Assembly (NCBI GenBank): GCA_017441925.1
Contig: JAFRUE010000014.1
Span: forward strand, 1-64,000
DNA: 64,000 nt
Direction: 5' to 3'
DNA from: Bacillota bacterium
Lineage (GTDB): Bacteria > Bacillota > Clostridia > Lachnospirales > Bianqueaceae
A program made the translations under genes and the position numbers. Positions 1-64,000 of this stretch are shown one piece after another. The first letter of the stretch is position 1. Every line of letters begins with the position of its first letter. Below the pieces are notes generated by a model. It saw nothing but the letters and a program-made list of their open reading frames with translations, was not told the DNA's origin and did no database searches.

Positions 1-39
1 ATTTGTCGTTCCCAGATCAATTCCGATAATCTTGCTCAT
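1..39 (-). CDS. dnaK: DnaK chaperone, N-terminal fragment (cut by window edge)
   Basis: Only the first 13 codons lie in the window. They read MSKIIGIDLGTTN, the invariant start of Hsp70/DnaK with the phosphate-1 motif DLGTTN of the ATPase domain. A ribosome-binding site (GGAGAATT) precedes the ATG. The gene follows grpE on the same strand after 48 bp, giving the standard Bacillota order hrcA-grpE-dnaK, so it is presumably cotranscribed and under HrcA control. Confidence 0.95.
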   Translation of the reverse strand, partial: MSKIIGIDLGTTN

Positions 40-87
40 AATAATTCTCCCCCTCAAATATATTCAGTATTCCACTTTGCGTGGATA

Positions 88-717
88 TCAGTTTGCAACC
101 TTAACCATGCTGTACCGGACAACTTTGCCCTTCATGGTATAACCCTTCTGATAGACCTCACAGACCGTGTTCTCGTCTGTATTCTCATCCTCTACATGCT
201 GCACCGCGTTGTGCAGATTCGGATCGAAAGGCTGTCCGAGAGCTTCGATCTCCTCCAGACCGATTCCCTTGAGTGCTTCGACAAACTGCTCATGGATCAT
301 CGTGAGGCCTTTAGCCATCGCGCTGTCCTTGTCCTCGTCATGCATCGCGGTCATCGCGCGTTCAAAATTGTCGAGCAGTGGCAGGATCGTCTCAATCACA
401 TCCATCTGGCCGCTCTGTCTCTCCTGCTCCTTCTCCTTGGCCGTACGCTTACGGAAATTGTCAAACTCCGCCATGGTTCTGAGCAGCCGGTCCTTCAGAT
501 CGGCAGCCTGCTTCTCGGACTCCGCAAGCTTGGCCTCAAGCTCCTTGCAAAGCTCTGCGGGATCCGCTGCAGCCTCTTCGTTATTCTCTAAGGAAGCATT
601 GTCCCCGGCCTCGCCGGTCTGATCAGCCTCGCCCGCTTCCGCTGCTTCCCGGAGCTCTTCCTCCTGAATCTGCGGCCCGGCCTCAGCCGTCTCCTTCTTT
701 TTCTTCTCTTCCTTCAT
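88..717 (-). CDS. grpE: GrpE nucleotide exchange factor
   Basis: GrpE (209 aa) drives ADP release from DnaK. The N-terminal ~65 residues are acidic and low-complexity (Glu/Ala-rich), as usual for the disordered GrpE tail. A coiled-coil stretch follows (LCKELEAKLAESEKQAADLK), then the family signature around AEFDNFRKRTAKEKE and the C-terminal beta-wing ending YTMKGKVVRYSMVKVAN. I start at 717 because AGAAAGGA lies 6 nt upstream; an in-frame ATG at 747 lacks an equally placed site. The first 35 nt overlap the end of hrcA, so translation of the two is probably coupled. Confidence 0.95.
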   Translation of the reverse strand: MKEEKKKKETAEAGPQIQEEELREAAEAGEADQTGEAGDNASLENNEEAAADPAELCKELEAKLAESEKQAADLKDRLLRTMAEFDNFRKRTAKEKEQERQSGQMDVIETILPLLDNFERAMTAMHDEDKDSAMAKGLTMIHEQFVEALKGIGLEEIEALGQPFDPNLHNAVQHVEDENTDENTVCEVYQKGYTMKGKVVRYSMVKVAN

Positions 718-1783
718 GTTGATTCCTTTCTTCCTGCGTTTCATCATGTGTCAATGCCCTCTGCAGATCGGTCATCATACTGCCCAGCGTCGAAATGACC
801 TTCCCGTAATCCATACGGACCGGACCGATGACGCTGACCGTTCCTCTCGTCTCGCCGCCGACCGTGTATGTCGTCGTGATGACGCTGCAATCCTGCATGG
901 CGGTCAGCTCGTTCTCTTTACCGATCGTGATCCGCAGATTCTGCGCGACGTGGGTAGGATGCGTACTGCGGATCGTTGAAAGCATCTCGTCTTTCTTATG
1001 AAAAACTTCCATGACCGCACGTGCACTCTGTACATCGCTGAATTCCGGAAAATCCAGTATATTGGTCGTCCCCGCGGTATACATCTCCGTGTCGTTGGCG
1101 TATTCGACCGTTGACTGGATCGCGTCCAGCAGGCTCGAAACGATCTGCTGCTCCGCGCCGAGCTCCCTGCGAAGCTTCTGGATCACCGGAAGATTGATCT
1201 CTTCCATCGCGAGTCCCTGCAGATTACGGTTCAGTACGCTTGACAGCATATCCGCCTCATCCTGGGACAGCGCGTGATCCATACTGATCATATGATTGCG
1301 GACAACGTTGCCGTCCGTTACGATCATCAGGACCGCCGAATGCTCATCGACCGGGATCAGCTGCAGGTGTTTGAGCTTGGTACGGTTCATATTGGGCATC
1401 GTGACAACGGTCGGATACCTCGTTATGACCGAAAGAAGCTCGCCGATCTCACGCAGGAGCGCATCCAGCTGCCGGGTCTTGCTCCGCAGCATCGCACTGA
1501 CGACCCGCGTTTCATCCTCTGTTGGGATCCGTCCGGACTGCAGCAGGCTGTCGACATACAGTCTATAGCCCTTGGAAGAAGGGATCCGGCCGGCTGAAGT
1601 ATGCGGCTGTACGATGAATCCCAGCTCCTCAAGATCTGCCATCTCGTTACGGATCGTTGCCGAGGAAAGTCCAAGAGGAGACCTGCGGGAAATGGTACGT
1701 GAACCGACAGGCTCAGCTGTTTCCAGATAATTCAGAATGATCGCCTGCAGAATCTGCATCTGCCGGTTACTCAGACTATCCAT
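683..1783 (-). CDS. hrcA: HrcA heat-shock repressor
   Basis: HrcA (366 aa) represses chaperone operons by binding CIRCE DNA; GroEL normally assists its folding. The N-terminal winged helix is evident (SNRQMQILQAIILNYLETAE, then GSRTISRR and SSATIRNEMADLEELGFI). The central and C-terminal domains end with the usual GPVRMDYGKVISTLGSM segment. The protein is slightly longer than typical (~340-350 aa) because about 20 charged residues at the end run into grpE. The start at 1783 follows AAAGGAGGGG; an upstream in-frame start at 1813 would sit inside the CIRCE element, so it is rejected. Confidence 0.95.
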   Translation of the reverse strand: MDSLSNRQMQILQAIILNYLETAEPVGSRTISRRSPLGLSSATIRNEMADLEELGFIVQPHTSAGRIPSSKGYRLYVDSLLQSGRIPTEDETRVVSAMLRSKTRQLDALLREIGELLSVITRYPTVVTMPNMNRTKLKHLQLIPVDEHSAVLMIVTDGNVVRNHMISMDHALSQDEADMLSSVLNRNLQGLAMEEINLPVIQKLRRELGAEQQIVSSLLDAIQSTVEYANDTEMYTAGTTNILDFPEFSDVQSARAVMEVFHKKDEMLSTIRSTHPTHVAQNLRITIGKENELTAMQDCSVITTTYTVGGETRGTVSVIGPVRMDYGKVISTLGSMMTDLQRALTHDETQEERNQHEGREEKEGDG

Positions 1784-1806
1784 TCCATCCCCTCCTTTTG
1801 GATTTG

Positions 1807-1833
1807 TTAGCACTCAACCGTTGAGAGTGCTAA
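1807..1833 (-). promoter_or_regulatory. CIRCE operator (HrcA binding site)
   Basis: A perfect consensus CIRCE: TTAGCACTC at 1807-1815, a 9-nt spacer, and GAGTGCTAA at 1825-1833. It sits just downstream of the -10 of the hrcA promoter and upstream of the hrcA RBS, the classical place for HrcA repression of hrcA-grpE-dnaK. Confidence 0.97.
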
Positions 1834-1844
1834 CATCTGTATAT

Positions 1845-1873
1845 AAATTAGCACTTGACCATTTCTTTGTCAA
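1845..1873 (-). promoter_or_regulatory. Sigma-A type promoter of hrcA-grpE-dnaK
   Basis: Read on the minus strand, -35 TTGACA (1868-1873), a 17-nt spacer and -10 TAATTT (1845-1850). Transcription would start at about 1838, at the edge of the CIRCE. A second dyad (1851-1877) covers the -35 and spacer; see findings. Confidence 0.8.
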
Positions 1874-1913
1874 GTGCTTTTTGGAAGTTTACAATTTATT
1901 CATATTTGATCGT

Positions 1914-2729
1914 TTATTCCGCAGACAGCGGCCCGTTATCGTCCGGCACGTCCACAATGTCATCATTCAGGATCCTCGGCACAGCGTTCTCTTCTTCCGG
2001 ATTCCAGGTCGGCGGATCCTCCGCGATCAGATCCCACGGCGTCACGATACCAAGGATCGTACCGTCCGGTCTGCCGTTCTTCGTGATAAAAATCACGGCA
2101 AGCCTCTTGCTCCGCTCACCCGGTCTGCGGTTAAAAAGATCCCGCACCATCCAGTAATCCGCTTTCGGCCCGACAAAAGCGAATCTCTCCGAAGTATGTC
2201 TGTCGAGCTTCAGGAGCTCCCCGAGTTCAAAGATCCGTGTGTTCTCGGTGATCCGGTTCCGCTCGTTCATCGTATAGGAGAAAACCGTACTGATGCTGAA
2301 TACACCCGTCAATCTGCCGTTCCGGAAGACCGGCACATGGGAATATCCTTCCTTCTCCATCGCTCTCATGACGGGAAAGACCCTCTCCCCGCTGTCCGCG
2401 ATCAACAGTCTTGAGCGCGGCGTCGCGAAATCAATTGCCGGTTTTGGAGTCCGTATGTACTCCAGCGCGTTCACAAGCACCTGGATCAAGGCATCGGAAG
2501 GCTCTACGATCGCCGCTCCATCCATGTCCGGGTGATGGGACAGGAGATTGCGCACCTCCCGGCAGGTATTCAGATCCTCGCGGAAAGCCGCGCCTTCATC
2601 ACGGTTTGCAAAATCCATGATCGCCGTACCCGGCCGTCCGGATTTAGGATAGCGCTGCTCCAGCACATCTTCCAGTTCTTTGTACAGATTCAGGAACCGT
2701 TCCGCTCTGGTCATTTTCTGTTCCTCCAT
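1914..2729 (-). CDS. CBS-domain protein
   Basis: A soluble 271-aa protein. Residues ~1-100 form a helical region of unknown function (MTRAERFLNLYKELEDVLEQ). Residues ~105-260 carry two CBS-like modules, with typical strings such as GYSHVPVFRNGRLTGVFSIS and GTILGIVTPWDLIAEDP. CBS pairs usually bind adenosyl nucleotides and act as sensors; no catalytic domain is attached here, so the partner is unknown. An upstream GGAGGG supports the ATG at 2729, though the ATG five codons later is also possible. It lies upstream of the heat-shock operon on the same strand, with no clear terminator between. Confidence 0.7.
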   Translation of the reverse strand: MEEQKMTRAERFLNLYKELEDVLEQRYPKSGRPGTAIMDFANRDEGAAFREDLNTCREVRNLLSHHPDMDGAAIVEPSDALIQVLVNALEYIRTPKPAIDFATPRSRLLIADSGERVFPVMRAMEKEGYSHVPVFRNGRLTGVFSISTVFSYTMNERNRITENTRIFELGELLKLDRHTSERFAFVGPKADYWMVRDLFNRRPGERSKRLAVIFITKNGRPDGTILGIVTPWDLIAEDPPTWNPEEENAVPRILNDDIVDVPDDNGPLSAE

Positions 2730-2785
2730 CTGGATCCGTCCCTCCTGTTAACAAGTCTCAGCCGCATTTACCGCGGCTTTTGCCA

Positions 2786-3979
2786 TTATATGAAAGCTTC
2801 AAATACAATATTCGCAAGATCCAGTCCGCGCCGTGTGAGACACAGTCTGTCGCCTTTCTGCTCCAGCAGTCCGTCATGCACAAGCTGCCGGATCTGATCC
2901 GGATAGACTTCCATAAAGCTCCGGCCGAATTTCTCCGCAAAATCCGTATCGGATACACCCGCCGTTTTCCTCAGGCCGAGAAACATCCATTCACTCATCT
3001 TGTCCTCAGGCGTCAGTGTCTCTTCCACTTCGGCGAGTTCCGCCGGATATTCCGCTTTTATATAGCTCTGCAGATCCGCAGTATTCTTAATCCGCTTTCC
3101 ATCAATATAAGAAGAAGCTCCGAGTCCAAGACCGAGATATTCACTCAGATCCCAATAGGACAGATTGTGACGGCTCTCCCGCCCGGGCTTAGCGAAATTG
3201 GAGATCTCATACTGCTCGAATCCGGCCGCTCCCAGGATCTTAAGCGTGTCATCGTACATGCTCCGTTCTGTTTCCTCATCCGGCAGAGTCATCCGGCCGC
3301 TCTCGATCCAGTCCAGCAACGGTGTCCCTTCTTCGACGATCAGGCTGTAGCAGGACAGATGCTCCGGCTGCAATACAAGCGCTTCCTCCAGCGTCTCCTG
3401 CCAGTCCTCCCGGCTCTGACCGGGCAGCCCCATCATCAGATCCAGGCTCAGATTGTCAAAACCCGCATCCCGCAGCATTTCGAAACTTTTCCGGACGTCG
3501 TCCATCGTATGGATCCGTCCGATCCGCTTGAGCAGCCCGTTCTGTGCAGCCTGCATCCCCATACTGACACGGTTCACACCCTGTGCCTTCCAACATCGGG
3601 CTTTTTCCGGCGTAACAGTCCCGGGATTTGCTTCGATGGTCCACTCCGCATCCGGCTCCCAGTCTAAAGCAGCGTCGTGCAAAGCGTCCGACAGCCTGAT
3701 GAAATCCTCTGGGGACATCAGCGACGGCGTCCCTCCGCCGATGAAAACACTGCGTATCTCCGCATTCCGGAAGACATGTTCCATCTCTCTGATCTCACGG
3801 CACAGTGCCGCCAGATAGGCTTCTCGGGCGAGATCACTCCCCGGTGCGGACAGGAAGTCGCAATAAGCGCATTTCCGCACGCAGAACGGGTAATGAATAT
3901 AGACGCCGAGCCGCTTTTTCCGGGTACCGCCCGACTGTGACGCCGGCCGGCTGCCCGGGATCTCTCCGGCATTCCTCAC
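2786..3979 (-). CDS. hemW: HemW-like radical SAM protein
   Basis: HemW (397 aa), related to oxygen-independent coproporphyrinogen III oxidase HemN; the HemW group is thought to be a heme chaperone. The radical SAM cluster motif C33-x3-C37-x2-C40 lies in [16 protein letters not shown]. It is followed by the SAM-binding GGGTPS and the HemW-type C-terminal domain. HemN-specific N-terminal features are absent, which favours HemW over a true oxidase. The start is GTG at 3979, overlapping the lepA stop by 4 nt (GTGA), so the two are translationally coupled. lepA-hemW adjacency is widespread in Bacillota. Confidence 0.88.
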
Positions 3980-5793
3980 GTCTTGTCGTCCTCGTCGAAC
4001 TTCAGCACGCTCATGAAAGCCGCCTGCGGGATCTCGACCTCGCCGAACTGGCGCATCCGCTTCTTGCCCTCTTTCTGCTTCTCTAGCAGCTTCTTTTTAC
4101 GGGTAATATCACCGCCATAGCATTTTGCCAGAACGTCCTTGCGCATGGCCTTGACCGTCTCGCGCGCGATGACCTTGCCGCCGATCGCGGCCTGGATCGG
4201 GATCTCAAACAAATGCCTCGGGATCTCATCCTTTAGCCGCTCCGCGATCTTGCGGCCGCGTTCGTAGGCTTTGCTCTCATGCACAATGAAAGACAGCGCG
4301 TCGACCGGTTCACGGTTGATCAGCATATCGAGCCTCACAAGCTGCGACCTCTCGTAGCTCTCGAGCTCATAATCCAGCGACGCGTATCCGCGGCTCCGCG
4401 ACTTAAGCGCGTCAAAAAAGTCATAAATGATCTCGTTAAGAGGCATGCGGTAATGCAGGATCACACGTGTACTCTCAACATATTCCGTACTGACATATAC
4501 ACCGCGGCGGTCCTGGCAGAGCTTCATGATCGATCCGATATACTCGGTCGGAAGCATGATCTCGGCCTTGACCATCGGTTCTTCCATATAGGCGATCTCG
4601 GCCGCGTCCGGCAGATCCGCCGGATTGGACAGTTCGATCATTTCCCCGTTGTTTTTATGGACATGATAGACAACGCCCGGCGCCGTCGTGATCAGGTCCA
4701 GATCAAATTCACGGTCAAGCCTTTCCTCGATGATCTCCATGTGCAGCAGTCCGAGGAAACCGCAGCGGAATCCGAAACCCAGCGCTTTGGATGTCTCTGC
4801 TTCAAAATGCAGCGACGCGTCGTTCAGTTTCAGCTTCTCCAGGGCATCCCGCAGATCCGGATAATGAGATCCGTCCGCCGGATACATGCCGCAATAGACC
4901 ATCGGCTGTACTTCTTTATAACCCGGAAGAGGCTCCGCGGCAGGCCTTGCGGCATCCGTAACCGTGTCGCCGACCCGCGTATGGCTGACTTCCTTGATGC
5001 TTGCGGTAAAATAACCGACCTCTCCGGCCGACAGGCCTTCTTCCGAAGGCATCAGCGTACCGGCGCCCATATAACCGACTTCAACGACGTCATATTCCTG
5101 TCCCGCAGCCATCAGACGGACACGCATCCCCTTGCGGATACGTCCCTCTTTGACACGTATGAAAACGATAACGCCTCTGTAGGAATCATACAGCGAATCA
5201 AAGATCAATGCCTGCAGCGGTGCTTCCGGATCGCCCTCCGGAGGCGGCAGACACTCCACGATCCGCTCCAGGACGTCGTCGATATTCTGTCCCGTTTTGG
5301 CGGAGATCAGCGGAGCCTTCTCGGTATCGAGACCGATGATGTCCTCGATCTCCTGCTTTACCCGGTCCGGATCCGCCGAGATCAGATCGATCTTATTGAT
5401 GACGGGGAGGATCTCGAGATTGTGATCCAGCGCAAGATAGCAGTTGGCAAGCGTCTGTGCCTCTACACCCTGCGTCGAATCCACGACCAGAAGCGCGCCT
5501 TCGCAGGCCGCAAGGCTCCGGGAGACTTCATAATTGAAATCCACGTGTCCCGGTGTGTCGATCAGGTTAAGGATATACTCCTGTCCGTCTTTCGCATGAT
5601 AGATCAGCCGGACCGCCTGCGCTTTGATCGTGATCCCGCGCTCCCGCTCAAGATCCATATTGTCAAGCACCTGGTCCTGCATCTCACGCTGCGTCAGCAG
5701 CCCTGTTTTCTCTATAATACGATCCGCGAGAGTCGACTTCCCGTGATCGATATGAGCGATAATCGAAAAATTACGTATATTCTTCTGAATCAT
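3976..5793 (-). CDS. lepA: Elongation factor 4 (LepA GTPase)
   Basis: LepA/EF4 (605 aa) is a ribosome-associated translational GTPase. The G domain begins with AHIDHGKST (G1), followed by [10 protein letters not shown] (G2), DTPGHVDF (G3) and NKIDL (G4). Domains II, III and V follow, with the LepA-specific C-terminal domain ending in the conserved ...[20 protein letters not shown] segment. Length is typical (about 600 aa). The ATG at 5793 is preceded by a purine-rich RBS (AAAGGGG). It is upstream of and coupled to hemW. Confidence 0.97.
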
Positions 5794-5841
5794 ACGGCTC
5801 TCGTTCCCCTTTCCCCATGACTTCTCTGATATCTAATGTAA

Positions 5842-5880
5842 GAAAAAACCGCACAGGCCTTGATGACCTTTGCGGTTTAT
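5842..5880 (-). terminator. Rho-independent terminator of rpsT
   Basis: On the minus strand, a stem AAACCGCA...TGCGGTTT with an inner AAGG/CCT pairing is followed by a T-run (plus-strand A-run at 5843-5848). It lies just after the rpsT stop. Confidence 0.85.
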
Positions 5881-5895
5881 TGTGTGCGGAATAAC

Positions 5896-6162
5896 TCAGA
5901 CAGACGCCTTATTGACAGCCTTGGTAAGACGGGAGATCTTGCGGGCTGCGTTATTCTTATGATAAACGCCCTTGGCTCTGGCCTTGTCGATAGCGGAAAT
6001 AGCGGACTGCAGATTCGCCTTGGCAGCCTCGGCATTACCGTTCTGGATCTCGGTCAGGACCTTACGGATCTCGGTCTTAACCTGGGACTTGACCATCCTG
6101 TTGCGAAGAGTCTTCTTCTCGATCACACGAATTCTTTTCTTTGCGGACTTGACATTTGCCAT
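5896..6162 (-). CDS. rpsT: 30S ribosomal protein S20
   Basis: S20 (88 aa) binds 16S rRNA in the small subunit. The start MANVKSAKKRIRVIEKK and the pattern HKNNAARKISRLTKAVN near the C-terminus are diagnostic, as are the high Lys/Arg content and all-helical composition. The RBS is AAGGAG. It is monocistronic: its own promoter lies at 6238-6266 and a terminator at 5842-5880. Confidence 0.97.
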   Translation of the reverse strand: MANVKSAKKRIRVIEKKTLRNRMVKSQVKTEIRKVLTEIQNGNAEAAKANLQSAISAIDKARAKGVYHKNNAARKISRLTKAVNKASV

Positions 6163-6237
6163 CTGAAAACTAGCTCCTTCTGTTTACAAATTCTATCATT
6201 TGAGACACGAATAATAGAACGGACAAACACGCCTATT

Positions 6238-6266
6238 ATTTTATACATTCCCGGCCCGTTTGTCAA
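6238..6266 (-). promoter_or_regulatory. rpsT promoter
   Basis: Minus strand: -35 TTGACA (6261-6266), 17-nt spacer, -10 TAAAAT (6238-6243), about 75 nt upstream of the rpsT start codon. The rest of the intergenic stretch up to 6414 shows no recognisable element apart from a doubtful 24-codon minus-strand frame (6302-6376). Confidence 0.8.
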
Positions 6267-6414
6267 TCACTTTTCTGAAAGTTTTCACAAAAATCTTTTG
6301 TTAAAAGGTTCGGGACGGCAGTGCGGCACCGGCAGCTTCCTTGACCGGTTCTGCTTCCACAGCACGAGTTTTCATGTACCGTCTTTTGTAATATGTTTTT
6401 AATGGTAGAATCTC

Positions 6415-6443
6415 TTTTCATATAGAATATTCTATGTTATATT
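6415..6443 (+). promoter_or_regulatory. Promoter with palindromic operator candidate
   Basis: Plus strand: -35 TTTTCA (6415-6420), 17-nt spacer, -10 TATATT (6438-6443). The spacer contains a perfect 14-bp palindrome, ATAGAATATTCTAT (6422-6435), a plausible repressor site for the downstream small gene. The -35 is weak. Confidence 0.45.
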
Positions 6444-6571
6444 AGACTCAGTTCTGACAGATAAGGCAGCATCGTGCATTATTCCCGGGAAATCTGTATC
6501 CGCAGAAGGCATTCCAGGAAGCGATCGCACTTACGGCAGGACTGCCCTATAAGAAGCAGGGAAGCGTCCAG

Positions 6572-6964
6572 ATGAAGAGCGGAGCCAAAGCCGGGCCGAT
6601 AGCCGAAGAAGTAGTCTCGCCGGAGGAAGCAGCTGAAGAGGTCATCGTCGACAGTGCCGAATACCAGAAGATCGTCGATAAATACACCGATAAGAACGGC
6701 AAGCTCTCTTATGCTCTGCTGAACAAGGATCTGATCCGTTTTATCCACTCCAGCAGCATTGCGCGCAAGATGATCAAAGCAGGTGAAGATGCCGAGAGTA
6801 TACGCCTGTACGCATTCGCCGCCAAATTCCGCACCGTTACCGGCAACAAAGCCCTGACGGAAGCGCAGGTCCTTAAGATTACAGAACTGTTGGATGAAGT
6901 CAGTCCTAAAGGCGTTTTCAGAGAGCTGAACGACGAGATCCGCAAGAATCTGAAACAGAAATAA
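6572..6964 (+). CDS. Conserved-looking hypothetical protein, N-terminus uncertain
   Basis: I do not recognise this 130-aa protein. The first ~25 residues are acidic and low-complexity; the rest (KIVDKYTDKNGKLSYALL to RELNDEIRKNLKQK) looks like a compact helical domain. No signal peptide or membrane segment is visible. The ATG at 6572 has no clear RBS. The same frame is open back to 6458 and reads protein-like residues (LFPGNLYPQKAFQEAIALTA), but contains no start codon. A GTG at 6474 with an AAGG upstream is one base out of frame. The true start may therefore have been lost through a 1-nt deletion. A terminator follows at 6987-7019. Confidence 0.6.
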   Translation: MKSGAKAGPIAEEVVSPEEAAEEVIVDSAEYQKIVDKYTDKNGKLSYALLNKDLIRFIHSSSIARKMIKAGEDAESIRLYAFAAKFRTVTGNKALTEAQVLKITELLDEVSPKGVFRELNDEIRKNLKQK

Positions 6965-6986
6965 GATCTGCCGCGGTCTATAGTCA

Positions 6987-7019
6987 AGCCTGGAAACCAT
7001 TACGGTTCCCGGGCTTTTT
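6987..7019 (+). terminator. Rho-independent terminator
   Basis: An interrupted stem AGCCTGGAAACC / GGTTCCCGGGCT closed by ATTAC is followed by TTTTT. It ends the small gene at 6572-6964. Confidence 0.75.
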
Positions 7020-7060
7020 CATATGTCCGTTTGCCGGGCTTTATGTCCCTGTATCCGGTT

Positions 7061-8050
7061 TTACATTCTGAGTATGACCTGACGGACCGCGTCATCAGCC
7101 TCGAGCCGGCTGAGTTTCATCCTCTCGTCCATATCGGTCATATCTGTCAGAAGCTGTGCCAGATGTCCGGTGTCAAAACGTCTTGCCTGTTTCTGATAGA
7201 TCCAGACCGCCCGTGGCGATACTCCGCAGAAATCCGCACATTCGGCATCCGTCATCCGTTTATCCATCGCAAGTCTCATGCGGAACATCCGGCGCACCTG
7301 TCCCGCAAGCAGATAGAAGATCCGCTGCGGCGCTTCATTCGCCTCGAGCAGCCGCTCATAGATCAGGAATGCCTTGTTCTTATCGCGTCCGCCAAGCACG
7401 TCCGTCATCTTAAAGACATTGTCTTCCGCCTGCTGCGAACAGACTGCATCCACATCCCTCATGGTCACGATCGGGCGCTCTCCGGCATAGGCTGCCAGCT
7501 TCGCGATCTCGAGCTGCTGATAGATCATATCCCCGCCGACTTTCTCGAGGAAATAGACCGCCGTCTGACGGTCGGTCTGTTTGCCGTATCTGGCGAGTTC
7601 CCTTGCGGCGAAACGGATCATGCCCTCCTGGTCCGGCTGGTTCAGCTCGGCTGCTGTCCCGTATTTGGATACCGCTTTATAGAACTGGCTTCTCTTATCG
7701 ACCTGATGCTCTTCAAAGATCAGGAGACTGGTCTCCGGCAGATTCGGGATCGCCTTGACAAAATTCTCCAGCTCTTCCGGTACTCCTTTTGTCTGGAACC
7801 AGCCTGAATCCCGGATCACAGTGATGCGCTTCTCTGCCATGAAAGGATAAGTCTCGGCGCTTTCAGAAACCTGTCCCACATCCGCGGCCGATCCTTCATA
7901 GACCTGCATATTCATCAGGCGATCTTCTTCCGAGAGATTCTTCTCGACAAGCCGGTCGGAATAAAATCTGACCAGATAATCCTCTGATCCGTACAGAAGG
8001 TATATCTGGCTGTATTTCCCGCTCCGAAGCTGTGCCAGCAATTCTTCCAT
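7061..8050 (-). CDS. holA: DNA polymerase III delta subunit
   Basis: HolA (329 aa) is the clamp-loader subunit that opens the sliding clamp. The start MEELLAQLRSGKYSQIYLLYGSEDYLV matches the delta N-terminal domain (LxxIYLLYGxExxL). An AAA+-like fold and a helical collar domain follow (LLAGQVRRMFRMRLAM). I place the start at 8050, where AGAGGAG lies 7 nt upstream; the frame is open further upstream but would run into comEC. It lies 25 bp after comEC on the same strand, a common Bacillota arrangement (comEC-holA-rpsT). Confidence 0.92.
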   Translation of the reverse strand: MEELLAQLRSGKYSQIYLLYGSEDYLVRFYSDRLVEKNLSEEDRLMNMQVYEGSAADVGQVSESAETYPFMAEKRITVIRDSGWFQTKGVPEELENFVKAIPNLPETSLLIFEEHQVDKRSQFYKAVSKYGTAAELNQPDQEGMIRFAARELARYGKQTDRQTAVYFLEKVGGDMIYQQLEIAKLAAYAGERPIVTMRDVDAVCSQQAEDNVFKMTDVLGGRDKNKAFLIYERLLEANEAPQRIFYLLAGQVRRMFRMRLAMDKRMTDAECADFCGVSPRAVWIYQKQARRFDTGHLAQLLTDMTDMDERMKLSRLEADDAVRQVILRM

Positions 8051-8075
8051 AAACTGTCTCCTCTGATGCCCGTTC

Positions 8076-10304
8076 TCACGGACCTGTATGTATATACCAT
8101 TTGGATAAAAAAGACCGGATCTGAACGGCTCCCACATCGTCCGTCACAAGATACCGTATTCCTGCGTCCTCCAGCCGCTCAATCGTTTCACGGTGCGGAT
8201 GTCCGTAACCGCCTTCCCGGTCGCAGCTGATCACTGCAAGATGCGGCTGAACTGCTTCCAGGAGAACTGTCCCTGTTGAAGTCGAAGAACCGTGGTGACC
8301 GGCTTTCAGGATCTCACACGGACCCGCCGCAGCGCTGAAGAGCTCTTCCGCAGCCTGGTCCGCGTCGCCGCATAACAGAATATCCAGACCATCTGCCGTG
8401 AATCTCAGAACAAGAGAGGCACTGTTCTCATCTGAATACGTAACGCCTTCAGCCGGTGAAAGACAAAGGAACTGACAATTCCTGCCCTGTATTCTGTCCC
8501 CTGCTCTGATCCGTGTCACTCCTGCCGCCGCTTCGATCGATGCAAAAATACGGTTCTCATGCAGTTCTCCTTCCGGAAGGAACCATTGTCCGACTTTAAA
8601 ATCCTCATCCCTCAGCAGTTTCATCAGTCCCTGCGTATGATCCCGGTCGGAATGAGTCGCAAAAGCCGCGTCGATTCCCGTAATCCCTCTGCTTTTCAGG
8701 AACGGTTCGAGTGCCGCGCTATATGACGGACCTGCGTCGATAATGAAAACCTGCCGTCCGCTCTCGATCACACAGCAGTCTCCCTGCCCGACATTCAGGA
8801 ATGTGCAGACCGTCCTGTACCTCGGGAAGACCACTGAGATCATGCACAAAAACACGGCTGCGCCGGATGCGGCGTACGCCTTCTTCCGGCATGTGGGGCC
8901 TGTAAGCAGCAGGATACCGGCAGCATAATACAGCAGGAGTGTTATGATCTTGGGCCTGCCTAACGTCAGTACCGCGCCGGGAAGTCCGGAAACGATTTCG
9001 CCGGTCCTGCACAGAAACCGCAGGAGATAGAACAGTGCGCCGGCCCCGAACCGGGCCGCTTCTTTCCATACCGGATAGACTGCAAGCACCGCGGCTCCTG
9101 TCCCGAACAGAATGCTCATACACGGAAGGATCAGCAGATTGACAATGATCTGATACGGGCAGATCTGGTAGAACCAGTACAGACTGACAGGAATGCTGCC
9201 GGCTGTAACGGCTACGGAAGGCGCCAGAATCCGGCGGATTCCCTTAGGCAGGCGGAACCAGTGCCCCGGTATCTCCTGAAAAAATGTCAGGGACATCGTA
9301 CAGATATAGGAGAGCTGAAATCCCGGATCCCGCAGATACAGCGGCTTTGCCAGTATCAAAAGCAGTGCGGAACAGCAATAGGTATTCAGCCTGTCTTCCC
9401 GGCCGTACAGAACCGGCTGAAGCGCGGTAACCGTACAGATCAGAGCCGCGCGCAGTGTCGCCGCGGCACCGCCGGTCAGAAAAGTATAGATCCATACGAC
9501 CGCGAGGCTGCAGACGGAGGCTCTCCTCCGGAAGGTCAGCCGCGACAGGATACTCTGTATCATCGTGAAGACCAATGTCACATGCATACCCGAGATCGCA
9601 AGAATATGAGAGATGCCAGCCATCCGGAAATCATTCCTGATCTCTCCGTCCAGTTCGGAATCTTCTCCCGCAAGGATCGCGGCGGCAAGGCCCGCTTCTC
9701 TCTGCGGAAGGACTTCCCGCAGGATCTCTCCGACCCGTCCCCGGAGCACCGCAAAAGAAAAACGTGTTCTCCCCGTTCTCCGGATCTCTGTTATCTTACC
9801 TGTATAGTAGATCCCCTGGATCTTCCCGGACGTTTCACTGTCCCATTCGCCGGGATTTCCGAGATTGCGGATCCGGATGACCTCCAATTGTCCCTCAAGG
9901 ACCTCTCCTGCTTTTGCGGATTCCGTCAGATAGACTCTGGCTCTGCCCGGAAGCCCCGCAGAAGAGATCACACAGGAATAGCCATATTCCGTCCTTTTTG
10001 CACTCTCGACAGTACAGACGGCATCAAGCCTGATGGATTCAGGCATGCCTGCATCCACGATCCTGCAGGCATTTTCCCGCAGCATTCCGGCAAGAAAGAC
10101 CAATCCGAGGACTCCGCAGTAAACCGTTCCACTGCGGATCCCGCGTTTCTTCACATAACACAAAAACAGCCAGACAGCGGCAGCAGCGATGCCTCCGGCA
10201 CACAGCCGTCCTGCCACGGCCGGCAGAACATATCCGGCCAGTATACCGGCGCCGGCTGTCCCAAGCAGCGGGAAAGCCGGCCGGCGCAATATGATCTTCC
10301 GCAT
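8076..10304 (-). CDS. comEC: ComEC/Rec2 competence DNA channel
   Basis: ComEC (742 aa) is the polytopic membrane protein that passes single-stranded DNA into the cell during transformation. Domain order is normal: N-terminal DUF4131-like membrane/OB segment, the central Competence domain starting near LAISGMHVTLVFTMI, and a C-terminal metallo-beta-lactamase domain with GDCCVIESG, THSDRDHTQGL and LKAGHHGSSTST. The metal ligands are intact, so the domain looks functional. The ATG at 10304 has only a weak RBS and follows the GerMN lipoprotein by 38 bp. Confidence 0.92.
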   Translation of the reverse strand: MRKIILRRPAFPLLGTAGAGILAGYVLPAVAGRLCAGGIAAAAVWLFLCYVKKRGIRSGTVYCGVLGLVFLAGMLRENACRIVDAGMPESIRLDAVCTVESAKRTEYGYSCVISSAGLPGRARVYLTESAKAGEVLEGQLEVIRIRNLGNPGEWDSETSGKIQGIYYTGKITEIRRTGRTRFSFAVLRGRVGEILREVLPQREAGLAAAILAGEDSELDGEIRNDFRMAGISHILAISGMHVTLVFTMIQSILSRLTFRRRASVCSLAVVWIYTFLTGGAAATLRAALICTVTALQPVLYGREDRLNTYCCSALLLILAKPLYLRDPGFQLSYICTMSLTFFQEIPGHWFRLPKGIRRILAPSVAVTAGSIPVSLYWFYQICPYQIIVNLLILPCMSILFGTGAAVLAVYPVWKEAARFGAGALFYLLRFLCRTGEIVSGLPGAVLTLGRPKIITLLLYYAAGILLLTGPTCRKKAYAASGAAVFLCMISVVFPRYRTVCTFLNVGQGDCCVIESGRQVFIIDAGPSYSAALEPFLKSRGITGIDAAFATHSDRDHTQGLMKLLRDEDFKVGQWFLPEGELHENRIFASIEAAAGVTRIRAGDRIQGRNCQFLCLSPAEGVTYSDENSASLVLRFTADGLDILLCGDADQAAEELFSAAAGPCEILKAGHHGSSTSTGTVLLEAVQPHLAVISCDREGGYGHPHRETIERLEDAGIRYLVTDDVGAVQIRSFLSKWYIHTGP

Positions 10305-10342
10305 GTATCGCGGATTGCCTGCAAACCGGGTCTATGCAGTAA

Positions 10343-11392
10343 TTACGGTGTTTCTATATAATCCTGATTAAATGTAAAAGCCGTATTCAGCTGGACAGTC
10401 TTATATATATCTCTCTGCTGTCCGTCGATCAGGAACTGTACCGTATCGATACTGTACAGCGACGTGAGGGAATTGACGATTGAATACAGCGTCAGCATCT
10501 CCTGCTCTACATTACCCACCTGATTGGTCACGAAACTCTCGTTCATATCCACGTAGCAGACGGAATTCCGGATCAGGATCTCATTGACAGCAGATCCCGG
10601 CGGCATCGAAGCATAATGGTTATCCACTCTCGGTCCTTCGATCAGCATGGCCATGACTTTATCCGCGTTGCGTTCGGACATCCTGACCGTCGCCGTCCGT
10701 TTCTCCGAGACCAGCTTATCTCCCTTGGCGTTGACAAAATACAACGTGAACGATACTTCGTCCTGGAAGAAATTCTCGTCCGATTCATTAACGATGATCG
10801 TGTCCGCGATCAGAGACGAGATCTGTGTCATCGGACTCTCCCCGGCTTCATTCGGGACATTGGCATAGATCTGCACCCCACTCAGTTCTTTCAGCGAGAT
10901 CATCGATTTCGCAAGTCCGACACGAAATACATTCTCCGTATTCGGCAGCAGAGAACTGTAACTGCCCCGGATATACATAACGAGCAAAGCCTGTCCTTTA
11001 TCGTTGTAGGAGATTTCCGGAACGACCCTGAACCCTGTCGGAATGATGCTCTTTAGGTCATTCTGAGGCTCTGAAAGTAATGTAAGGAGCTCATCCACCT
11101 TCTCCTCTACACTGAGCGCCGGATCCATCGTAACCGTATACTCTATAAGGGATGTGTATTTCTCATTCGTATAATAGATATGGGCTGTCCCCAGATCCGC
11201 GGTACTATTCTCCCCTCCGGATTCCTCTCCGGAAACCACGGCTGAGCTCTGAGCCGGCTGAGAAGAAGCCCCTCCGTTCCCGGAACTGCCCGTCCCGGCT
11301 TTTGTACATCCGCTGAACATGCCGCACAGCAACACGGTCACAAGTGCAAATACGGTAGACCGGTACAAGAGATCCGTCCTTCTGCTTCTCAT
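10343..11392 (-). CDS. GerMN-domain lipoprotein
   Basis: A 349-aa protein with a lipoprotein signal (hydrophobic STVFALVTVLLCGMF followed by the lipobox SGC at about residue 29), then a Ser/Gly/Glu linker. Two GerMN-like modules follow (around TIIVNESDENF and VLLQ-type repeats up to YSIDTVQFLIDGQ). GerMN domains occur in spore germination protein GerM and in lipoproteins next to WalK-like kinases such as LpqB, where they are thought to modulate signalling. It overlaps the kinase stop by 4 nt (ATGA), implying coupled synthesis with the sensor. A role in sensing is inferred. Confidence 0.82.
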   Translation of the reverse strand: MRSRRTDLLYRSTVFALVTVLLCGMFSGCTKAGTGSSGNGGASSQPAQSSAVVSGEESGGENSTADLGTAHIYYTNEKYTSLIEYTVTMDPALSVEEKVDELLTLLSEPQNDLKSIIPTGFRVVPEISYNDKGQALLVMYIRGSYSSLLPNTENVFRVGLAKSMISLKELSGVQIYANVPNEAGESPMTQISSLIADTIIVNESDENFFQDEVSFTLYFVNAKGDKLVSEKRTATVRMSERNADKVMAMLIEGPRVDNHYASMPPGSAVNEILIRNSVCYVDMNESFVTNQVGNVEQEMLTLYSIVNSLTSLYSIDTVQFLIDGQQRDIYKTVQLNTAFTFNQDYIETP

Positions 11393-12861
11393 CTCTTCAC
11401 CTCCCTGCCGGATCCGTCCGCAGACACAGCGTCATCGGACGGAACACGCGGCGCGATCAGCGGTATCCTGACCGTAAAAGTCGTGCCTTCGTTCAATTTG
11501 CTCGAAACACTGATCGTACCATGGTGCATCGTGACGATCTTATGAACGATGGAGAGTCCAAGCCCTGTCCCTCCGGTCGCGCGGTCCCTGGTCTTGTCGA
11601 CCCGGTAGAAACGCTGAAAGATCTTGGGAATATCCTCTTCCGGGATACCGATACCTGTATCGCTGACCGTCAGGATCGCATCGGAAAGATCCGCGTTCAC
11701 TCCGACGCGGACACTTCCTTCTTCAACATTATACTTGATCGCGTTCTCGATCAGATTGGAGAGCGCGACCGACATTTTCATCTCATCCACTTCCGCTTCG
11801 ACAGCAGTATGATTTTCAAGGACAAGTGCGATACGCCGCGCATCCGCAAGGGGCTGCAGCCGCTTCAACAGCACCTCCGCAAGATCGTTCATGGAGACCA
11901 TCGAAAGGTTCAGTCCGCTCTTATTGTCCTCAAGCCTCGTGAGCGACAGGAGGTCATTGATGAGTGTGCTCTCTCTGTCGACCTCTGTATTGATGTCCTG
12001 CAGAAATTCCCTGTATTCCTCAACCGAAGCGTCCCCGGCCAGCAGCAGCGATTCCGTCAGGACCTTGATCGAAGACATGGGCGTCTTCAGCTCATGAGAT
12101 ACGTTGGAAACGAATTCCTTACGCGACTGATCCTCTTCCCGCAGCGTGGAAATGATACTGTCCATTGTCTGGACGATGTCTCCGTATTCATTGGCTCTTG
12201 TCGCAGGTTTCCGTGCAAAATGACCGTTCTGGACATTCTTAAGCCATTTGCTGATCCCGTCAAGCGGTCTGAACGCAGAGAGGATCGCGGGGATCATCAG
12301 AGCAAGGATCAGAATCTCCGCAATGATCATCGTAAGCAGATTCGATTCCATACTGGTCCTCGCGGTCTCATACTGACGATCCAGTCCGAAAGACACATAA
12401 ACAACACCGACCACATCCGTCGTCTTATATTCGAAGATCGGTACAGCGATTCTGACGTACCGTCCCTCTGTCTCCGTTACGGAGCTGCCGGACATGGCGG
12501 TCAGGATCGTATCATTCAACATTGTCCTGCCGCGTCTTGTACTGGCGGAATCCTTCACGACCCGTCCCCTGACATTCAGTACGAGGATACGCGTCTCCGG
12601 GAAGAATCCCGACATGCTGTCTACTTCACTATAATCCGTTACAGCCGCGCCGGTAACATAACGGTTTACCGAAATATCGGAAGCGACCGTGACAGCGTAA
12701 CGGCTGATCTCATTGATACGGGCTTTGACCCTGTCCCTGATCACCGCGTTGCGGTTGATCATAAAAGCAACGCCCTGTATCAGCAGCGTTCCAATAACCA
12801 GTCCTGCAAGCAGGCGCAGCGGAACACTGCGGTACCAGGCAGTATTGTTCTTCTGACTCAT
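11389..12861 (-). CDS. Membrane sensor histidine kinase
   Basis: A 490-aa class I histidine kinase. Transmembrane segments lie at about residues 12-33 and 173-195 and flank an extracytoplasmic sensor domain of ~140 residues (single Cache/PAS-like). HAMP follows (FRPLDGISKWLKNVQNG), then HisKA with the phospho-accepting His in SNVSHELKTPMSSIKV, and HATPase with NLIENAIKYN, DTGIGIPEED and GGTGLGLSIVHKI. Architecture resembles WalK/PhoR/YycG-type kinases. Its start overlaps the regulator stop by 4 nt, so the two form a cognate pair. The signal is unknown. Confidence 0.92.
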   Translation of the reverse strand: MSQKNNTAWYRSVPLRLLAGLVIGTLLIQGVAFMINRNAVIRDRVKARINEISRYAVTVASDISVNRYVTGAAVTDYSEVDSMSGFFPETRILVLNVRGRVVKDSASTRRGRTMLNDTILTAMSGSSVTETEGRYVRIAVPIFEYKTTDVVGVVYVSFGLDRQYETARTSMESNLLTMIIAEILILALMIPAILSAFRPLDGISKWLKNVQNGHFARKPATRANEYGDIVQTMDSIISTLREEDQSRKEFVSNVSHELKTPMSSIKVLTESLLLAGDASVEEYREFLQDINTEVDRESTLINDLLSLTRLEDNKSGLNLSMVSMNDLAEVLLKRLQPLADARRIALVLENHTAVEAEVDEMKMSVALSNLIENAIKYNVEEGSVRVGVNADLSDAILTVSDTGIGIPEEDIPKIFQRFYRVDKTRDRATGGTGLGLSIVHKIVTMHHGTISVSSKLNEGTTFTVRIPLIAPRVPSDDAVSADGSGREVKR

Positions 12862-13541
12862 TCCTTAAAGAAATAACCGACGCCCCACTTTGTCTGAATG
12901 TAGGTGGGTTCACTTGACTTGGGCTCGATCTTCTCACGAAGACGGCGCACATGGACATCGACCGTTCTCTCATCACCGGGATACTCGCTTCCCCAGATGA
13001 TGTCAAGCAGCTTATCACGGCTGTATACCTTGCCTGCGTTGCGGGAAAGGAGCTCCAGCAGATCGAATTCTTTGGCTGTCAGATTGACATTCTTGCCGTC
13101 CACCGTTACTTCACGGCTGTCATAATCGATGCGGAGCGAACCGGTCTCCATCACATTGCGGGAAGGTGCCTGAGAAGCGCTAGCCCTGCGGATGATCGCC
13201 TTGACACGGGCCTTGAGCTCCAGAATATTGAACGGCTTGGTCATATAATCGTCCGCACCATACTCCAGTCCCAGGATCTTGTCCATATCTTCGCTCTTGG
13301 CCGTCAGCATGATGATCGGCACATTCGATGTCTCCCGGACTGTCTGGCATACCTGGATCCCGTCCACCTTGGGCAGCATAACGTCAAGGATCACCAGATC
13401 ATACTGCCTGTTGCGGATCATTTCAAGCGCAGTCTCACCGTCATATGCCGCGTCTATTTCATATCCGTCATGCTCCATTGCGTAACGGATCCCTTTTACG
13501 ATCATTTTCTCATCATCGACTACAAGAATTTTGGATGCCAT
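12858..13541 (-). CDS. OmpR/PhoB-family response regulator
   Basis: A 227-aa regulator with a receiver domain (acidic pocket VDDEKM, phospho-Asp in LVILDVMLPKVDG, conserved Lys in YMTKPFNILEL). The C-terminal winged-helix domain ends in DERTVDVHVRRLREKIEP...IQTKWGVGYFFKE. It has a strong RBS (AGGAGG). It sits 17 bp after comEA and overlaps the kinase gene, placing a two-component system inside the competence cluster. Specific targets cannot be read from the sequence. Confidence 0.93.
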   Translation of the reverse strand: MASKILVVDDEKMIVKGIRYAMEHDGYEIDAAYDGETALEMIRNRQYDLVILDVMLPKVDGIQVCQTVRETSNVPIIMLTAKSEDMDKILGLEYGADDYMTKPFNILELKARVKAIIRRASASQAPSRNVMETGSLRIDYDSREVTVDGKNVNLTAKEFDLLELLSRNAGKVYSRDKLLDIIWGSEYPGDERTVDVHVRRLREKIEPKSSEPTYIQTKWGVGYFFKE

Positions 13542-13558
13542 TTCTTCCTCCTGAATCT

Positions 13559-14224
13559 CTATGTTCCCGGATTGCCTGCCGTGACCAGGGATCTCAGCCT
13601 GGACAGCAGGACCTCACCGATCCCTTTCACATTAAGCAGCTCCTCGACATCAGAGAATCCGCCGTTTTCCTCTCTGTACGCTATGATCCTGCCGGCAAGC
13701 GCAGGTCCGATACCCGGAAGATCCTCCAATTCTATTTTACTTGCTTTATTCAGATCGGTCAAGTGCGTTCCTGAACTTTCTTCCGTAATAATGTTGATGG
13801 AAACAAGATCCTGCAGTCCGGATTCCTCTCCTTCCTCCGGAATATAGATCCGCTGTCCGTCAGAGAGCGGCGCGGCCAGATTGATCCGCCACAGAGCGGC
13901 ATCCGGCTCCGCGCCTCCGGCAGCGTTGACCGCATCTTCCACCCGTGATCCGGCCGGCAGTACATACACATGATCCGGTTCCCTGACGGCTCCGCAGACA
14001 TGCACGGAAATATCCGTGCTCTCAGATTCTTCCGTCTCTGCCGGTATCTCCTTTTCCGTTACAGACAGGGTAACCCCGGCGGATTCCTCCTGATCGGATA
14101 TATCCCGGTCCAGGAGGACCGTGTCCTGTCCCCGGATCCCGAAAACCGCATATATAAGCCCTCCGGCAAGAACAGCCGCACCGATCAGGATCTTACGGAT
14201 CCTGTTTTTCTTTTTATCTGTCAA
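13559..14224 (-). CDS. comEA: ComEA-like DNA-binding competence protein
   Basis: ComEA (221 aa) binds incoming DNA at the cell surface. It has one N-terminal membrane anchor (ILIGAAVLAGGLIYAVFGI). A soluble-ligand-binding beta-grasp (SLBB) domain follows at about 75-140 (DISVHVCGAVREPDHVYVL). The C-terminal helix-hairpin-helix repeats read IELEDLPGIGPALAGRIIAY and LLNVKGIGEVLLSRL. I choose the TTG at 14224 because GGGAGGAG lies 6 nt upstream; a TTG at 14254 has no RBS. It is the first gene of the comEA-RR-HK-GerMN-comEC-holA operon. Confidence 0.88.
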   Translation of the reverse strand: MTDKKKNRIRKILIGAAVLAGGLIYAVFGIRGQDTVLLDRDISDQEESAGVTLSVTEKEIPAETEESESTDISVHVCGAVREPDHVYVLPAGSRVEDAVNAAGGAEPDAALWRINLAAPLSDGQRIYIPEEGEESGLQDLVSINIITEESSGTHLTDLNKASKIELEDLPGIGPALAGRIIAYREENGGFSDVEELLNVKGIGEVLLSRLRSLVTAGNPGT

Positions 14225-14238
14225 ATCTTGCTCCTCCC

Positions 14239-14267
14239 TTGTCTGTCCGTCCAAAACATGTTATAAT
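14239..14267 (+). promoter_or_regulatory. Promoter of the S11-peptidase-like gene
   Basis: Plus strand: -35 TTGTCT (14239-14244), 17-nt spacer, extended -10 TGTTATAAT (TATAAT at 14262-14267). It lies in the 88-bp divergent region between comEA and the gene at 14313. A minus-strand promoter for comEA probably overlaps it, but no clear -35 was found. Confidence 0.65.
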
Positions 14268-14312
14268 TCACAGGTAAACTTCTTCGAAACTCATATGAAT
14301 GGAGGCCTGTAT

Positions 14313-15677
14313 ATGGCCCTTAATGATAAAGTTCCCATCCAGATGAATCCCGGCCGCGGCGGATCGTCCCGGCTGTGCCGCACAGCCGTTGTGTTCTTGT
14401 TGTGTGCTGTGCTCTTGATAGCGCTCTTCCCTCTGCCGGCAGTAGCTGCGACACCGGATTTCCCCGTCTCAAGCGATGAGCAGGCTGTACTGATCGAGAC
14501 CAGTACTCTGCAGGTCCTGAACAGCCAGAAGGCTGACACCCGGATCGATCCCGGCAGCCTGGTCAATTATCTGACTGTCCTCACAGCCGTCCGTCATGCC
14601 GATCTCTCGGCCCGCGTCACGGTCCCGGATAACGTCGAGTCCGCCGTACCGGAAGATGCCCCTGTCGTGTTCCTGCGGCCCGGCGAAGAGCTGACCGTAC
14701 GGGACTTGGCCGGTGCTCTGCTCTTTAATTCCGCAAATGACGCGGCCTACGCGCTTGCCGTATCTCTTGCCGGTTCTGTCGAGAACTATGCTGTCTGGAT
14801 GAATGAGACCGCCGCTGACTGCGGAGCCGGCAACACTCATATCTCGTCGGTCTACACGCTCGTCGATCCGGGGCAGTATACCACGCCGAAAGATATCGCC
14901 CGCATCGCTGCGTATTTCAGCAGAGAACAGGAACTGTATGACATCATGAGTTCGGATCTGTTCGCGATCGATCCGACCAACAAGATCGATGAGACCCGTT
15001 ATTACCCGAATGACCTGCCGCTGCGGCAGACAATCTCTCTGACCTATATCGAATACGTTACCGGCGGCCGCTACAGCCGCAACAATATCCTTGTATTCGC
15101 AAGATCCGAGACGATGGATCTGGTCGGTGTCGTAAGCGGTACTGCCGGAGAAGATTCTGCTTATTACGATGCATACGATCTCATGCGTTTCGGACTCGAC
15201 TACTATCAGCCGGTCACGATCAATTATGACGGTTCCTCCATTGCGCGCGTGCCCGTCTATTCCGGCAACAACAAAATCGCCTACACCAATATCGCGATCG
15301 ACGGCGCGCTGACCTTCTACGCTGAAACGCTGAGCCGCAAGCCCACGGATGCCGAGGGACTTGGATCCTTCTTCTCCCACACGCTCTCTCTGCCGGACAA
15401 ATTGCAGGCTCCTGTACAGGCCGGAGACAAGGTCGGAACCGTCATCTACACAATGCTTGCGGATCCCGAGATCACGATTGCGCTTGACTGTGTCGTCATG
15501 GACACTGTATCGGTACCGCGCGACGTACAGATTGCCGGAGACAACAATCCCGGCAATGCAGAGAAGATCCTCTCCCTGATCCACTGGATCGTCCTGCCGG
15601 TTCTGATAATCGCGATCATCGCCTTGCTGCTCCCGCGGATCCGTGACTTTCTGCGGCGCCAGCGCGGGCCGTTTTGA
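14313..15677 (+). CDS. D-Ala-D-Ala carboxypeptidase homologue (S11), probably inactive
   Basis: A 454-aa exported protein of the PBP5/DacF fold (peptidase S11). It has a signal-like segment at ~27-50 (VVFLLCAVLLIALFPLPAVA), then the S11 domain (~50-330), the PBP5 C-terminal domain and a C-terminal anchor (IVLPVLIIAIIALLLP). The family catalyses removal of the terminal D-Ala from peptidoglycan using SxxK, SxN and KTG motifs. Here SxN is kept (FNSANDAAY), but SxxK reads Ser82-Leu-Val-Asn85 and KTG reads Val249-Thr-Gly, so both catalytic lysines are missing. It may bind peptidoglycan or be regulatory. The start follows GGAGG; there is no frameshift. Confidence 0.8.
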   Translation: MALNDKVPIQMNPGRGGSSRLCRTAVVFLLCAVLLIALFPLPAVAATPDFPVSSDEQAVLIETSTLQVLNSQKADTRIDPGSLVNYLTVLTAVRHADLSARVTVPDNVESAVPEDAPVVFLRPGEELTVRDLAGALLFNSANDAAYALAVSLAGSVENYAVWMNETAADCGAGNTHISSVYTLVDPGQYTTPKDIARIAAYFSREQELYDIMSSDLFAIDPTNKIDETRYYPNDLPLRQTISLTYIEYVTGGRYSRNNILVFARSETMDLVGVVSGTAGEDSAYYDAYDLMRFGLDYYQPVTINYDGSSIARVPVYSGNNKIAYTNIAIDGALTFYAETLSRKPTDAEGLGSFFSHTLSLPDKLQAPVQAGDKVGTVIYTMLADPEITIALDCVVMDTVSVPRDVQIAGDNNPGNAEKILSLIHWIVLPVLIIAIIALLLPRIRDFLRRQRGPF

Positions 15678-15785
15678 TCCTGCCTTCACCCTTATTATGT
15701 AACGTTTTTTGGAAATGGCTGGTTTTTAAGACAGATATTAAAGATTTTTCTGCCGGGACCTGCCGGTGAAAGGAGCTGACACATC

Positions 15786-16445
15786 ATGCAGATCAAAGGA
15801 CTGAAGATCAATTTCCTCGGGGACAGTATTACGGAAGGCCACGGTACAAGTTCTCTTGACCATACCTTCTGGAACCTGCTCGCCTCCCGTGACGGAGCCG
15901 TTACCCGCGGCTACGGGATCGGCGGGACCCGTATTTCCAGACAGCAGAGCGTTTCTCCCAAACCGGTCTATGACGAATACTTCCGTACCCGCATAGCCGG
16001 CATGGATCCGGATGCGGACGCGGTCTTTGTTTTCGGCGGCACGAATGATTACGGTCACGGCGACGCTGCAATCGGCCATTTCAGCGACAGGAACGACGAC
16101 ACTTTCTACGGTGCGCTGCATAATCTCTGTACGGATCTGATCGCCCGTTATCCAGACGCGCTGATCGTTTTCCTCACGCCGACGCACCGTCTGAACGAAA
16201 ACCGTGTCTACAACGAATGGGGCGTCCGCAGCGTCGGTTCACTCCGGGATTATGTGAACTGCATCCGGGAAGTGACGGAATACTACAGTATCCCTGTGAT
16301 CGATCTCTATCGGGAAAGCGGTATACAGCCGGAGATTCCCGAACTGCGGGAACGTTTCATGCCGGACGGGCTGCATCCGAATGACGCGGGACATGAGCGG
16401 ATCTACTCGCTGGTCCGTGATTTTCTGATGCGGACGAACCGTTGA
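15786..16445 (+). CDS. SGNH/GDSL hydrolase
   Basis: A 219-aa cytosolic esterase or acylhydrolase of the SGNH superfamily. Block I is FLGDSITEGHG (nucleophile Ser in GDS), block II Gly lies in GIGGTRIS, block III is FGGTNDYGHG (Asn), and block V is PDGLHPNDAGH (catalytic Asp/His). All catalytic residues are present. No signal peptide is visible. Such enzymes often deacetylate sugars or lipids; the substrate is unknown. It has a strong RBS (AAAGGAG). It is located between the S11 homologue and typA on the same strand. Confidence 0.85.
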   Translation: MQIKGLKINFLGDSITEGHGTSSLDHTFWNLLASRDGAVTRGYGIGGTRISRQQSVSPKPVYDEYFRTRIAGMDPDADAVFVFGGTNDYGHGDAAIGHFSDRNDDTFYGALHNLCTDLIARYPDALIVFLTPTHRLNENRVYNEWGVRSVGSLRDYVNCIREVTEYYSIPVIDLYRESGIQPEIPELRERFMPDGLHPNDAGHERIYSLVRDFLMRTNR

Positions 16446-16482
16446 ATCCGGCCGGATCATTGCCTTAAACACGATAAAAATC

Positions 16483-16511
16483 TTGACAAACGGCTGTGTA
16501 TAAGTTAAACT
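16483..16511 (+). promoter_or_regulatory. typA promoter
   Basis: Plus strand: -35 TTGACA (16483-16488), 17-nt spacer, -10 TAAACT (16506-16511). It leaves a ~120-nt leader before typA with two direct TGTACAG copies and a run of Ts at 16565-16577; an attenuator is conceivable but no good stem was found. Confidence 0.75.
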
Positions 16512-16638
16512 GTTCAGCGTGTCTGTGTACAGATACAAAGAACAGGCACTTGTACAGCAGCCGTTTTTATTTTTTTGACATACGCACGGTAATGCAGCCT
16601 GCGTTATGACATTGCTGAAGAGAGAAAGAAGAGGTAAG

Positions 16639-18498
16639 ATGACAGACCAGAGCAAAATCAGAAACATCGCGATCATCGCGCACGTTGATCACGGTAAGAC
16701 CACACTTGTCGACGCGATGCTGCGCCAGAGCGGCATTTTCCGTGAGAATCAGCAAGTCGACGAGCGTGTTATGGATTCGAATGACCTTGAGAAAGAGCGC
16801 GGCATTACGATCCTTGCGAAAAATACAGGCCTGGAGTACGAAGGATACAAGATCAATATCGTCGATACTCCGGGACATGCAGATTTCGGCGGCGAGGTGG
16901 AACGCAGCCTTAAAATGGCCAACGGCGTACTGCTGCTCGTCGACGCGTTTGAAGGCTGCATGCCCCAGACACGTTTTGTCCTGAAGAAAGCTCTGGATCT
17001 CAATCTGGTCCCGATCATCGTTATCAATAAAGTCGACCGTCCGATGGCCCGCCCGGAAGAAGTCTATAATGACGTTCTCGAGCTCTTCCTGGATCTCGGC
17101 GCTTCTGATGAGCAGCTGGATTCTCCGGTCGTCTATGCGTCCGCCAGGGACGGATGGGCTTCTTACTCGCCCACTGAACCGGGCACGGATCTGCGTCCTC
17201 TGTTCGAGACGATCCTTAAATCCATCCCCGCTCCGGAAGGCGATCCGGACGGACCTCTGCAGCTTCTTGTCTCGAATATCGATTATGACACCTATACCGG
17301 CCGTATCGCGGTCGGACGCATAGAACGCGGCAGACTTAAGGTCGGTGACGAAGCGGTGATCTGCGGTAAGAACAGCACTTCTTCCCGCGTCCGTCTCGCG
17401 ACTGTGTTCACTTTCGAAGGTCTTTCCCGTGTACCGCTCGTCGACGCTTCTGTCGGAGACATCGTTGCGGTCTCGGGCATTAAGGAGATCAATATCGGCG
17501 AAACGATCTGTGCTCCTGACTGTATCGAGCCTCTTCCCTTCGTTGAGATCGACGAGCCTGTCCTTTCGATGACTTTCCGCGTTAATGACAGTCCGTTCGC
17601 AGGCCGTGAGGGACAGTACGTAACGAGCCGTCATCTGCATGACCGCCTCTACCGCGAGCTTGACTCCAACATCAGTCTGCGTGTCGAGGATACGGATTCT
17701 CCCGATGCCTACGTGGTATCCGGCCGCGGTGAGCTGCATCTTTCCGTCCTGATCGAAGAAATGCGCCGTCAGGGTTATGAATTTGCTGTTTCCCGTCCCC
17801 AGGTCATCACCAAGACCGTCAACGGCCAGCTGCTTGAGCCTATCGAGATTCTGACCGTCGACCTGCCGGACATCTATACCGGAACTCTGATGGAGAGCGC
17901 CGGCGTCCGCAAGGCCGAGCTTCTGAACATGACGCAGGTCTACGGCGGATACAGCCGCGTCGAATTCAAGATTCCCGCGCGCGGCATGATCGGATACCGC
18001 AGCCAGCTGATGACCGATACCAAGGGCACAGCTGTCATCAACCATATTTTCAGCGGATATGAGCCGTATAAAGGCGAGATCATGTCCCGTACACACGGCA
18101 GCCTGATCGCTTTTGAGACCGGCGAGGCTGTCTCCTATGGGCTCTACAACGCACAGGACCGCGGCGCGCTCTTTATCGGACCGCAGACTATGGTCTATGA
18201 AGGCATGATCGTCGGTGAAAATTCCCGCGGCGGCGATATGGTCGTCAATGTCTGTAAGAAAAAGCACGTCTCCAACATGCGTTCTTCCGCGGCTGACGAG
18301 GCGCTCCGCCTGACACCGTACCGTGTCCTCAGTCTGGAACAGTGTATGGAATTCATCTCCGAAGACGAGCTTGTCGAGATCACTCCCAAGAATATCCGCA
18401 TGCGCAAGCGCTATCTTTCCGCAGAACAGCGCGTCAAGATCATGAACGCTGAGCGTTCCCGCCAGCAGGCAGCTCAGGAGAACGCTGAGCAATCTTAA
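16639..18498 (+). CDS. typA: Ribosome-associated GTPase TypA/BipA
   Basis: TypA/BipA (619 aa) is a translational GTPase involved in ribosome assembly and stress adaptation. G1 is AHVDHGKTT (residues 14-22), G2 ERGITI, G3 DTPGHADFGGEVER and G4 NKVDRP. The GGEVER stretch after DTPGHADF is typical of TypA. Domains II, III and V and the unique BipA C-terminal domain follow (...ITPKNIRMRKRYLSAEQR). Length is normal. The start at 16639 follows AGAGG; an in-frame ATG at 16606 is less well placed. It is monocistronic, with its own promoter and a hairpin directly downstream. Confidence 0.96.
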   Translation: MTDQSKIRNIAIIAHVDHGKTTLVDAMLRQSGIFRENQQVDERVMDSNDLEKERGITILAKNTGLEYEGYKINIVDTPGHADFGGEVERSLKMANGVLLLVDAFEGCMPQTRFVLKKALDLNLVPIIVINKVDRPMARPEEVYNDVLELFLDLGASDEQLDSPVVYASARDGWASYSPTEPGTDLRPLFETILKSIPAPEGDPDGPLQLLVSNIDYDTYTGRIAVGRIERGRLKVGDEAVICGKNSTSSRVRLATVFTFEGLSRVPLVDASVGDIVAVSGIKEINIGETICAPDCIEPLPFVEIDEPVLSMTFRVNDSPFAGREGQYVTSRHLHDRLYRELDSNISLRVEDTDSPDAYVVSGRGELHLSVLIEEMRRQGYEFAVSRPQVITKTVNGQLLEPIEILTVDLPDIYTGTLMESAGVRKAELLNMTQVYGGYSRVEFKIPARGMIGYRSQLMTDTKGTAVINHIFSGYEPYKGEIMSRTHGSLIAFETGEAVSYGLYNAQDRGALFIGPQTMVYEGMIVGENSRGGDMVVNVCKKKHVSNMRSSAADEALRLTPYRVLSLEQCMEFISEDELVEITPKNIRMRKRYLSAEQRVKIMNAERSRQQAAQENAEQS

Positions 18499-18508
18499 GC
18501 ATATTACA

Positions 18509-18576
18509 AAACAAAACACACCCCTCGCACATACTGTTGCTGACGCAAAGGGTATTTGCGGGGGTGTGTTTTGTTT
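18509..18576. repeat. Structured hairpin A: 16-bp stem enclosing a 35-nt conserved core
   Basis: Perfect 16-bp arms (18509-18524 with 18561-18576; AC-rich, AAACAAAACACACCCC) enclose a 35-nt core at 18526-18560. The core is itself a hairpin: CGCACATAC pairs with GTATTTGCG, with an inner TTGC/GCAA. It lies 11 nt after typA and is followed by T-rich sequence, so it can act as its terminator. The core recurs inverted in hairpin B with 3 differences in 35 nt, although the outer stems are unrelated. Confidence 0.85.
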
Positions 18577-18714
18577 GATACATTGCGTATGACTACAGCA
18601 GCAGTTCCCGGACTGCCTGCTAGCGTCCAGCCGTTATAATAATCCTGCAAGGCGTGGACTTCCGCTCTGCATCCAGCCGGAGGATATCTTTTATCCATCT
18701 AAAACTATCCTCAA
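18577..18714. other. Structured non-coding spacer between the two hairpins
   Basis: No credible coding frame. Several small dyads are visible: AGCAGCAGT with ACTGCCTGCT (about 18596-18621), GTCCA with TGGAC (about 18625-18659) and GGATA with TATCC (18682-18695). This may be part of one folded RNA or element together with hairpins A and B, or ordinary sequence between two convergent genes. Confidence 0.4.
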
Positions 18715-18782
18715 AGAAAAAGATGTCCGTTCGCAAATACCCTTTGCTTTAGCAACAGTATTTGCGACGGACATCTTTTTCT
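18715..18782. repeat. Structured hairpin B: 16-bp stem enclosing the same 35-nt core, inverted
   Basis: Perfect 16-bp arms (18715-18730 with 18767-18782; AGAAAAAGATGTCCGT) enclose the core at 18732-18766, where CGCAAATAC pairs perfectly with GTATTTGCG. On the minus strand it ends in TTTTTCT, 13 nt past the stop of the PHP gene, so it can serve as that gene's terminator. The size plan (16 + 1 + 35 + 16) is identical to hairpin A. Confidence 0.85.
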
Positions 18783-18794
18783 ATTATGGTTATT

Positions 18795-19703
18795 TTAGAT
18801 CTTAATGATATCCTCCAGCCGCACGTCTCGCGGCGAAGTCCAGGCATGGCGGCCGAGCGAATCCGTCACCATCGCGCGGACAAAGTGATCCGAGGCTTTC
18901 AGGCGGAAGCGGGCTTCTTTCAGTCCTTCTTTATCTCCGACCTGCGTCGTGTCCCTCTGATAGTACGTTGCGGAATAGAACACGACAGACACCGCCTGAT
19001 CGACTTTTACGACATATTCACCGTTCTCGAAGTAATCTTTATAGATCCGCGGGCCCTGCGACGCGTAGAACCGTCCCTCACGGATCGCTTCCACGATCGC
19101 AGGCGCGGTGCATTCATCTGCCTGCACATAGATAAACCCGCGGTATGGCTCTTCTCGGTAGAAATGCGTATCGTCCACAGCAAGGTACGGCAGCCGCAGG
19201 CCCAGCACGGAAGCAAGATCCAGGATCACGCTGGAATCAGCCCGCGATGAGTACGGATAGCCGGAGACAGAATTGTAGATCTCCGTCCCTGCCAGTCCTG
19301 TCAGTTTCACGATATCGGCGGGCTGCTCCAGAGACCATGCGGGATGCGCCAGAATCGCGAGTCCGCCTGCTTCCCGGATGCCGTCGATCAGCGTCTGCGC
19401 CGGAAGATGGATCCTTTTACCGCCTTCGTCCCTCTGCAGAGCGATCGGCCGCTGCATTCCGAGTCCGACGATATGCCAGCACCCATCCGTCATCGTATCG
19501 AGCTCGACTCCGGGAATCATCAGCATTCCCTGATAACTGTCCTCTTCGCTCTGCTTCCAGTGGTCTGTCAGCGCGATGAAATCATAGCCGGCTTCGAGAT
19601 ATCCTTTGCAGGCAGCTTCCGGCTCAGCCCGTCCGTCACTGCGCGTCGTGTGCATGTGCACATTACCCTTCCACCATTTCTTACCTTCCGAATCTGTATA
19701 CAT
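18795..19703 (-). CDS. PHP-domain metallohydrolase (CehA/McbA-like)
   Basis: A 302-aa cytosolic metal-dependent phosphoesterase-type protein. The PHP motifs are clear: NVHMHTTRSDG (motif I), FIALTDHW (motif II), GVELDT (motif III) and AHPAW (motif IV). The C-terminal ~80 residues form a beta-sandwich-like extension, as in CehA/McbA proteins. The substrate is unknown; PHP enzymes hydrolyse phosphoesters or carbamates. It lies 8 bp after lacZ and is almost certainly cotranscribed, so a role in sugar-phosphate or glycan use is a fair guess. RBS AAGGAG precedes the ATG. Confidence 0.82.
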   Translation of the reverse strand: MYTDSEGKKWWKGNVHMHTTRSDGRAEPEAACKGYLEAGYDFIALTDHWKQSEEDSYQGMLMIPGVELDTMTDGCWHIVGLGMQRPIALQRDEGGKRIHLPAQTLIDGIREAGGLAILAHPAWSLEQPADIVKLTGLAGTEIYNSVSGYPYSSRADSSVILDLASVLGLRLPYLAVDDTHFYREEPYRGFIYVQADECTAPAIVEAIREGRFYASQGPRIYKDYFENGEYVVKVDQAVSVVFYSATYYQRDTTQVGDKEGLKEARFRLKASDHFVRAMVTDSLGRHAWTSPRDVRLEDIIKI

Positions 19704-19711
19704 GTTTCTCC

Positions 19712-22816
<3,105 letters not shown>

Positions 22817-22821
22817 TCACG

Positions 22822-22867
22822 AGTTGTATACTATCCGCAGTGTATCACAACTGTCTGAAAAAGACAA
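22822..22867 (-). promoter_or_regulatory. lacZ promoter and candidate operator
   Basis: Minus strand: -35 TTGTCT (22862-22867), 17-nt spacer, -10 TACACT (22839-22844). An imperfect dyad AGTTGTATAC (22822-22831) / GTATCACAACT (22842-22852) covers the -10 and start site, as expected for a LacI-type repressor site. No regulator gene is adjacent. Confidence 0.5.
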
Positions 22868-22913
22868 GCTTCATCCGTCATCATTTTCTGTTTGCGGATC
22901 CGGCGATTTATGG

Positions 22914-22919
22914 TATAAT
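22914..22919 (+). promoter_or_regulatory. Extended -10 promoter of the phosphoesterase gene
   Basis: TGGTATAAT, with TATAAT at 22914-22919; the -35 (TTTGCG, 22891-22896) is poor. Transcription would begin near 22926, four bases before an in-frame ATG at 22930. Confidence 0.6.
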
Positions 22920-22986
22920 ACAGATATAAATGATCGTATCGGACTATACAGGAAAGGAGGCCGCGCCGGCTGCAGACCGGGTTTAT

Positions 22987-23646
22987 ATGAAGATTCTTGT
23001 TCTCAGCGATGTCGAATCCCGTTTCCTCTGGGACCACTATAAAGAAGGCATGCTCGAGCCTTATTCACTGATCCTTTCCTGCGGCGATCTCAAGCCGGAA
23101 TACCTTTCATTCCTGGCAACTTTTACCAAAGCGCCGGTTCTGTATGTGCACGGCAACCACGACGAACGCTATGACAGGCGACCGCCGGAGGGATGTTTCT
23201 GCATAGACGATCGTCTGGTCGAATTTGGCGGCGTGCGCATTCTTGGCCTCGGCGGTTCCATGCGGTACCGTCCCGGCAATTACCAGTATACGGAGAAAGA
23301 TATGGTCCGCCGCATCATGCGGCTGCGCGGCAAGCTGCACCGCGCGCAAGGTTTTGACATTTTGCTCTCCCATGCCCCGGCTTATCGGCTGGGCGACGGG
23401 ACAGATCTCTGTCATCAGGGATTCGAGTGCTTCCGCGAATTGATGGACCGCTATCATCCCGCCTATATGCTGCACGGACACATGCACGCGGATTATAATT
23501 ACAATTTCAAACGTGAACTGACTTACGGTACCACACAGGTCATCAACTGTTACGAGAAATACGAACTGGAGATTCCGGACCGTCCGGTTCCGGACCGACC
23601 GTTCCATCCCCGGAAATTCATGCGTCTGGATTTTACAAAAGCGTAA
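22987..23646 (+). CDS. Calcineurin-like metallophosphoesterase
   Basis: A 219-aa metallophosphoesterase. Motifs: LSDVESRF (Asp), SCGDLKPEYL (GD), YVHGNHDERYDRRP (GNHD), LLSHAPAYRLGDG (H) and LHGHMHADYNYN (GHxH). The SCGDLKPEYL signature resembles small YfcE/ICC-like phosphodiesterases. I favour the start MKILVLSDVE at 22987, which matches the family. A perfect AAAGGAGG sits 26 nt upstream, too far for ordinary initiation, while an in-frame ATG at 22930 lies nearly at the predicted transcription start (leaderless option adding 19 residues). The start is therefore unsettled. Confidence 0.82.
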   Translation: MKILVLSDVESRFLWDHYKEGMLEPYSLILSCGDLKPEYLSFLATFTKAPVLYVHGNHDERYDRRPPEGCFCIDDRLVEFGGVRILGLGGSMRYRPGNYQYTEKDMVRRIMRLRGKLHRAQGFDILLSHAPAYRLGDGTDLCHQGFECFRELMDRYHPAYMLHGHMHADYNYNFKRELTYGTTQVINCYEKYELEIPDRPVPDRPFHPRKFMRLDFTKA

Positions 23647-23720
23647 CCTGCCGCCGTCATCAGGCTGCGGCCGATAGTGCTTCGACTACAGCAGTCTGCA
23701 CAGCGCCTCGACAGCCGCTG

Positions 23721-23787
23721 CCGGGACACTTGTGCTGGGGTGCGGATGTCAAGACATTGCAGCCGGGACACTTTTCTCTGGATGCGG
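23721..23787. repeat. Pair of direct repeats (42-bp spacing)
   Basis: CCGGGACACTT occurs at 23721-23731 and again at 23763-23773. After 14-nt diverged tracts both copies end in TGCGG (23741-23745 and 23783-23787). Confidence 0.6.
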
Positions 23788-23822
23788 CGGTAAAAGCTCC
23801 TATTTTTGTTATTTTTACCGCC
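23786..23822. repeat. Inverted repeat copy 1, GGCGGTAAAA-N17-TTTTACCGCC
   Basis: Ten-base arms at 23786-23795 and 23813-23822 are perfect, with a 17-nt AT-rich spacer. Confidence 0.85.
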
Positions 23823-23828
23823 GGTTTC

Positions 23829-23865
23829 GGCAGTAAATTTTGCAAAAACACCTGATTTTACCGCC
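23829..23865. repeat. Inverted repeat copy 2, GGCAGTAAAT-N17-TTTTACCGCC
   Basis: Arms at 23829-23838 and 23856-23865; the left arm differs from copy 1 at two positions. The spacer is again exactly 17 nt, and copy 2 starts 43 bp after copy 1. Confidence 0.8.
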
Positions 23866-23956
23866 ATGAGAGCATTTTCTCGTGACAAAACCTGGTCAGA
23901 TACTCCTAAAATAGCATGAAACACTCCGAAGCAGCCTGATTTCAGGCTGTTTTTTT
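23866..23956 (+). ncRNA. Possible small RNA (hairpin, linker, terminator)
   Basis: A 6-bp hairpin (23866-23871 with 23878-23883), an unstructured ~48-nt linker and a strong terminator (23932-23956) follow one another without an open frame. No matching -10/-35 pair was found upstream. It may instead be the 3' end of the phosphoesterase transcript. Confidence 0.3.
23932..23956 (+). terminator. Rho-independent terminator
   Basis: A perfect 8-bp stem CAGCCTGA/TCAGGCTG with a TT loop is followed by seven Ts. It lies 286 nt after the nearest plus-strand stop codon. Confidence 0.85.
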
Positions 23957-23974
23957 GCTTGAAGCCAAGAAACC

Positions 23975-24011
23975 GGCGGTAAAAAAAGACATTTAAGGAA
24001 TTTTTACCGCC
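23975..24011. repeat. Inverted repeat copy 3, GGCGGTAAAA-N17-TTTTACCGCC
   Basis: Perfect arms identical to copy 1 at 23975-23984 and 24002-24011, with a 17-nt spacer of unrelated sequence. Confidence 0.85.
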
Positions 24012-24069
24012 GCAACCAACACAAGCCATCTTCACTCATCCGGACAGGCCGATATAAGCACCGGATAAA

Positions 24070-24121
24070 TAAAAAAAACTGCGGAATCCCGACAGCATAT
24101 CAGGATTCCGCAGTCTTTTTT
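24070..24121. terminator. Bidirectional rho-independent terminator
   Basis: A 12-bp stem ACTGCGGAATCC/GGATTCCGCAGT (24078-24089, 24103-24114) is flanked by an A-run on the left and a T-run on the right, serving the minus-strand nucleotidase gene and plus-strand transcripts. Confidence 0.9.
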
Positions 24122-24128
24122 GTTCAGA

Positions 24129-24716
24129 TCAGTTCTGTTGTCCGCCGCTTCCGGCGCTCGGCCTCACACCGTCCTGTTCCAGTTTTCCGACTGCTTCTTC
24201 GATCTCGTCCCAGTTCCGGACCCGGATCATGCCAGCGCTTTCCGCGTCATAATGCACGTTGTGCGGCGCGGTCATCAGGATTTTGGCGTAGCTTCCGCCC
24301 TCCAGATTATGGATTCCGTCGTCGATCAGGACGTCCCCGCGTATCATCTGTTTGCGGCTTGTAATGATCACATGATCCCAGGAGATAAACGGGAACCATC
24401 GGAACAGGAGATCCGTCATCTTTTCCGACAGCGATTCGTGCGTCGCCGCTGTCACGATATAGACCTCATGCCCGGCTGCGATCAGCCTTTCAAGCGCCTC
24501 CGCGGCACCGGGCATCGGATCTACCGTCCCCCAGAAACCGGGTTCTTCTGGTATGGCATAGACCTGATCATGCGTCAGCCCGGGAAAAGCCGCCGAAACA
24601 TCCCATGACAGGATTTCTTCATAGGCCGTATCCGTCCCGTATCGTTCGTTGACGCCCCGGATCCAGGCAGCGAGCAGCTGTTCCATGGTGTCGTCCATAT
24701 CGACCAGAATAATCAT
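24129..24716 (-). CDS. 5'(3')-deoxyribonucleotidase-like HAD phosphatase
   Basis: A 195-aa HAD-superfamily protein of the NT5C type, which removes phosphate from (deoxy)nucleoside monophosphates. Motif I is ILVDMDDTME (DxDxT), motif II Thr lies in YIVTAATHESL, motif III Lys is near TSRKQMI, and motif IV is VLIDDGIHNLE. The cap region SWDVSAAFPGLTHDQVYAIP matches the helical cap of this family. RBS AGAGGA. It follows the lyase gene by 18 bp on the same strand and ends at a bidirectional terminator. Confidence 0.78.
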   Translation of the reverse strand: MIILVDMDDTMEQLLAAWIRGVNERYGTDTAYEEILSWDVSAAFPGLTHDQVYAIPEEPGFWGTVDPMPGAAEALERLIAAGHEVYIVTAATHESLSEKMTDLLFRWFPFISWDHVIITSRKQMIRGDVLIDDGIHNLEGGSYAKILMTAPHNVHYDAESAGMIRVRNWDEIEEAVGKLEQDGVRPSAGSGGQQN

Positions 24717-24734
24717 AGATTCCTCTTCTGCAGT

Positions 24735-26801
24735 TTATTTTGTACTGAAAATCTTACCGAAGACAGCCTTGACGCTCTCTTTATCCGCCGCGTTCCAGGC
24801 AGCTTCCGGAGCGATCGCGATGCAGGAGCGCATCGGTGCTGCACATTTATAAGTAACACAGAGCTGCGGCGCGGGCTCCTTGACCGCGTATCCATAGGAG
24901 ACCCAGCCACCGATCGGATCCAGATCGCCCTTGAATCTCTTGAGCTCCGGCACGACACCGGGATTTGCATCTTCCGGCGTCAGGACCGCGATGACAAAAC
25001 GCTCACCCTTCTCCGTCGTATAAATTGCTTTGGAACCGTCGATCTCAAGCTCGCCCGGCGCGAAATTGAACCAGAGATTGATATCGTGCTGTGTAAGCGC
25101 CAGTCCTGTCACTTCGTCTGCAAGGCCGAAAATATCCCCGTCCAGTCTTGCTGCCATGCGGCGGTGATTCATCGGATCGTCCGCATAAGAATAGCCATTA
25201 TGAGACATATCGATCAGCTGATAGCCGATCTCATTGCCCTTGCCGTCCGCAGCCTTGCCTTCCTCAAACCTGTGCAGCCATGCACGCGCGCAGAATTCTC
25301 TGTCTCCGGGGACATGGCCCATCAGGCGGTTTTCTACCTCCAGCGTATTGTGCGCGCGGGAAGACATAAAGTATTCGCGCCACTCCTGCCAGGCCGTTCT
25401 GCCGTAGATAAAGCGTCCCGTATCGACCAGGATATCCGTCCCGCCGATCTGCAGCTCAAAATGCCCCGTATCGTTGTGAACGTGAGCGGTATGCTCGCCG
25501 CGCTCGATCCGCAGACCCTGCAGAGCGAAATAGCTGTCTTTCTGTCCCCAGCCCGTCCGCATGATATAGAATCCGGACGCCTTGAACGGATAGTTGCGCG
25601 CAGGTTCTTCGCCCTGCTTGCGGCCTGTCGCGATGTACAGGAGATCCTTGCGGCCTGTCAGATCCGCGATATGGCGGATGAAACCGCGCATTTCATTCAG
25701 ATCCTGCGGCCAGAACGACAGGTTCATGCCCTCATACAGTGCTTCGTCGCTGCGGATCGCGAGCAGATTGTTGCGGTCCGCGTCGCCGGTCATCTGCGTT
25801 GTGAAATCAGGCTTCGTAACAGCCATCAGGAACGCGGCCGCGTTCTCGAGGATCGGCAGCGCGTAATCCGGGACAGGAATCCCGTTCTTGCGGCAGATGT
25901 CATAGCACTGCGTGAAGCAGACTGCCGCCGTCATATGATAGATTGGCGTTCTCTCCATATGGATGCCGTCTTCGTCGAATGAATACATGACCTCCTGAGA
26001 GAATCTGCGGTAGCCCATTCTGCGCCACTCTTCGGAATTTTTAAGCTCGGGGAAAAGTACGCCGCACTGCAGGAGTCCCGTCGTCTCCATGCTCAGCCAG
26101 TTGCTGGAATGGATGTGGTTCGTATAGTATACCATCAGGTATTCCGCGGAATCATAGACCATGTTGAGGAAATACGCCCATCCTGCCGTATCCCACGCCT
26201 CGGACCTGCGGAACGCGACGTAGCAGGGCATCAGCGCGGTGTAGAAACGGATTCCCGTCTCAATGTGGCGCCAGGCTCCTGTCCAGCCTCCGCCCAGCGA
26301 ATAATCCGGATCGGCCATATACGGATCGACCGGACAGTTATCATAGAAGGACTCCAGATACCACAGGAACTGCTTTGTATACTCTTCATTGCCGTTCAGC
26401 ACATACGCGCGCGCAAGCGGCTGCAGATAGATCATACGGTACAGGGACCAGCACCATTCACGGTCCTGCGACGTGTTCGCAAGCGGGCTGAAGAACCAGT
26501 CGATCTCTCCTTCGTAATGATATCCGTACAACGTGTGATCCATGACAAGATCCACTTCCCGCATGATCTCCTCTATCGCAGCAGGATCCTTGTATGCCTC
26601 CATATCCGCACGTTCAAAGAGATATTTGGGGTTCTCACGTGTGCGCAGATGCGCGATCACCGCTTCAAAAGCCTCCGCATCCTTGCCTGCCTCATGCAGT
26701 GCGCGTGCCTCCTCAAGGCCCTCCGCATCCCAGTTGATCCGGGAGATGGCTCTGTCGATAACGAACTGTCTGCGTGCCGCCTTGTCCATTCCTTCGCTCA
26801 T
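24735..26801 (-). CDS. Heparinase II/III-family polysaccharide lyase-like protein
   Basis: A 688-aa protein with the two-part layout of PL12/PL15/PL17/PL21-like lyases: an N-terminal (alpha/alpha) toroid (~60-400; LWYLESFYDNCPVDP, HSSNWLSMETTGLLQCGVLFPE, DEDGIHMERTPIYHMTA) and a C-terminal heparinase II/III beta-sheet domain (~410-640; HVHNDTGHFELQIGGTDILVDTG). The Asn/His/Tyr-type residues expected in the cleft are present in NW and ERTPIYH. It would depolymerise uronate-containing glycans. No signal peptide is visible, so an intracellular role on oligosaccharides is more likely. RBS AGGAGG. Confidence 0.82.
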   Translation of the reverse strand: MSEGMDKAARRQFVIDRAISRINWDAEGLEEARALHEAGKDAEAFEAVIAHLRTRENPKYLFERADMEAYKDPAAIEEIMREVDLVMDHTLYGYHYEGEIDWFFSPLANTSQDREWCWSLYRMIYLQPLARAYVLNGNEEYTKQFLWYLESFYDNCPVDPYMADPDYSLGGGWTGAWRHIETGIRFYTALMPCYVAFRRSEAWDTAGWAYFLNMVYDSAEYLMVYYTNHIHSSNWLSMETTGLLQCGVLFPELKNSEEWRRMGYRRFSQEVMYSFDEDGIHMERTPIYHMTAAVCFTQCYDICRKNGIPVPDYALPILENAAAFLMAVTKPDFTTQMTGDADRNNLLAIRSDEALYEGMNLSFWPQDLNEMRGFIRHIADLTGRKDLLYIATGRKQGEEPARNYPFKASGFYIMRTGWGQKDSYFALQGLRIERGEHTAHVHNDTGHFELQIGGTDILVDTGRFIYGRTAWQEWREYFMSSRAHNTLEVENRLMGHVPGDREFCARAWLHRFEEGKAADGKGNEIGYQLIDMSHNGYSYADDPMNHRRMAARLDGDIFGLADEVTGLALTQHDINLWFNFAPGELEIDGSKAIYTTEKGERFVIAVLTPEDANPGVVPELKRFKGDLDPIGGWVSYGYAVKEPAPQLCVTYKCAAPMRSCIAIAPEAAWNAADKESVKAVFGKIFSTK

Positions 26802-26817
26802 AATTGACCTCCTGTTT

Positions 26818-27090
26818 TTATAGTTTATGAATGATCAGGCCGAGTACCGCGATCTGCACGACCAGACCGCAGGCATTGACCGCCCAGAAATACCAATGTT
26901 TTGTCTTGTGATGGAATACTTTCATTCCAAGCAGTGCGCCTGCCGCTCCGCCAAGCAGTCCGAGTCCGAGCAGGACAGATTCCTTGATCCGCCAGGCTTT
27001 CCGGACAGCCCTGCTTTTATCCACCCCGTATAAGATGAACGCGATCAGACTGACTACGACAAGAACTGCTGCATAAATCTTTAGAATCAT
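26818..27090 (-). CDS. DUF1294 small membrane protein
   Basis: A 90-aa protein with two or three membrane segments (~4-20, 38-56, 68-86). The DUF1294 signature is seen: LYGVDKSRAVRKAWRIKES, then LGGAAGALLGMKVFHHKTKHWYF. The function of this widespread family is not known. RBS is weak. It lies 16 bp upstream of the lyase and downstream of the nucleoside hydrolase on the same strand, so may be cotranscribed. Confidence 0.85.
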   Translation of the reverse strand: MILKIYAAVLVVVSLIAFILYGVDKSRAVRKAWRIKESVLLGLGLLGGAAGALLGMKVFHHKTKHWYFWAVNACGLVVQIAVLGLIIHKL

Positions 27091-27126
27091 TTTCTGTCAC
27101 CAATCACTTTATCCGGCATATCCGGA

Positions 27127-28074
27127 TCATTTCCGCAGTTTCGCGAAGAGATCTTCCATCAGCGCGTCACGGTTGATTTGATAGACGTACTTGATGAAAT
27201 GTCTCCTGTCGTCAAATGCATACCGGTCGTCATATTCCGGTATCGGGCTGTGGATCAGCTTATCTTCCATAAAAGGGCCGTCGAGCAGCCATCCGACCGC
27301 GGTCACGTCCCAGATCGCGCGTGTCCAGGTCGAATACGGGCTGGCTTTCTCCGCTTCCTGTATCGTATAGGACGCAAGATAATCGCAGAGCGCGTTCCGT
27401 CCCTTCAGGTGATAAACAAGCTCCGGACCGCTGATGGTAAACGCGGAAACCACGCCCGCGCAGGGGAGCTGTACCAGTGGAACTCCGCAGCCGAAAATGA
27501 TCCGGGCCGCGGCAATATCCTGCATCAGATTGAATTCCCGGTTGTGCGGCCAGTGGATTGCGGTCCCTCCGAGCCACACGACCACGATCCGGTCGATGAT
27601 CTCCGGCCGCATCAGGATCGCGGAAGCGACATTCGTGACCGCGCCGGTTGCGACGACATAGAGCGGTTCCTCCGTCGTGTACTGCATAGCGCGCGCGGCA
27701 AGATCCCGGGCTGCGTCCGAATCCTGCGGCGTCTCCTCATCCGGAAGATAATCCTCCGATCCGCGATAAACAGAATCCTTGAGATCCTCCCGGCCAAGTA
27801 ACGTCAGCAGATGCAGGATCTCGTCATAGCTCTTCAGCATCCCGTCCTCCGGACCGACGGAATTGCTGTTATAAAAAGGCGCGGCGTAAATCGCTTTCAC
27901 ATCCGCCTTCTCATCGGACCGGACCAGATAAGACAGCGCGAACTGGTCATCGATCTCGTTATATGTATCCGTATCCATGACGACATCGATCCGTCCCTCC
28001 GGTTTGCGGAGACGGCGGATCAGCGCCAGGTTCTGTTCCTCTGTCAGTATCGTGTATTTTTTCATATCCGGCAT
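27127..28074 (-). CDS. Inosine-uridine-type nucleoside hydrolase
   Basis: A 315-aa IunH-family N-ribohydrolase, which splits nucleosides into base and ribose. The Ca-binding aspartate cluster is in VVMDTDTYNEIDDQFAL (family DxDxxxDD, here with Asn/Glu spacing). A conserved Asn follows in VATGAVTNVASAI, with EFNLMQDIAAARIIF further on and a downstream His/Asp in AIWDVTAVGW. The start at 28074 is preceded by AAGGAAGG; an ATG at 28098 lies before that RBS. A promoter at 28146-28174 drives it divergently from the esterase at 28277. Confidence 0.83.
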   Translation of the reverse strand: MPDMKKYTILTEEQNLALIRRLRKPEGRIDVVMDTDTYNEIDDQFALSYLVRSDEKADVKAIYAAPFYNSNSVGPEDGMLKSYDEILHLLTLLGREDLKDSVYRGSEDYLPDEETPQDSDAARDLAARAMQYTTEEPLYVVATGAVTNVASAILMRPEIIDRIVVVWLGGTAIHWPHNREFNLMQDIAAARIIFGCGVPLVQLPCAGVVSAFTISGPELVYHLKGRNALCDYLASYTIQEAEKASPYSTWTRAIWDVTAVGWLLDGPFMEDKLIHSPIPEYDDRYAFDDRRHFIKYVYQINRDALMEDLFAKLRK

Positions 28075-28145
28075 AAGAGAACCTTCCTTCGGGATCATCC
28101 GCTGCTGCGGTCAAAATTGTTATAGAAGCATACTAAACTAAATCC

Positions 28146-28174
28146 ATGATACCCCTGATCGCGGTTTTCGTCAA
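28146..28174 (-). promoter_or_regulatory. Promoter of nucleoside hydrolase operon
   Basis: Minus strand: -35 TTGACG (28169-28174), 17-nt spacer, -10 TATCAT (28146-28151). Confidence 0.65.
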
Positions 28175-28197
28175 CTGATTTTTTAGGATTCGCTTCC

Positions 28198-28226
28198 TTG
28201 ACAGTTATCGGTAAAGAGAGTATGAT
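28198..28226 (+). promoter_or_regulatory. Promoter of esterase gene
   Basis: Plus strand: -35 TTGACA (28198-28203), 17-nt spacer, -10 TATGAT (28221-28226), about 50 nt before the start codon. The -35 elements of the two divergent promoters are 23 bp apart, so a shared regulator is possible. Confidence 0.8.
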
Positions 28227-28276
28227 GCAGACAGTTTACAGGTCCGCGACAAAAATGAATTCAGGAGGTACTTTCT

Positions 28277-29317
28277 ATGCTGCATCTGGATCCAATGGAT
28301 AAACATAAAGAGCTAATGGCGAACGCGCCTTACAGGATGTCCTACCGTCCCGGAATGGACGTATGGGAATGGCAGAAGGCTGCCCGAGAGAAACTAAAAG
28401 AACTCCTGGGCCTGCCGCTTGAGACCGCCGAGTCCGACGATTTCACGATCGTCAGCGATACGGAAGAAGAGCCTGATAACGGCGGGATCCGCTATCGCGA
28501 CATCTGTTTTACGTTCTCCAGCGAGCCGACCGTAACAGTAGACTGTCATCTGCTGCTCCCGCTGCAGTATGAGGGTCGCATCCCGCTCGTGATCTGCCTG
28601 CAGGGACATACCAAAGGCATGCATATCTCGCTGGGCAAGACCCGTTATCCGGGCGAAGAACCGCTGATCCTCGACGGCGACCGGGACTTCGGTCCGCAGA
28701 TCGTGAAGAAAGGCTTCGCAGCTCTTGTCATGGAGCAGCGCGGATTCGGCGACCGCGGCGGTACGCCGGACGGTCCGAACTGCTATCAGATCGCGATGAG
28801 CGCGCTGCTTGTCGGCCGCACACTGATCGGTGAACGCTGCTGGGACGTTTCCCGTGGGATCGACTGCGTGCTCGCGCATTTCGACATGATCGATCCGGAA
28901 CGGATCGCTCTCATGGGCCAGTCCGGCGGCGGTACGGTGACCTGCTATGAGACAGCTCTGGAACCGCGCATCAAAGCCGCGATCCCCGCGTCCGCCTTCT
29001 GCGGATATATGGATTCCATCGGCGTGCAGCATCACTGCAGCTGCAATTATGTCCCCGGGATCATGAAGTATTTTGACATGAGTGATCTGGCCGGCATGGC
29101 CGCTCCCCGCCCGCTCGTCATCGTCAACGGTGCGAAAGACACCAGCTTCCCGCTCGCTTCCAATTCGTTCGAATTTGAGAAGGCGCAGAAGATCTACGAA
29201 GCTGCCGGTGCTGCGGATAATATCTATCACGTTATCGGACCGGAAGGCCACCGTTACTACGCGGCGCTCGCCTGGCCCGAATTCGACAAACGCACCGGAT
29301 GGGATAAGACAGAATAA
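28277..29317 (+). CDS. Alpha/beta hydrolase (acetyl-xylan-esterase-like)
   Basis: A 346-aa cytosolic esterase resembling the abhydrolase_7 / acetyl xylan esterase group. It has an N-terminal ~70-residue helical lid region (WEWQKAAREKLKELLGLP), a beta strand leading to ICLQGHTKGMH (oxyanion), the characteristic MEQRGFGDRGG, the nucleophile elbow GQSGGG, a catalytic Asp in GAKDTSFP and a His in IGPEGHRYY. All triad residues are present. It probably deacylates plant or host glycans. RBS AGGAGG; a terminator follows. Confidence 0.83.
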   Translation: MLHLDPMDKHKELMANAPYRMSYRPGMDVWEWQKAAREKLKELLGLPLETAESDDFTIVSDTEEEPDNGGIRYRDICFTFSSEPTVTVDCHLLLPLQYEGRIPLVICLQGHTKGMHISLGKTRYPGEEPLILDGDRDFGPQIVKKGFAALVMEQRGFGDRGGTPDGPNCYQIAMSALLVGRTLIGERCWDVSRGIDCVLAHFDMIDPERIALMGQSGGGTVTCYETALEPRIKAAIPASAFCGYMDSIGVQHHCSCNYVPGIMKYFDMSDLAGMAAPRPLVIVNGAKDTSFPLASNSFEFEKAQKIYEAAGAADNIYHVIGPEGHRYYAALAWPEFDKRTGWDKTE

Positions 29318-29336
29318 GAGCATAAGCAATATAAAG

Positions 29337-29377
29337 AGGCCGTACTTCAGGTATCAATCCGGAGTACGGCCTTATTT
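29337..29377 (+). terminator. Rho-independent terminator
   Basis: A 10-bp stem AGGCCGTACT/AGTACGGCCT (29337-29346, 29363-29372) is followed by TATTTGTTCTTTT. It lies between convergent genes and may work in both directions. Confidence 0.8.
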
Positions 29378-29392
29378 GTTCTTTTGCTTATT

Positions 29393-29929
29393 TCATGTCC
29401 TTTTCAGCCGTTTTGCCAGCGCGTAGATCCCGTATCCGACAGCGACTCCGAATGTATTGAGCAGCAGATCGTCGACATCGGTTCCTCTGCTGCTGAAGGG
29501 CAGCTGCAGGATCTCGATGCAGAGCGAGATCAGTAAACCGCAGCCGGCAACTTTCCAGAAGGAATTCAGCTTTTTATACAGGATCGGCAGGATGATGCCG
29601 CTTGGTATGAACATCGTCACGTTCCCGATGAGATTCATGAGCAGATCCCGCTTGGTCTCAAACCATAACAGCTGCTTCAGAGGCACCAGATTGATCCGGA
29701 ACGGATATGCCGTCGCCGGATCGAACACAAGCGGCTGGATCCGGCCATCCACCCGGTCCATCGGGAAGAAAGTGAACCGCAGGATAACGGCAAGATTGAT
29801 ATACATCAGGAGCAGTACCGCCTCCCGCTTCCAGTCGATCCGTCCCTTCTGCCGCCATACGATGATCCTGAGCAGCACCCAGATCCCCGCAAACAGCAGC
29901 TCCAGAAAAAGAAATGAGATTTCTGTCAT
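29393..29929 (-). CDS. VanZ-like membrane protein
   Basis: A 178-aa protein with four or five membrane helices. The VanZ-family pattern is present: INLVPL with downstream NLIGNVTMFIPSGIILP, then SLCIEILQLPFSSRGTDVDDLLLNTFGVAVGYGIY. VanZ lowers teicoplanin sensitivity in enterococci, but most homologues have unknown roles in the envelope. The start at 29929 is placed 11 nt after the stop of the polysaccharide deacetylase, so the two form an operon linked to cell-wall or glycan modification. Confidence 0.85.
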   Translation of the reverse strand: MTEISFLFLELLFAGIWVLLRIIVWRQKGRIDWKREAVLLLMYINLAVILRFTFFPMDRVDGRIQPLVFDPATAYPFRINLVPLKQLLWFETKRDLLMNLIGNVTMFIPSGIILPILYKKLNSFWKVAGCGLLISLCIEILQLPFSSRGTDVDDLLLNTFGVAVGYGIYALAKRLKRT

Positions 29930-29939
29930 GCCCTGCGCC

Positions 29940-30782
29940 TCAGACCAGCTTGCCGTATTCGCCCGGCTTGAGCACGCAGCTCCTGCCGTCTGAATCGACA
30001 AAATACAGCGTCTCGGCAGTCGGATTATGGAAACAGCTGCCGTCTACGCTGCTCTCAAGCTTCTCAAACGCCTTTACATAATCATAGATCCCGATATTCG
30101 TTGCGTACCAGATATTATCGCGACCGCCGATGAATCCGGCGAATTTCTCGATAACGTCCCAGTTGTCGTTCCCTTCGAACTCATAGCTGTGTCCCCACAG
30201 GTAGAAAAGCGCCGAACCGCGGTCTTCACGGAGATCGACGAACTGCTGTGCAAGATCCATGAGCTCCGGATCATTATGATGACAGGTCGCGTCAAGCTTC
30301 AGCCACTCCTGCGGGATGGCGAATTTATGCGTAGAAACGACTGTCCTGGAATAAACGATCCCGGCAGCTTTTGCCGCAGCGATGACCCGGTCACTATAGG
30401 TTCCGAAAGGATACGCCATACCGCGTACGATACCGCCGTAGATTTTCTCCAGATTCTTCCGGTCCTCGGTCAACTCATACGCCAGCATGCCATCCGGCAG
30501 CTGCTCCAGGAAAGGATGCGTCAGCGCATGACAAGCGACCTCCATGCCGTTCTCGATATAAAGATGCTGCATCTGGGAAAGCGTCATTCTCCTGTGCACC
30601 TGGCCTGCCGGATAAACCGTCCCCTCCGGAGCGATCAGGCCGCTGTTCAGGTTAAACGTCCCTTTCAGGCCGTTTTCCTTCATGATCCGGATCAGGCGGA
30701 TATCCTGCTCTACGCCGTCGTCATAGCTCAAAGTCAGAGCCTTGCTTTTGCCGCCCGGAAATCTCATAAAAACACTTGCCAT
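29940..30782 (-). CDS. Polysaccharide deacetylase (NodB/CE4 family)
   Basis: A 280-aa carbohydrate esterase 4-type protein. The metal/catalytic motif is TLSYDDGVEQD (motif 1 DD). Motif 2 is ACHALTHPFLEQLP (HxxxH), and FPFGTYSD-like motif 3 is seen as MAYPFGTYSDRV. A C-terminal extension (~225-280) is unusual. There is no signal peptide, so it may act on cytosolic or unusually exported glycans. Its RBS is AAGGAGGGG. It follows the polyferredoxin gene by 13 bp and precedes the VanZ-like gene. Confidence 0.85.
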   Translation of the reverse strand: MASVFMRFPGGKSKALTLSYDDGVEQDIRLIRIMKENGLKGTFNLNSGLIAPEGTVYPAGQVHRRMTLSQMQHLYIENGMEVACHALTHPFLEQLPDGMLAYELTEDRKNLEKIYGGIVRGMAYPFGTYSDRVIAAAKAAGIVYSRTVVSTHKFAIPQEWLKLDATCHHNDPELMDLAQQFVDLREDRGSALFYLWGHSYEFEGNDNWDVIEKFAGFIGGRDNIWYATNIGIYDYVKAFEKLESSVDGSCFHNPTAETLYFVDSDGRSCVLKPGEYGKLV

Positions 30783-30795
30783 CGCGAACCCCTCC

Positions 30796-31698
30796 TTAAT
30801 TTGTACTGTCTGTTATTGTTTTCCGTTCCGTATGCGGATTGCCGCCGGCCTCTGTCCCGCGGCGGAAACCGATCCGCAATGCGCCTTGCGGGCAGCTCCG
30901 CACGCAGTCCCCGCAGCGGATGCACTCCATACTGTTAGGTGTGCGGGCCGGATCGATATTCATCCGGCAGGCTTTCGCACAGGCTCCGCAGTGCACACAT
31001 CCGGAAGCGTCATGATCCATCCGGTACAGCGCGACCTTGTTGAAGAATCCATAAAGCGCGCCGAGCGGACACAGATACTTGCAGAAAGGCCGCCAGATCA
31101 CAAGACTTGCCGCGATCAATGCAAGAAGCACGGCCGCTTTCCACGTAAAAAGCCATCCCAGCTGACCACGGATCATCCGATCCGAAGCCGCCAGCAGGAT
31201 CCCGGCCAATGTCCCCGAGGGACACAGATATTTGCAGAAAAACGGTGTCAGTTTCACAAAGAGCGGAAGCAGCAGGGTCGCCGCCAGTACAAAATACTTG
31301 ACAGAACGAAGCGCTTTATCCGCCTTAAAGCGGTTCTTTTTGTAAAAAGGGATCTTGTTCAGGAGCTCCTGAATCCATCCGAACGGACAGAGGAAGCCGC
31401 AGACTGCTCTTCCCAGAAGCGCTCCGAAAAAGACCAGGAGCCCGACGATATAGTACGGGATGCGGAAGTTCAGCCCGCCGAGAAAATTCTGCAGCGATCC
31501 GACCGGGCAGGCTCCAACCGCTCCGGGGCAGGAATAACAGTTCAGTCCAGGCACACAGACCTGCTTGAGCGGCCCGTCATAGATCTTTCCCGTAAAAAAG
31601 CCCGTAAAATTGGCATTCTGCAGCAGTGCGGCAGCCGCCTGTATGCCGAAGCGGCGATAAGAAGCGGTCCGCTTGCGGGAAGAAGTTTTTTTATCCAA
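30796..31698 (-). CDS. Membrane polyferredoxin (NapH/YccM-like 4Fe-4S protein)
   Basis: A ~300-aa membrane protein with four or five helices. CxxxCP motifs flank the helices (GLNCYSCPGAVGACPVGS; GFLCPFGWIQE; KYLCPSG; KYLCPLGALYG). Two C-terminal 4Fe-4S ferredoxin motifs follow (CVHCGACAKACRM and CIRCGDCVRSCPQGAL). The family passes electrons through the membrane. The start is uncertain: a TTG at 31698 overlaps the upstream stop as TTGGATAA and has GGAG 10 nt before it; GTG at 31707 or TTG at 31737 are alternatives. It is translationally coupled to the CXXC microprotein, and with TlpA forms a redox module. Confidence 0.82.
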   Translation of the reverse strand: MDKKTSSRKRTASYRRFGIQAAAALLQNANFTGFFTGKIYDGPLKQVCVPGLNCYSCPGAVGACPVGSLQNFLGGLNFRIPYYIVGLLVFFGALLGRAVCGFLCPFGWIQELLNKIPFYKKNRFKADKALRSVKYFVLAATLLLPLFVKLTPFFCKYLCPSGTLAGILLAASDRMIRGQLGWLFTWKAAVLLALIAASLVIWRPFCKYLCPLGALYGFFNKVALYRMDHDASGCVHCGACAKACRMNIDPARTPNSMECIRCGDCVRSCPQGALRIGFRRGTEAGGNPHTERKTITDSTN

Positions 31699-31834
31699 TT
31701 CCGACACACTCCAGACAGATCCGGATCGCTTTGGCAAGGACGGAATCCGGCTGACCCAGGATACATCCCGCCGCGATCAGAACGATACCGGCAGTCAGCA
31801 CGATCCACCCGGCCGTATTTCTGCGCTTATCCAT
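31691..31834 (-). CDS. CD1871A-type CXXC microprotein
   Basis: A 47-aa protein that short-frame cutoffs miss. It has one membrane helix (GWIVLTAGIVLIAAGCIL) and a C-terminal motif AIRICLECVGIG holding CLEC (CxxC). This matches the CD1871A-family CXXC proteins of Clostridia, which sit beside TlpA and 4Fe-4S membrane proteins. Its ATG overlaps the TlpA stop by 8 nt (ATGGATAA), and its stop overlaps the next start the same way (TTGGATAA). The CxxC is likely a thiol-redox carrier between the thioredoxin-like lipoprotein and the polyferredoxin; that role is inferred. Confidence 0.85.
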   Translation of the reverse strand: MDKRRNTAGWIVLTAGIVLIAAGCILGQPDSVLAKAIRICLECVGIG

Positions 31835-32420
31835 TTCCGCCGTCCTTTCCGTTCAGGAGATCCTCGACGATCCCGGCCCACTCTTTATACGAACGAGAAC
31901 CGATATACGGTTCACCAAGGACTTTGCCCTCTGCGTCCACAAAGACCGTCGTCGGGACATATCCTGTCTGGAACTGATCAAAGTCCACACAATAATGCAG
32001 AATCGGATAGGTCACGCCGGTATAGTCAAGGACCTGATCCACGTCCTTCTCCATATCCGCAGTGCTGTATACACCGAGGATCACAAAACCTCTGTCCTTA
32101 TAGTCGGCAGCAAGCTTCTCAAGGTCAGGCATCTCACCAACACAGGGACCGCACCACGGCTCCCAGAAATTGATCATGGTCAGACTGTTTTCCATAAAAA
32201 CAGACTGATCCCAGACGTTTCCGTCCCGGTCAGCCGTATGAAAAACAAGCCCCTCGTAAGGCACAGATTCTTCTGCCGATGATTCCGCCGCGGATTCCAT
32301 GGTCGATTCCGCGGCTGACGGTTCCGCTTTGGATGCCCCGCTGTCCTGTGGATCGATCCGTATGCAGGAAGCTGCTATGACCACTATGCAGAATACCGCG
32401 ATCAGTAATAATCTCTTCAT
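31827..32420 (-). CDS. TlpA/ResA-like thioredoxin lipoprotein
   Basis: A 197-aa lipoprotein (start MKRLLLIAVFCIVVIAASC, with a lipobox ending in Cys18/19). A Ser/Glu/Ala linker follows, then a thioredoxin fold with the active site WEPWCGPCVGEM and the cis-Pro region TGYVPTTVFVDAEG. It acts outside the membrane as a thiol-disulfide oxidoreductase. In Clostridia such proteins accompany CD1871A-like and polyferredoxin proteins, which is what is seen here. I start at 32420 because the longer frame (to 32474) has no signal sequence at its end. Confidence 0.85.
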   Translation of the reverse strand: MKRLLLIAVFCIVVIAASCIRIDPQDSGASKAEPSAAESTMESAAESSAEESVPYEGLVFHTADRDGNVWDQSVFMENSLTMINFWEPWCGPCVGEMPDLEKLAADYKDRGFVILGVYSTADMEKDVDQVLDYTGVTYPILHYCVDFDQFQTGYVPTTVFVDAEGKVLGEPYIGSRSYKEWAGIVEDLLNGKDGGNG

Positions 32421-32535
32421 CTCTATCTCCTGTCCGACATCCCGGCCTGCGCCGGTTTCTTTCTGTCTGAACAAAAGATATCATTCTTCGTCTTATCTGT
32501 CAAGAACACGCCTGCCTGCGCATGGCGTCAGCGGA

Positions 32536-33237
32536 TCAGTCAACCTTCAGCATCCTGTAGCCGATGCCGACATGCGTCTGGATATACTTGGGCGAAACCG
32601 GACCCGGTTCGATCTTCTTCCGGAGCGTCGTCATAAAAACACGCAGGGATGCAACGTCGTTGTCCCAGCTCCTGCCCCAGATATTCTGCGTAATATACGT
32701 ATGTGTCAGGACTTTGCCGGTATTTCTGGCCAACAGACAGAGAAGCTTATACTCCATGGACGTCAGCTTGAGCTCTTCTCCGTCCAGATACGCGACTCCG
32801 GCAGAATGATCGATCGTCGGTTTCCCGTTTGTATAAACGGAATGGTCGCTGCCTCCGTCACCGGTCATCAGGCTCAGCCGGCGGATCGTTACGCGCAGAC
32901 GCGCCAGCAGTTCGTCCACGGAAAACGGCTTGGTCAGATAATCATCCGCTCCGGCGTCGAGAGCTTCGATCTTATCCGCGTCATCGCTCCGCGCGCTGAT
33001 CACGATGATAGGCATATTGGACCAGCTTCTGATCTGACGTATGACATCGATCCCGTCCATATCCGGGAGTCCCAGATCCAGGAAAACGACTTCCGGATTG
33101 TGAGACGTTGCCATCATGACTGCTTCCGCCCCGTTCTTCGCGGTCAGGAACCTGTATTCATGTGTTTTCAGCGTTGTAACGATCAGATTGCGGACAGGTG
33201 TATCGTCCTCGATCACCAGTATTACAGGATTAGCCAT
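32536..33237 (-). CDS. kdpE: KdpE-like response regulator
   Basis: A 233-aa OmpR-family regulator closest in feel to KdpE. The receiver has VIEDDTPVRN, the phospho-Asp in VVFLDLGLPDMDGIDV and Lys in YLTKPFSVDEL. The winged helix ends SLRVFMTTLRKKIEPGPVSPKYIQTHVGIGYRM. KdpE normally controls potassium transport with KdpD. Its start overlaps the upstream chimeric gene by 8 nt (ATGGCTAA), the usual kdpD-kdpE coupling. Its cognate kinase is now missing except for ~35 C-terminal residues, so it may be an orphan. Confidence 0.85.
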   Translation of the reverse strand: MANPVILVIEDDTPVRNLIVTTLKTHEYRFLTAKNGAEAVMMATSHNPEVVFLDLGLPDMDGIDVIRQIRSWSNMPIIVISARSDDADKIEALDAGADDYLTKPFSVDELLARLRVTIRRLSLMTGDGGSDHSVYTNGKPTIDHSAGVAYLDGEELKLTSMEYKLLCLLARNTGKVLTHTYITQNIWGRSWDNDVASLRVFMTTLRKKIEPGPVSPKYIQTHVGIGYRMLKVD

Positions 33238-33676
33238 TGACCTGCACCTCTCTCATCGGTAAGTAAATTGTAAAACAGCATCCGCCCGGGTCGTTGTCCG
33301 TAAGCGTGATCCTGCCCTGATGCGCTGAAATGCTTTCCTGCAGCATGCTCCGCTGAAAGAGCGAGATCCTCCTGCCGGAAATGACGGCGATGAAAGCTGT
33401 TACGGAAATGACGCCCAGTCCGCCGATCTGTATGAAGATCAGGATCACAGCCTGGCCGAAAAGCGACCAGTAAGACGCCGTATCTTTCACGATCAGACCG
33501 GTTACGCAGACCGCCGACGTCGCTGTGAAGAACGAATCCTCAAACGAAGTCCAGCAGCGCGCTTTGGATGAGACCGGCAGCATCAGCAGGAATGTCCCGA
33601 CCAGGATCACGGCCAGAAAGCCGATAATGATGATCTGAAAGGATGACAGTTTTTTCCTTGATGGACGACTGCTCAT
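33230..33676 (-). pseudogene. TrkH::KdpD chimera left by an apparent deletion
   Basis: A 148-aa frame in two unrelated parts. Residues ~1-110 are the start of a TrkH/KtrB potassium channel subunit (two helices with the pore string DSFFTATSAVCVTGLIVKD, then IGGLGVISV and SGRRISLFQRSMLQESISA). Residues ~111-148 are the end of a KdpD-type kinase (SAHQGRITLTDNDPGGCCFT, then IYLPMREVQVNG). The usual clostridial order is trkH-trkA-kdpD-kdpE, so the end of trkH, trkA and most of kdpD appear deleted, joining in frame near 33317-33340. The RBS and promoter remain. Neither part could function normally. A misassembly would look the same. Confidence 0.75.
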
Positions 33677-33704
33677 TACTATCTTCCCTCCTTAACATGG
33701 ACCT

Positions 33705-33771
33705 ATTATAGAACGGATCCCATAAAGACGGTGTTAAGCCTCTCCGTACCGGAATTAAGATTGTATTAAGA
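33705..33771 (-). promoter_or_regulatory. Promoter and KdpE-type direct-repeat box
   Basis: Minus strand: -10 TATAAT (plus ATTATA at 33705-33710) with no good -35. Upstream lie direct repeats ATTAAGA (plus strand) at 33754-33760 and 33765-33771, 11 bp apart, with a further TTAAG at 33734-33738 in the same 11-bp register. This is typical of OmpR/KdpE-family activator sites. Confidence 0.55.
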
Positions 33772-33812
33772 AGCGTTTCCGGCCGGACAGGATAAAATCC
33801 GCAAAAAAGCAC

Positions 33813-33846
33813 AAAAAAACACCGGAGCACGCTGTGTGCTCCGGTG
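33813..33846 (-). terminator. Rho-independent terminator of rubrerythrin gene
   Basis: An 11-bp perfect stem CACCGGAGCAC/GTGCTCCGGTG (33820-33830, 33836-33846), followed on the minus strand by seven Ts. Confidence 0.92.
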
Positions 33847-33891
33847 AAGTTCTGTTATGGTCTGTCTGCGGCCGGTCTCTGCGGTCAGGGC

Positions 33892-34431
33892 TCAGTAATT
33901 CTCCGCGTGAACCTCGAAGTAGCTCTCCGGATGTGCGCATACCGGGCAGATCTTGGGCGCCTTGGTACCTACGACGATATGTCCGCAGTTACGGCACTCC
34001 CAGACCTTGACTTCACTCTTCTCGAAAACGGCTGCGGTCTCGACATTATGCAGCAGCGCGCGATAACGCTCCTCATGATGCTTTTCGATCTCACCGACCA
34101 TGCGGAACTTGGCTGCCAGTACCGGGAATCCCTCTGCCTGAGCGGTCTCTGCGAACTCCTTGTACATGTCGGTCCACTCAAAGTTCTCGCCCTCAGCAGC
34201 GGCTGTCAGGTTGGCAGCGGTGTCGCCGATGCCCTCGAGTTCCTTGAACCACATCTTGGCATGTTCCTTCTCGTTGTCGGCTGTCTTCAGGAAAATGTCC
34301 GCGATCTGCTCATATCCTTCTTTTTTCGCTACAGAAGCAAAATATGTATATTTGTTCCTCGCCTGAGATTCACCGGCAAAAGCCGCCTGAAGATTCTTCT
34401 CTGTCTGTGTTCCTGCATACTTATTGGCCAT
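33892..34431 (-). CDS. rbr: Rubrerythrin
   Basis: A 179-aa non-heme di-iron peroxidase of anaerobes, reducing H2O2. The N-terminal ferritin-like four-helix domain carries the di-iron Glu/His ligands ([48 protein letters not shown]). The C-terminal rubredoxin domain has [12 protein letters not shown] and [13 protein letters not shown] (two CxxC). The start at 34431 follows AGGGGGGT. It is monocistronic; its -10 is probably TATACT next to a 12-bp palindrome ACTATATATAGT (about 34478-34492), and it ends at a strong terminator. Confidence 0.95.
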
Positions 34432-34587
34432 TTGATTACCCCCCTGTAATGGAATACTCCGTTGTACGGAGATCATAACTATATATAGTATAGCACAGTT
34501 CTATTCTTTTTCCTATATGTTTGCGGAAAAATTAACAATTGTTTTACGGAACGGGACCGTCCGGGATACCGCAGACATCGCCGGTCT

Positions 34588-35535
34588 TCAACCGATCTGC
34601 CGGATCTCGATTCTGCCGAGCATTTCCTCCATATCGCTCAACAGATAGAAACCAGTCCTGTCCGTCATAGCCGCGGCAGCCGATACGGCACTCGCAAACC
34701 GCAGTGCTTCCGGCAGGCCAGCGCCGCGGGATAATGCGACCGCGAAGCCTCCGACCATCGTATCCCCGCAGCCAACGGTATTCACCGCCGTGACCTTTGG
34801 AACAATAGCCCGGAACAGGCCCTGCGGACACGAAAGGACCGCCCCCTCTGCTCCGAGAGAGATAACGACCGCCTCTATACCCTTACGGTGCAGGACCTCA
34901 GCCGCCTCGGAAATCTCACCGGTCCGAAGCGTTTCCCGCCCGGTGAGCATCCGGATCTCATCCAGATTCGGCTTGATCAGGAAAGGCTGGGCTTCCCCTT
35001 TAAGCGCGTCCTCCAGGAGCTTCCCGCTCGTGTCCAGGAGGACCCGGATCCCGTGATCCTTCCCGATCTGCAGGATCTCACGGTACAGTCCGGCGGAACA
35101 TCCCTGTGGGACACTGCCGGATACCGTGATAATCTCTGCGCGGTCGGATCCTTCCGTATAAGATCTGATCTTATCGAGAAGCTTCTGCCCGTCCTCGGCT
35201 GTACAGGCAGGTCCCGGCTCCAGATACTCTGTCGTCTCCTGCTTCTCCTCATCCCAGATGTTCAGACAGGAACGGGTCTCACCCGGAATCCATACAAAAT
35301 CCGCCGGAATGTTTTCCTCCGCGAGTTTCTCGGCAATATACCGGCCGGCATGACCGGCGAGAAAACCAGTCGCGGTAACTTCCGCACCGGCGATCCGGAC
35401 GGCCCTGGAGACATTCAGTCCTTTGCCTCCAGCCGAGTACGTACACTCCCGGATCCGGTTCACCGCACCCGGCACAGCCTTTTTTACCACTGCCCGTTTA
35501 TCGATCGATGCATTGGCCGTAACTGTCAGGATCAT
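34588..35535 (-). CDS. fruK: 1-phosphofructokinase / tagatose-6-phosphate kinase-like
   Basis: A 315-aa PfkB-family sugar-phosphate kinase of the FruK/LacC subgroup. Start MILTVTANASIDKR, substrate loop YSAGGKGLNVSRAV (GGKGxN), and the anion hole/catalytic base VNTVGCGDTMVGGFA (GxGD). FruK phosphorylates fructose-1-phosphate; LacC uses tagatose-6-phosphate, and the sequence alone does not separate them. Given the beta-galactosidase elsewhere, either is plausible. No PTS gene is adjacent. It appears monocistronic. Confidence 0.8.
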   Translation of the reverse strand: MILTVTANASIDKRAVVKKAVPGAVNRIRECTYSAGGKGLNVSRAVRIAGAEVTATGFLAGHAGRYIAEKLAEENIPADFVWIPGETRSCLNIWDEEKQETTEYLEPGPACTAEDGQKLLDKIRSYTEGSDRAEIITVSGSVPQGCSAGLYREILQIGKDHGIRVLLDTSGKLLEDALKGEAQPFLIKPNLDEIRMLTGRETLRTGEISEAAEVLHRKGIEAVVISLGAEGAVLSCPQGLFRAIVPKVTAVNTVGCGDTMVGGFAVALSRGAGLPEALRFASAVSAAAAMTDRTGFYLLSDMEEMLGRIEIRQIG

Positions 35536-35565
35536 TCTCCCTGCCTCCTATGGACAGAATCAAAA

Positions 35566-36663
35566 TCAGCTCTCAAGCTCCCTGCATTTCTCCAGCAATG
35601 AAATGATCGGCAGATGCTGCGGGCAGGCTTCCTCACACTGACCGCACTGGATGCAGTCGCTGGCCTTGCCCTTGTCCTGCGTAACGATCGTATACTCACG
35701 TTTGGTACGGAATTCCGGACTGCCTTTCTTACGGTTCTCGACCATGAAGATCTCCGGGATCGGAATGCCCATCGGGCAGCCCTTTACGCAATAATGGCAG
35801 GCTGTACACGGAATGGACTGATCCTCGTCAAGCGCCTTCTGAGCCGCGCGGATGACTTCCTGCTCATGCTCGTCAAGCGGCTTGAAATTGCGCATATAAG
35901 ACAGATTGTCTTCCATCTGCGCGATATTGCTCATGCCGGACAGAACGGCAAGGATACCCTCCTGGCTGCACGCGAAACGGATCGCCCAGCTGGCATAGGA
36001 CAGACCGTTGTTCTCTTTATCGAAAACGGCCTTGACCTCGTCGATCGGATCCGCCAGAATGCCTCCCTTAACGGGCTCCATGACTGTAACGAGCTTACCA
36101 TGCGCTCTGCAGATCTCCAGGTTACGCTTGGAAGCAACGCCCGGATTCTCCCAGTCTGCGTAGTTCAGCTGCAGCTGGACAAAATCAACGTCCGGATGCT
36201 TGTTAAGCAACTCTTCGAGCAGTTCCGGATCCGCATGGAAAGAGAAGCCGTAATGACGGATCAGACCTTTCTCCTTCTGCTCCTTAACGAAATCCCAGAG
36301 GCCGAATTCTTCATAAAGCTTATAATTGGTACGTTGGAAAGCATGCAGCAGATAATAGTCGAAATAGCCGGCGCCGGTACGCTCCAGACTGGTATAGAAC
36401 TCCTGCTTCGCTTCCTCTTCGGTCATTCCCGGCCTGCAGATCAGCTTTGTCGCAAGCGTATAACTGTCCCGCGGATAGCGGTCGACCAGCGCCTGCTTTG
36501 CCGCCGCTTCCGACCCCTGATAGGCAAACGCGGTATCAAAATATGTACCGCCCGCCTCAACGAACAGGTCTACCATCTTCTTGACCTGCTCGACATCGAT
36601 TGTGCCGTCCTCAAACTTAGGCAGACGCATCAGACCAAAACCCAGCTTAAACGGATTATTCAA
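35566..36663 (-). CDS. Aldo/keto reductase with C-terminal 4Fe-4S domain
   Basis: A 365-aa oxidoreductase. Residues ~1-270 form the AKR barrel (LGFGLMRLPKFEDGTID; FDTAFAYQGSE with catalytic Asp/Tyr; a Lys near ATKLICR; YLLHAF His). The C-terminal ~100 residues carry two 4Fe-4S motifs (CTACHYCVKGCPMGIPI and CIQCGQCEEACPQHLPI). Such fusions are common in anaerobes and probably couple NAD(P)H and ferredoxin redox. I use TTG at 36663 as start, since AAGGGGGT is well placed; the longer frame to 36732 lacks an RBS. The promoter is at 36757-36785. Confidence 0.88.
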   Translation of the reverse strand: MNNPFKLGFGLMRLPKFEDGTIDVEQVKKMVDLFVEAGGTYFDTAFAYQGSEAAAKQALVDRYPRDSYTLATKLICRPGMTEEEAKQEFYTSLERTGAGYFDYYLLHAFQRTNYKLYEEFGLWDFVKEQKEKGLIRHYGFSFHADPELLEELLNKHPDVDFVQLQLNYADWENPGVASKRNLEICRAHGKLVTVMEPVKGGILADPIDEVKAVFDKENNGLSYASWAIRFACSQEGILAVLSGMSNIAQMEDNLSYMRNFKPLDEHEQEVIRAAQKALDEDQSIPCTACHYCVKGCPMGIPIPEIFMVENRKKGSPEFRTKREYTIVTQDKGKASDCIQCGQCEEACPQHLPIISLLEKCRELES

Positions 36664-36756
36664 TTTACTGACCCCCTTATCGATTCTGATTACAGTCTCA
36701 GGATATACACCTGAGATGGCTCCCGGCCGCATCGCGCAGCCTACATATCTATTATA

Positions 36757-36785
36757 ATTATATCATCATCCGCCGGCAAATTCAA
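36757..36785 (-). promoter_or_regulatory. Promoter of the aldo/keto reductase gene
   Basis: Minus strand: -35 TTGAAT (36780-36785), 17-nt spacer, -10 TATAAT (36757-36762). Two direct GACTAAC copies lie just upstream (plus-strand 36797-36803 and 36809-36815, 12 bp apart), possible activator sites. Confidence 0.7.
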
Positions 36786-36920
36786 CTTGAGATTTAGACT
36801 AACGTTTTGACTAACATATTATAGTTAATACGCTAAAATTCTGTATATTCCAAAAACATACGATGCATATATCGGATTCGCAAAAAGATATGTAAAGGCG
36901 TTTCTCTGCGTAAATAAGAC

Positions 36921-36954
36921 AAAAAATACCGTCCACTCAAGTGGACGGTATTTT
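36921..36954 (-). terminator. Rho-independent terminator of tRNA-Leu
   Basis: A stem AAAATACCGTCCAC/GTGGACGGTATTTT with loop TCAA; on the minus strand it is followed by TTTTTTGTC. Confidence 0.92.
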
Positions 36955-36966
36955 GATAATTATGAA

Positions 36967-37050
36967 TGGGGATAACAGGAGTTGAACCTGCATGAAGTTG
37001 CCCCCACATGGACCTGAACCATGCGCGTCTGCCAATTCCGCCATATCCCC
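36967..37050 (-). tRNA. tRNA-Leu (anticodon CAG)
   Basis: An 84-nt class II tRNA on the minus strand. The acceptor stem is GGGGATA/TATCCCC with discriminator A. The D-arm holds GCGGAATTGGCAGACGC. The anticodon stem CATGG/CCATG encloses loop TTCAGGT (anticodon CAG). There is a long variable arm (TGGGGGCAACTTCA) and T-arm CAGGTTCAACTCCTG. The 3' CCA is not encoded. It reads CUG leucine codons. A promoter lies upstream and a terminator follows. Confidence 0.96.
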
Positions 37051-37084
37051 ATATCGAAAAGCCATAGCTTTAAGCGACGAAGAT

Positions 37085-37113
37085 ATATTATCACACTCTC
37101 AGGAATTCGTCAA
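37085..37113 (-). promoter_or_regulatory. tRNA-Leu promoter
   Basis: Minus strand: -35 TTGACG (37108-37113), 17-nt spacer, -10 TAATAT (37085-37090). Confidence 0.8.
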
Positions 37114-37247
37114 GCGTTTTTTGAGAATTCCGGACAATTTTTTCCCGAAATATCATGCCGGCTGCCGTCCGGCCCATGAATAAGCCGTTTTTCGGACTGA
37201 TCCGGCCTCTTCTGCAGGCTTTCCCTGCCGGTAAAGAACCGCCCGCC

Positions 37248-37276
37248 TTGACTGAACCGGCGGTTTATGATAACAT
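37248..37276 (+). promoter_or_regulatory. Promoter of lipid-kinase gene
   Basis: Plus strand: -35 TTGACT (37248-37253), 17-nt spacer, -10 TAACAT (37271-37276), giving a ~55-nt leader. Confidence 0.7.
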
Positions 37277-37337
37277 AATTATGCTTTTTATGCTTTTATT
37301 CGGGATATGATCCCACTCCTATAAGAAGGTTCATGCG

Positions 37338-38261
37338 ATGAAACATCTTTTTATCATTAACCCGGCTGCCGGACGGAAGGACCGCAGCCAGGAGATCTCC
37401 GAGGAGATCCGTGCTGCTTTTGCCGGAACACCGGATCCATCGGAGACCTATGAGATCTACATTACCAAAGGACCAATGGATGCCGCAGATAGAATCCGTA
37501 CAGAAGCCGCATCATCCGAACCTCTGCGTGTCTACGCGTGCGGCGGGGACGGTACTCTCAACGAGTGTGTCAATGGTGCTGCCCTGCTTCCGAATGCTGC
37601 GGTGACGCATTTCCCCTGCGGTACCGGAAACGATTTCATCAAGATTTTCGGCGATGAGAGGAAACGCTTCTTTGACCTAAACGAACTGATCCATGGTGAG
37701 GTTCGGCCTTTTGACCTGATCGAGACCTGCGGCCGGTACAGCATCAACATCTGCTCAATCGGTCTGGACGCGCGGATCGCCGCGGACGTACACAAGTACA
37801 GCAATATTCCGGTGATCGGCGGTGCTACAGGATATGTGGTCAGTCTGGTCGTCAATATTTTCAAGGGATTGAGCCAGCCGCTTCGTTTCAGCGGCTGCGG
37901 ATACGAATACGAAGGGAAAGCTACTCTCATCTGTGCCTGCAACGGCCAGTTTTACGGCGGAGGTTTCCATCCGTTCCCGCAGGCAAGACCGGACAACGGA
38001 TATCTGGATTTTCTCTTTATCAAAGGAATTCATCTGTGGGAATTCCCGTCCCTGATCGGCAAATATGCTGCCGGCCGCTGGGAGGAGCTGCCCAGGGACA
38101 AAGTCATTCATCTGCGCGGAAATCATCTGCAGATCGAGAGTCCCTCTGATATCGTCGTCAACATCGACGGTGAAGCGATCTTCCGTAAAAGCGTCAATTT
38201 CGACCTGGTGCCGAAAGGCGTCAATTTCATCGTCCCGAAAGGAATCGCTTTTGCCCCATAA
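37338..38261 (+). CDS. Diacylglycerol/lipid kinase (DagK/YegS family)
   Basis: A 307-aa kinase with the DAGK catalytic fold: start FIINPAAGRKD (NPxxG), the nucleotide motif VYACGGDGTLNECVNG (GGDGT) and THFPCGTGNDFIKIFG (GTxNDF). The C-terminal beta-sandwich contains NICSIGLDARIAAD and ACNGQFYGGGFHPFPQA. It phosphorylates diacylglycerol or a related lipid at the membrane. RBS AGAAGG. A terminator follows closely. Confidence 0.9.
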   Translation: MKHLFIINPAAGRKDRSQEISEEIRAAFAGTPDPSETYEIYITKGPMDAADRIRTEAASSEPLRVYACGGDGTLNECVNGAALLPNAAVTHFPCGTGNDFIKIFGDERKRFFDLNELIHGEVRPFDLIETCGRYSINICSIGLDARIAADVHKYSNIPVIGGATGYVVSLVVNIFKGLSQPLRFSGCGYEYEGKATLICACNGQFYGGGFHPFPQARPDNGYLDFLFIKGIHLWEFPSLIGKYAAGRWEELPRDKVIHLRGNHLQIESPSDIVVNIDGEAIFRKSVNFDLVPKGVNFIVPKGIAFAP

Positions 38262-38267
38262 ACAGAC

Positions 38268-38300
38268 AGTCCCCCGGCGCCTCGTCCGGGGGACTTTTTT
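38268..38300 (+). terminator. Rho-independent terminator
   Basis: A 10-bp stem AGTCCCCCGG/CCGGGGGACT followed by six Ts, 7 nt after the kinase stop. Confidence 0.92.
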
Positions 38301-38306
38301 GCTTTT

Positions 38307-38981
38307 TTACCGGATGTTCAAAATGCTCTTGTCGACGAGTGCTCTTGCCTTACCGCACTCTGTACAGAAGCGGCCGGTATTCACTGTCCCGCAGCTGCAG
38401 GTCCACTCGCGTTTGGTCCCGCATTCCATGCAGAACTTACCCTCGTTGATTGCTCCGCATTTGGGGCATTTCCACTTGATGTCGCCCAGTGCCGTGATCT
38501 TTTTGGCTTCTTCGATCGCCGCTGCTTTGGCGGCTTGAGTCGCTTCTTCCAGCTTCTTGGCAAGCTTGGCCGGATCCCGGAGTTCATTCATCTCATAGAG
38601 CTGGTTCATGAACTTTGCGCTCTCTTCTGTAATCTCGAGCTTTTCGATCTGTATGCCGAGGATATTGACACCGCGGCGTTCCCATTCGGATCTCATCCGC
38701 TCAATGGCTGCTTTGCAAAGCCTCGGCTTAAGCGGTGCTAAGTCGCGCGGATCGATTTCTTCCGGCTGTAAAGAGCTGATCGCGATCGTAAACGCAGTCT
38801 TCGCGGAATCTCCGACGATCCCACTGATATCACCGTAACTTTTATCTTTCATCTCAAAGGACACACTGCCTGCATAGATCACTTTCACATCCATATCCAG
38901 ATTCACGGATGTATCGGTCACATGGACAGGCGCCGGCCTCTCCTCATTTGTAAAAGCTGCCTTCAAAACATCAGGTTCCAT
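38307..38981 (-). CDS. SPFH-like protein with two zinc ribbons
   Basis: A 224-aa soluble protein. Residues ~1-150 resemble the band 7/SPFH core seen in virion-core-protein-like bacterial homologues (KSYGDISGIVGDSAKTAFTI; ERRGVNILGIQIEKLEI). A short Ala/Lys/Glu helix follows (AKKLEEATQAAKAAAIEEAKK). The last ~60 residues carry two zinc ribbons (CPKCGAINEGKFCMECG and CSCGTVNTGRFCTECG). Most relatives are longer, about 300-400 aa, so the SPFH part may be truncated at its N-terminus. Function is unknown; envelope stress scaffolding is one possibility. The start follows AAAGGAGG. Confidence 0.7.
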   Translation of the reverse strand: MEPDVLKAAFTNEERPAPVHVTDTSVNLDMDVKVIYAGSVSFEMKDKSYGDISGIVGDSAKTAFTIAISSLQPEEIDPRDLAPLKPRLCKAAIERMRSEWERRGVNILGIQIEKLEITEESAKFMNQLYEMNELRDPAKLAKKLEEATQAAKAAAIEEAKKITALGDIKWKCPKCGAINEGKFCMECGTKREWTCSCGTVNTGRFCTECGKARALVDKSILNIR

Positions 38982-38995
38982 TGCTCTTCCTCCTT

Positions 38996-39754
38996 TTACT
39001 GATTCTGTTTCAGCACTTCCCATATTGTCTGACGGATGACATCGATCGCGGCAGGATCCGTATCCGGCGGGCTGAAGGGATTTTCCCGGATGTCTTTTCC
39101 GGTCAGAAATGAGAAGATGACCGCCCCGAGGAGATATCTGCCATAGTCAAAACTCATATGGAAACCGTCACGGCAGAGCGACATCCCGCCGGCTTCATAC
39201 CGGAAAGGATCGCGTCCGCGGACTGTCTGTATCACATCCCCGCTCGGGATCAGCCGTGTCCCGGTCTTTGCCGCCGCGTTCTGATAGCAGGCGCGCAGTT
39301 TCTCATACATTTCCTGCTGATCGCAGTGATACCGCGGGAAACGGTCATGCGTGCTGTCGCGCTCATAAGCCCATGTCTCCTGCAGCAGGACTTCGGCAGA
39401 CGGACACTGCCTCCGGAAAAAATCCACTACATTCACGGCAAACGGTTCGTATGTCTCCGGCATGCCGCTGTCATGGCTGGCCTGCTGGGTAATAATATAA
39501 TCCCACGGCTCCTCCGCCAGAATCTCGTTGGAAGAAACCATCCGGTCCGTAGGCTCACCGTTCACTTCGTAGACGTAATCCCTGGCACCGCTTACGATAT
39601 TATTCCAGTGCCGCTCTAATGAACAGCCTCCGATATACAGATTGACCGCTTTAAGGCTGACTCCGCCCGCTTCGGCTATTTTTTGCAGATAACGGAAAGA
39701 ATCCTGCGTAAAACTGTTCCCCACGGCGAGAACATGTATTGTCTTCCCGTCCAT
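38996..39754 (-). CDS. DUF4886 SGNH-like hydrolase
   Basis: A 252-aa protein of the DUF4886 type, a branch of the SGNH fold. Block I is VLAVGNSFTQDSF (GNS with candidate nucleophile Ser). Middle conserved residues lie in IGGCSLERHW and IITQQASHDSG. The C-terminal catalytic-like motif is CRDGFHMSFDYGRYL (DxxH). There is no signal peptide. Homologues occur in glycan-degrading gut bacteria and may be carbohydrate esterases; that is inference. It has a strong RBS (GGAGGAG). It lies 14 bp upstream of the SPFH gene, likely cotranscribed. Confidence 0.82.
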   Translation of the reverse strand: MDGKTIHVLAVGNSFTQDSFRYLQKIAEAGGVSLKAVNLYIGGCSLERHWNNIVSGARDYVYEVNGEPTDRMVSSNEILAEEPWDYIITQQASHDSGMPETYEPFAVNVVDFFRRQCPSAEVLLQETWAYERDSTHDRFPRYHCDQQEMYEKLRACYQNAAAKTGTRLIPSGDVIQTVRGRDPFRYEAGGMSLCRDGFHMSFDYGRYLLGAVIFSFLTGKDIRENPFSPPDTDPAAIDVIRQTIWEVLKQNQ

Positions 39755-39875
39755 AATATCTCCTCCGATCCTATAAAAATTCAATTATTACCCGGTTAAA
39801 CTGACTTTATAATAGCCTAAGTGCCCTGTTGTGTCAAGATTCAAGTTGCCTCTTTACGAAACCGGCCGGAGCAGC

Positions 39876-39881
39876 TATAAT
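39876..39881 (+). promoter_or_regulatory. -10 element directly before the HAD gene
   Basis: TATAAT at 39876-39881, six bases before the ATG at 39888; the -35 (TTTACG, 39853-39858) is weak. It would yield a leaderless transcript. Confidence 0.5.
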
Positions 39882-39887
39882 ACAGAT

Positions 39888-40652
39888 ATGAATACACCAT
39901 TGACCGGACAGGACCGGTGGGCTGTTTTCATGGACATGGACAATACGCTGACCGTACACAGTGTCCTGGTCCCCGAGAACATCACCGCAATGCGCGAAGC
40001 GCAGGCACGCGGACATATCTGCGTGCTCAACACAGGCAGATCTTACGGCTTTATTCCTAAGGACGTCCTGAGGGACGGTAATTTTGATGCCGTTATAACG
40101 GGAGGCGGCGCGTACATCAGGGCACGGGACGAAGTCCTGTATGAAGAAAACATTCCGGAAGAAGCCGGTCACGAGCTCTGTTCGTATTTTCTGAAGACAG
40201 ACATCCCCTTCTTCCTGGAAGGGGTTGAAAAGAATTATTGTATGAACGTCGATTATGACGGTTTCATCCGGATCCGGACGCCGGAGGATTTTCCCGACAG
40301 AACGTCCAAGATCACGATCCTCTCCGCGAGGACACCGTCGCTCCCTGATGACGCAATCCGGCTGATCGAGAAGCATTTCCGCTTCATCCAGCATGATTCT
40401 TACTCCGAATGCATCATCCGCGGCTGCTCCAAAGCTTCCGGGATGGAGATGATCCTGCGGCATTTCGGCATTCCGCAGGCCCATACGATCGGTATGGGCG
40501 ATTCCGATAACGATCTGGAGATGCTGGATTACGCAGCCGTCTCGGTCGCCATGAAGGATTCTGTCCCCAATGTACTGAAGCGGGTCGATTTCGTCTCCCT
40601 CACCTGTGCGGAAGGCGGCGCGGCTTATGCCATGCGCAAGTTCCTGCCTTGA
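39888..40652 (+). CDS. Cof-type HAD phosphatase
   Basis: A 254-aa member of the Cof/YbiV HAD group, acting on sugar phosphates or nucleotides. Motif I is FMDMDNTLTVHS (DxDxT), motif II Thr lies in VLNTGRSYGFI, motif III Lys in RGCSKASGMEMIL, and motif IV is GMGDSDNDLEML. The C2-type cap lies between. The ATG at 39888 matches the family start but has no Shine-Dalgarno; a TATAAT sits 6 nt before it. A GTG 19 codons upstream (39831) is the alternative. A bidirectional terminator follows. Confidence 0.85.
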   Translation: MNTPLTGQDRWAVFMDMDNTLTVHSVLVPENITAMREAQARGHICVLNTGRSYGFIPKDVLRDGNFDAVITGGGAYIRARDEVLYEENIPEEAGHELCSYFLKTDIPFFLEGVEKNYCMNVDYDGFIRIRTPEDFPDRTSKITILSARTPSLPDDAIRLIEKHFRFIQHDSYSECIIRGCSKASGMEMILRHFGIPQAHTIGMGDSDNDLEMLDYAAVSVAMKDSVPNVLKRVDFVSLTCAEGGAAYAMRKFLP

Positions 40653-40676
40653 GCTTCAGGGACTGTTATCTGTAAC

Positions 40677-40705
40677 AAAGCCCTGCGGATGGTCCGCAGG
40701 GCTTT
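40677..40705. terminator. Bidirectional rho-independent terminator
   Basis: A perfect 13-bp stem AAAGCCCTGCGGA/TCCGCAGGGCTTT with a 3-nt loop between the convergent HAD and YwaF-like genes. The minus-strand gene ends 4 nt to its right. Confidence 0.85.
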
Positions 40706-40708
40706 GCT

Positions 40709-41491
40709 TTATTGATTCTTTTTCTTTATTCTGCCTGCCAGCTCAAAACCTCCGGTAACGAGCAGCATGTACGGACCAAGGATCAGTATACTCGGAAGCA
40801 GATACAGGAACGGCACCGGAATCCAGCTGTGGAAGAGATCGAGCAGGAAATTTCCCTCCGTCTCGACGGAATAGAAATAATTTGCTTTCGGATGCAGACC
40901 TGTCCAGCGCATCAGCATATTGATGCAAAAGACCACGAACGCCACACAGAGAAGTGTCACGATCGTCATCGGCAGATCGCGGAATTTAGGCCGATACAGA
41001 CCGAAAGTCACAATCGCGAGCGCCTCGATAATGATCATGAAATGTGTTCCGTAGAAGCCGAGCATCCGAGGCAGCAAGAGTGAATATCCGTCAAATCCGT
41101 TTCCGGGCATCATCAGCGCAAACAGCGCACCGATCGGTCCCACGAAGAAGCAGAAACTCATAAGCGGACGCTTTCCGGTAAGCACGGCAATAGGAATCAG
41201 TATCATATTGATGTTGCACAGCTGCAGCGGCAGTTCCCCCCACCAGTTGAATCCGCCCATATTCTGGGTGATTACATTATACTCCTTATCCAGTGAAAGG
41301 AATACTTTGTACACAAAGAATCCTATGAAGGTGATGACACAAGCCGTTACAATGACAGCCTTTTTCGTCTTTTCACTCTTGTTCCGGAGAAGCAGCGAAG
41401 CCACGATCAACAGCAGAATAAAGCAAAGACTGGCAATACAGAAAACGAGATTAAAAGGCCTGATAATCCAGAAATCCGTCTGTGCTCCCAT
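40709..41491 (-). CDS. YwaF-like (TIGR02206) membrane protein
   Basis: A 260-aa protein with about seven membrane helices. The family signature around GELPLQLCNINMILIP (WPLHLC-like) is present, as are GPIGALFALMMPG and FLLDLFHSWIPVPFLYL. The role of YwaF relatives is unknown. It has its own promoter (41576-41603) and an AAGGGG RBS 11 nt upstream. It ends at the bidirectional terminator. Confidence 0.75.
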   Translation of the reverse strand: MGAQTDFWIIRPFNLVFCIASLCFILLLIVASLLLRNKSEKTKKAVIVTACVITFIGFFVYKVFLSLDKEYNVITQNMGGFNWWGELPLQLCNINMILIPIAVLTGKRPLMSFCFFVGPIGALFALMMPGNGFDGYSLLLPRMLGFYGTHFMIIIEALAIVTFGLYRPKFRDLPMTIVTLLCVAFVVFCINMLMRWTGLHPKANYFYSVETEGNFLLDLFHSWIPVPFLYLLPSILILGPYMLLVTGGFELAGRIKKKNQ

Positions 41492-41575
41492 TTCTGATGT
41501 TCCCCTTTCAGTATGACGAGATTCCTGCAGATGCCCGCAGTTGTTCAGGATAATGTGTCCCTACAGTGTTAAGAT

Positions 41576-41603
41576 ATTATAGCAAAAAAAGTTTATTTGT
41601 CAA
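41576..41603 (-). promoter_or_regulatory. Promoter of the YwaF-like gene
   Basis: Minus strand: -35 TTGACA (41598-41603), 16-nt spacer rich in T, -10 TATAAT (41576-41581). Confidence 0.8.
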
Positions 41604-41611
41604 GAAGAACT

Positions 41612-42847
41612 TCAAGCCGGACGTACCAGTGCTACCGCTACATCATTTACATTTGTACCTGTAGGTCCGGTCATGATCAGTCCGCCGATTTTCTGAAGCG
41701 CGTGGTAGGCATCATTATCCTGCAGGACCTGATCGATGGTGATGCCAAGCTTCTTAAGCTCACCGCAGGTCTCCCCGTCCGTATAACCGCCGGCCGCATC
41801 TGTCGGGCCATCCGTACCGTCGCTTCCGACCGAAAATACAGCCGCGTTCAGGCCGTCGATCCCGGCCGCTGCCGCAAGCGCGAGCTCCTGATTGCGGCCG
41901 CCTTTGCCATGGCCGGTCAGCTTGACAACCGTCTCGCCGCCCGCAATGAAAGCAAGCGCTTTGCCGGATCCTGCATGTGTCTTAAGGATCGATGCCAGGA
42001 AACTGCCCGCTTCCTTAGCCTGGCAGCAGAGCTGATCCGTCAGCATCACAGGCTCATAGCCTAGTTCGGTACAGGTTTTGGCCGCAGCCGCGCAGAGTTC
42101 ACGCACGCTGCCGTTGATCTGAGTATTGACGTTCTCAAGTGTCTTAGGCGTCTCGATGTTAAGAAGCGCTCTGGCGGAGTCGGACATGCGCAGTTTGTAT
42201 TTCTCCGCGATCCGGATCGCGTCCTCTGTCGTAGAGGTATCCGGGCAAGCCGGTCCGGAAGCGATCATATCCAGTGGATCGCCCAGAATATCGGACAGAA
42301 TGACGGCCTCCACATGCGCCGGCCAGCAGATCTGCGCAAACCGTCCGCCTTTAACCTGGGACAGGCGCTTCCTGATTGTATTGATTTCAACGATATCCGC
42401 TCCGCAGGCCAGAAGCTGCCCGGTGATATCCTGCAGTTCTGCGGCCTCGACCAGCGGTTTCTCAAACAGTGCACTGCCGCCGCCCGAAAGCAGGAACAGC
42501 ACTGTATCTTTTTCAGATAAACCGGTCACAAGGTCAAGAGCGGCCTGTGTACCCTTGAAAGAATTCTCGTCCGGCACCGGATGTCCGGCTTCATAACAGT
42601 CATAATTCGCGATCGGGCCCATGACATGATCATATTTGGTCACGACCACGCCCTTCTCGATACGGCTGCCCAGACAATCCGAAGCGGCCTTAGCCATCTG
42701 CCAGGCAGCTTTGCCGGCTGCCACAAGCAGGACTTTGCCCGGAAATTCGCGTCCGGATAAAGCTCTTGCCACCGCCGCGTCCGGCTGGACTGCCGCGATC
42801 GAGTCCCGGATAATACGGTCCGCATGAGTACGAAGTAATTCAATCAT
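41612..42847 (-). CDS. Glycerate 2-kinase (MOFRL/GckA type)
   Basis: A 411-aa kinase that phosphorylates D-glycerate. An N-terminal DUF4147 domain (GKVLLVAAGKAAWQMAKAA; TKYDHVMGP; EAGHPVPDENS; LFLLSGGGSALFEKP) is followed by the C-terminal MOFRL domain (FIAGGETVVKLTGHGKGGRNQELAL; SVGSDGTDGPTDAAGGY). All conserved motifs are intact. The start at 42847 follows GGAG. It lies downstream of a GntP permease in one operon, consistent with uptake and phosphorylation of glycerate, for example from sugar-acid breakdown. Confidence 0.9.
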   Translation of the reverse strand: MIELLRTHADRIIRDSIAAVQPDAAVARALSGREFPGKVLLVAAGKAAWQMAKAASDCLGSRIEKGVVVTKYDHVMGPIANYDCYEAGHPVPDENSFKGTQAALDLVTGLSEKDTVLFLLSGGGSALFEKPLVEAAELQDITGQLLACGADIVEINTIRKRLSQVKGGRFAQICWPAHVEAVILSDILGDPLDMIASGPACPDTSTTEDAIRIAEKYKLRMSDSARALLNIETPKTLENVNTQINGSVRELCAAAAKTCTELGYEPVMLTDQLCCQAKEAGSFLASILKTHAGSGKALAFIAGGETVVKLTGHGKGGRNQELALAAAAGIDGLNAAVFSVGSDGTDGPTDAAGGYTDGETCGELKKLGITIDQVLQDNDAYHALQKIGGLIMTGPTGTNVNDVAVALVRPA

Positions 42848-42872
42848 AACATATTCTCCTCGTATAAACGAA

Positions 42873-42897
42873 TGCGCCGGCACGGACGGCCGGCGCA
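42873..42897. other. Intercistronic stem-loop between gntP and glycerate kinase
   Basis: A perfect 9-bp GC-rich stem TGCGCCGGC/GCCGGCGCA with a 7-nt loop and no T-run. It probably stabilises or processes the mRNA rather than terminating transcription. Confidence 0.6.
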
Positions 42898-42912
42898 CCC
42901 GACTGTTTCTTA

Positions 42913-44271
42913 TCAGAAAATCAGACTCAGAATAAAGATCTCAACCATGGAAGCAAGACCGATGACAAGCGTCATCAGTGTCTGCGTCTTGTAACCTTCC
43001 TCAGGCTTCATTTCGCCGAAGTTGGTAACAACCCAGAAATAGGAATCGTTCGCATGGGAGACTGTCATGGCGCCGGCGCCGATCGCCATAACGACCAGAG
43101 CGATCTCGACAGGTGTCGTGAATCCGAGAACACCCAGAAGCGGCGCAATGATACCGGCTGTCGTCGTAATGGCAACCGTGGAGGAACCCTGCGCGCTCTT
43201 GAGGATCGCGGCCAGCAGGAACGGGAAGAAGATGCCCATCGCCTGCAGCACCGTAGCATGCTCCGTGATGAAATTAACCATATCAGAGGAAGCGATAACT
43301 TTGCCCAGTACGCCGCCGGCAGCCGTTACGAACAGGATCGGGCCTACGGTCTTGAGCGTATCATTTGTCAGATCATAGAAGATGTCTTTCTTCTTGGCTG
43401 TGAACAGCTGAATGATAGCCAGGATCGAACCTACTGCCAGGGCCATGATCGGGGTGCCAAGGAACGTCAGGCCTTCAGCAAGCCATCCGGTCGCCTTTGC
43501 CATGGAAACGACAGAAGATGCAGCCATCAGCAGGATCGGAACGATCAGCGGAGCCAGCGCGTTAAAGCCGTTCGGCAGCTTGCCGTACTCAGCCTTGAGC
43601 TCTTCGTAAGTCTTGACAGCTTCACCCTCTGTAGCCAGTTCGTCTGCACTCTTGATTTTCTTGCCGATGAATTTAGCATAGATCAGACCGGCGATCAGTG
43701 GGAAGATGGAGCAAAGCGCGCCAAGTCCCATGACCAGGAGCAGATTCTCGCCGACGCCCAACGTCTGGGCCGCAGCGATCGGACCAGGGGTAGGCGGAAT
43801 GAATACATGCGCAATGTACAGTCCGCAGGACAGGCATACGGTCATGGCAACACTTGATTTAGCCGTACGTTTGACCAGTGCTTTACGGATCGGGTTCAGA
43901 ATGACGAAACCACTGTCGCAGAATACCGGGATGGAAACAACCCAGCCCATCAGCTCGATCGCGAGCTCCGGATTCTTCTCGCCGACAACCTTGATAACCA
44001 TGTCCGCCAGCTTAAGGGCAGCGCCCGTCTTCTCCATTACGGCACCGATAAAAGCGCCCAGGATAATGACGATACCAATAGACGTAAATGTGCCGGAGAA
44101 ACCGGAACCGATAATTCCCGGAATATCCGTCAGTTTGATTCCCGCAACGATCGCAAGCAGCAGAGACACACCCATAATGGAAAGGAACGGATGTACCTTA
44201 AGCTTGGAGATCAGCAGGATCATTACCACTATTGCGATCACGAACGCAATAATAAGAGGTACGCCTGTCAT
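42913..44271 (-). CDS. GntP-family sugar-acid permease
   Basis: A 452-aa proton symporter of the gluconate/glycerate family with about 12-14 membrane segments. Signature strings are VHPFLSIMGVSLLLAI, GFSGTFTSIGIVIILG, FIPPTPGPIAAA and AAILKSAQGSSTVAITTTAG. The ATG at 44271 has AAAGGAGG 8 nt upstream. It is first in an operon with glycerate kinase, so glycerate is the most likely substrate, with gluconate as an alternative. The promoter is at 44325-44353. Confidence 0.9.
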   Translation of the reverse strand: MTGVPLIIAFVIAIVVMILLISKLKVHPFLSIMGVSLLLAIVAGIKLTDIPGIIGSGFSGTFTSIGIVIILGAFIGAVMEKTGAALKLADMVIKVVGEKNPELAIELMGWVVSIPVFCDSGFVILNPIRKALVKRTAKSSVAMTVCLSCGLYIAHVFIPPTPGPIAAAQTLGVGENLLLVMGLGALCSIFPLIAGLIYAKFIGKKIKSADELATEGEAVKTYEELKAEYGKLPNGFNALAPLIVPILLMAASSVVSMAKATGWLAEGLTFLGTPIMALAVGSILAIIQLFTAKKKDIFYDLTNDTLKTVGPILFVTAAGGVLGKVIASSDMVNFITEHATVLQAMGIFFPFLLAAILKSAQGSSTVAITTTAGIIAPLLGVLGFTTPVEIALVVMAIGAGAMTVSHANDSYFWVVTNFGEMKPEEGYKTQTLMTLVIGLASMVEIFILSLIF

Positions 44272-44324
44272 ATTCAATTCCTCCTTTAGAGTGACCCGGT
44301 TCGCTCCGGATCCAGATTATCTGA

Positions 44325-44353
44325 AGTATACTACTTATGACAAAAAAAGTCAA
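44325..44353 (-). promoter_or_regulatory. Promoter of the gntP-glycerate kinase operon
   Basis: Minus strand: -35 TTGACT (44348-44353), 17-nt spacer, -10 TATACT (44325-44330). Just upstream, GTATTATACATAG...TGTATTAC (about 44367-44390) forms an imperfect repeat that could be an activator site. Confidence 0.75.
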
Positions 44354-44400
44354 GTATCCGGCAGTCGTATTATACATAGATTTGTATTACAGAATCATAC

Positions 44401-44438
44401 AAAATAAAAAAAGGCGGTATCCGGCAGGATATCACCTT
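44401..44438 (-). terminator. Rho-independent terminator of trxB
   Basis: Stem AAGGCGGTATCC/GGATATCACCTT (two G-T wobbles) with a 4-nt loop; minus strand followed by seven Ts. Confidence 0.85.
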
Positions 44439-44485
44439 TATCATCCTGAAACATTTTACGCTGCGACAGATGCCGTCAGCCGTCA

Positions 44486-45394
44486 TTATCGCCGTGAGAG
44501 ATAATTGCATGCGTTGATCGCAGCGTTCGCTCCGTCCGAGCAGGCTGTCGCCACCTGTCTCAGGGCTTTGGAGCGGCAGTCCCCAGCAACAAAAACGCCT
44601 GCCGTCTTAGTCAGGCCGGACTCATCCGCGTCAAAATAACCCCTGCCGTCTAAACCTGCCAGATGCGCAAACGGGCCGTTATTCGGGATCAGACCGACAG
44701 CAAGGAAAACGCCGTCGCAGAGAGCGATCTTCTCTTTTCCGTTCTCAATATACGTTACGCCGGCGACCTGGCCGTCTTCCACAACATATCCCGTTACTGT
44801 AGCGGAAAGATGCGTTTCCACGTTATGATGGCTGAACACAGTCTCCTGTGACTTGGCATCAGCGGTAAAATACGGCATATCCTGCAGCATAATCAGCTTC
44901 GCAGCCGTCTGGACAAGCGTATTCGCTTCGACAAAAGCGGAATTGCCCCCGCCGATCAGCACCACGGTCTTGTCCCTGTACAGATCACCGTCACAAACCG
45001 CGCAGAAATGAATACCGCTGCCGATCAGATCTTCTTCACCGGGAAGCCCCAGTACGCGGTGAACGGTACCTGTCGCCAGAATCAGGCTTTTGCCCTCATA
45101 AGTGCTGCCTTCTTCCGTACGGACGATGAAGATGTCCCCACTCTTCTCCGCTTCCGTCACGTTTTCGATCATGATCTCAGCACCTTGTCCGAGAGCCTGA
45201 TCAAGCAGTTTGTCGGCGAATTCATCACCGCTGATCTCTGCAAAACCCGGTATGTTCTCGACCTTCGGCGTATTGACGATCTGTCCGCCGAATACACTCT
45301 TCTCGATCACGAGGACACTCTTACCGTTCCGGCGGCCATAGACTGCGGCTGTCAGACCGGCCGGTCCCCCGCCGATAATGATTATATCGTACAT
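44486..45394 (-). CDS. trxB: Thioredoxin reductase
   Basis: A 302-aa flavoenzyme passing electrons from NAD(P)H to thioredoxin-like proteins. FAD motif IIIGGGPAGLTAAVYG at the N-terminus, redox-active FCAVCDGD (CxxC), NAD(P) motif VVLIGGGNSAFVEA and C-terminal GVFVAGDCRSKALRQVATA. The start at 45394 follows AAAAGGAG. Its nearness to the redoxin-bearing NrdD suggests one possible partner. It lies downstream of the EF-Tu-like gene with a 117-bp gap and no visible terminator between them. Confidence 0.93.
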   Translation of the reverse strand: MYDIIIIGGGPAGLTAAVYGRRNGKSVLVIEKSVFGGQIVNTPKVENIPGFAEISGDEFADKLLDQALGQGAEIMIENVTEAEKSGDIFIVRTEEGSTYEGKSLILATGTVHRVLGLPGEEDLIGSGIHFCAVCDGDLYRDKTVVLIGGGNSAFVEANTLVQTAAKLIMLQDMPYFTADAKSQETVFSHHNVETHLSATVTGYVVEDGQVAGVTYIENGKEKIALCDGVFLAVGLIPNNGPFAHLAGLDGRGYFDADESGLTKTAGVFVAGDCRSKALRQVATACSDGANAAINACNYLSRR

Positions 45395-45511
45395 ATTGTT
45401 CTCCTTTTGAATAAAACCATGCAACAGATTCATCATAACATACGAATCCTGTTTTTACAACAGCCTTTACATTGTCCGAGGCCAAAAGGATTCCCGCTTT
45501 TCTGCTCGACT

Positions 45512-47290
45512 TTACTCACTTTCGGTCACACGGCCTATTGCGATGGTCCTGCCGCTTTCACGCACGATAATCCTGTCGCCTTCTTTGATCGGCACAGGTT
45601 TCTTCAAAGCAAGATTGACCTTGATGTTGCAGCCTCCGACAATGGGATCATCCAGGTCATCCTTGGCAAGCACTCCCGGCACTGCAATCTGGCCGCAGTA
45701 AATCATCACTTCCGCGCCTTTGAAAAGCATTTGGTGTATTCCGCCCTCTTCTCTCGTCAGGAAATTGAGATCAGCGGTAATCGACCGGCTCGTCAGATCA
45801 TGAGCATCGCTCGTAACCAACCATCCATGACCGGGCTTCTTCGGCACATCACCTTCCAGCAGGATTCCTACGCAATCACCCGGTCTCGCTTCTTTCCGCG
45901 GCCTGTGGGCACACTGGATCTCTTTCACCCGGACCGTCAATGCATCTTCCGCTGCGCCTATAATAAACACAGAGTTGGAAAGACTGACGACTCCGCTCTG
46001 TACCACGCCGGTAACGACCATGCCCTTGCCCGGAATTATACGGCTCTTATAAACAGGCATGCGGAAAGTCCTGTCCTCATGACGTTCGGGCAGCGGGATA
46101 TCGTCGATTATGCTCATCATCTCCACGATCCGGTCAGCATCGGGGCCAAAAGGATCCTGAAGCGCTTTGTCAGCGGAGCCGTCATAGGTTATTCCCTTCA
46201 CGATTTCGCTAAGTCCTGCTCTCTCCAGTTCAGATTCCAATTGCTGCATCTGGAGATTGAACAACTCCTGATTCTCCACTGCATCAGCCTTATTTACAAA
46301 GACATAGATTGCGGACAGGTTTTTGATCTCTCCTGCAATACGCAGATACTCGCGAATCCTGGCACCGTCCAGCCTGTCCGGAGAAACCACAAAGATCGCA
46401 ACATCCATCTGTCCCAGCCCGCGGATCATATTCGGAATGTAGTCAAGATGTCCCGGACAGTCATAATGCGTATAATACCGTTTCTCCGTGCGGTACTCCG
46501 CAAATGACGGCTCGATGGTTATATGTCTTTTCCGCTCAGCGTCCATATTATCCAGATCATTCACGGAATAGGTTTTGAAACCGGTCCGGTAACGCGCGGC
46601 AAGCACCTGGGTGATCGCGGCTGTCAGTGTGGTTTTGCCGGTATCGATCGGGCCGAAAGTACCGATATTCAAATGCGGCATATCGTCGGGATCCTTATAA
46701 CTGTTGACCGCCGTCTGAACGGATTTAGCAGCGGGTTCGGGTACATCGGTATCGGAACTCTTCTTTTTTTCCTTGGTTTCCCGGTCCTCTGCGTCGTTGA
46801 TTCCGGCAAACCAGAAAGCGAGAAGCGATACTACAACAAAGATAAGTGTGGCCCATTTGTCACTTTTCGGTATGCCGCATTCTATTCCGAACATCAGATA
46901 GGCGCAAATATTCAGGATAAACTGTACAAGCCTCCAGAAAAGCCCGGATAACAGCAGCCACAGCAGTACGAAGACGATGAGGAGCACCCCGACCGCCAAT
47001 AACTCCGGCTTGGCATCGGCAAACGATTCCAGCGGGTAATAACGCATTATGAGCCAGGCAGGCAGCACACATCCGGCAAAACGTAAAATACGCCTTACGA
47101 TCTTGCCTCCGCGCGTTTCCTCTTTGCTGTCCGGCTGACTATAACATGCCATGATCGCGCCGAACGCAAGGCCTGCCATGATCAGCAGTCTGAAGAACCC
47201 GGGGATCCTAACGATAAAAGCGATCAGCTTCGCCAGGACCGGATAAATCGCTTCACCGATCGTTGTCAGGATATTACAGAAAATCATCAT
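45512..47290 (-). CDS. Membrane-anchored EF-Tu-like GTPase
   Basis: A 592-aa fusion. Residues ~1-165 hold four or five membrane segments (about 32-49, 67-84, 95-117, 118-136, 145-163), then a charged linker to ~205. Residues 206-592 are EF-Tu-like over all three domains. G1 is GPIDTGKTT (213-221; EF-Tu has GHVDHGKTT), G2 RKRHITIEP, G3 DCPGHLDY with the catalytic His, G4 NKADAV and G5 GSADKAL. Domain II has PGKGMVVTGVVQSG; domain III ends RESGRTIAIGRV. GTP-site residues are kept, but residues matching the aminoacyl pocket (E215, D216, F218 of E. coli EF-Tu) read Tyr, Lys and Arg, so tRNA delivery is unlikely. RBS AGGAGG; the ATG at 47287 is equally possible. Function unknown. Confidence 0.85.
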   Translation of the reverse strand: MMIFCNILTTIGEAIYPVLAKLIAFIVRIPGFFRLLIMAGLAFGAIMACYSQPDSKEETRGGKIVRRILRFAGCVLPAWLIMRYYPLESFADAKPELLAVGVLLIVFVLLWLLLSGLFWRLVQFILNICAYLMFGIECGIPKSDKWATLIFVVVSLLAFWFAGINDAEDRETKEKKKSSDTDVPEPAAKSVQTAVNSYKDPDDMPHLNIGTFGPIDTGKTTLTAAITQVLAARYRTGFKTYSVNDLDNMDAERKRHITIEPSFAEYRTEKRYYTHYDCPGHLDYIPNMIRGLGQMDVAIFVVSPDRLDGARIREYLRIAGEIKNLSAIYVFVNKADAVENQELFNLQMQQLESELERAGLSEIVKGITYDGSADKALQDPFGPDADRIVEMMSIIDDIPLPERHEDRTFRMPVYKSRIIPGKGMVVTGVVQSGVVSLSNSVFIIGAAEDALTVRVKEIQCAHRPRKEARPGDCVGILLEGDVPKKPGHGWLVTSDAHDLTSRSITADLNFLTREEGGIHQMLFKGAEVMIYCGQIAVPGVLAKDDLDDPIVGGCNIKVNLALKKPVPIKEGDRIIVRESGRTIAIGRVTESE

Positions 47291-47371
47291 TCATCCTCCT
47301 AATAATCTGATTTCATCTACAGCTCTATTCTCCGGTTTTCTCAAAAATCTCTCTGAAAAATATATATGAAT

Positions 47372-47400
47372 ATTATACGCTGTCTTGCCTGTTTTTTCAA
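47372..47400 (-). promoter_or_regulatory. Promoter of the EF-Tu-like gene
   Basis: Minus strand: -35 TTGAAA (47395-47400), 17-nt spacer, -10 TATAAT (47372-47377), giving a ~75-nt leader. The gene therefore has its own promoter downstream of the nrdD terminator. Confidence 0.75.
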
Positions 47401-47488
47401 GTTTATTCAAGTATTATCATGTTCAAGCGGGCTTTCAGAATCTATCAGAGCCTCTCCCGCTGATCAGATGATAATGCTTTTTCAGAAA

Positions 47489-47527
47489 AGAAAACCATGC
47501 AATGCGTTGTTTCCGCATTACATGGTT
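47489..47527 (-). terminator. Rho-independent terminator of nrdD
   Basis: AACCATG/CATGGTT and inner AATGCG/CGCATT stems (47493-47527) with a 7-nt loop; minus strand followed by TTCTTTTC. Confidence 0.85.
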
Positions 47528-47553
47528 CTTTTCATGTTCTACTGCAGTCCGGA

Positions 47554-49992
47554 TCAGTCGGCAGCTGTCAGATGCGCCTTGAGCCAGTCAGCCGCAGCAG
47601 TGTCGCCGACATATCTCGTTCCGTCCGGATCGATAATGGTCGGGGTCTGCGTGATGTTCAGCGCTCTCGCAATATCCATATGCTCGGAGCAGTTGACGGT
47701 CTCGAATTTGACCTTCGCGATGCGGAAACGCTGCTCGGCGCCTTTGCACTTAGGGCAGTGATCCTTCACGTACATCGTCGGGACAGCTCCTGCCTTGACA
47801 TCCGCTCCCTTGATAACGGAAAGCGTGTTGTCCTTCTGCGCTTCTTTACCGGCTTCCTGTCTGTCGATCATCGTGTTGACAACGGAATCCACCAGGCCTT
47901 CATGCATCTCTTCCGGCATATAGGTCTTGCGGTTGTGGAACTCGGAGACTTTACCGTCGTTCCAGTTCTTGACCGGACGGTAGTAACCGGTGATACGGGA
48001 GTAAACCTCCGTCTCCTTGCCGCAGATCGGGCACTTGAAATGCTCGCCCGTAATATATCCGTGCTCAGCGCATACGGAATAGGTCGGGCTCATGGTGTAG
48101 TAAGGCAGCTTGTAGTTCTCCGCGATACGGCGTACCAGATGCGCGCAGCTCTTCCAGTCCGGAATACGCTCGCCGAGGAATCCGTGGAATACGGTTCCGG
48201 AGGTGTACAGTGTCTGCATCTCGTCTTCCTTATCCAACGCGTCAAAGATATCATCGGTATATCCTACCGGCAGATGCGTGGAATTGGTGTAGTACGGAGC
48301 CTGGCCGTCCTTGGCCGCGGTGATGATGTCCGGGAAATCCTTGACGTCATGTTTTGCGAAACGGTAAGTCGTGGACTCAGCCGGAGTCGCCTCCAGGTTG
48401 TACAGATCGCCATAATGCTCCTGATAATCGGACAGACGCTCGCGCATATGCTTCATGATCTCGATCGACAGCTTCTGACCCTCTTCGGTCGTCAGGTCGG
48501 TACGGGCCCACTTCGCGTTCAGCAGCGCTTCGTTCATGCCGATGATGCCGATGGTGGAGAAATGGTTGTTAAAGGTTCCCAGATATCTCTTGGTGTACGG
48601 ATACATGCCGTTTTCCAGAAGCTTGGTGATGACCTTGCGCTTGGTATCCAGAGAACGGGCCGCGATATCCATATACTTGTCGAGCATTGCGTAGAACTCT
48701 TCCTTTGTGTCGGTCATATAAGCGTAACGGGGCAGGTTCAGCGTAACAACGCCGACCGAACCGGTCGATTCGCCGGATCCGAAGTAGCCGCCGCTCTTCT
48801 TGCGGAGCTCACGCAGATCCAGACGCAGACGGCAGCACATGGAGCGGACATCCGAAGGCTCCATATCGGAATTGATATAGTTGGAGAAATACGGGGTGCC
48901 GTACTTTGCCGTCATCTCAAAGAGCATCTTGTTGTTCTCGGTCTCGGACCAGTCGAAATCCTTGGTAATGGAATAGGTCGGAATCGGATACTGGAATCCG
49001 CGTCCGTTCGCGTCGCCCTCGATCATGATTTCGATGAAAGCCTTGTTGACCAGATCCATCTCGGCCTTGCAGTCGCCGTAGGTGAAATCGACTTCCTTAC
49101 CGCCGATGATCGCCTTCTGGTCCTTCAGGTCGTTCGGTACGGTCCAGTCCAGCGTAACGTTGGTGAAAGGCGCCTGTGTGCCCCAGCGGGACGGTGTGTT
49201 TACGCCGTAAATAAAGCTCTGGATGCACTGCTTGACCTCATGGTAGTCCAGATTGTCGATCTTGACAAACGGAGCCAGATAGGTATCAAAGGAAGAAAAC
49301 GCCTGTGCGCCGGCCCACTCGTTCTGCATGATGCCGAGGAAGTTGACCATCTGGTTGCACAGTGTGGACAGATGCTTTGCCGGTGCGGAAGTAATGCGTC
49401 CCGGAACGCCGCCAAGACCCTCCTGGATCAGCTGCTTCAGGCTCCAGCCCGCGCAGTATCCGGACAGCATGGACAGGTCATGAATGTGCAGGAAGCACTG
49501 CTTGTGCGCGTCAGCTACTTCCGGATCATAGATCTCGGACAGCCAGTAGTTGGCGGTGATCGCACCGGAGTTGGACAGAATCAGTCCGCCCAGGCTCAGG
49601 GTGACGGTGGAATTCTCCTTAACGCGCCAGTCCTTGTCCTCTCCGATATATCCGTTAACGAGCGCACGGTAATCCAGGAATGTGCTCTCGGTATTTCTTA
49701 CTTTCTGATGCTGCGTACGATACAGGATATATGCCTTGGCAGTACTGGTGAAGCCGAACTTCATCAGGGACTTCTCAACTTCATCCTGGATCTCTTCTAC
49801 GCTGGGCTTGTCAAAGCCTGCATTGCGCAGACCTGTCTCTACGACAAGCTCGATCGCCTTTGCCATGGTCAGGATATCGTTATCCTTGGTAAGCTCTCCT
49901 GTAGCCTTGAAAGCTTTGATAATGGCGTTCTCGATCTTTTGTGCCTCGAACGGCACTTCTCTTCCGTCTCTTTTGATTACTGTGTTGAACAT
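47554..49992 (-). CDS. nrdD: Anaerobic ribonucleotide reductase with C-terminal redoxin domain
   Basis: A class III ribonucleoside-triphosphate reductase of 812 aa. It has an N-terminal ATP-cone (VIKRDGREVPFEAQKIENAI), the ten-stranded barrel, a zinc site (CAEHGYITGEHFKCPICG) and the glycyl-radical loop RITGYYRP with Gly669. About 140 residues follow the radical site instead of the usual ~30. The tail (from ~735) is a glutaredoxin/NrdH-like domain with C746-P-K-C749 and the cis-Pro stretch ITQTPTIIDPDG. Built-in redoxin implies reduction through thiols, probably via the nearby trxB, rather than formate; that is inference. It is cotranscribed with nrdG under NrdR boxes. Confidence 0.93.
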   Translation of the reverse strand: MFNTVIKRDGREVPFEAQKIENAIIKAFKATGELTKDNDILTMAKAIELVVETGLRNAGFDKPSVEEIQDEVEKSLMKFGFTSTAKAYILYRTQHQKVRNTESTFLDYRALVNGYIGEDKDWRVKENSTVTLSLGGLILSNSGAITANYWLSEIYDPEVADAHKQCFLHIHDLSMLSGYCAGWSLKQLIQEGLGGVPGRITSAPAKHLSTLCNQMVNFLGIMQNEWAGAQAFSSFDTYLAPFVKIDNLDYHEVKQCIQSFIYGVNTPSRWGTQAPFTNVTLDWTVPNDLKDQKAIIGGKEVDFTYGDCKAEMDLVNKAFIEIMIEGDANGRGFQYPIPTYSITKDFDWSETENNKMLFEMTAKYGTPYFSNYINSDMEPSDVRSMCCRLRLDLRELRKKSGGYFGSGESTGSVGVVTLNLPRYAYMTDTKEEFYAMLDKYMDIAARSLDTKRKVITKLLENGMYPYTKRYLGTFNNHFSTIGIIGMNEALLNAKWARTDLTTEEGQKLSIEIMKHMRERLSDYQEHYGDLYNLEATPAESTTYRFAKHDVKDFPDIITAAKDGQAPYYTNSTHLPVGYTDDIFDALDKEDEMQTLYTSGTVFHGFLGERIPDWKSCAHLVRRIAENYKLPYYTMSPTYSVCAEHGYITGEHFKCPICGKETEVYSRITGYYRPVKNWNDGKVSEFHNRKTYMPEEMHEGLVDSVVNTMIDRQEAGKEAQKDNTLSVIKGADVKAGAVPTMYVKDHCPKCKGAEQRFRIAKVKFETVNCSEHMDIARALNITQTPTIIDPDGTRYVGDTAAADWLKAHLTAAD

Positions 49993-50010
49993 TTGTGCTG
50001 ACCCTTTCGA

Positions 50011-50517
50011 TTACTCCAGATTGTATAGAACTGCTTTCCCCGTGCGTAATGTCTCCCGGACGTCAAGCAGCCGCTGATTGTCGCTGCCTCTGTAGATGCA
50101 TTCCTGCGACAGTCTTGACTGAATGAACGGTCCGTCCACCAGGACGTCGACTTGCGGGAGGAGCTCTTCAGTCACTGTGGCCGGCAGTGTACCTGCGAAG
50201 ATCTGCTCCATCGTCCATCCGGTGTAGCACCACACGGAAAGGCCGTCTTCTTTCGCTGCTTTCGCGATTAACGCGGCCGCCTCCGGCTGATATAACGGAT
50301 CACCGCCCGAAAGCGTGATCCCGTCCAGAAATCTCGTCTCCCGAATCAACCGGATGATCTCTTCTGTGTCTGTTTCCTGTCCTCCGGCAGGATCCCATGT
50401 CTCCGGATTCTGACAGCCCGGGCAATGATGCGGACAGCCCTGCATAAACAGGACGAAACGCACTCCGGGACCATTTACCAGCGTATGCTTTTTATACCCT
50501 GCGATCCGTATTTTCAT
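50011..50517 (-). CDS. nrdG: Anaerobic ribonucleotide reductase activase
   Basis: A 168-aa radical SAM enzyme that installs the glycyl radical on NrdD. The cluster motif is MQGCPHHCPGCQNPETWD (CxxxCxxC), followed by LSGGDPL (SAM-binding GGE/GGD) and VDVLVDGPFIQSRL. The start MKIRIAGYKK at 50517 follows GGAGGTGGG; the frame stays open upstream but without family similarity. It lies 18 bp upstream of nrdD. Confidence 0.95.
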   Translation of the reverse strand: MKIRIAGYKKHTLVNGPGVRFVLFMQGCPHHCPGCQNPETWDPAGGQETDTEEIIRLIRETRFLDGITLSGGDPLYQPEAAALIAKAAKEDGLSVWCYTGWTMEQIFAGTLPATVTEELLPQVDVLVDGPFIQSRLSQECIYRGSDNQRLLDVRETLRTGKAVLYNLE

Positions 50518-50542
50518 AGTCTCCCACCTCCGAACATTTTTC

Positions 50543-50570
50543 ATTATAACACAATATCTTGTGTTTGCAA
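50543..50570 (-). promoter_or_regulatory. nrdG-nrdD promoter
   Basis: Minus strand: -35 TTGCAA (50565-50570), 16-nt spacer, -10 TATAAT (50543-50548). The spacer is exactly occupied by NrdR box 1. Confidence 0.75.
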
Positions 50571-50597
50571 TACCCAATTTAACAAAATATATAGTTT
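50549..50597 (-). promoter_or_regulatory. Tandem NrdR boxes
   Basis: Box 1 ACACAATATCTTGTGT (50549-50564) and box 2 ACAAAATATATAGTTT (50582-50597) match the NrdR consensus ACACWATATATWGTGT at 14 or more of 16 positions each. They are 33 bp apart, about three helical turns, as is standard for NrdR operators. Confidence 0.88.
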
Positions 50598-50667
50598 TTT
50601 TGAAAAAAAGTCTGGACACGGCTCCGGCCTGCATTTTCATGAAACCACAGTAAACCCTGCGTGCAAA

Positions 50668-50696
50668 TTGACAACTGTACAGGCGCGCAGTATAAT
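50668..50696 (+). promoter_or_regulatory. Promoter of phospholipase C-like gene
   Basis: Plus strand: -35 TTGACA (50668-50673), 17-nt spacer, -10 TATAAT (50691-50696), a full consensus promoter 35 nt before the start codon. Confidence 0.9.
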
Positions 50697-50730
50697 GAAG
50701 ATAAATAAAAGACGGATCTGAGGGAGAAAA

Positions 50731-51555
50731 ATGCCTACCACATATGCACATTACAGATTCGGCCTGCAGACTGCCGAGCGCCTGCCTAAAGACCTGCAGA
50801 CCATCATATACCGGAATCCGGAGCCTTTTTATATCGGTGTACACGGACCGGACATCCTCTTCTATTATGAACCGTGGCACAGTACCAAAGTTGCCCGTCT
50901 TGGTTCGGAACTGCACAGGTTGACCGGGAAAGCTTTCTTCTCCCGCTGCGGAAAGATCCTGACGGATCATGCCCATAAGAGCGGGACCGGTAAACTGCCG
51001 GAAACGGATCTGTCCTATCTGTACGGGTTCCTTTGCCATTTCGCGCTGGACCGTCCCTGTCATGCGATCATTGACGATGAAGCACTGCGTGTCGGCAGTT
51101 CGCATAATGAGATCGAGGTGGAGCTTGACCGCTTTCTGCTCACCCGCGACGGATTCGATGCCGTAAGCCGCATCGTCACCGGACACATTCATCCGTCCCC
51201 GCAGAATGCTGCCGTGATCGCAAAATACTTTCCCGGCGTCAGCGCCAAACAGCTTGACACTGCACTGCGTTCGTCTGTAACGGCTCTGAATCTCCTCGTG
51301 AGCCCGGGACGCGTAAAGCGGCAGATCCTGGTCTCCGGACTGAAAGCGCTGCACCTCTATGAAAAGCACGGAAGTCTTCTGATGAAGCACGAACCTGTCC
51401 CCGCCTGTGCGGAAACGGTGCAGAAACTGCTCCGCCTCTATGACGAAGCACTGCCAGAAGCCGTTTCCCTGATCACGGATTTCACAGACTGCGCAGCCGG
51501 CAGAAAAGACTGGAGTCCTCTTATGGATTACACGTTCGGCGGGGACAAAGGCTGA
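50731..51555 (+). CDS. Zinc-dependent phospholipase C-like protein
   Basis: A 274-aa all-helical protein of the PF00882 type. Candidate zinc ligands are the N-terminal TTYAHYRFG, IGVHGPDILFYYEPWH, FLCHFALDRPCHAII and SSHNEIEVELD (His/Asp/Glu pattern). Classical enzymes are secreted, but no signal peptide is present here, as is common for the clostridial cytosolic homologues whose role is unknown. RBS GAGGGAG; consensus promoter. Confidence 0.8.
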   Translation: MPTTYAHYRFGLQTAERLPKDLQTIIYRNPEPFYIGVHGPDILFYYEPWHSTKVARLGSELHRLTGKAFFSRCGKILTDHAHKSGTGKLPETDLSYLYGFLCHFALDRPCHAIIDDEALRVGSSHNEIEVELDRFLLTRDGFDAVSRIVTGHIHPSPQNAAVIAKYFPGVSAKQLDTALRSSVTALNLLVSPGRVKRQILVSGLKALHLYEKHGSLLMKHEPVPACAETVQKLLRLYDEALPEAVSLITDFTDCAAGRKDWSPLMDYTFGGDKG

Positions 51556-51641
51556 TCATCACAGTTTTCCGGGACAGGACATGACCGGTCCGAAACAGCG
51601 GCATGACAGGCCGTTATCCGGGCTGGTCTTATTTTACGAAA

Positions 51642-51668
51642 ATTATTTATCGTTTTTCGATAAATAAT
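51642..51668. promoter_or_regulatory. Operator candidate for the XRE-controlled operon
   Basis: A perfect 11-bp inverted repeat ATTATTTATCG-N5-CGATAAATAAT, ending 2 bp before the -35 at 51671. It is a likely binding site for the XRE regulator encoded at the end of the same operon. Confidence 0.65.
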
Positions 51669-51670
51669 GC

Positions 51671-51698
51671 TTGACATTCAATATTTCCATGGTATAAT
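51671..51698 (+). promoter_or_regulatory. Promoter of the DUF4173-DUF2975-XRE operon
   Basis: Plus strand: -35 TTGACA (51671-51676), 16-nt spacer, -10 TATAAT (51693-51698). Confidence 0.88.
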
Positions 51699-51762
51699 GG
51701 TCTTAGCTTCCGGACGGACACAGTCCTGCGCGGAGGTCTGATGATCAAGGAGGTTCAGATGA

Positions 51763-53136
51763 ATGGTCTCTGACAAACCTGATAATAAGGAAAGAATCCT
51801 ATCCTTCCTGATATTTGTCCCGGCTTATCTGCATGTTCTGCTGGCTTTTGAGAGCGGGATCTATGAACCCACCGGCGGGAAATGGCTGACAGCCGTCCTG
51901 CTTGTGCTCTTTACCGCAGCCTATATCGCTGCTGCTGAGTGGCTCTTTCGCGACGTGAAAATGCCTCGAGAGAGCCGGATCTGGCTAGGCTGCATTCTGC
52001 TCATCACGGCCGGGATCCTGTTCACTCTGTTTCAATTCCCCTGGGGAAGGTGGCACGATGATACCGTTTTTCCGAACTGGCAGAAATATCTGTCCCTGCA
52101 CGCGTTTGCCATTTACTGGCTGCTTGTCCGTTCGGACCGTCTGACAGAGGGTAAAAGCGAACATATGCTCCCGCTTGACGCACTGAACGGAGCCGTACTG
52201 ATCCCCTTCGGAAATCTCTTCCTGCGGATCAGGATCATGGCGGCGACGCTTTTCCGTCATAAGGGAACCGATCCGGATACGGCAGAAGCAGCCGAATGCG
52301 AAGCTGTCGGACCGGCCTCCGGGCAGAAATCCTCTCAGCTCTCCGCCCGTGCAGTCTCCTGGATCGCCGGGATCTGCGCGGCTGTCGTCGGACTGATCCT
52401 TCTGTCTTCAGCGCTCCGGCAGCTCTCCTCTGCTGACGATACTTTCGGACATTTCATCGACAGTCTGACCGAATGGTTCGCCGATTTCCAGTTTGAAGGG
52501 AAATATATTGCCTACGGATTTGCCGCTTTGCCGGTATCCGCGTATCTTTTCGGACTACTGGCAGGAACATGCCGTACGGAGCCTGCCAGGATCCGTCGCC
52601 AGGGAAGTGCTTTTCTTGAAGGAGTCGGCAAGGCCGCCCGGGTCAAATCCCTGATCTGGGGGATCATTATTGCCGTCTTCTCCGTATTCTATCTGATCTT
52701 CTTTTTCCTGCAGGCAGAATATCTTTTCGGCGCGTTCACCGGAAGACTGCCCGACGGCTTTATCGTCTCGGAATACGCAAGGCAGGGCTTCTTCGAGCTC
52801 CTGCGGGTCATGGCCGTCAATATGATCCTGTACTGGTTCGCGCTGCGGACCTCCGTTCGGAACGGCAAAGCAGGCGCGGCCGCCCGGTTCCTCGAGGCGA
52901 TGCAGATCCTGCTCATACTGGAGAGCATGCTCTTTGCCGTCGTCGCCTGCTCCAAACTCATACTCTATATTTCGGTTTTCGGCTTCACCGTCAAAAGGCT
53001 GCAGAGCACGTGGCTTGTCCTTGCCGCGTTCGGTCTTGTGCTCGCTCTGCTCATCAACCGGCTCACCGGCAGACGGACCGCCAGGCCCTGGATCCTTGCA
53101 TGCGGGATCAGCTGGTCGCTCCTCTGCCTGCTGTAA
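51763..53136 (+). CDS. DUF4173/DUF4153-type membrane protein
   Basis: A 457-aa protein with about ten membrane helices. The family pattern is FFFLQAEYLFGAFTGRLPDG followed by SEYARQGFFELLRVMAVN. A charged cytoplasmic loop lies at ~165-200. The function of the family is unknown. It is first in an operon with a DUF2975 protein and an XRE regulator. RBS AAGGAGG, 9 nt before the ATG. Confidence 0.75.
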   Translation: MVSDKPDNKERILSFLIFVPAYLHVLLAFESGIYEPTGGKWLTAVLLVLFTAAYIAAAEWLFRDVKMPRESRIWLGCILLITAGILFTLFQFPWGRWHDDTVFPNWQKYLSLHAFAIYWLLVRSDRLTEGKSEHMLPLDALNGAVLIPFGNLFLRIRIMAATLFRHKGTDPDTAEAAECEAVGPASGQKSSQLSARAVSWIAGICAAVVGLILLSSALRQLSSADDTFGHFIDSLTEWFADFQFEGKYIAYGFAALPVSAYLFGLLAGTCRTEPARIRRQGSAFLEGVGKAARVKSLIWGIIIAVFSVFYLIFFFLQAEYLFGAFTGRLPDGFIVSEYARQGFFELLRVMAVNMILYWFALRTSVRNGKAGAAARFLEAMQILLILESMLFAVVACSKLILYISVFGFTVKRLQSTWLVLAAFGLVLALLINRLTGRRTARPWILACGISWSLLCLL

Positions 53137-53164
53137 TCAACACCTTTCCAAGGAGGCTTTACTC

Positions 53165-53638
53165 ATGAATCAGAAAAATCTTGCACTATGGCTTAAGATC
53201 ATCGTCATCGGTGTCGGCATCGCCGGACTTCTCATCTATTTCTGGCTGCTCCCGACGATCGGTAAGGATCTTGCCGTCGAGGAATTCAAGCATCTGTACT
53301 GGCCCTATCTGATCACGATCTGGGTCACAGCCATTCCTATCTATTGGGCGCTCGTTCTTGCCTGGAAGATCTTCACGAATATCGGGCTCGACAATTCCTT
53401 CTGTGAAGAGAACGCGCATTATCTCAAAAAGATCTCCATCCTTGCGGCCTGTGACTGTGCTTACTTCTTTATCATGACTGTGATCGGCACTTTCCTGAAC
53501 GCCGTACATCCCGGCATCCTGCTCATTGCGCTCTTTGCCATTTTCACCGGTATTGCGATTGCTGTCGCGACGGCTGCTCTGTCCCATCTGGTCTACAAGG
53601 CAGCCGTGCTGCAGGATCAGAGCGATCTGACGATCTAA
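53165..53638 (+). CDS. DUF2975 membrane protein
   Basis: A 157-aa protein with four membrane helices (~9-30, 46-68, 92-115, 123-147). Motifs include SFCEENAHYLKKIS between helices 2 and 3 and AVLQDQSDLTI at the C-terminus, matching DUF2975. These proteins are almost always encoded directly before a small YozG/XRE regulator, as here. RBS AAGGAGG. The pair may form a membrane-tethered regulatory unit, which is inference. Confidence 0.88.
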   Translation: MNQKNLALWLKIIVIGVGIAGLLIYFWLLPTIGKDLAVEEFKHLYWPYLITIWVTAIPIYWALVLAWKIFTNIGLDNSFCEENAHYLKKISILAACDCAYFFIMTVIGTFLNAVHPGILLIALFAIFTGIAIAVATAALSHLVYKAAVLQDQSDLTI

Positions 53639-53648
53639 GGAGGCAGCT

Positions 53649-53867
53649 ATGGAAGGAGAAATCATTTTCAATATCGACGTCATGCTCGCCAAACGCAAGA
53701 TGAGCGTGACCGAGCTCTCTGAGCGCGTCGGCATCACCCTTGCGAACATGTCCATCCTGAAAACTGGCAAAGCAAAAGCAGTCAAGGTCTCGACGCTTGC
53801 TAAGCTCTGCGCCGCTCTTGACTGCCAGCCCGGTGATATTCTGGAATACCGTAAGCCGGAGAACTGA
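53649..53867 (+). CDS. Small XRE-family (YozG-like) regulator
   Basis: A 72-aa helix-turn-helix protein: FNIDVMLAKRKMSVTELSER (helix 1-2), VGITLANMSILKTGKAKAVK (recognition region), then STLAKLCAALDCQPGDILEY, typical of the Cro/YozG group. It follows the DUF2975 gene by 10 bp with RBS AAGGAGG. It probably binds the inverted repeat at 51642-51668 and autoregulates the operon. Confidence 0.92.
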   Translation: MEGEIIFNIDVMLAKRKMSVTELSERVGITLANMSILKTGKAKAVKVSTLAKLCAALDCQPGDILEYRKPEN

Positions 53868-53879
53868 TCCGTCCCCGGT

Positions 53880-54653
53880 TTATACGTAATACTTGGTCAC
53901 GATGGGTCTGATCCCGAGGAATTCATCCACAAAATCATGGAAGGCTTCTTCCCATAATTCCCATTCGTGGCCGACACCCGGATACACGCGGAATTTATAT
54001 TCAAACGGCAGATCCCGGAAGAAATCCGTCATGCCGTTTCCCTGTCCGCCCGGTTCAAGCTCACCGGACACATGGAAGATCCGCGGATACGGTCCGCCCT
54101 GCTCAACAACTCTCCGGGCGAGGAATTTGACCCCGTGTTCAGACTGGCCGGGATTACCCTCTCCGAATACCAGCACGTGTCTGCGTCCCCGGTAGGTACC
54201 GTCGTCGGTCCAGTACTGATCGGCAAAATCTCCGCCGGAGAAAGACCCGATGGCGGCGAATTTCTCCGGATACCGCATACCGATCCGCAGACAGCCGTAC
54301 GCACCGTTCGACAAACCGGCGACGTAATTATCTTCTCTCGCTGTTGACAGACAGGGAAATATCTCCCGCAGCCGCTCTATCAGCTCTTCTCCCATAAATT
54401 TACCGTATTCCTGACCGTGCAGCATATCGGTAAAGAGGGACTTATGTGCGGTCGGCGTCACAACGGCGATGCCTCTCTCCCGCACGAATCTTTCCATATC
54501 CGTATACCGTTCCCACAGCGTATGATCTCCTGTCCCTCCGTGGTACAGCCAGACCGTCTTGTAGGGAGGCGCGGCATCTTGCGGCAGGATCACATCGACC
54601 GGGACCTCCAGATTCAGGACCTGTGAATACAGATTGATCTCAATCAGTGCCAT
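53880..54653 (-). CDS. Esterase (EstA/tributyrin-esterase-like), active-site intact
   Basis: A 257-aa alpha/beta hydrolase of the esterase D/putative esterase family. The oxyanion region is TVWLYHGGTGDHTLWERYT, the nucleophile elbow VAGLSNGAYGCLRIGM (Ser present), Asp is near ELEPGGQGNG, and the C-terminal His lies in YPGVGHEWELWEEAFHDF. The triad looks complete. It probably cleaves acyl groups from small esters or glycans. The start at 54653 follows GGAGG; its first 14 nt overlap the upstream paralogue. Confidence 0.85.
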   Translation of the reverse strand: MALIEINLYSQVLNLEVPVDVILPQDAAPPYKTVWLYHGGTGDHTLWERYTDMERFVRERGIAVVTPTAHKSLFTDMLHGQEYGKFMGEELIERLREIFPCLSTAREDNYVAGLSNGAYGCLRIGMRYPEKFAAIGSFSGGDFADQYWTDDGTYRGRRHVLVFGEGNPGQSEHGVKFLARRVVEQGGPYPRIFHVSGELEPGGQGNGMTDFFRDLPFEYKFRVYPGVGHEWELWEEAFHDFVDEFLGIRPIVTKYYV

Positions 54654-55419
54654 TGTTTTCACCTCCGGATGAAGAGTTCCCGGCCGCGGATCCGGTCGGG
54701 CAGCCTGCAAAGTGCCGCAGGGCGGCTTCGTCAGATTCGCCGGTTACGGAGACCGTAAAGCCGGCCTCCTGCAAAGCCTGTGCCAGCTTCTTGCTGTAAC
54801 CGGCAGATGCCTCCGGCTTCGTCTGATTCAGGAAGATTCCGGGAAGTCCGGCTCCGGAAATATTCGCTGTCCTGCATTCCTTAACCGCCGCAAGCAGATT
54901 GTTCGTCCTCTGCAGAAAATGTCCCCGCGGCCCGAAGATATCTTCCATCCTGAGGGACGGGATCGGTTGGTCGTAATAGCTCTCCGGGTTCAGCAGGCCG
55001 TCCAGGGACAGGGCTTTTGCGTATGTCCAGGGTTCGGCGAGCGCGGCGCGGACAGCGCCGTAACCGCCCATCCCGACGCCGGCGATCAGACGGTCTTCCC
55101 GCCTGTCCGATACTCTGAGCCACCGGCCGAGCAATTCCGGCAGTTCTCTGGTAATATAATCCAACATATCATAACCGTAGTACATATTGACGTAAAAACT
55201 GTTCAGACACGAGGGCATCGCAACGATCGTTCCTGTCCCACGGAAAATATCCTCGACCGGATACCTGCGGATCCAGGACGTGTTATTGCCTGCGATATCG
55301 TGCAGCAGCACGGCCAGTCTGAACGGTCCCGGTCCCTCTTCCGTTCCCGGTACCAGCAGATCCAACGGCAGTGGCGTTTTCGGCGCCGATGTTGAGGTCT
55401 GCAGATGCAGATAATCCAT
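54640..55419 (-). CDS. Degenerate esterase paralogue lacking the nucleophile
   Basis: A 259-aa paralogue of the downstream esterase. It keeps the fold markers: an oxyanion segment LAVLLHDIAGNNTSWIRRYP and an elbow IAGVGMGGYGAVRAAL. In that elbow the catalytic Ser is Gly (codon at 55072-55074, residue 116), where relatives have GLSMGG. The C-terminal HxW motif is also absent; the end reads GESDEAALRHFAG. It is therefore unlikely to be a normal hydrolase and may be regulatory or a partner of the active paralogue. RBS AAGGGGG. The pair is coupled by a 14-nt overlap. Confidence 0.78.
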   Translation of the reverse strand: MDYLHLQTSTSAPKTPLPLDLLVPGTEEGPGPFRLAVLLHDIAGNNTSWIRRYPVEDIFRGTGTIVAMPSCLNSFYVNMYYGYDMLDYITRELPELLGRWLRVSDRREDRLIAGVGMGGYGAVRAALAEPWTYAKALSLDGLLNPESYYDQPIPSLRMEDIFGPRGHFLQRTNNLLAAVKECRTANISGAGLPGIFLNQTKPEASAGYSKKLAQALQEAGFTVSVTGESDEAALRHFAGCPTGSAAGNSSSGGENNGTD

Positions 55420-55436
55420 ATTGTTCCCCCTTTTCA

Positions 55437-55454
55437 GGATGACACATGTCATCC
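55437..55454. other. Dyad in the esterase-pair leader
   Basis: 8-bp inverted repeat GGATGACA/TGTCATCC with a 2-nt centre, between the promoter (-10 at 55474-55479) and the RBS of the esterase pair. It could be a repressor site or an mRNA hairpin. Confidence 0.5.
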
Positions 55455-55473
55455 GTTTTTTATTCTGTTTTTT

Positions 55474-55502
55474 AGCATAACATCCCGGCCGCGGAACGTC
55501 AA
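55474..55502 (-). promoter_or_regulatory. Promoter of the esterase pair
   Basis: Minus strand: -35 TTGACG (55497-55502), 17-nt spacer, -10 TATGCT (55474-55479). It is divergent from the promoter at 55529-55557. Confidence 0.7.
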
Positions 55503-55528
55503 GCCCGGAATTTGCGGAATCATTATTA

Positions 55529-55557
55529 TTGACAGTCTCTGTCTTTTTTCATATAAT
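55529..55557 (+). promoter_or_regulatory. Promoter of the hydrolase-anSME-ATPase operon
   Basis: Plus strand: -35 TTGACA (55529-55534), 17-nt spacer, -10 TATAAT (55552-55557), a full consensus promoter about 55 nt before the start. Confidence 0.9.
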
Positions 55558-55613
55558 ACAGTTAACAGCAACGAAATCCGGGATTCTGCCGGATACAATC
55601 AGGAGGCGGTATC

Positions 55614-56588
55614 ATGTATTACAGCCGTGTATTTTATTCCAACGCAAAAACGTCCTGGCGTGCATCGTATACGCCTGATATCGTATATGCGAACCGTCCG
55701 GGCAAAGACCTGAAGCTGCAGCTGCTCAGTCCGGTCCCTCCGGCACTGCCCATGCCGCCGCGCAAGACCTATATGACGGTTCTGCAGGAACAGGGCCGTG
55801 TGCCCCGTCCTGCCGCTCCTGCGCAGCCTGCGCCGGACAAAGCTCCGCGTTTTCCGCTCATTGTCAGCGTTCCCGGCTCCGGCTGGGCCGGTGCGGAGGG
55901 GACACGTCATGTACCGGCTATGGTGCAGCTTGCTGAAGCGGGTTTCGTCGTCGCGAGCATCAGCTACCGCGGCGTCTATCAGGATGACGCGCCGTTCCCT
56001 GCCGTCGTACAGGACGTAAAGGAAGCGATCCGTTACCTTAAGGCAAACGCGGATATTTATCACATCGATACAGACCGCATCGCTCTGCTCGGGGATTCTT
56101 CCGGAGGGCAGACGGTCGTCTTTGCCTCGCTCTGCGGAGATGGGCCTGAATACTCGATCGGAGCGAATCTGGACCAGACAGCTGACGTGAATGCCTGTGT
56201 CGCTTTCTACGCACCTGTCGATCCTGAGTATCTGGTGCAGGACCGCATCGCGGAGCATAAGGATCTGCGCTTCGGCGAGGATCCTTATCCTTTTGAACTG
56301 CATGAGCTTTTCCAGGAGACCTACGGCGACGAGCCGGAGAAATACCTGCAGAGCGCGGGCTGTTCCAGACTGATTCCGACCGCTAAGAATCTGCCGCCTT
56401 TCCTGTTTATCCAGGGTGACGACGATATCTGGATCCCGATGGCGCAGGATGAGCGTTTCTGCGATAATATCCGCGCCGCGGGCGGACGCGCCGAAATGAT
56501 CAAGATCGCAGGCGGCGGCCACGGACTCGGCTGCTGGACTCCGGAGGTCTATGATCAGATCATCCGTTTCCTGAAAGCATACCTTTGA
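55614..56588 (+). CDS. Alpha/beta hydrolase (BD-FAE/lipase-like)
   Basis: A 324-aa esterase-lipase-type enzyme. Oxyanion motif VSVPGSGWAGAEG (in place of HGGG), YRG motif in ASISYRGVYQDDAPFPAVVQD, nucleophile elbow LLGDSSGGQTVV (GxSxG), Asp in FIQGDDDIWIPMAQ and His in IAGGGHGLGCW. The triad is complete. The N-terminal ~70 residues hold a Pro-rich stretch (SPVPPALPMPP). Likely an acyl or feruloyl esterase. RBS AGGAGG; first gene of a four-gene operon. Confidence 0.83.
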   Translation: MYYSRVFYSNAKTSWRASYTPDIVYANRPGKDLKLQLLSPVPPALPMPPRKTYMTVLQEQGRVPRPAAPAQPAPDKAPRFPLIVSVPGSGWAGAEGTRHVPAMVQLAEAGFVVASISYRGVYQDDAPFPAVVQDVKEAIRYLKANADIYHIDTDRIALLGDSSGGQTVVFASLCGDGPEYSIGANLDQTADVNACVAFYAPVDPEYLVQDRIAEHKDLRFGEDPYPFELHELFQETYGDEPEKYLQSAGCSRLIPTAKNLPPFLFIQGDDDIWIPMAQDERFCDNIRAAGGRAEMIKIAGGGHGLGCWTPEVYDQIIRFLKAYL

Positions 56589-56631
56589 TATCAAATAAAC
56601 CAATCATAAACACCAAAAAGGAGGCAACACT

Positions 56632-57396
56632 ATGTGGAACACACTGCGTACCGATGAGTACGAGGGCATGATCGCCGAGACGACGGTCATTCAAGGCGCG
56701 GACAACACTCCTCTGCGCACTTATTTCTCCCGTCCGCTCGGCGGCGGGCAGCATCCGGGAATCGTTATGATTCCTCATATGCCCGGCTGGGACGAATATA
56801 CACGCGAAGCCGCAAGACGTTTCACCCAGCACGGATATATGGTCATGAGTCCCAATATCTATCAGCGTTTCGGCGAAGGCACTCCGTCTGAAGTCTCTCA
56901 GATGGCGCGCGCAGCCGGAGGCGCTGTGGACGATCTCGTAATGGGCGACTGTGCCGGCGCGATCGCGGCGCTGCGTGCAAATCCTGCCTGCAACGGCAAG
57001 GTCGGTGTGATCGGAATGTGCTCCGGCGGACGCCATGCATTCCTCGCGGCCTGCCGTCTGGAAGGTATTGACGCGGCTATCGACTGCTGGGGCGGCGGCG
57101 TTGTCGCCAAACCGGAAGACGCGACTCCTGCGCGTCCGGTCGCTCCGATCACCTACACCAAGGACCTCTCCTGCCCGCTGCTCGGAATCTTCGGCAACGA
57201 GGACAGGAGTCCGACCAAGGACGACGTCAACATTCTGGAAGCCGAGCTCATCAAATACGGCAAGAACTATGAATTCCACCGTTATGACGGAGCCGGACAC
57301 GGCATGTGGTATTATCACACCCCGATGTACCGGCAGGAACAGGCAATGGATTCCTTCGAGAAAGCTCTCGCCTTCTTTGAGAAATACCTGAAATGA
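56632..57396 (+). CDS. Dienelactone-hydrolase-family protein
   Basis: A 254-aa DLH-type hydrolase. The nucleophile is Cys in VIGMCSGGRHAF (GxCxGG), with Asp in LGIFGNEDRSPT and His in YDGAGHGMWYY. An unusual PHMPGWDEYTRE replaces the typical HE.FGL segment. RBS AAGGAGG. It overlaps the next gene by 4 nt (ATGA). The substrate is not known; the surrounding genes do not suggest aromatic degradation. Confidence 0.85.
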   Translation: MWNTLRTDEYEGMIAETTVIQGADNTPLRTYFSRPLGGGQHPGIVMIPHMPGWDEYTREAARRFTQHGYMVMSPNIYQRFGEGTPSEVSQMARAAGGAVDDLVMGDCAGAIAALRANPACNGKVGVIGMCSGGRHAFLAACRLEGIDAAIDCWGGGVVAKPEDATPARPVAPITYTKDLSCPLLGIFGNEDRSPTKDDVNILEAELIKYGKNYEFHRYDGAGHGMWYYHTPMYRQEQAMDSFEKALAFFEKYLK

Positions 57397-58772
57397 CGGA
57401 GACGGAGTACCGGAGCCGTCAGCCTTTTGCCGTCATGGCCAAGCCCGTCGGATCCTTCTGCAACCTGCGGTGCAGCTACTGCTATTACCTGAAAGCTGAC
57501 GAGCAGCACCCGATCGCGCGGGAGTATCTGATGAGTGATGAAGTCCTCGAGAAATTCATCCGCGAATACATTCAGAACAACCCGGCCGGGACGATTCCCT
57601 TCACCTGGCACGGAGGGGAGCCGACCCTCGCCGGGCTTCCGTTTTTCAGACGCGCGGCCGAGCTGCAGCGCAAATATCTGCCCGCCGGCAAGACCGTCTG
57701 GAACAATCTGCAGACGAACGGCACACTGCTCACCGATGAGTGGTGTGCTTTTCTTGCCGAAAACCACTGGGACGTGGGCTTAAGCATTGACGGCAGTGCG
57801 GCCGTGCACGACAAATACCGCCGCGACGCAGGCGGTCAGGCAACGTTCGAACGTGTCCGCAAAGCCTGTCTGCGGCTGAAGCGCCACGGCGTCCTGCCGG
57901 ATCTTCTCTGTACAGTCACAGCCGATTCCGCAGCGGATCCGCTGGCGGTCTACCGGGGCTTAAGAGAGCTTGAGACCGGATGGGTACAGTTCATTCCGAT
58001 CGTCCGCTGGACCAAAGCGGACGGGAGCATCCGGGATACCGCTGAGAATGCAGGACTGACAGCCGATACCGGTGCAGTGCCGCATATAGGTTTCGCGTCA
58101 GCCGCAGGTTCCGTGCCAGGTACAGGCTCAGCCCCGCCAGTGACACCGGAATCCGTCACCGGCAAAGCTTTCGGCAAATTCCTCTGCACGGTCTTTGACG
58201 AATGGGCTTCTAACGATATCGGCCGGATCGACGTCCAGCTTTTCGCCGAGACCTGCGAGATGATCGCGGGCGGTGAGCCCCGGCTCTGCACGCTTGGCGA
58301 GACCTGCGGACGCGTCCTGGTCCTTGAAGCCGATGGCTCCGTCTATGCCTGCGATCATTTTGTCCAGCCGGAATACCGTCTCGGCAGCATTCTGGAGCAG
58401 AATCTTGCAGAGCTCGCGGATCTCCCGGCGCAGCTTGCTTTCGGCCAGGCTAAGCGGGACATGCTCCCGGCAAAATGCCGCGCCTGTTCCTGGCTGCGTC
58501 TCTGTCGCGGCGGATGTCTGAAGGACCGTTATTCCCCTGCCGCCGGATCCGTCCCGATCCACTGGCTCTGTGAAGGATATGAAATGTTCTACGCTCATGC
58601 CGTGCCGGACCTTACGGCTCTGGCCGGTTTCCTCCGCCAGGGCATGCGCCCCGCCGAGGCCGCGGCTGCCATGCGCGCACGCAGAAACGTCCAGTGGAAA
58701 GGCGTCGGCCGCAATGATCCCTGCCCCTGCGGCAGCGGTCTGAAATTCAAGAACTGTCACGGAAGAAAATGA
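57393..58772 (+). CDS. Radical SAM/SPASM enzyme (anSME-like) with SEC-C tail
   Basis: A 459-aa protein resembling anaerobic sulfatase-maturating enzymes, which convert Cys or Ser to formylglycine. The radical SAM motif is SFCNLRCSYCYYLKA (CxxxCxxC), then WHGGEPTLAG and NLQTNGTLL. SPASM cysteines follow (CDHFVQPEYRLGS; CRACSWLRLCRGGCLKDR). Two oddities: a ~35-residue Ala/Gly/Ser/Pro insert (~215-250, APPVTPESV) and a C-terminal SEC-C motif (GRNDPCPCGSGLKFKNCHG). No sulfatase gene is in the window, so the target may be encoded elsewhere or be a peptide. It overlaps both neighbours by 4 nt. Confidence 0.85.
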   Translation: MTETEYRSRQPFAVMAKPVGSFCNLRCSYCYYLKADEQHPIAREYLMSDEVLEKFIREYIQNNPAGTIPFTWHGGEPTLAGLPFFRRAAELQRKYLPAGKTVWNNLQTNGTLLTDEWCAFLAENHWDVGLSIDGSAAVHDKYRRDAGGQATFERVRKACLRLKRHGVLPDLLCTVTADSAADPLAVYRGLRELETGWVQFIPIVRWTKADGSIRDTAENAGLTADTGAVPHIGFASAAGSVPGTGSAPPVTPESVTGKAFGKFLCTVFDEWASNDIGRIDVQLFAETCEMIAGGEPRLCTLGETCGRVLVLEADGSVYACDHFVQPEYRLGSILEQNLAELADLPAQLAFGQAKRDMLPAKCRACSWLRLCRGGCLKDRYSPAAGSVPIHWLCEGYEMFYAHAVPDLTALAGFLRQGMRPAEAAAAMRARRNVQWKGVGRNDPCPCGSGLKFKNCHGRK

Positions 58773-59488
58773 ACCAGCTATTCGTAAACCGTATCAAACT
58801 GAACCGGGCGGACACGGATCCTTGCCGGTATCCTTTCAACATCGAGTGTCTGCGTGATTTTAACGAACTGGAGATCAACACCCCTGTAACCTTCTTCTAT
58901 GGAGAAAACGGTGTCGGGAAATCCACTCTGATCGAAGCCGTCGCCATCGCGCTCGGGATCAATCCCGAGGGCGGCAGTGATAATATGCGTTTTTCCAGTT
59001 ATGATGATTATTCGGACCTCTACAGGCACCTCATCATCGGCCGTTTCGGCCTGCCCAGGACCAAATTCTTTTTACGTGCGGAATCGTTCTATAATGTCGC
59101 GACCGATATCAGCAACAATGGTGATCTGATCTATACCACTTACGGAGGAGAAGATCTGCACGCCTGCTCACACGGTGAATCCTTCCTGAAGCTTGTCGAG
59201 CACCGCTTCTGGGATCATGGTCTGTATCTGCTGGACGAGCCGGAATCCGCCCTGTCCCCGCAGCGGCAGATGACACTCCTCTGCTACATACATGAGCTCG
59301 CGCAGAAGGGCTCGCAGTTTCTCATCGCAACCCACTCCCCCATCCTGCTGTCCTACAAATACGGCAAGATCCTGGATCTGAACCATCAGATGCAGGAGAT
59401 CCGATACGAGGACACGGATGTCTACAGAATCTATTTTGACTTTCTGAACAATCCTTACGGGATGCAAAAAGTTCTGTTTGACGAGTAG
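58769..59488 (+). CDS. ABC-type AAA ATPase (overlapping the anSME gene)
   Basis: A 239-aa P-loop ATPase of the AAA_21/AAA_23 ABC-like group. Walker A is FFYGENGVGKSTLIEA, the signature-like stretch is HACSHGESFLKL, Walker B LYLLDEPESALSPQRQ (D-loop ALSP) and the switch His lies in FLIATHSPILLSY. There is no membrane segment. Such ATPases occur alone or in defence and transport contexts; no nuclease or permease is adjacent here. It starts by ATGA overlap with the radical SAM gene, so the two are translated together. Confidence 0.88.
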   Translation: MNQLFVNRIKLNRADTDPCRYPFNIECLRDFNELEINTPVTFFYGENGVGKSTLIEAVAIALGINPEGGSDNMRFSSYDDYSDLYRHLIIGRFGLPRTKFFLRAESFYNVATDISNNGDLIYTTYGGEDLHACSHGESFLKLVEHRFWDHGLYLLDEPESALSPQRQMTLLCYIHELAQKGSQFLIATHSPILLSYKYGKILDLNHQMQEIRYEDTDVYRIYFDFLNNPYGMQKVLFDE

Positions 59489-59506
59489 AATACCGTAAAT
59501 CCGCCG

Positions 59507-59535
59507 TTGACGGAACTGTCCGCATATGATATGAT
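59507..59535 (+). promoter_or_regulatory. Promoter of the URO-D-like/FDP operon
   Basis: Plus strand: -35 TTGACG (59507-59512), 17-nt spacer, -10 TATGAT (59530-59535). A short dyad ACAAT/ATTGT (59560-59578) lies in the leader. Confidence 0.75.
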
Positions 59536-59601
59536 TCTGATAAATTCATCTGAGAATTTACAATAACGAATAATTGTTAAGAATCAGAAGGAGGATTAAA
59601 A

Positions 59602-60558
59602 ATGACGAAAAGAGAACGTGTTACAGCTGCTTTCCGCGGTCAGGAGGTCGATCATGTACCTGTTTGTATGTGGAAACATGTACCGAGCACTTACTGGGGC
59701 GATGATGACCGTTTCGCGGAGTATCAGGCGCTCTCTTACGCAAATACTGGCGTGGATTTCATGAAACTGTCCGGTGATAAGTATTTCCCGTGGCCGGCTC
59801 CGGTCCTGGAAGGCATCCAAAAAGCAGACGAGCTCTACAAGATCGAGCCTCTCGGCCCCAACCATCCGCATATCCGCGGTCAGATCGAGCGCACCAAGAA
59901 GGTCGTCGCCAAACTCGGCCCGGACTGCGTATCCATCTATCTTGTATTTGTACCGCTCTCCTGTATCAGACTGAAAGTCGGTTATCCGATGATGATGCAG
60001 ATGATCCGTGAGAATCCGGACGCCGTCAAATACGCCTGCAATGTCATCGCGGAAGACCAGAAGGCCCTGGTCAGAGGCATCATTCAGGAAGCCGGAGCGG
60101 ACGGAATCTTCTACAGTGTGCAGAACGGCGAAGAGAACCGTTTCACCTATGAGGAATACCGCGACTGGGTCACCCCGAGCGACAAAGCTGTCCTCGACTA
60201 TGCCAACACCCTTAGCGACATGAATGTCATCCACTTCTGTGCCTGGGAAGAGATCCCCAACAGACTCTCTGTCTGGGAAGACTACAAGGCTCCGGTCATT
60301 CAGTGGTCCCGCGCCTTTGATATTGCGGATATCCAAGAAGCCAAGAAGCATTTCGGCTGCACGGTATGGGGCGGATTCGACAACCGTCCGGGCACGTTCC
60401 TGTACACCGCGTCCAGAGAAGAGATCGAAGCCGAGACTGCCAACCTGATCGCGCAGGGCGGCAAGAAAGGTTTCATTCTCGGCTCTGACTGCAGCATCCA
60501 TGACGAGCTGCCCGAGAGAAAGATCCGCTGGGTCGCAGACGCTGCCCACAGGATCTGA
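59602..60558 (+). CDS. Uroporphyrinogen decarboxylase-family protein
   Basis: A 318-aa URO-D superfamily barrel. It begins MTKRERVTAAFRGQEVDHVP, typical of the branch that includes methylcobamide:CoM methyltransferase-like MtaA/MtbA rather than true HemE. Conserved features include VIHFCAWEEIP, VWGGFDNRPG and a C-terminal FILGSDCSIHDELPE. It lacks the HemE-type N-terminal arginine pair, so heme synthesis is unlikely; methyl transfer or demethylation is the better guess. RBS AAGGAGG. It lies 23 bp before the flavodiiron protein. Confidence 0.82.
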   Translation: MTKRERVTAAFRGQEVDHVPVCMWKHVPSTYWGDDDRFAEYQALSYANTGVDFMKLSGDKYFPWPAPVLEGIQKADELYKIEPLGPNHPHIRGQIERTKKVVAKLGPDCVSIYLVFVPLSCIRLKVGYPMMMQMIRENPDAVKYACNVIAEDQKALVRGIIQEAGADGIFYSVQNGEENRFTYEEYRDWVTPSDKAVLDYANTLSDMNVIHFCAWEEIPNRLSVWEDYKAPVIQWSRAFDIADIQEAKKHFGCTVWGGFDNRPGTFLYTASREEIEAETANLIAQGGKKGFILGSDCSIHDELPERKIRWVADAAHRI

Positions 60559-60581
60559 TATAACAATCAGGAGGATTCTAT

Positions 60582-62372
60582 ATGACCATTACAAAAGACA
60601 TCCGCTATATCGGCGTCAACGACCATCAGATCGACCTCTTTGAAGGCCAGTACAAAGTGCCGAACGGCATGGCCTATAACTCCTATGTGATCTGTGATGA
60701 GAAAACTGCGGTAATGGATACCGTTGACGCAAGATTTACCCACGAGTGGCTCGATAATCTTCAGAAAGTCCTGAACGGACGCCAGCCCGACTATCTGATC
60801 GTACAGCACATGGAGCCGGACCACTCCGCCAATATTGCAAAATTCATGGAGTATTTCCCTACCGCCACGATCGTCTCCTCCCAGAAGGCTTTCGTGATGA
60901 TGCAGAATTTCTTCGGTACGGACTACGCGGACCGGAGGATCGTCGTCGGTGAGAAGGATACTCTCAGCCTCGGCCGCCATACGCTTACTTTCGTCACCGC
61001 GCCGATGGTCCACTGGCCTGAAGTCATCGTAACGTACGATTCTTACGATAAGGTGCTCTTCTCCGCAGATGGATTCGGCAAGTTCGGCGCGCTGGATGTT
61101 GAGGAAGACTGGGACTGCGAAGCCAGGCGCTACTACTTCGGCATCGTCGGCAAATACGGCGCGCAGGTACAGGCTCTTCTGAAGAAAGCCGCGGGACTTG
61201 ATATTTCGATCATCTGTCCTCTGCACGGCCCTGTGCTGAAAGAGGATCTTGCCCATTACATTGGCCAGTATCAGATTTGGTCCACTTACGGTGTGGAATC
61301 CGACGGAATCCTTATTGCATACACCTCCGTCTACGGCAATACACGCAAAGCTGTAACGCTTCTTGCGGAGAAGCTTAAGGCCAAGGGCTGCCCCAAGGTC
61401 ACAGTGACGGATCTCGCGCGGGACGATATGGCCGAGGCTGTGGAGGACGCTTTCCGCTACGGCAAGCTCGTTCTCGCGACCACGACCTACAACGCGGGTA
61501 TTTTCCCGTTCATGCAGGAATTCATCGATCATCTGACCGAGCGCAATTTCCAGGGCAGGACCATCGGTCTAATCGAGAATGGTTCCTGGGCGCCTCTTGC
61601 CGCCAAGATCATGAAAGAAAAACTCTCCGGCTGCAAGAACATCACCTGGGTGGAGCCTGTTGTGAAGCTCCGTTCCGCTATGAACGCCGAGAATGCCGAG
61701 CAGATCGAGGCGCTCTCCGACGAGCTGTGCCGTGATTATGTCGAGCGTTCCAATGAGACCGCGAACAAAAACGATCTCACGGCTCTCTTCCGCATCGGTT
61801 ACGGTCTGTATGTCGTCACGTCCAACGACGGTGCTAAGGACAACGGTCTTATCGTAAATACTGTCAGCCAGGTGAGCGACAATCCGAACCGTATCGCGGT
61901 AACGATCAATAAAGCCAATTACTCCCACCATGTCATCAAACAGACCGGAGTCCTCAACGTAAACTGCCTCTCCGTCGAAGCGCCGTTCTCTGTCTTTGAG
62001 TCTTACGGATTCCGCAGCGGACGCAACGTCAACAAGTTCGAAGGTGTCAGTTTTACCCGTTCCGATAACGGGCTTGTGATCCTCCCGCAGTACATCAATG
62101 CCGTCATCTCTCTCCACGTGGATCAGTATGTGGATCTCGGCAGCCACGGAATGTTCATCTGCAGTGTCACGGAATCCCGCGTGATCAGCGATAAAGAGAC
62201 CATGACCTACACCTATTACCAGCAGAACGTAAAGCCCAGGCCCCAGACCGAAGGGAAGAAGGGTTATGTCTGCAAGATATGCGGATACATCTATGAAGGC
62301 GACACCCTGCCGGATGATTTCGTCTGCCCGCTGTGCAAACACGGCGCAGCGGATTTTGAACCGATCAGCTGA
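60582..62372 (+). CDS. Multidomain flavodiiron protein (FDP-flavodoxin-flavin reductase-rubredoxin)
   Basis: A 596-aa enzyme reducing O2 to water (or NO). Domain 1 (~1-245) is the metallo-beta-lactamase-like di-iron module (QHMEPDHSANI; APMVHWPEVIVTYD; FSADGFGKFG; CPLHGPVLK). Domain 2 (~250-395) is flavodoxin (ILIAYTSVYGNTRKAV). Domain 3 (~405-545) is a flavin-reductase-like FMN domain (DLTALFRIGYGLYVVTSN). Domain 4 (~550-596) is rubredoxin (YVCKICGYIYEGD and FVCPLCKHG). All redox centres look intact, so it could accept electrons directly from NAD(P)H. RBS AGGAGG. Confidence 0.93.
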   Translation: MTITKDIRYIGVNDHQIDLFEGQYKVPNGMAYNSYVICDEKTAVMDTVDARFTHEWLDNLQKVLNGRQPDYLIVQHMEPDHSANIAKFMEYFPTATIVSSQKAFVMMQNFFGTDYADRRIVVGEKDTLSLGRHTLTFVTAPMVHWPEVIVTYDSYDKVLFSADGFGKFGALDVEEDWDCEARRYYFGIVGKYGAQVQALLKKAAGLDISIICPLHGPVLKEDLAHYIGQYQIWSTYGVESDGILIAYTSVYGNTRKAVTLLAEKLKAKGCPKVTVTDLARDDMAEAVEDAFRYGKLVLATTTYNAGIFPFMQEFIDHLTERNFQGRTIGLIENGSWAPLAAKIMKEKLSGCKNITWVEPVVKLRSAMNAENAEQIEALSDELCRDYVERSNETANKNDLTALFRIGYGLYVVTSNDGAKDNGLIVNTVSQVSDNPNRIAVTINKANYSHHVIKQTGVLNVNCLSVEAPFSVFESYGFRSGRNVNKFEGVSFTRSDNGLVILPQYINAVISLHVDQYVDLGSHGMFICSVTESRVISDKETMTYTYYQQNVKPRPQTEGKKGYVCKICGYIYEGDTLPDDFVCPLCKHGAADFEPIS

Positions 62373-62424
62373 ACCGATATGCCAGAGTCCGGCAGATAGA
62401 CCCAACAGGACCTGTGAACGCAAG

Positions 62425-62460
62425 AAGCCCGCGCTCCCTGAATAAGGAACGCGGGCTTTT
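62425..62460. terminator. Bidirectional rho-independent terminator
   Basis: AAGCCCGCG/CGCGGGCTT with inner TCC/GGA pairing and an 8-nt loop, then TTTTA on the plus strand; it sits between the convergent FDP and CYTH-like genes. Confidence 0.85.
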
Positions 62461-62475
62461 ATGTTGTCCGTGCTG

Positions 62476-63072
62476 TCAGCGGTACTTCTCGTCGTAGATG
62501 ATCTGGGCTTTTTTGCAGAAATAGCTGCTGCGGTCGTACGCAATCCCGGTCTCGTCCAGCTTGCGGATGAGCAGCGGGATCCCCTGATACCGGTCGTTTT
62601 CCTCGATCTCGATGAAGAGGTATCTGCCCCCGCTGACCTGCTGAACACATATCCCCAGTCCGTCTTTCTCGTAAACGGTCAGATCATCCTCAATATCAAA
62701 AACCCATCTGTAGCCGATTGCTTCGAGGAACGCCGCGGCGCTTTCGATCCGTGCCGCGTCATCGCCGGAAGCTTTGCCGACTTCGACATCGATATTGCTC
62801 TGCCGCAGGATATCGCCGTTCGCAGCAACTTCTTTATACTTGCGTGACAGTTTGACACGGGTGCCGGCAGGGCTTCCGATCTCCCGGATCAGGACCGCCT
62901 GATTGAGGACATCCTGCGTCGGGAGCGCCGTGTCATAATGCTCCGGCAGATAATACCGGTCAAGCAGCCTGGCGCTTCGGACCTGCGTATATCCCAGTGC
63001 GATGAGTCTCGGCGCGAGTAAACCGTATGGTTCCGTCACTCTCACCGTAATTTCGTTGTATTCTTTGACCAT
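62476..63072 (-). CDS. CYTH-like protein (triphosphate tunnel family)
   Basis: A 198-aa protein with the strand order of CYTH/triphosphate-tunnel enzymes: LLDRYYLPEH, AVLIREIG, RVKLSRKY, a region with SNIDVEVG, a helical LEAIGY, a second half with WVFDIEDDLTVYEKDG, and YLFIEIEEND. The N-terminal signature, normally ExExK, reads NEITVRV here and is incomplete, so catalysis is uncertain. Some relatives are adenylate cyclases, thiamine triphosphatases or polyphosphatases. It follows the TPM gene by 8 bp in the same operon. Confidence 0.7.
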   Translation of the reverse strand: MVKEYNEITVRVTEPYGLLAPRLIALGYTQVRSARLLDRYYLPEHYDTALPTQDVLNQAVLIREIGSPAGTRVKLSRKYKEVAANGDILRQSNIDVEVGKASGDDAARIESAAAFLEAIGYRWVFDIEDDLTVYEKDGLGICVQQVSGGRYLFIEIEENDRYQGIPLLIRKLDETGIAYDRSSYFCKKAQIIYDEKYR

Positions 63073-63080
63073 AACAGATC

Positions 63081-63953
63081 TTAGAAACCGTGGGAACCGC
63101 CGCCGCCCGAGCTGCCGCCTCCGCCGCTGAAACCGCCTCCGCCGCCACCGCCGCTGCTGAAGCCGCCGGAACTGCGGCCACCGCTGCTGGATCCGGAATC
63201 TGAAGGCGGATCATATTCCTTACGCGTACCGGTCTGTACAACATTGACATTGAAGACATGTGTTTTGTCGGCCTGCATGGCTGTCAGCAGGACGGACTTA
63301 CCTGGCGCGTCCTTCTTGCGTCCGATGATCTGCGTCGCAACGTAGGTCAGGAACGCTCCGATGATCGCGGCAAGAACGGCCGCGGAAGCCCATTTCATCG
63401 GCTCCGGAATGTATTTCCCGCCAAGCTTATCATATACCTGTTCAAAAACTTTGGCGCCGCATCCGTCATAATCGCCGCGTGAGGCAAAACGGTAGCAGTT
63501 ATCCAGGATCGAATCGGCGACTCCCGGCTTGATCGTCTTCAGAACGCTTCCGTCAGCCCAGAGTCCGAGCTGCCGGGTCGTCATGTCGATCGTGAAAAGA
63601 ATGCCGTCTTTACCGTCACCGATCAGCCTGTCATACAGCTGATCGCCCAGCGTACTGATCTCCGTCCCGTCGGAATGGACCGTGATCATCATCACGTTCC
63701 CGTAATATTCGGCAATGGGCAGCAGATAGCTGTCGCCAAGCTCAAGCTCCTCTCCTTCCGTCATCAGCTCCGCCTCATCATAGATAACAGCCATGTTTCC
63801 GGCTTCGGTGGTCCTGAAGTATTCAGGCTTGTCAAAAGAAGCTTCCGCCGGCTCTGAATCTGCGTATGCATGGATCCCCGCGTATCCGGCAGAGGAGAAA
63901 AGGATCAGAGCAGCCGCGAAGAAAGCCGCAAAGACCATGATCTTTTTACGCAT
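63081..63953 (-). CDS. TPM-domain membrane protein (YgcG-like)
   Basis: A 290-aa protein: signal peptide (KIMVFAAFFAAALILFSSA), a TPM domain (~55-185; NMAVIYDEAELM, DGILFTIDMTTRQLGLWADG), one C-terminal membrane helix (~190-215; WASAAVLAAIIGAFLTYVAT), a cytoplasmic segment and a Gly/Ser-rich end of ~45 residues with GGG repeats. TPM proteins have diverse suspected roles in membrane and photosystem quality control. I start at 63953, after GGGAGG; a GTG at 63962 would overlap that RBS. It is coupled to the partial upstream gene, whose stop lies 14 bp away. Confidence 0.88.
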   Translation of the reverse strand: MRKKIMVFAAFFAAALILFSSAGYAGIHAYADSEPAEASFDKPEYFRTTEAGNMAVIYDEAELMTEGEELELGDSYLLPIAEYYGNVMMITVHSDGTEISTLGDQLYDRLIGDGKDGILFTIDMTTRQLGLWADGSVLKTIKPGVADSILDNCYRFASRGDYDGCGAKVFEQVYDKLGGKYIPEPMKWASAAVLAAIIGAFLTYVATQIIGRKKDAPGKSVLLTAMQADKTHVFNVNVVQTGTRKEYDPPSDSGSSSGGRSSGGFSSGGGGGGGFSGGGGSSGGGGSHGF

Positions 63954-63967
63954 TGGCTCCACCTCCC

Positions 63968-64000
63968 TTATCCGCCCGGTTGAACTGCGGCATCGGATGC
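63968..64000 (-). CDS. C-terminal fragment of an unknown protein (cut by window edge)
   Basis: The last 11 codons (ASDAAVQPGG, stop TAA at 63968-63970) are all that is visible. LemA-family genes often precede TPM genes, but nothing here confirms that. The frame is assumed, so the call is tentative. Confidence 0.35.
   Translation of the reverse strand, partial: ASDAAVQPGG

Follow-up and report, generated by a model that had tools for sequence, protein, structure and literature searches.

Few proteins are as conserved and constrained as elongation factor Tu (EF-Tu). In bacteria, very few EF-Tu duplicates have diverged, and a 2015 census of translational GTPases recognised actEF-Tu as the only clearly distinct bacterial EF-Tu-like subfamily, the actEF-Tu and Streptomyces duplicates being viewed as condition-specific translation factors for stress or antibiotic resistance (PMC4342817). 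The word 'membrane' is absent from the text of that census, and we found no description of a membrane-fused EF-Tu in open-licence papers. A bacterial EF1-type GTPase in non-translational use is CysN, which serves sulfate activation, has an archaeal EF1A origin and works with CysD as its partner (PMC4342817). In eukaryotes, the yeast protein Ski7 belongs to the EF1 family, shows unusual active-site features and stable GTP binding, and has been proposed to be a pseudo-trGTPase (PMC4509514).

The window, meaning the whole 64,000-nucleotide stretch of contig JAFRUE010000014.1 that was analysed, encodes an EF-Tu paralogue fused to a predicted multi-pass membrane domain (Table 1). Its 592-residue reading frame opens with an ATG 3′ of a strong ribosome-binding site. 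Shared with EF-Tu (TIGR00485) are the three domains in their order, seen by Pfam, in solved relatives and in an AlphaFold2 (AF2) model, an identity of 33–39% over the EF-Tu part and a complete GTP pocket; the membrane N-terminus and the altered aminoacyl pocket, K89, EF-Ts and elfamycin sites set the protein apart. Pfam places GTP_EFTU at residues 205–362 (E 2e-34) and domain 3 at 502–590 (2e-10), while the match to domain 2 at 423–480 (E 9e-6) scores 26.5 bits, below the Pfam cut-off of 30.3. The closest solved structures are EF-Tus, with E about 1e-66 over residues 204–590. Against the tuf model TIGR00485 the protein scores 247 bits and does not reach the EF-Tu equivalog cut-off of 522, and it differs from CysN in scoring 60 bits where the CysN cut-off is 336.

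Table 1. Coordinates of the membrane EF-Tu gene, its domains and local signals in the window, and of the EF-Tu-Sel1 fusions in two genomes of the family
Feature	Position	Strand	Remarks
Membrane EF-Tu paralogue gene	45512..47290	(-)	592 aa; ATG start
N-terminal membrane domain (predicted), residues 1-165	46796..47290	(-)	hydropathy, AF2 (pLDDT about 50-70), conservation
Charged linker, residues 166-203	46682..46795	(-)	linker of the goat relative longer, Pro/Ala-rich
EF-Tu G domain, residues 204-403	46082..46681	(-)	GPIDTGKTT, T258 (=T61), DCPGH with H281 (=H84), NKAD 333-336, SAD 372-374
EF-Tu domain II, residues 407-495	45806..46072	(-)	altered pocket: Y414, K415, R417, C473, H488 = E. coli E215, D216, F218, N273, R288
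EF-Tu domain III, residues 496-592	45515..45805	(-)	Pfam
AGGAGG ribosome-binding site	47294..47299	(-)	present also in goat and rumen relatives
Promoter-like TTGAAA-17-TATAAT (11/12)	47372..47400	(-)	hexamers and spacing identical in rumen relative
Terminator-like 16-pair hairpin	47491..47529	(-)	3′ of nrdD, upstream of the membrane EF-Tu gene; kept, slightly diverged, in rumen relative
EF-Tu-Sel1 fusions	L029:829-2724 in G001; L019:616-2658 in G013	(-) both	

Our phylogenetic tree groups the membrane EF-Tus in one fully supported clade with a very long stem, and on sequence grounds the protein is a fast-evolving paralogue of EF-Tu by descent, within the EF1 branch of translational GTPases. 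The same genome also holds a normal tuf that adjoins fusA, carries GHIDHGKTT and is 68–77% identical to E. coli EF-Tu, and the membrane EF-Tu is therefore an extra gene. It resembles actEF-Tu in being a diverged EF-Tu duplicate in a genome with a normal tuf, but unlike actEF-Tu it does not appear built for tRNA carriage. The normal tuf is split over two contig ends, C13 and C14 of this genome (L047:18494-19396 and L050:17755-18009), about ten residues being missing at the break, and related genomes likewise have incomplete tuf genes at the ends of contigs. The window also carries the ordinary translational GTPases LepA and TypA, at 3976-5793 (-) and 16606-18498 (+).

The first-pass annotation had presented the gene as a true fusion, and the relatives bear this out. 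Within the genus, a goat-omasum genome (RGIG2938, JAFRZL010000014) encodes the same whole architecture in 680 residues, 46% identical overall, with 44–45% in the N-terminal domain and 47–48% in the EF-Tu part. In a rumen genome (RUG12817, CACZPA010000148) the contig breaks off after the N-terminal 125 residues, which are 98% identical, and there too the gene is sited after nrdD. The membrane domain, whole or its start, is present in 3/3 genomes examined for the genus, a sequence base of two full-length proteins and one fragment, all from metagenome assemblies. Because the architecture recurs in these separately assembled genomes, the fusion is unlikely to be very recent or a chimera of assembly, and no homologue without the N-terminal helices turned up.

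Beyond the genus, the membrane domain was found in no other genome of the order among 392, and a peptide-pattern scan across the species genomes of GTDB yielded no relatives other than the goat and rumen ones. A full-length profile run over 398 genomes of the phylum raised the window gene alone above the EF-Tu background. A Pfam scan of the membrane domain with E up to 10 gave nothing credible. When phage and plasmid records were queried with the whole protein, the matches covered the EF-Tu part only and the annotated ones were ordinary EF-Tu; in IMG/VR viral contigs the membrane domain was not found. Several viral-classed IMG/VR contigs (L080-L100), some of 200–530 kb, encode an EF-Tu 58–62% identical to that of E. 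coli, and these may come from huge phages that have an EF-Tu of their own, or be bacterial DNA wrongly classed as viral.

Transcription from a promoter of its own, also claimed at first, holds at the consensus level, since a hairpin follows nrdD, a promoter-like element comes next and both are matched in the rumen relative. The goat relative differs, its membrane EF-Tu gene beginning 26 bp after another reading frame. The codon adaptation of the window gene is 0.50, other measured genes of the window ranging from 0.46 to 0.78; this low value makes high expression improbable. An isoform without the N-terminus, starting at Met204, was considered and rejected, as the goat protein has Leu at the equivalent position. 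Window and rumen share 97–100% identity across most of the gene's opening 375 bases (window 46915-47290 against L040:3708-4082), compared with about 88–96% in most of the flanking sequence, a difference that may reflect recombination or strong constraint.

The membrane domain begins with a conserved MMIFCNILTTIGEAIYP. Five likely transmembrane helices lie at about residues 31-50, 64-84, 95-115, 120-140 and 146-164, and a first helix (about 6-28), amphipathic or hydrophobic, is a possible sixth. Hydropathy segments were found at about 11-29, 31-49, 64-82, 97-115, 122-140 and 146-164, and AF2 gives N-terminal helices, at low confidence, at 2-27, 31-50, 60-84, 95-114, 118-139 and 145-179. From hydropathy and the conserved N-terminal domain, several helices are predicted to be conserved between members. 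The earlier description of some 165 N-terminal residues with hydrophobic helices, a charged linker and three EF-Tu domains stands, with five or six helices likelier than the four or five it had counted.

A first AF2 run on two sequences reached a pLDDT of 56; a second, to which 24 EF-Tus were added, gained mainly in the EF-Tu part (pLDDT mostly 75-95), and the membrane part was therefore not interpreted by its fold. The modelled EF-Tu part resembles GTP-form EF-Tu (EF-Tu-GppNHp), with 1exm at rank 1 (TM 0.90 by target), in an alignment whose many EF-Tu rows bias the model toward the EF-Tu conformation. In the window protein the first loop is basic (K56, R60, K63, R66, R67, R70) and the second (85-96) acidic. 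From this charge pattern and the positive-inside rule, we infer that the first loop is cytosolic and the acidic loop outside, which would place the C-terminal EF-Tu part in the cytosol.

To compare the functional surfaces, 26 EF-Tus of the order and that of E. coli were aligned, giving 176 invariant positions, with contact residues assigned from general knowledge of EF-Tu structures rather than measured on coordinates. Of the invariant GTP/Mg positions the window protein keeps 14/14, of those contacting tRNA 10/28 and of those contacting EF-Ts 2/9; for the goat protein the counts are 12/14, 7/28 and 2/9. Retention at the GTP positions against the tRNA and EF-Ts positions together differs in both (Fisher p = 1.1e-5 for the window protein, 1.0e-4 for the goat protein). 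Other invariant positions are kept at 63/125 (window) and 65/125 (goat), and against this background the loss at tRNA and EF-Ts positions reaches significance in the goat protein (p = 0.004) but falls just short of it in the window protein (p = 0.06).

At the pocket positions H66, E215, D216, F218, N273, R288 and K89, the window protein has F, Y, K, R, C, H and P, and the goat protein F, Y, K, F, S, S and P. The changes E215Y, D216K, F218R and K89P that the first-pass annotation had aligned by eye are thus confirmed for the window protein, and its view of a paralogue that looks unfit as an aminoacyl-tRNA carrier agrees with a pocket that is altered and not normal. Two of the residues it had singled out, the arginine of F218R and the catalytic H84, are true of the window protein but not conserved in the family, the goat protein having F and N. 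Since the GTP contacts are kept but those for tRNA and EF-Ts are lost, a role as elongation factor is improbable, and the membrane EF-Tu is probably not one, judging from these residues.

SelB and LepA are specialised translation factors, and a membrane-associated counterpart for special ribosomes or tRNAs would suit the EF-Tu ancestry and the overall fold that is kept. We consider this quite unlikely, given how few of the invariant tRNA and EF-Ts contacts are retained, the lack of any extra RNA-binding domain among those found in the protein and a gene unlinked to translation genes.

At 31 EF-Tu-invariant sites the window and goat proteins carry the identical new residue, including H66F, K89P, E215Y, D216K, R230V, R333G and T334Q; the altered surface is therefore itself conserved, a retained redesign and not random decay. 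The goat/window dN/dS (NG86) is about 0.36 for the EF-Tu part and 0.42 for the membrane part, at a dS that exceeds 1 and is near saturation, and a value of about 0.4 would fit a constrained protein. A decaying, functionless duplicate or a chimeric assembly, which the eroded catalytic residues of the goat protein and the narrow distribution might suggest, is accordingly hardly credible: besides the matching replacements and the dN/dS, frames of 592 and 680 residues stay open despite near-saturated synonymous sites, the architecture is repeated in separate assemblies, and promoter and ribosome-binding site are conserved between window and rumen.

The GTP pocket of the window species looks intact, the G motifs noticed at first holding in the alignment (G1 as GPIDTGKTT, with T61, DCPGH and NKAD kept), and the protein keeps D21, K24, T25, T61, D80, G83, H84, NKxD and SA. 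These residues favour a true membrane GTPase, in which GTP hydrolysis would turn domain I against domains II and III and signal to the membrane domain, the goat protein being a derived exception. Yet the goat protein reads GPAGSGKTT, DCPGN and NQYD, so that one of the two full-length members is without His84 (Asn), Asp21 and the NKxD lysine (K136), and its D86, Y87 and N90 are changed too; the rumen copy ends before the catalytic site. Between window and goat, 20/29 G-motif residues are identical against 87/171 in the rest of the G domain, which is not significant (p = 0.11). The ribosome, the GTPase activator of EF-Tu, is an unlikely activator here, given the changes at H19, H22 and across much of the tRNA face, and the EF-Ts exchange surface is gone; we found no evidence of ribosome or EF-Ts binding, those surfaces being among the most changed. 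The signalling GTPase is, on balance, an unlikely reading.

With its His84 and NKxD lysine lost in the sole other full-length member, the EF-Tu GTPase switch does not stand as a conserved function of the family; nucleotide binding is probably conserved and regulated hydrolysis probably not, and nucleotide-dependent switching in the goat protein is not assured. As the nucleotide pocket is common to the family and the hydrolysis machinery is not, the best reading moves from membrane GTPase signalling to a GTP-binding adaptor. We therefore favour, with moderate confidence, a neofunctionalised EF-Tu duplicate that is anchored in the membrane, exposes its EF-Tu part to the cytosol and works as a GTP-bound adaptor or slow switch. 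The duplicate would be fixed in the cytoplasmic membrane by its 5-6 predicted helices, and its EF-Tu part would bind guanine nucleotide and not aminoacyl-tRNA or EF-Ts. Most likely, the GTP-bound part would recruit or sense a cytosolic partner and would either pass a signal to the membrane domain or be positioned by it. Hydrolysis of GTP may persist in the window species, and the goat protein would probably be a pseudo-GTPase.

The nearest logical parallel to this adaptor would be Ski7, in mode of action and not in membership. Ski7, too, is paralogous to a translational GTPase of the tRNA type, has replacements among its active-site residues and binds partners through its N-terminal part; it differs in being eukaryotic and Hbs1-related, kin only through the shared superfamily. 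To our knowledge, it has no membrane domain. A Ski7-like mode is pointed to only from the residue losses of the goat member.

A role in defence, which had also been suggested, finds no support at this locus. PADLOC gives the fusion protein only a weak partial match to LeoA (E 0.001, with no stretch passing alone), and the neighbours are ordinary: nrdD and nrdG lie upstream, and a gene resembling thioredoxin reductase and another for a GntP-family permease lie downstream. Upstream of the goat gene lie a DinG-type helicase gene and, 26 bp away, a gene for an MBL-fold protein; GH127 and GH30 genes follow downstream. The helicase matches PADLOC typeIV_DinG, which we read as a general DinG match. 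Neither locus shows a convincing sign of mobile, phage or defence surroundings. The two loci have no neighbour in common, nrdD being sited elsewhere in the goat genome, and so no partner can be inferred from them. The NrdD of the window (47554-49992, -) has a glutaredoxin-like C-terminal domain (Pfam 739-779), a possible built-in reductant.

The fast evolution seen in the tree and the retention of T382, the target of the Doc kinase, could be seen as marks of a decoy, a membrane-held EF-Tu mimic absorbing toxins, proteases or antibiotics or substituting for EF-Tu under drug. This is very unlikely. The loss of the aminoacyl pocket makes EF-Tu replacement implausible, defence matches and a defence neighbourhood are not convincing, and the drug-site positions are changed (Q124E in the window protein only, R230V, G257E/R, R333G, T334Q, A375I), which makes a drug sponge unlikely. 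An elfamycin sponge or resistance factor was set aside on the same ground, the elfamycin-site positions being among those changed.

EF-Tu carries a second kind of fusion in this family. EF-Tu-Sel1 proteins of 631 and 680 residues, with C-terminal Sel1 repeats, are encoded in the goat genome and in one other genome of the family; elsewhere in the order no such fusion rose above the EF-Tu background (2/392 genomes, both of this family). Like the membrane EF-Tu, they are diverged duplicates with an extra module, but they have no membrane domain, and the tree, to be read with caution for its long branches, sets them in a clade apart. They keep E215, D216, N273 and R288 of the aminoacyl pocket and are without the switch residues T61 and G83, so that by residue content their losses are the mirror image of those of the membrane type.

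Tentatively, the membrane EF-Tu may represent an undescribed class, a membrane-integral, EF-Tu-derived G protein of Bacillota that is receptor-like or an adaptor, and, with the separately evolved Sel1 fusions, EF-Tu may have been repeatedly recruited for non-translational regulation in the family. Such a protein would give bacteria an equivalent of Ski7 and other EF1-family adaptors of eukaryotes, and would separate, as an experiment of nature, the parts of EF-Tu that serve translation from those that serve nucleotide binding. It suggests that protein-synthesis machinery has been reused at the membrane, within a range limited to one genus of ruminant-gut bacteria. Beside the Sel1-type EF-Tu of the goat genome lie two adjacent genes for large, closely similar lipoprotein-like proteins (L048:2057-5709, -), which have no Pfam match and carry a zinc-protease-like motif, HEIGHMFG.
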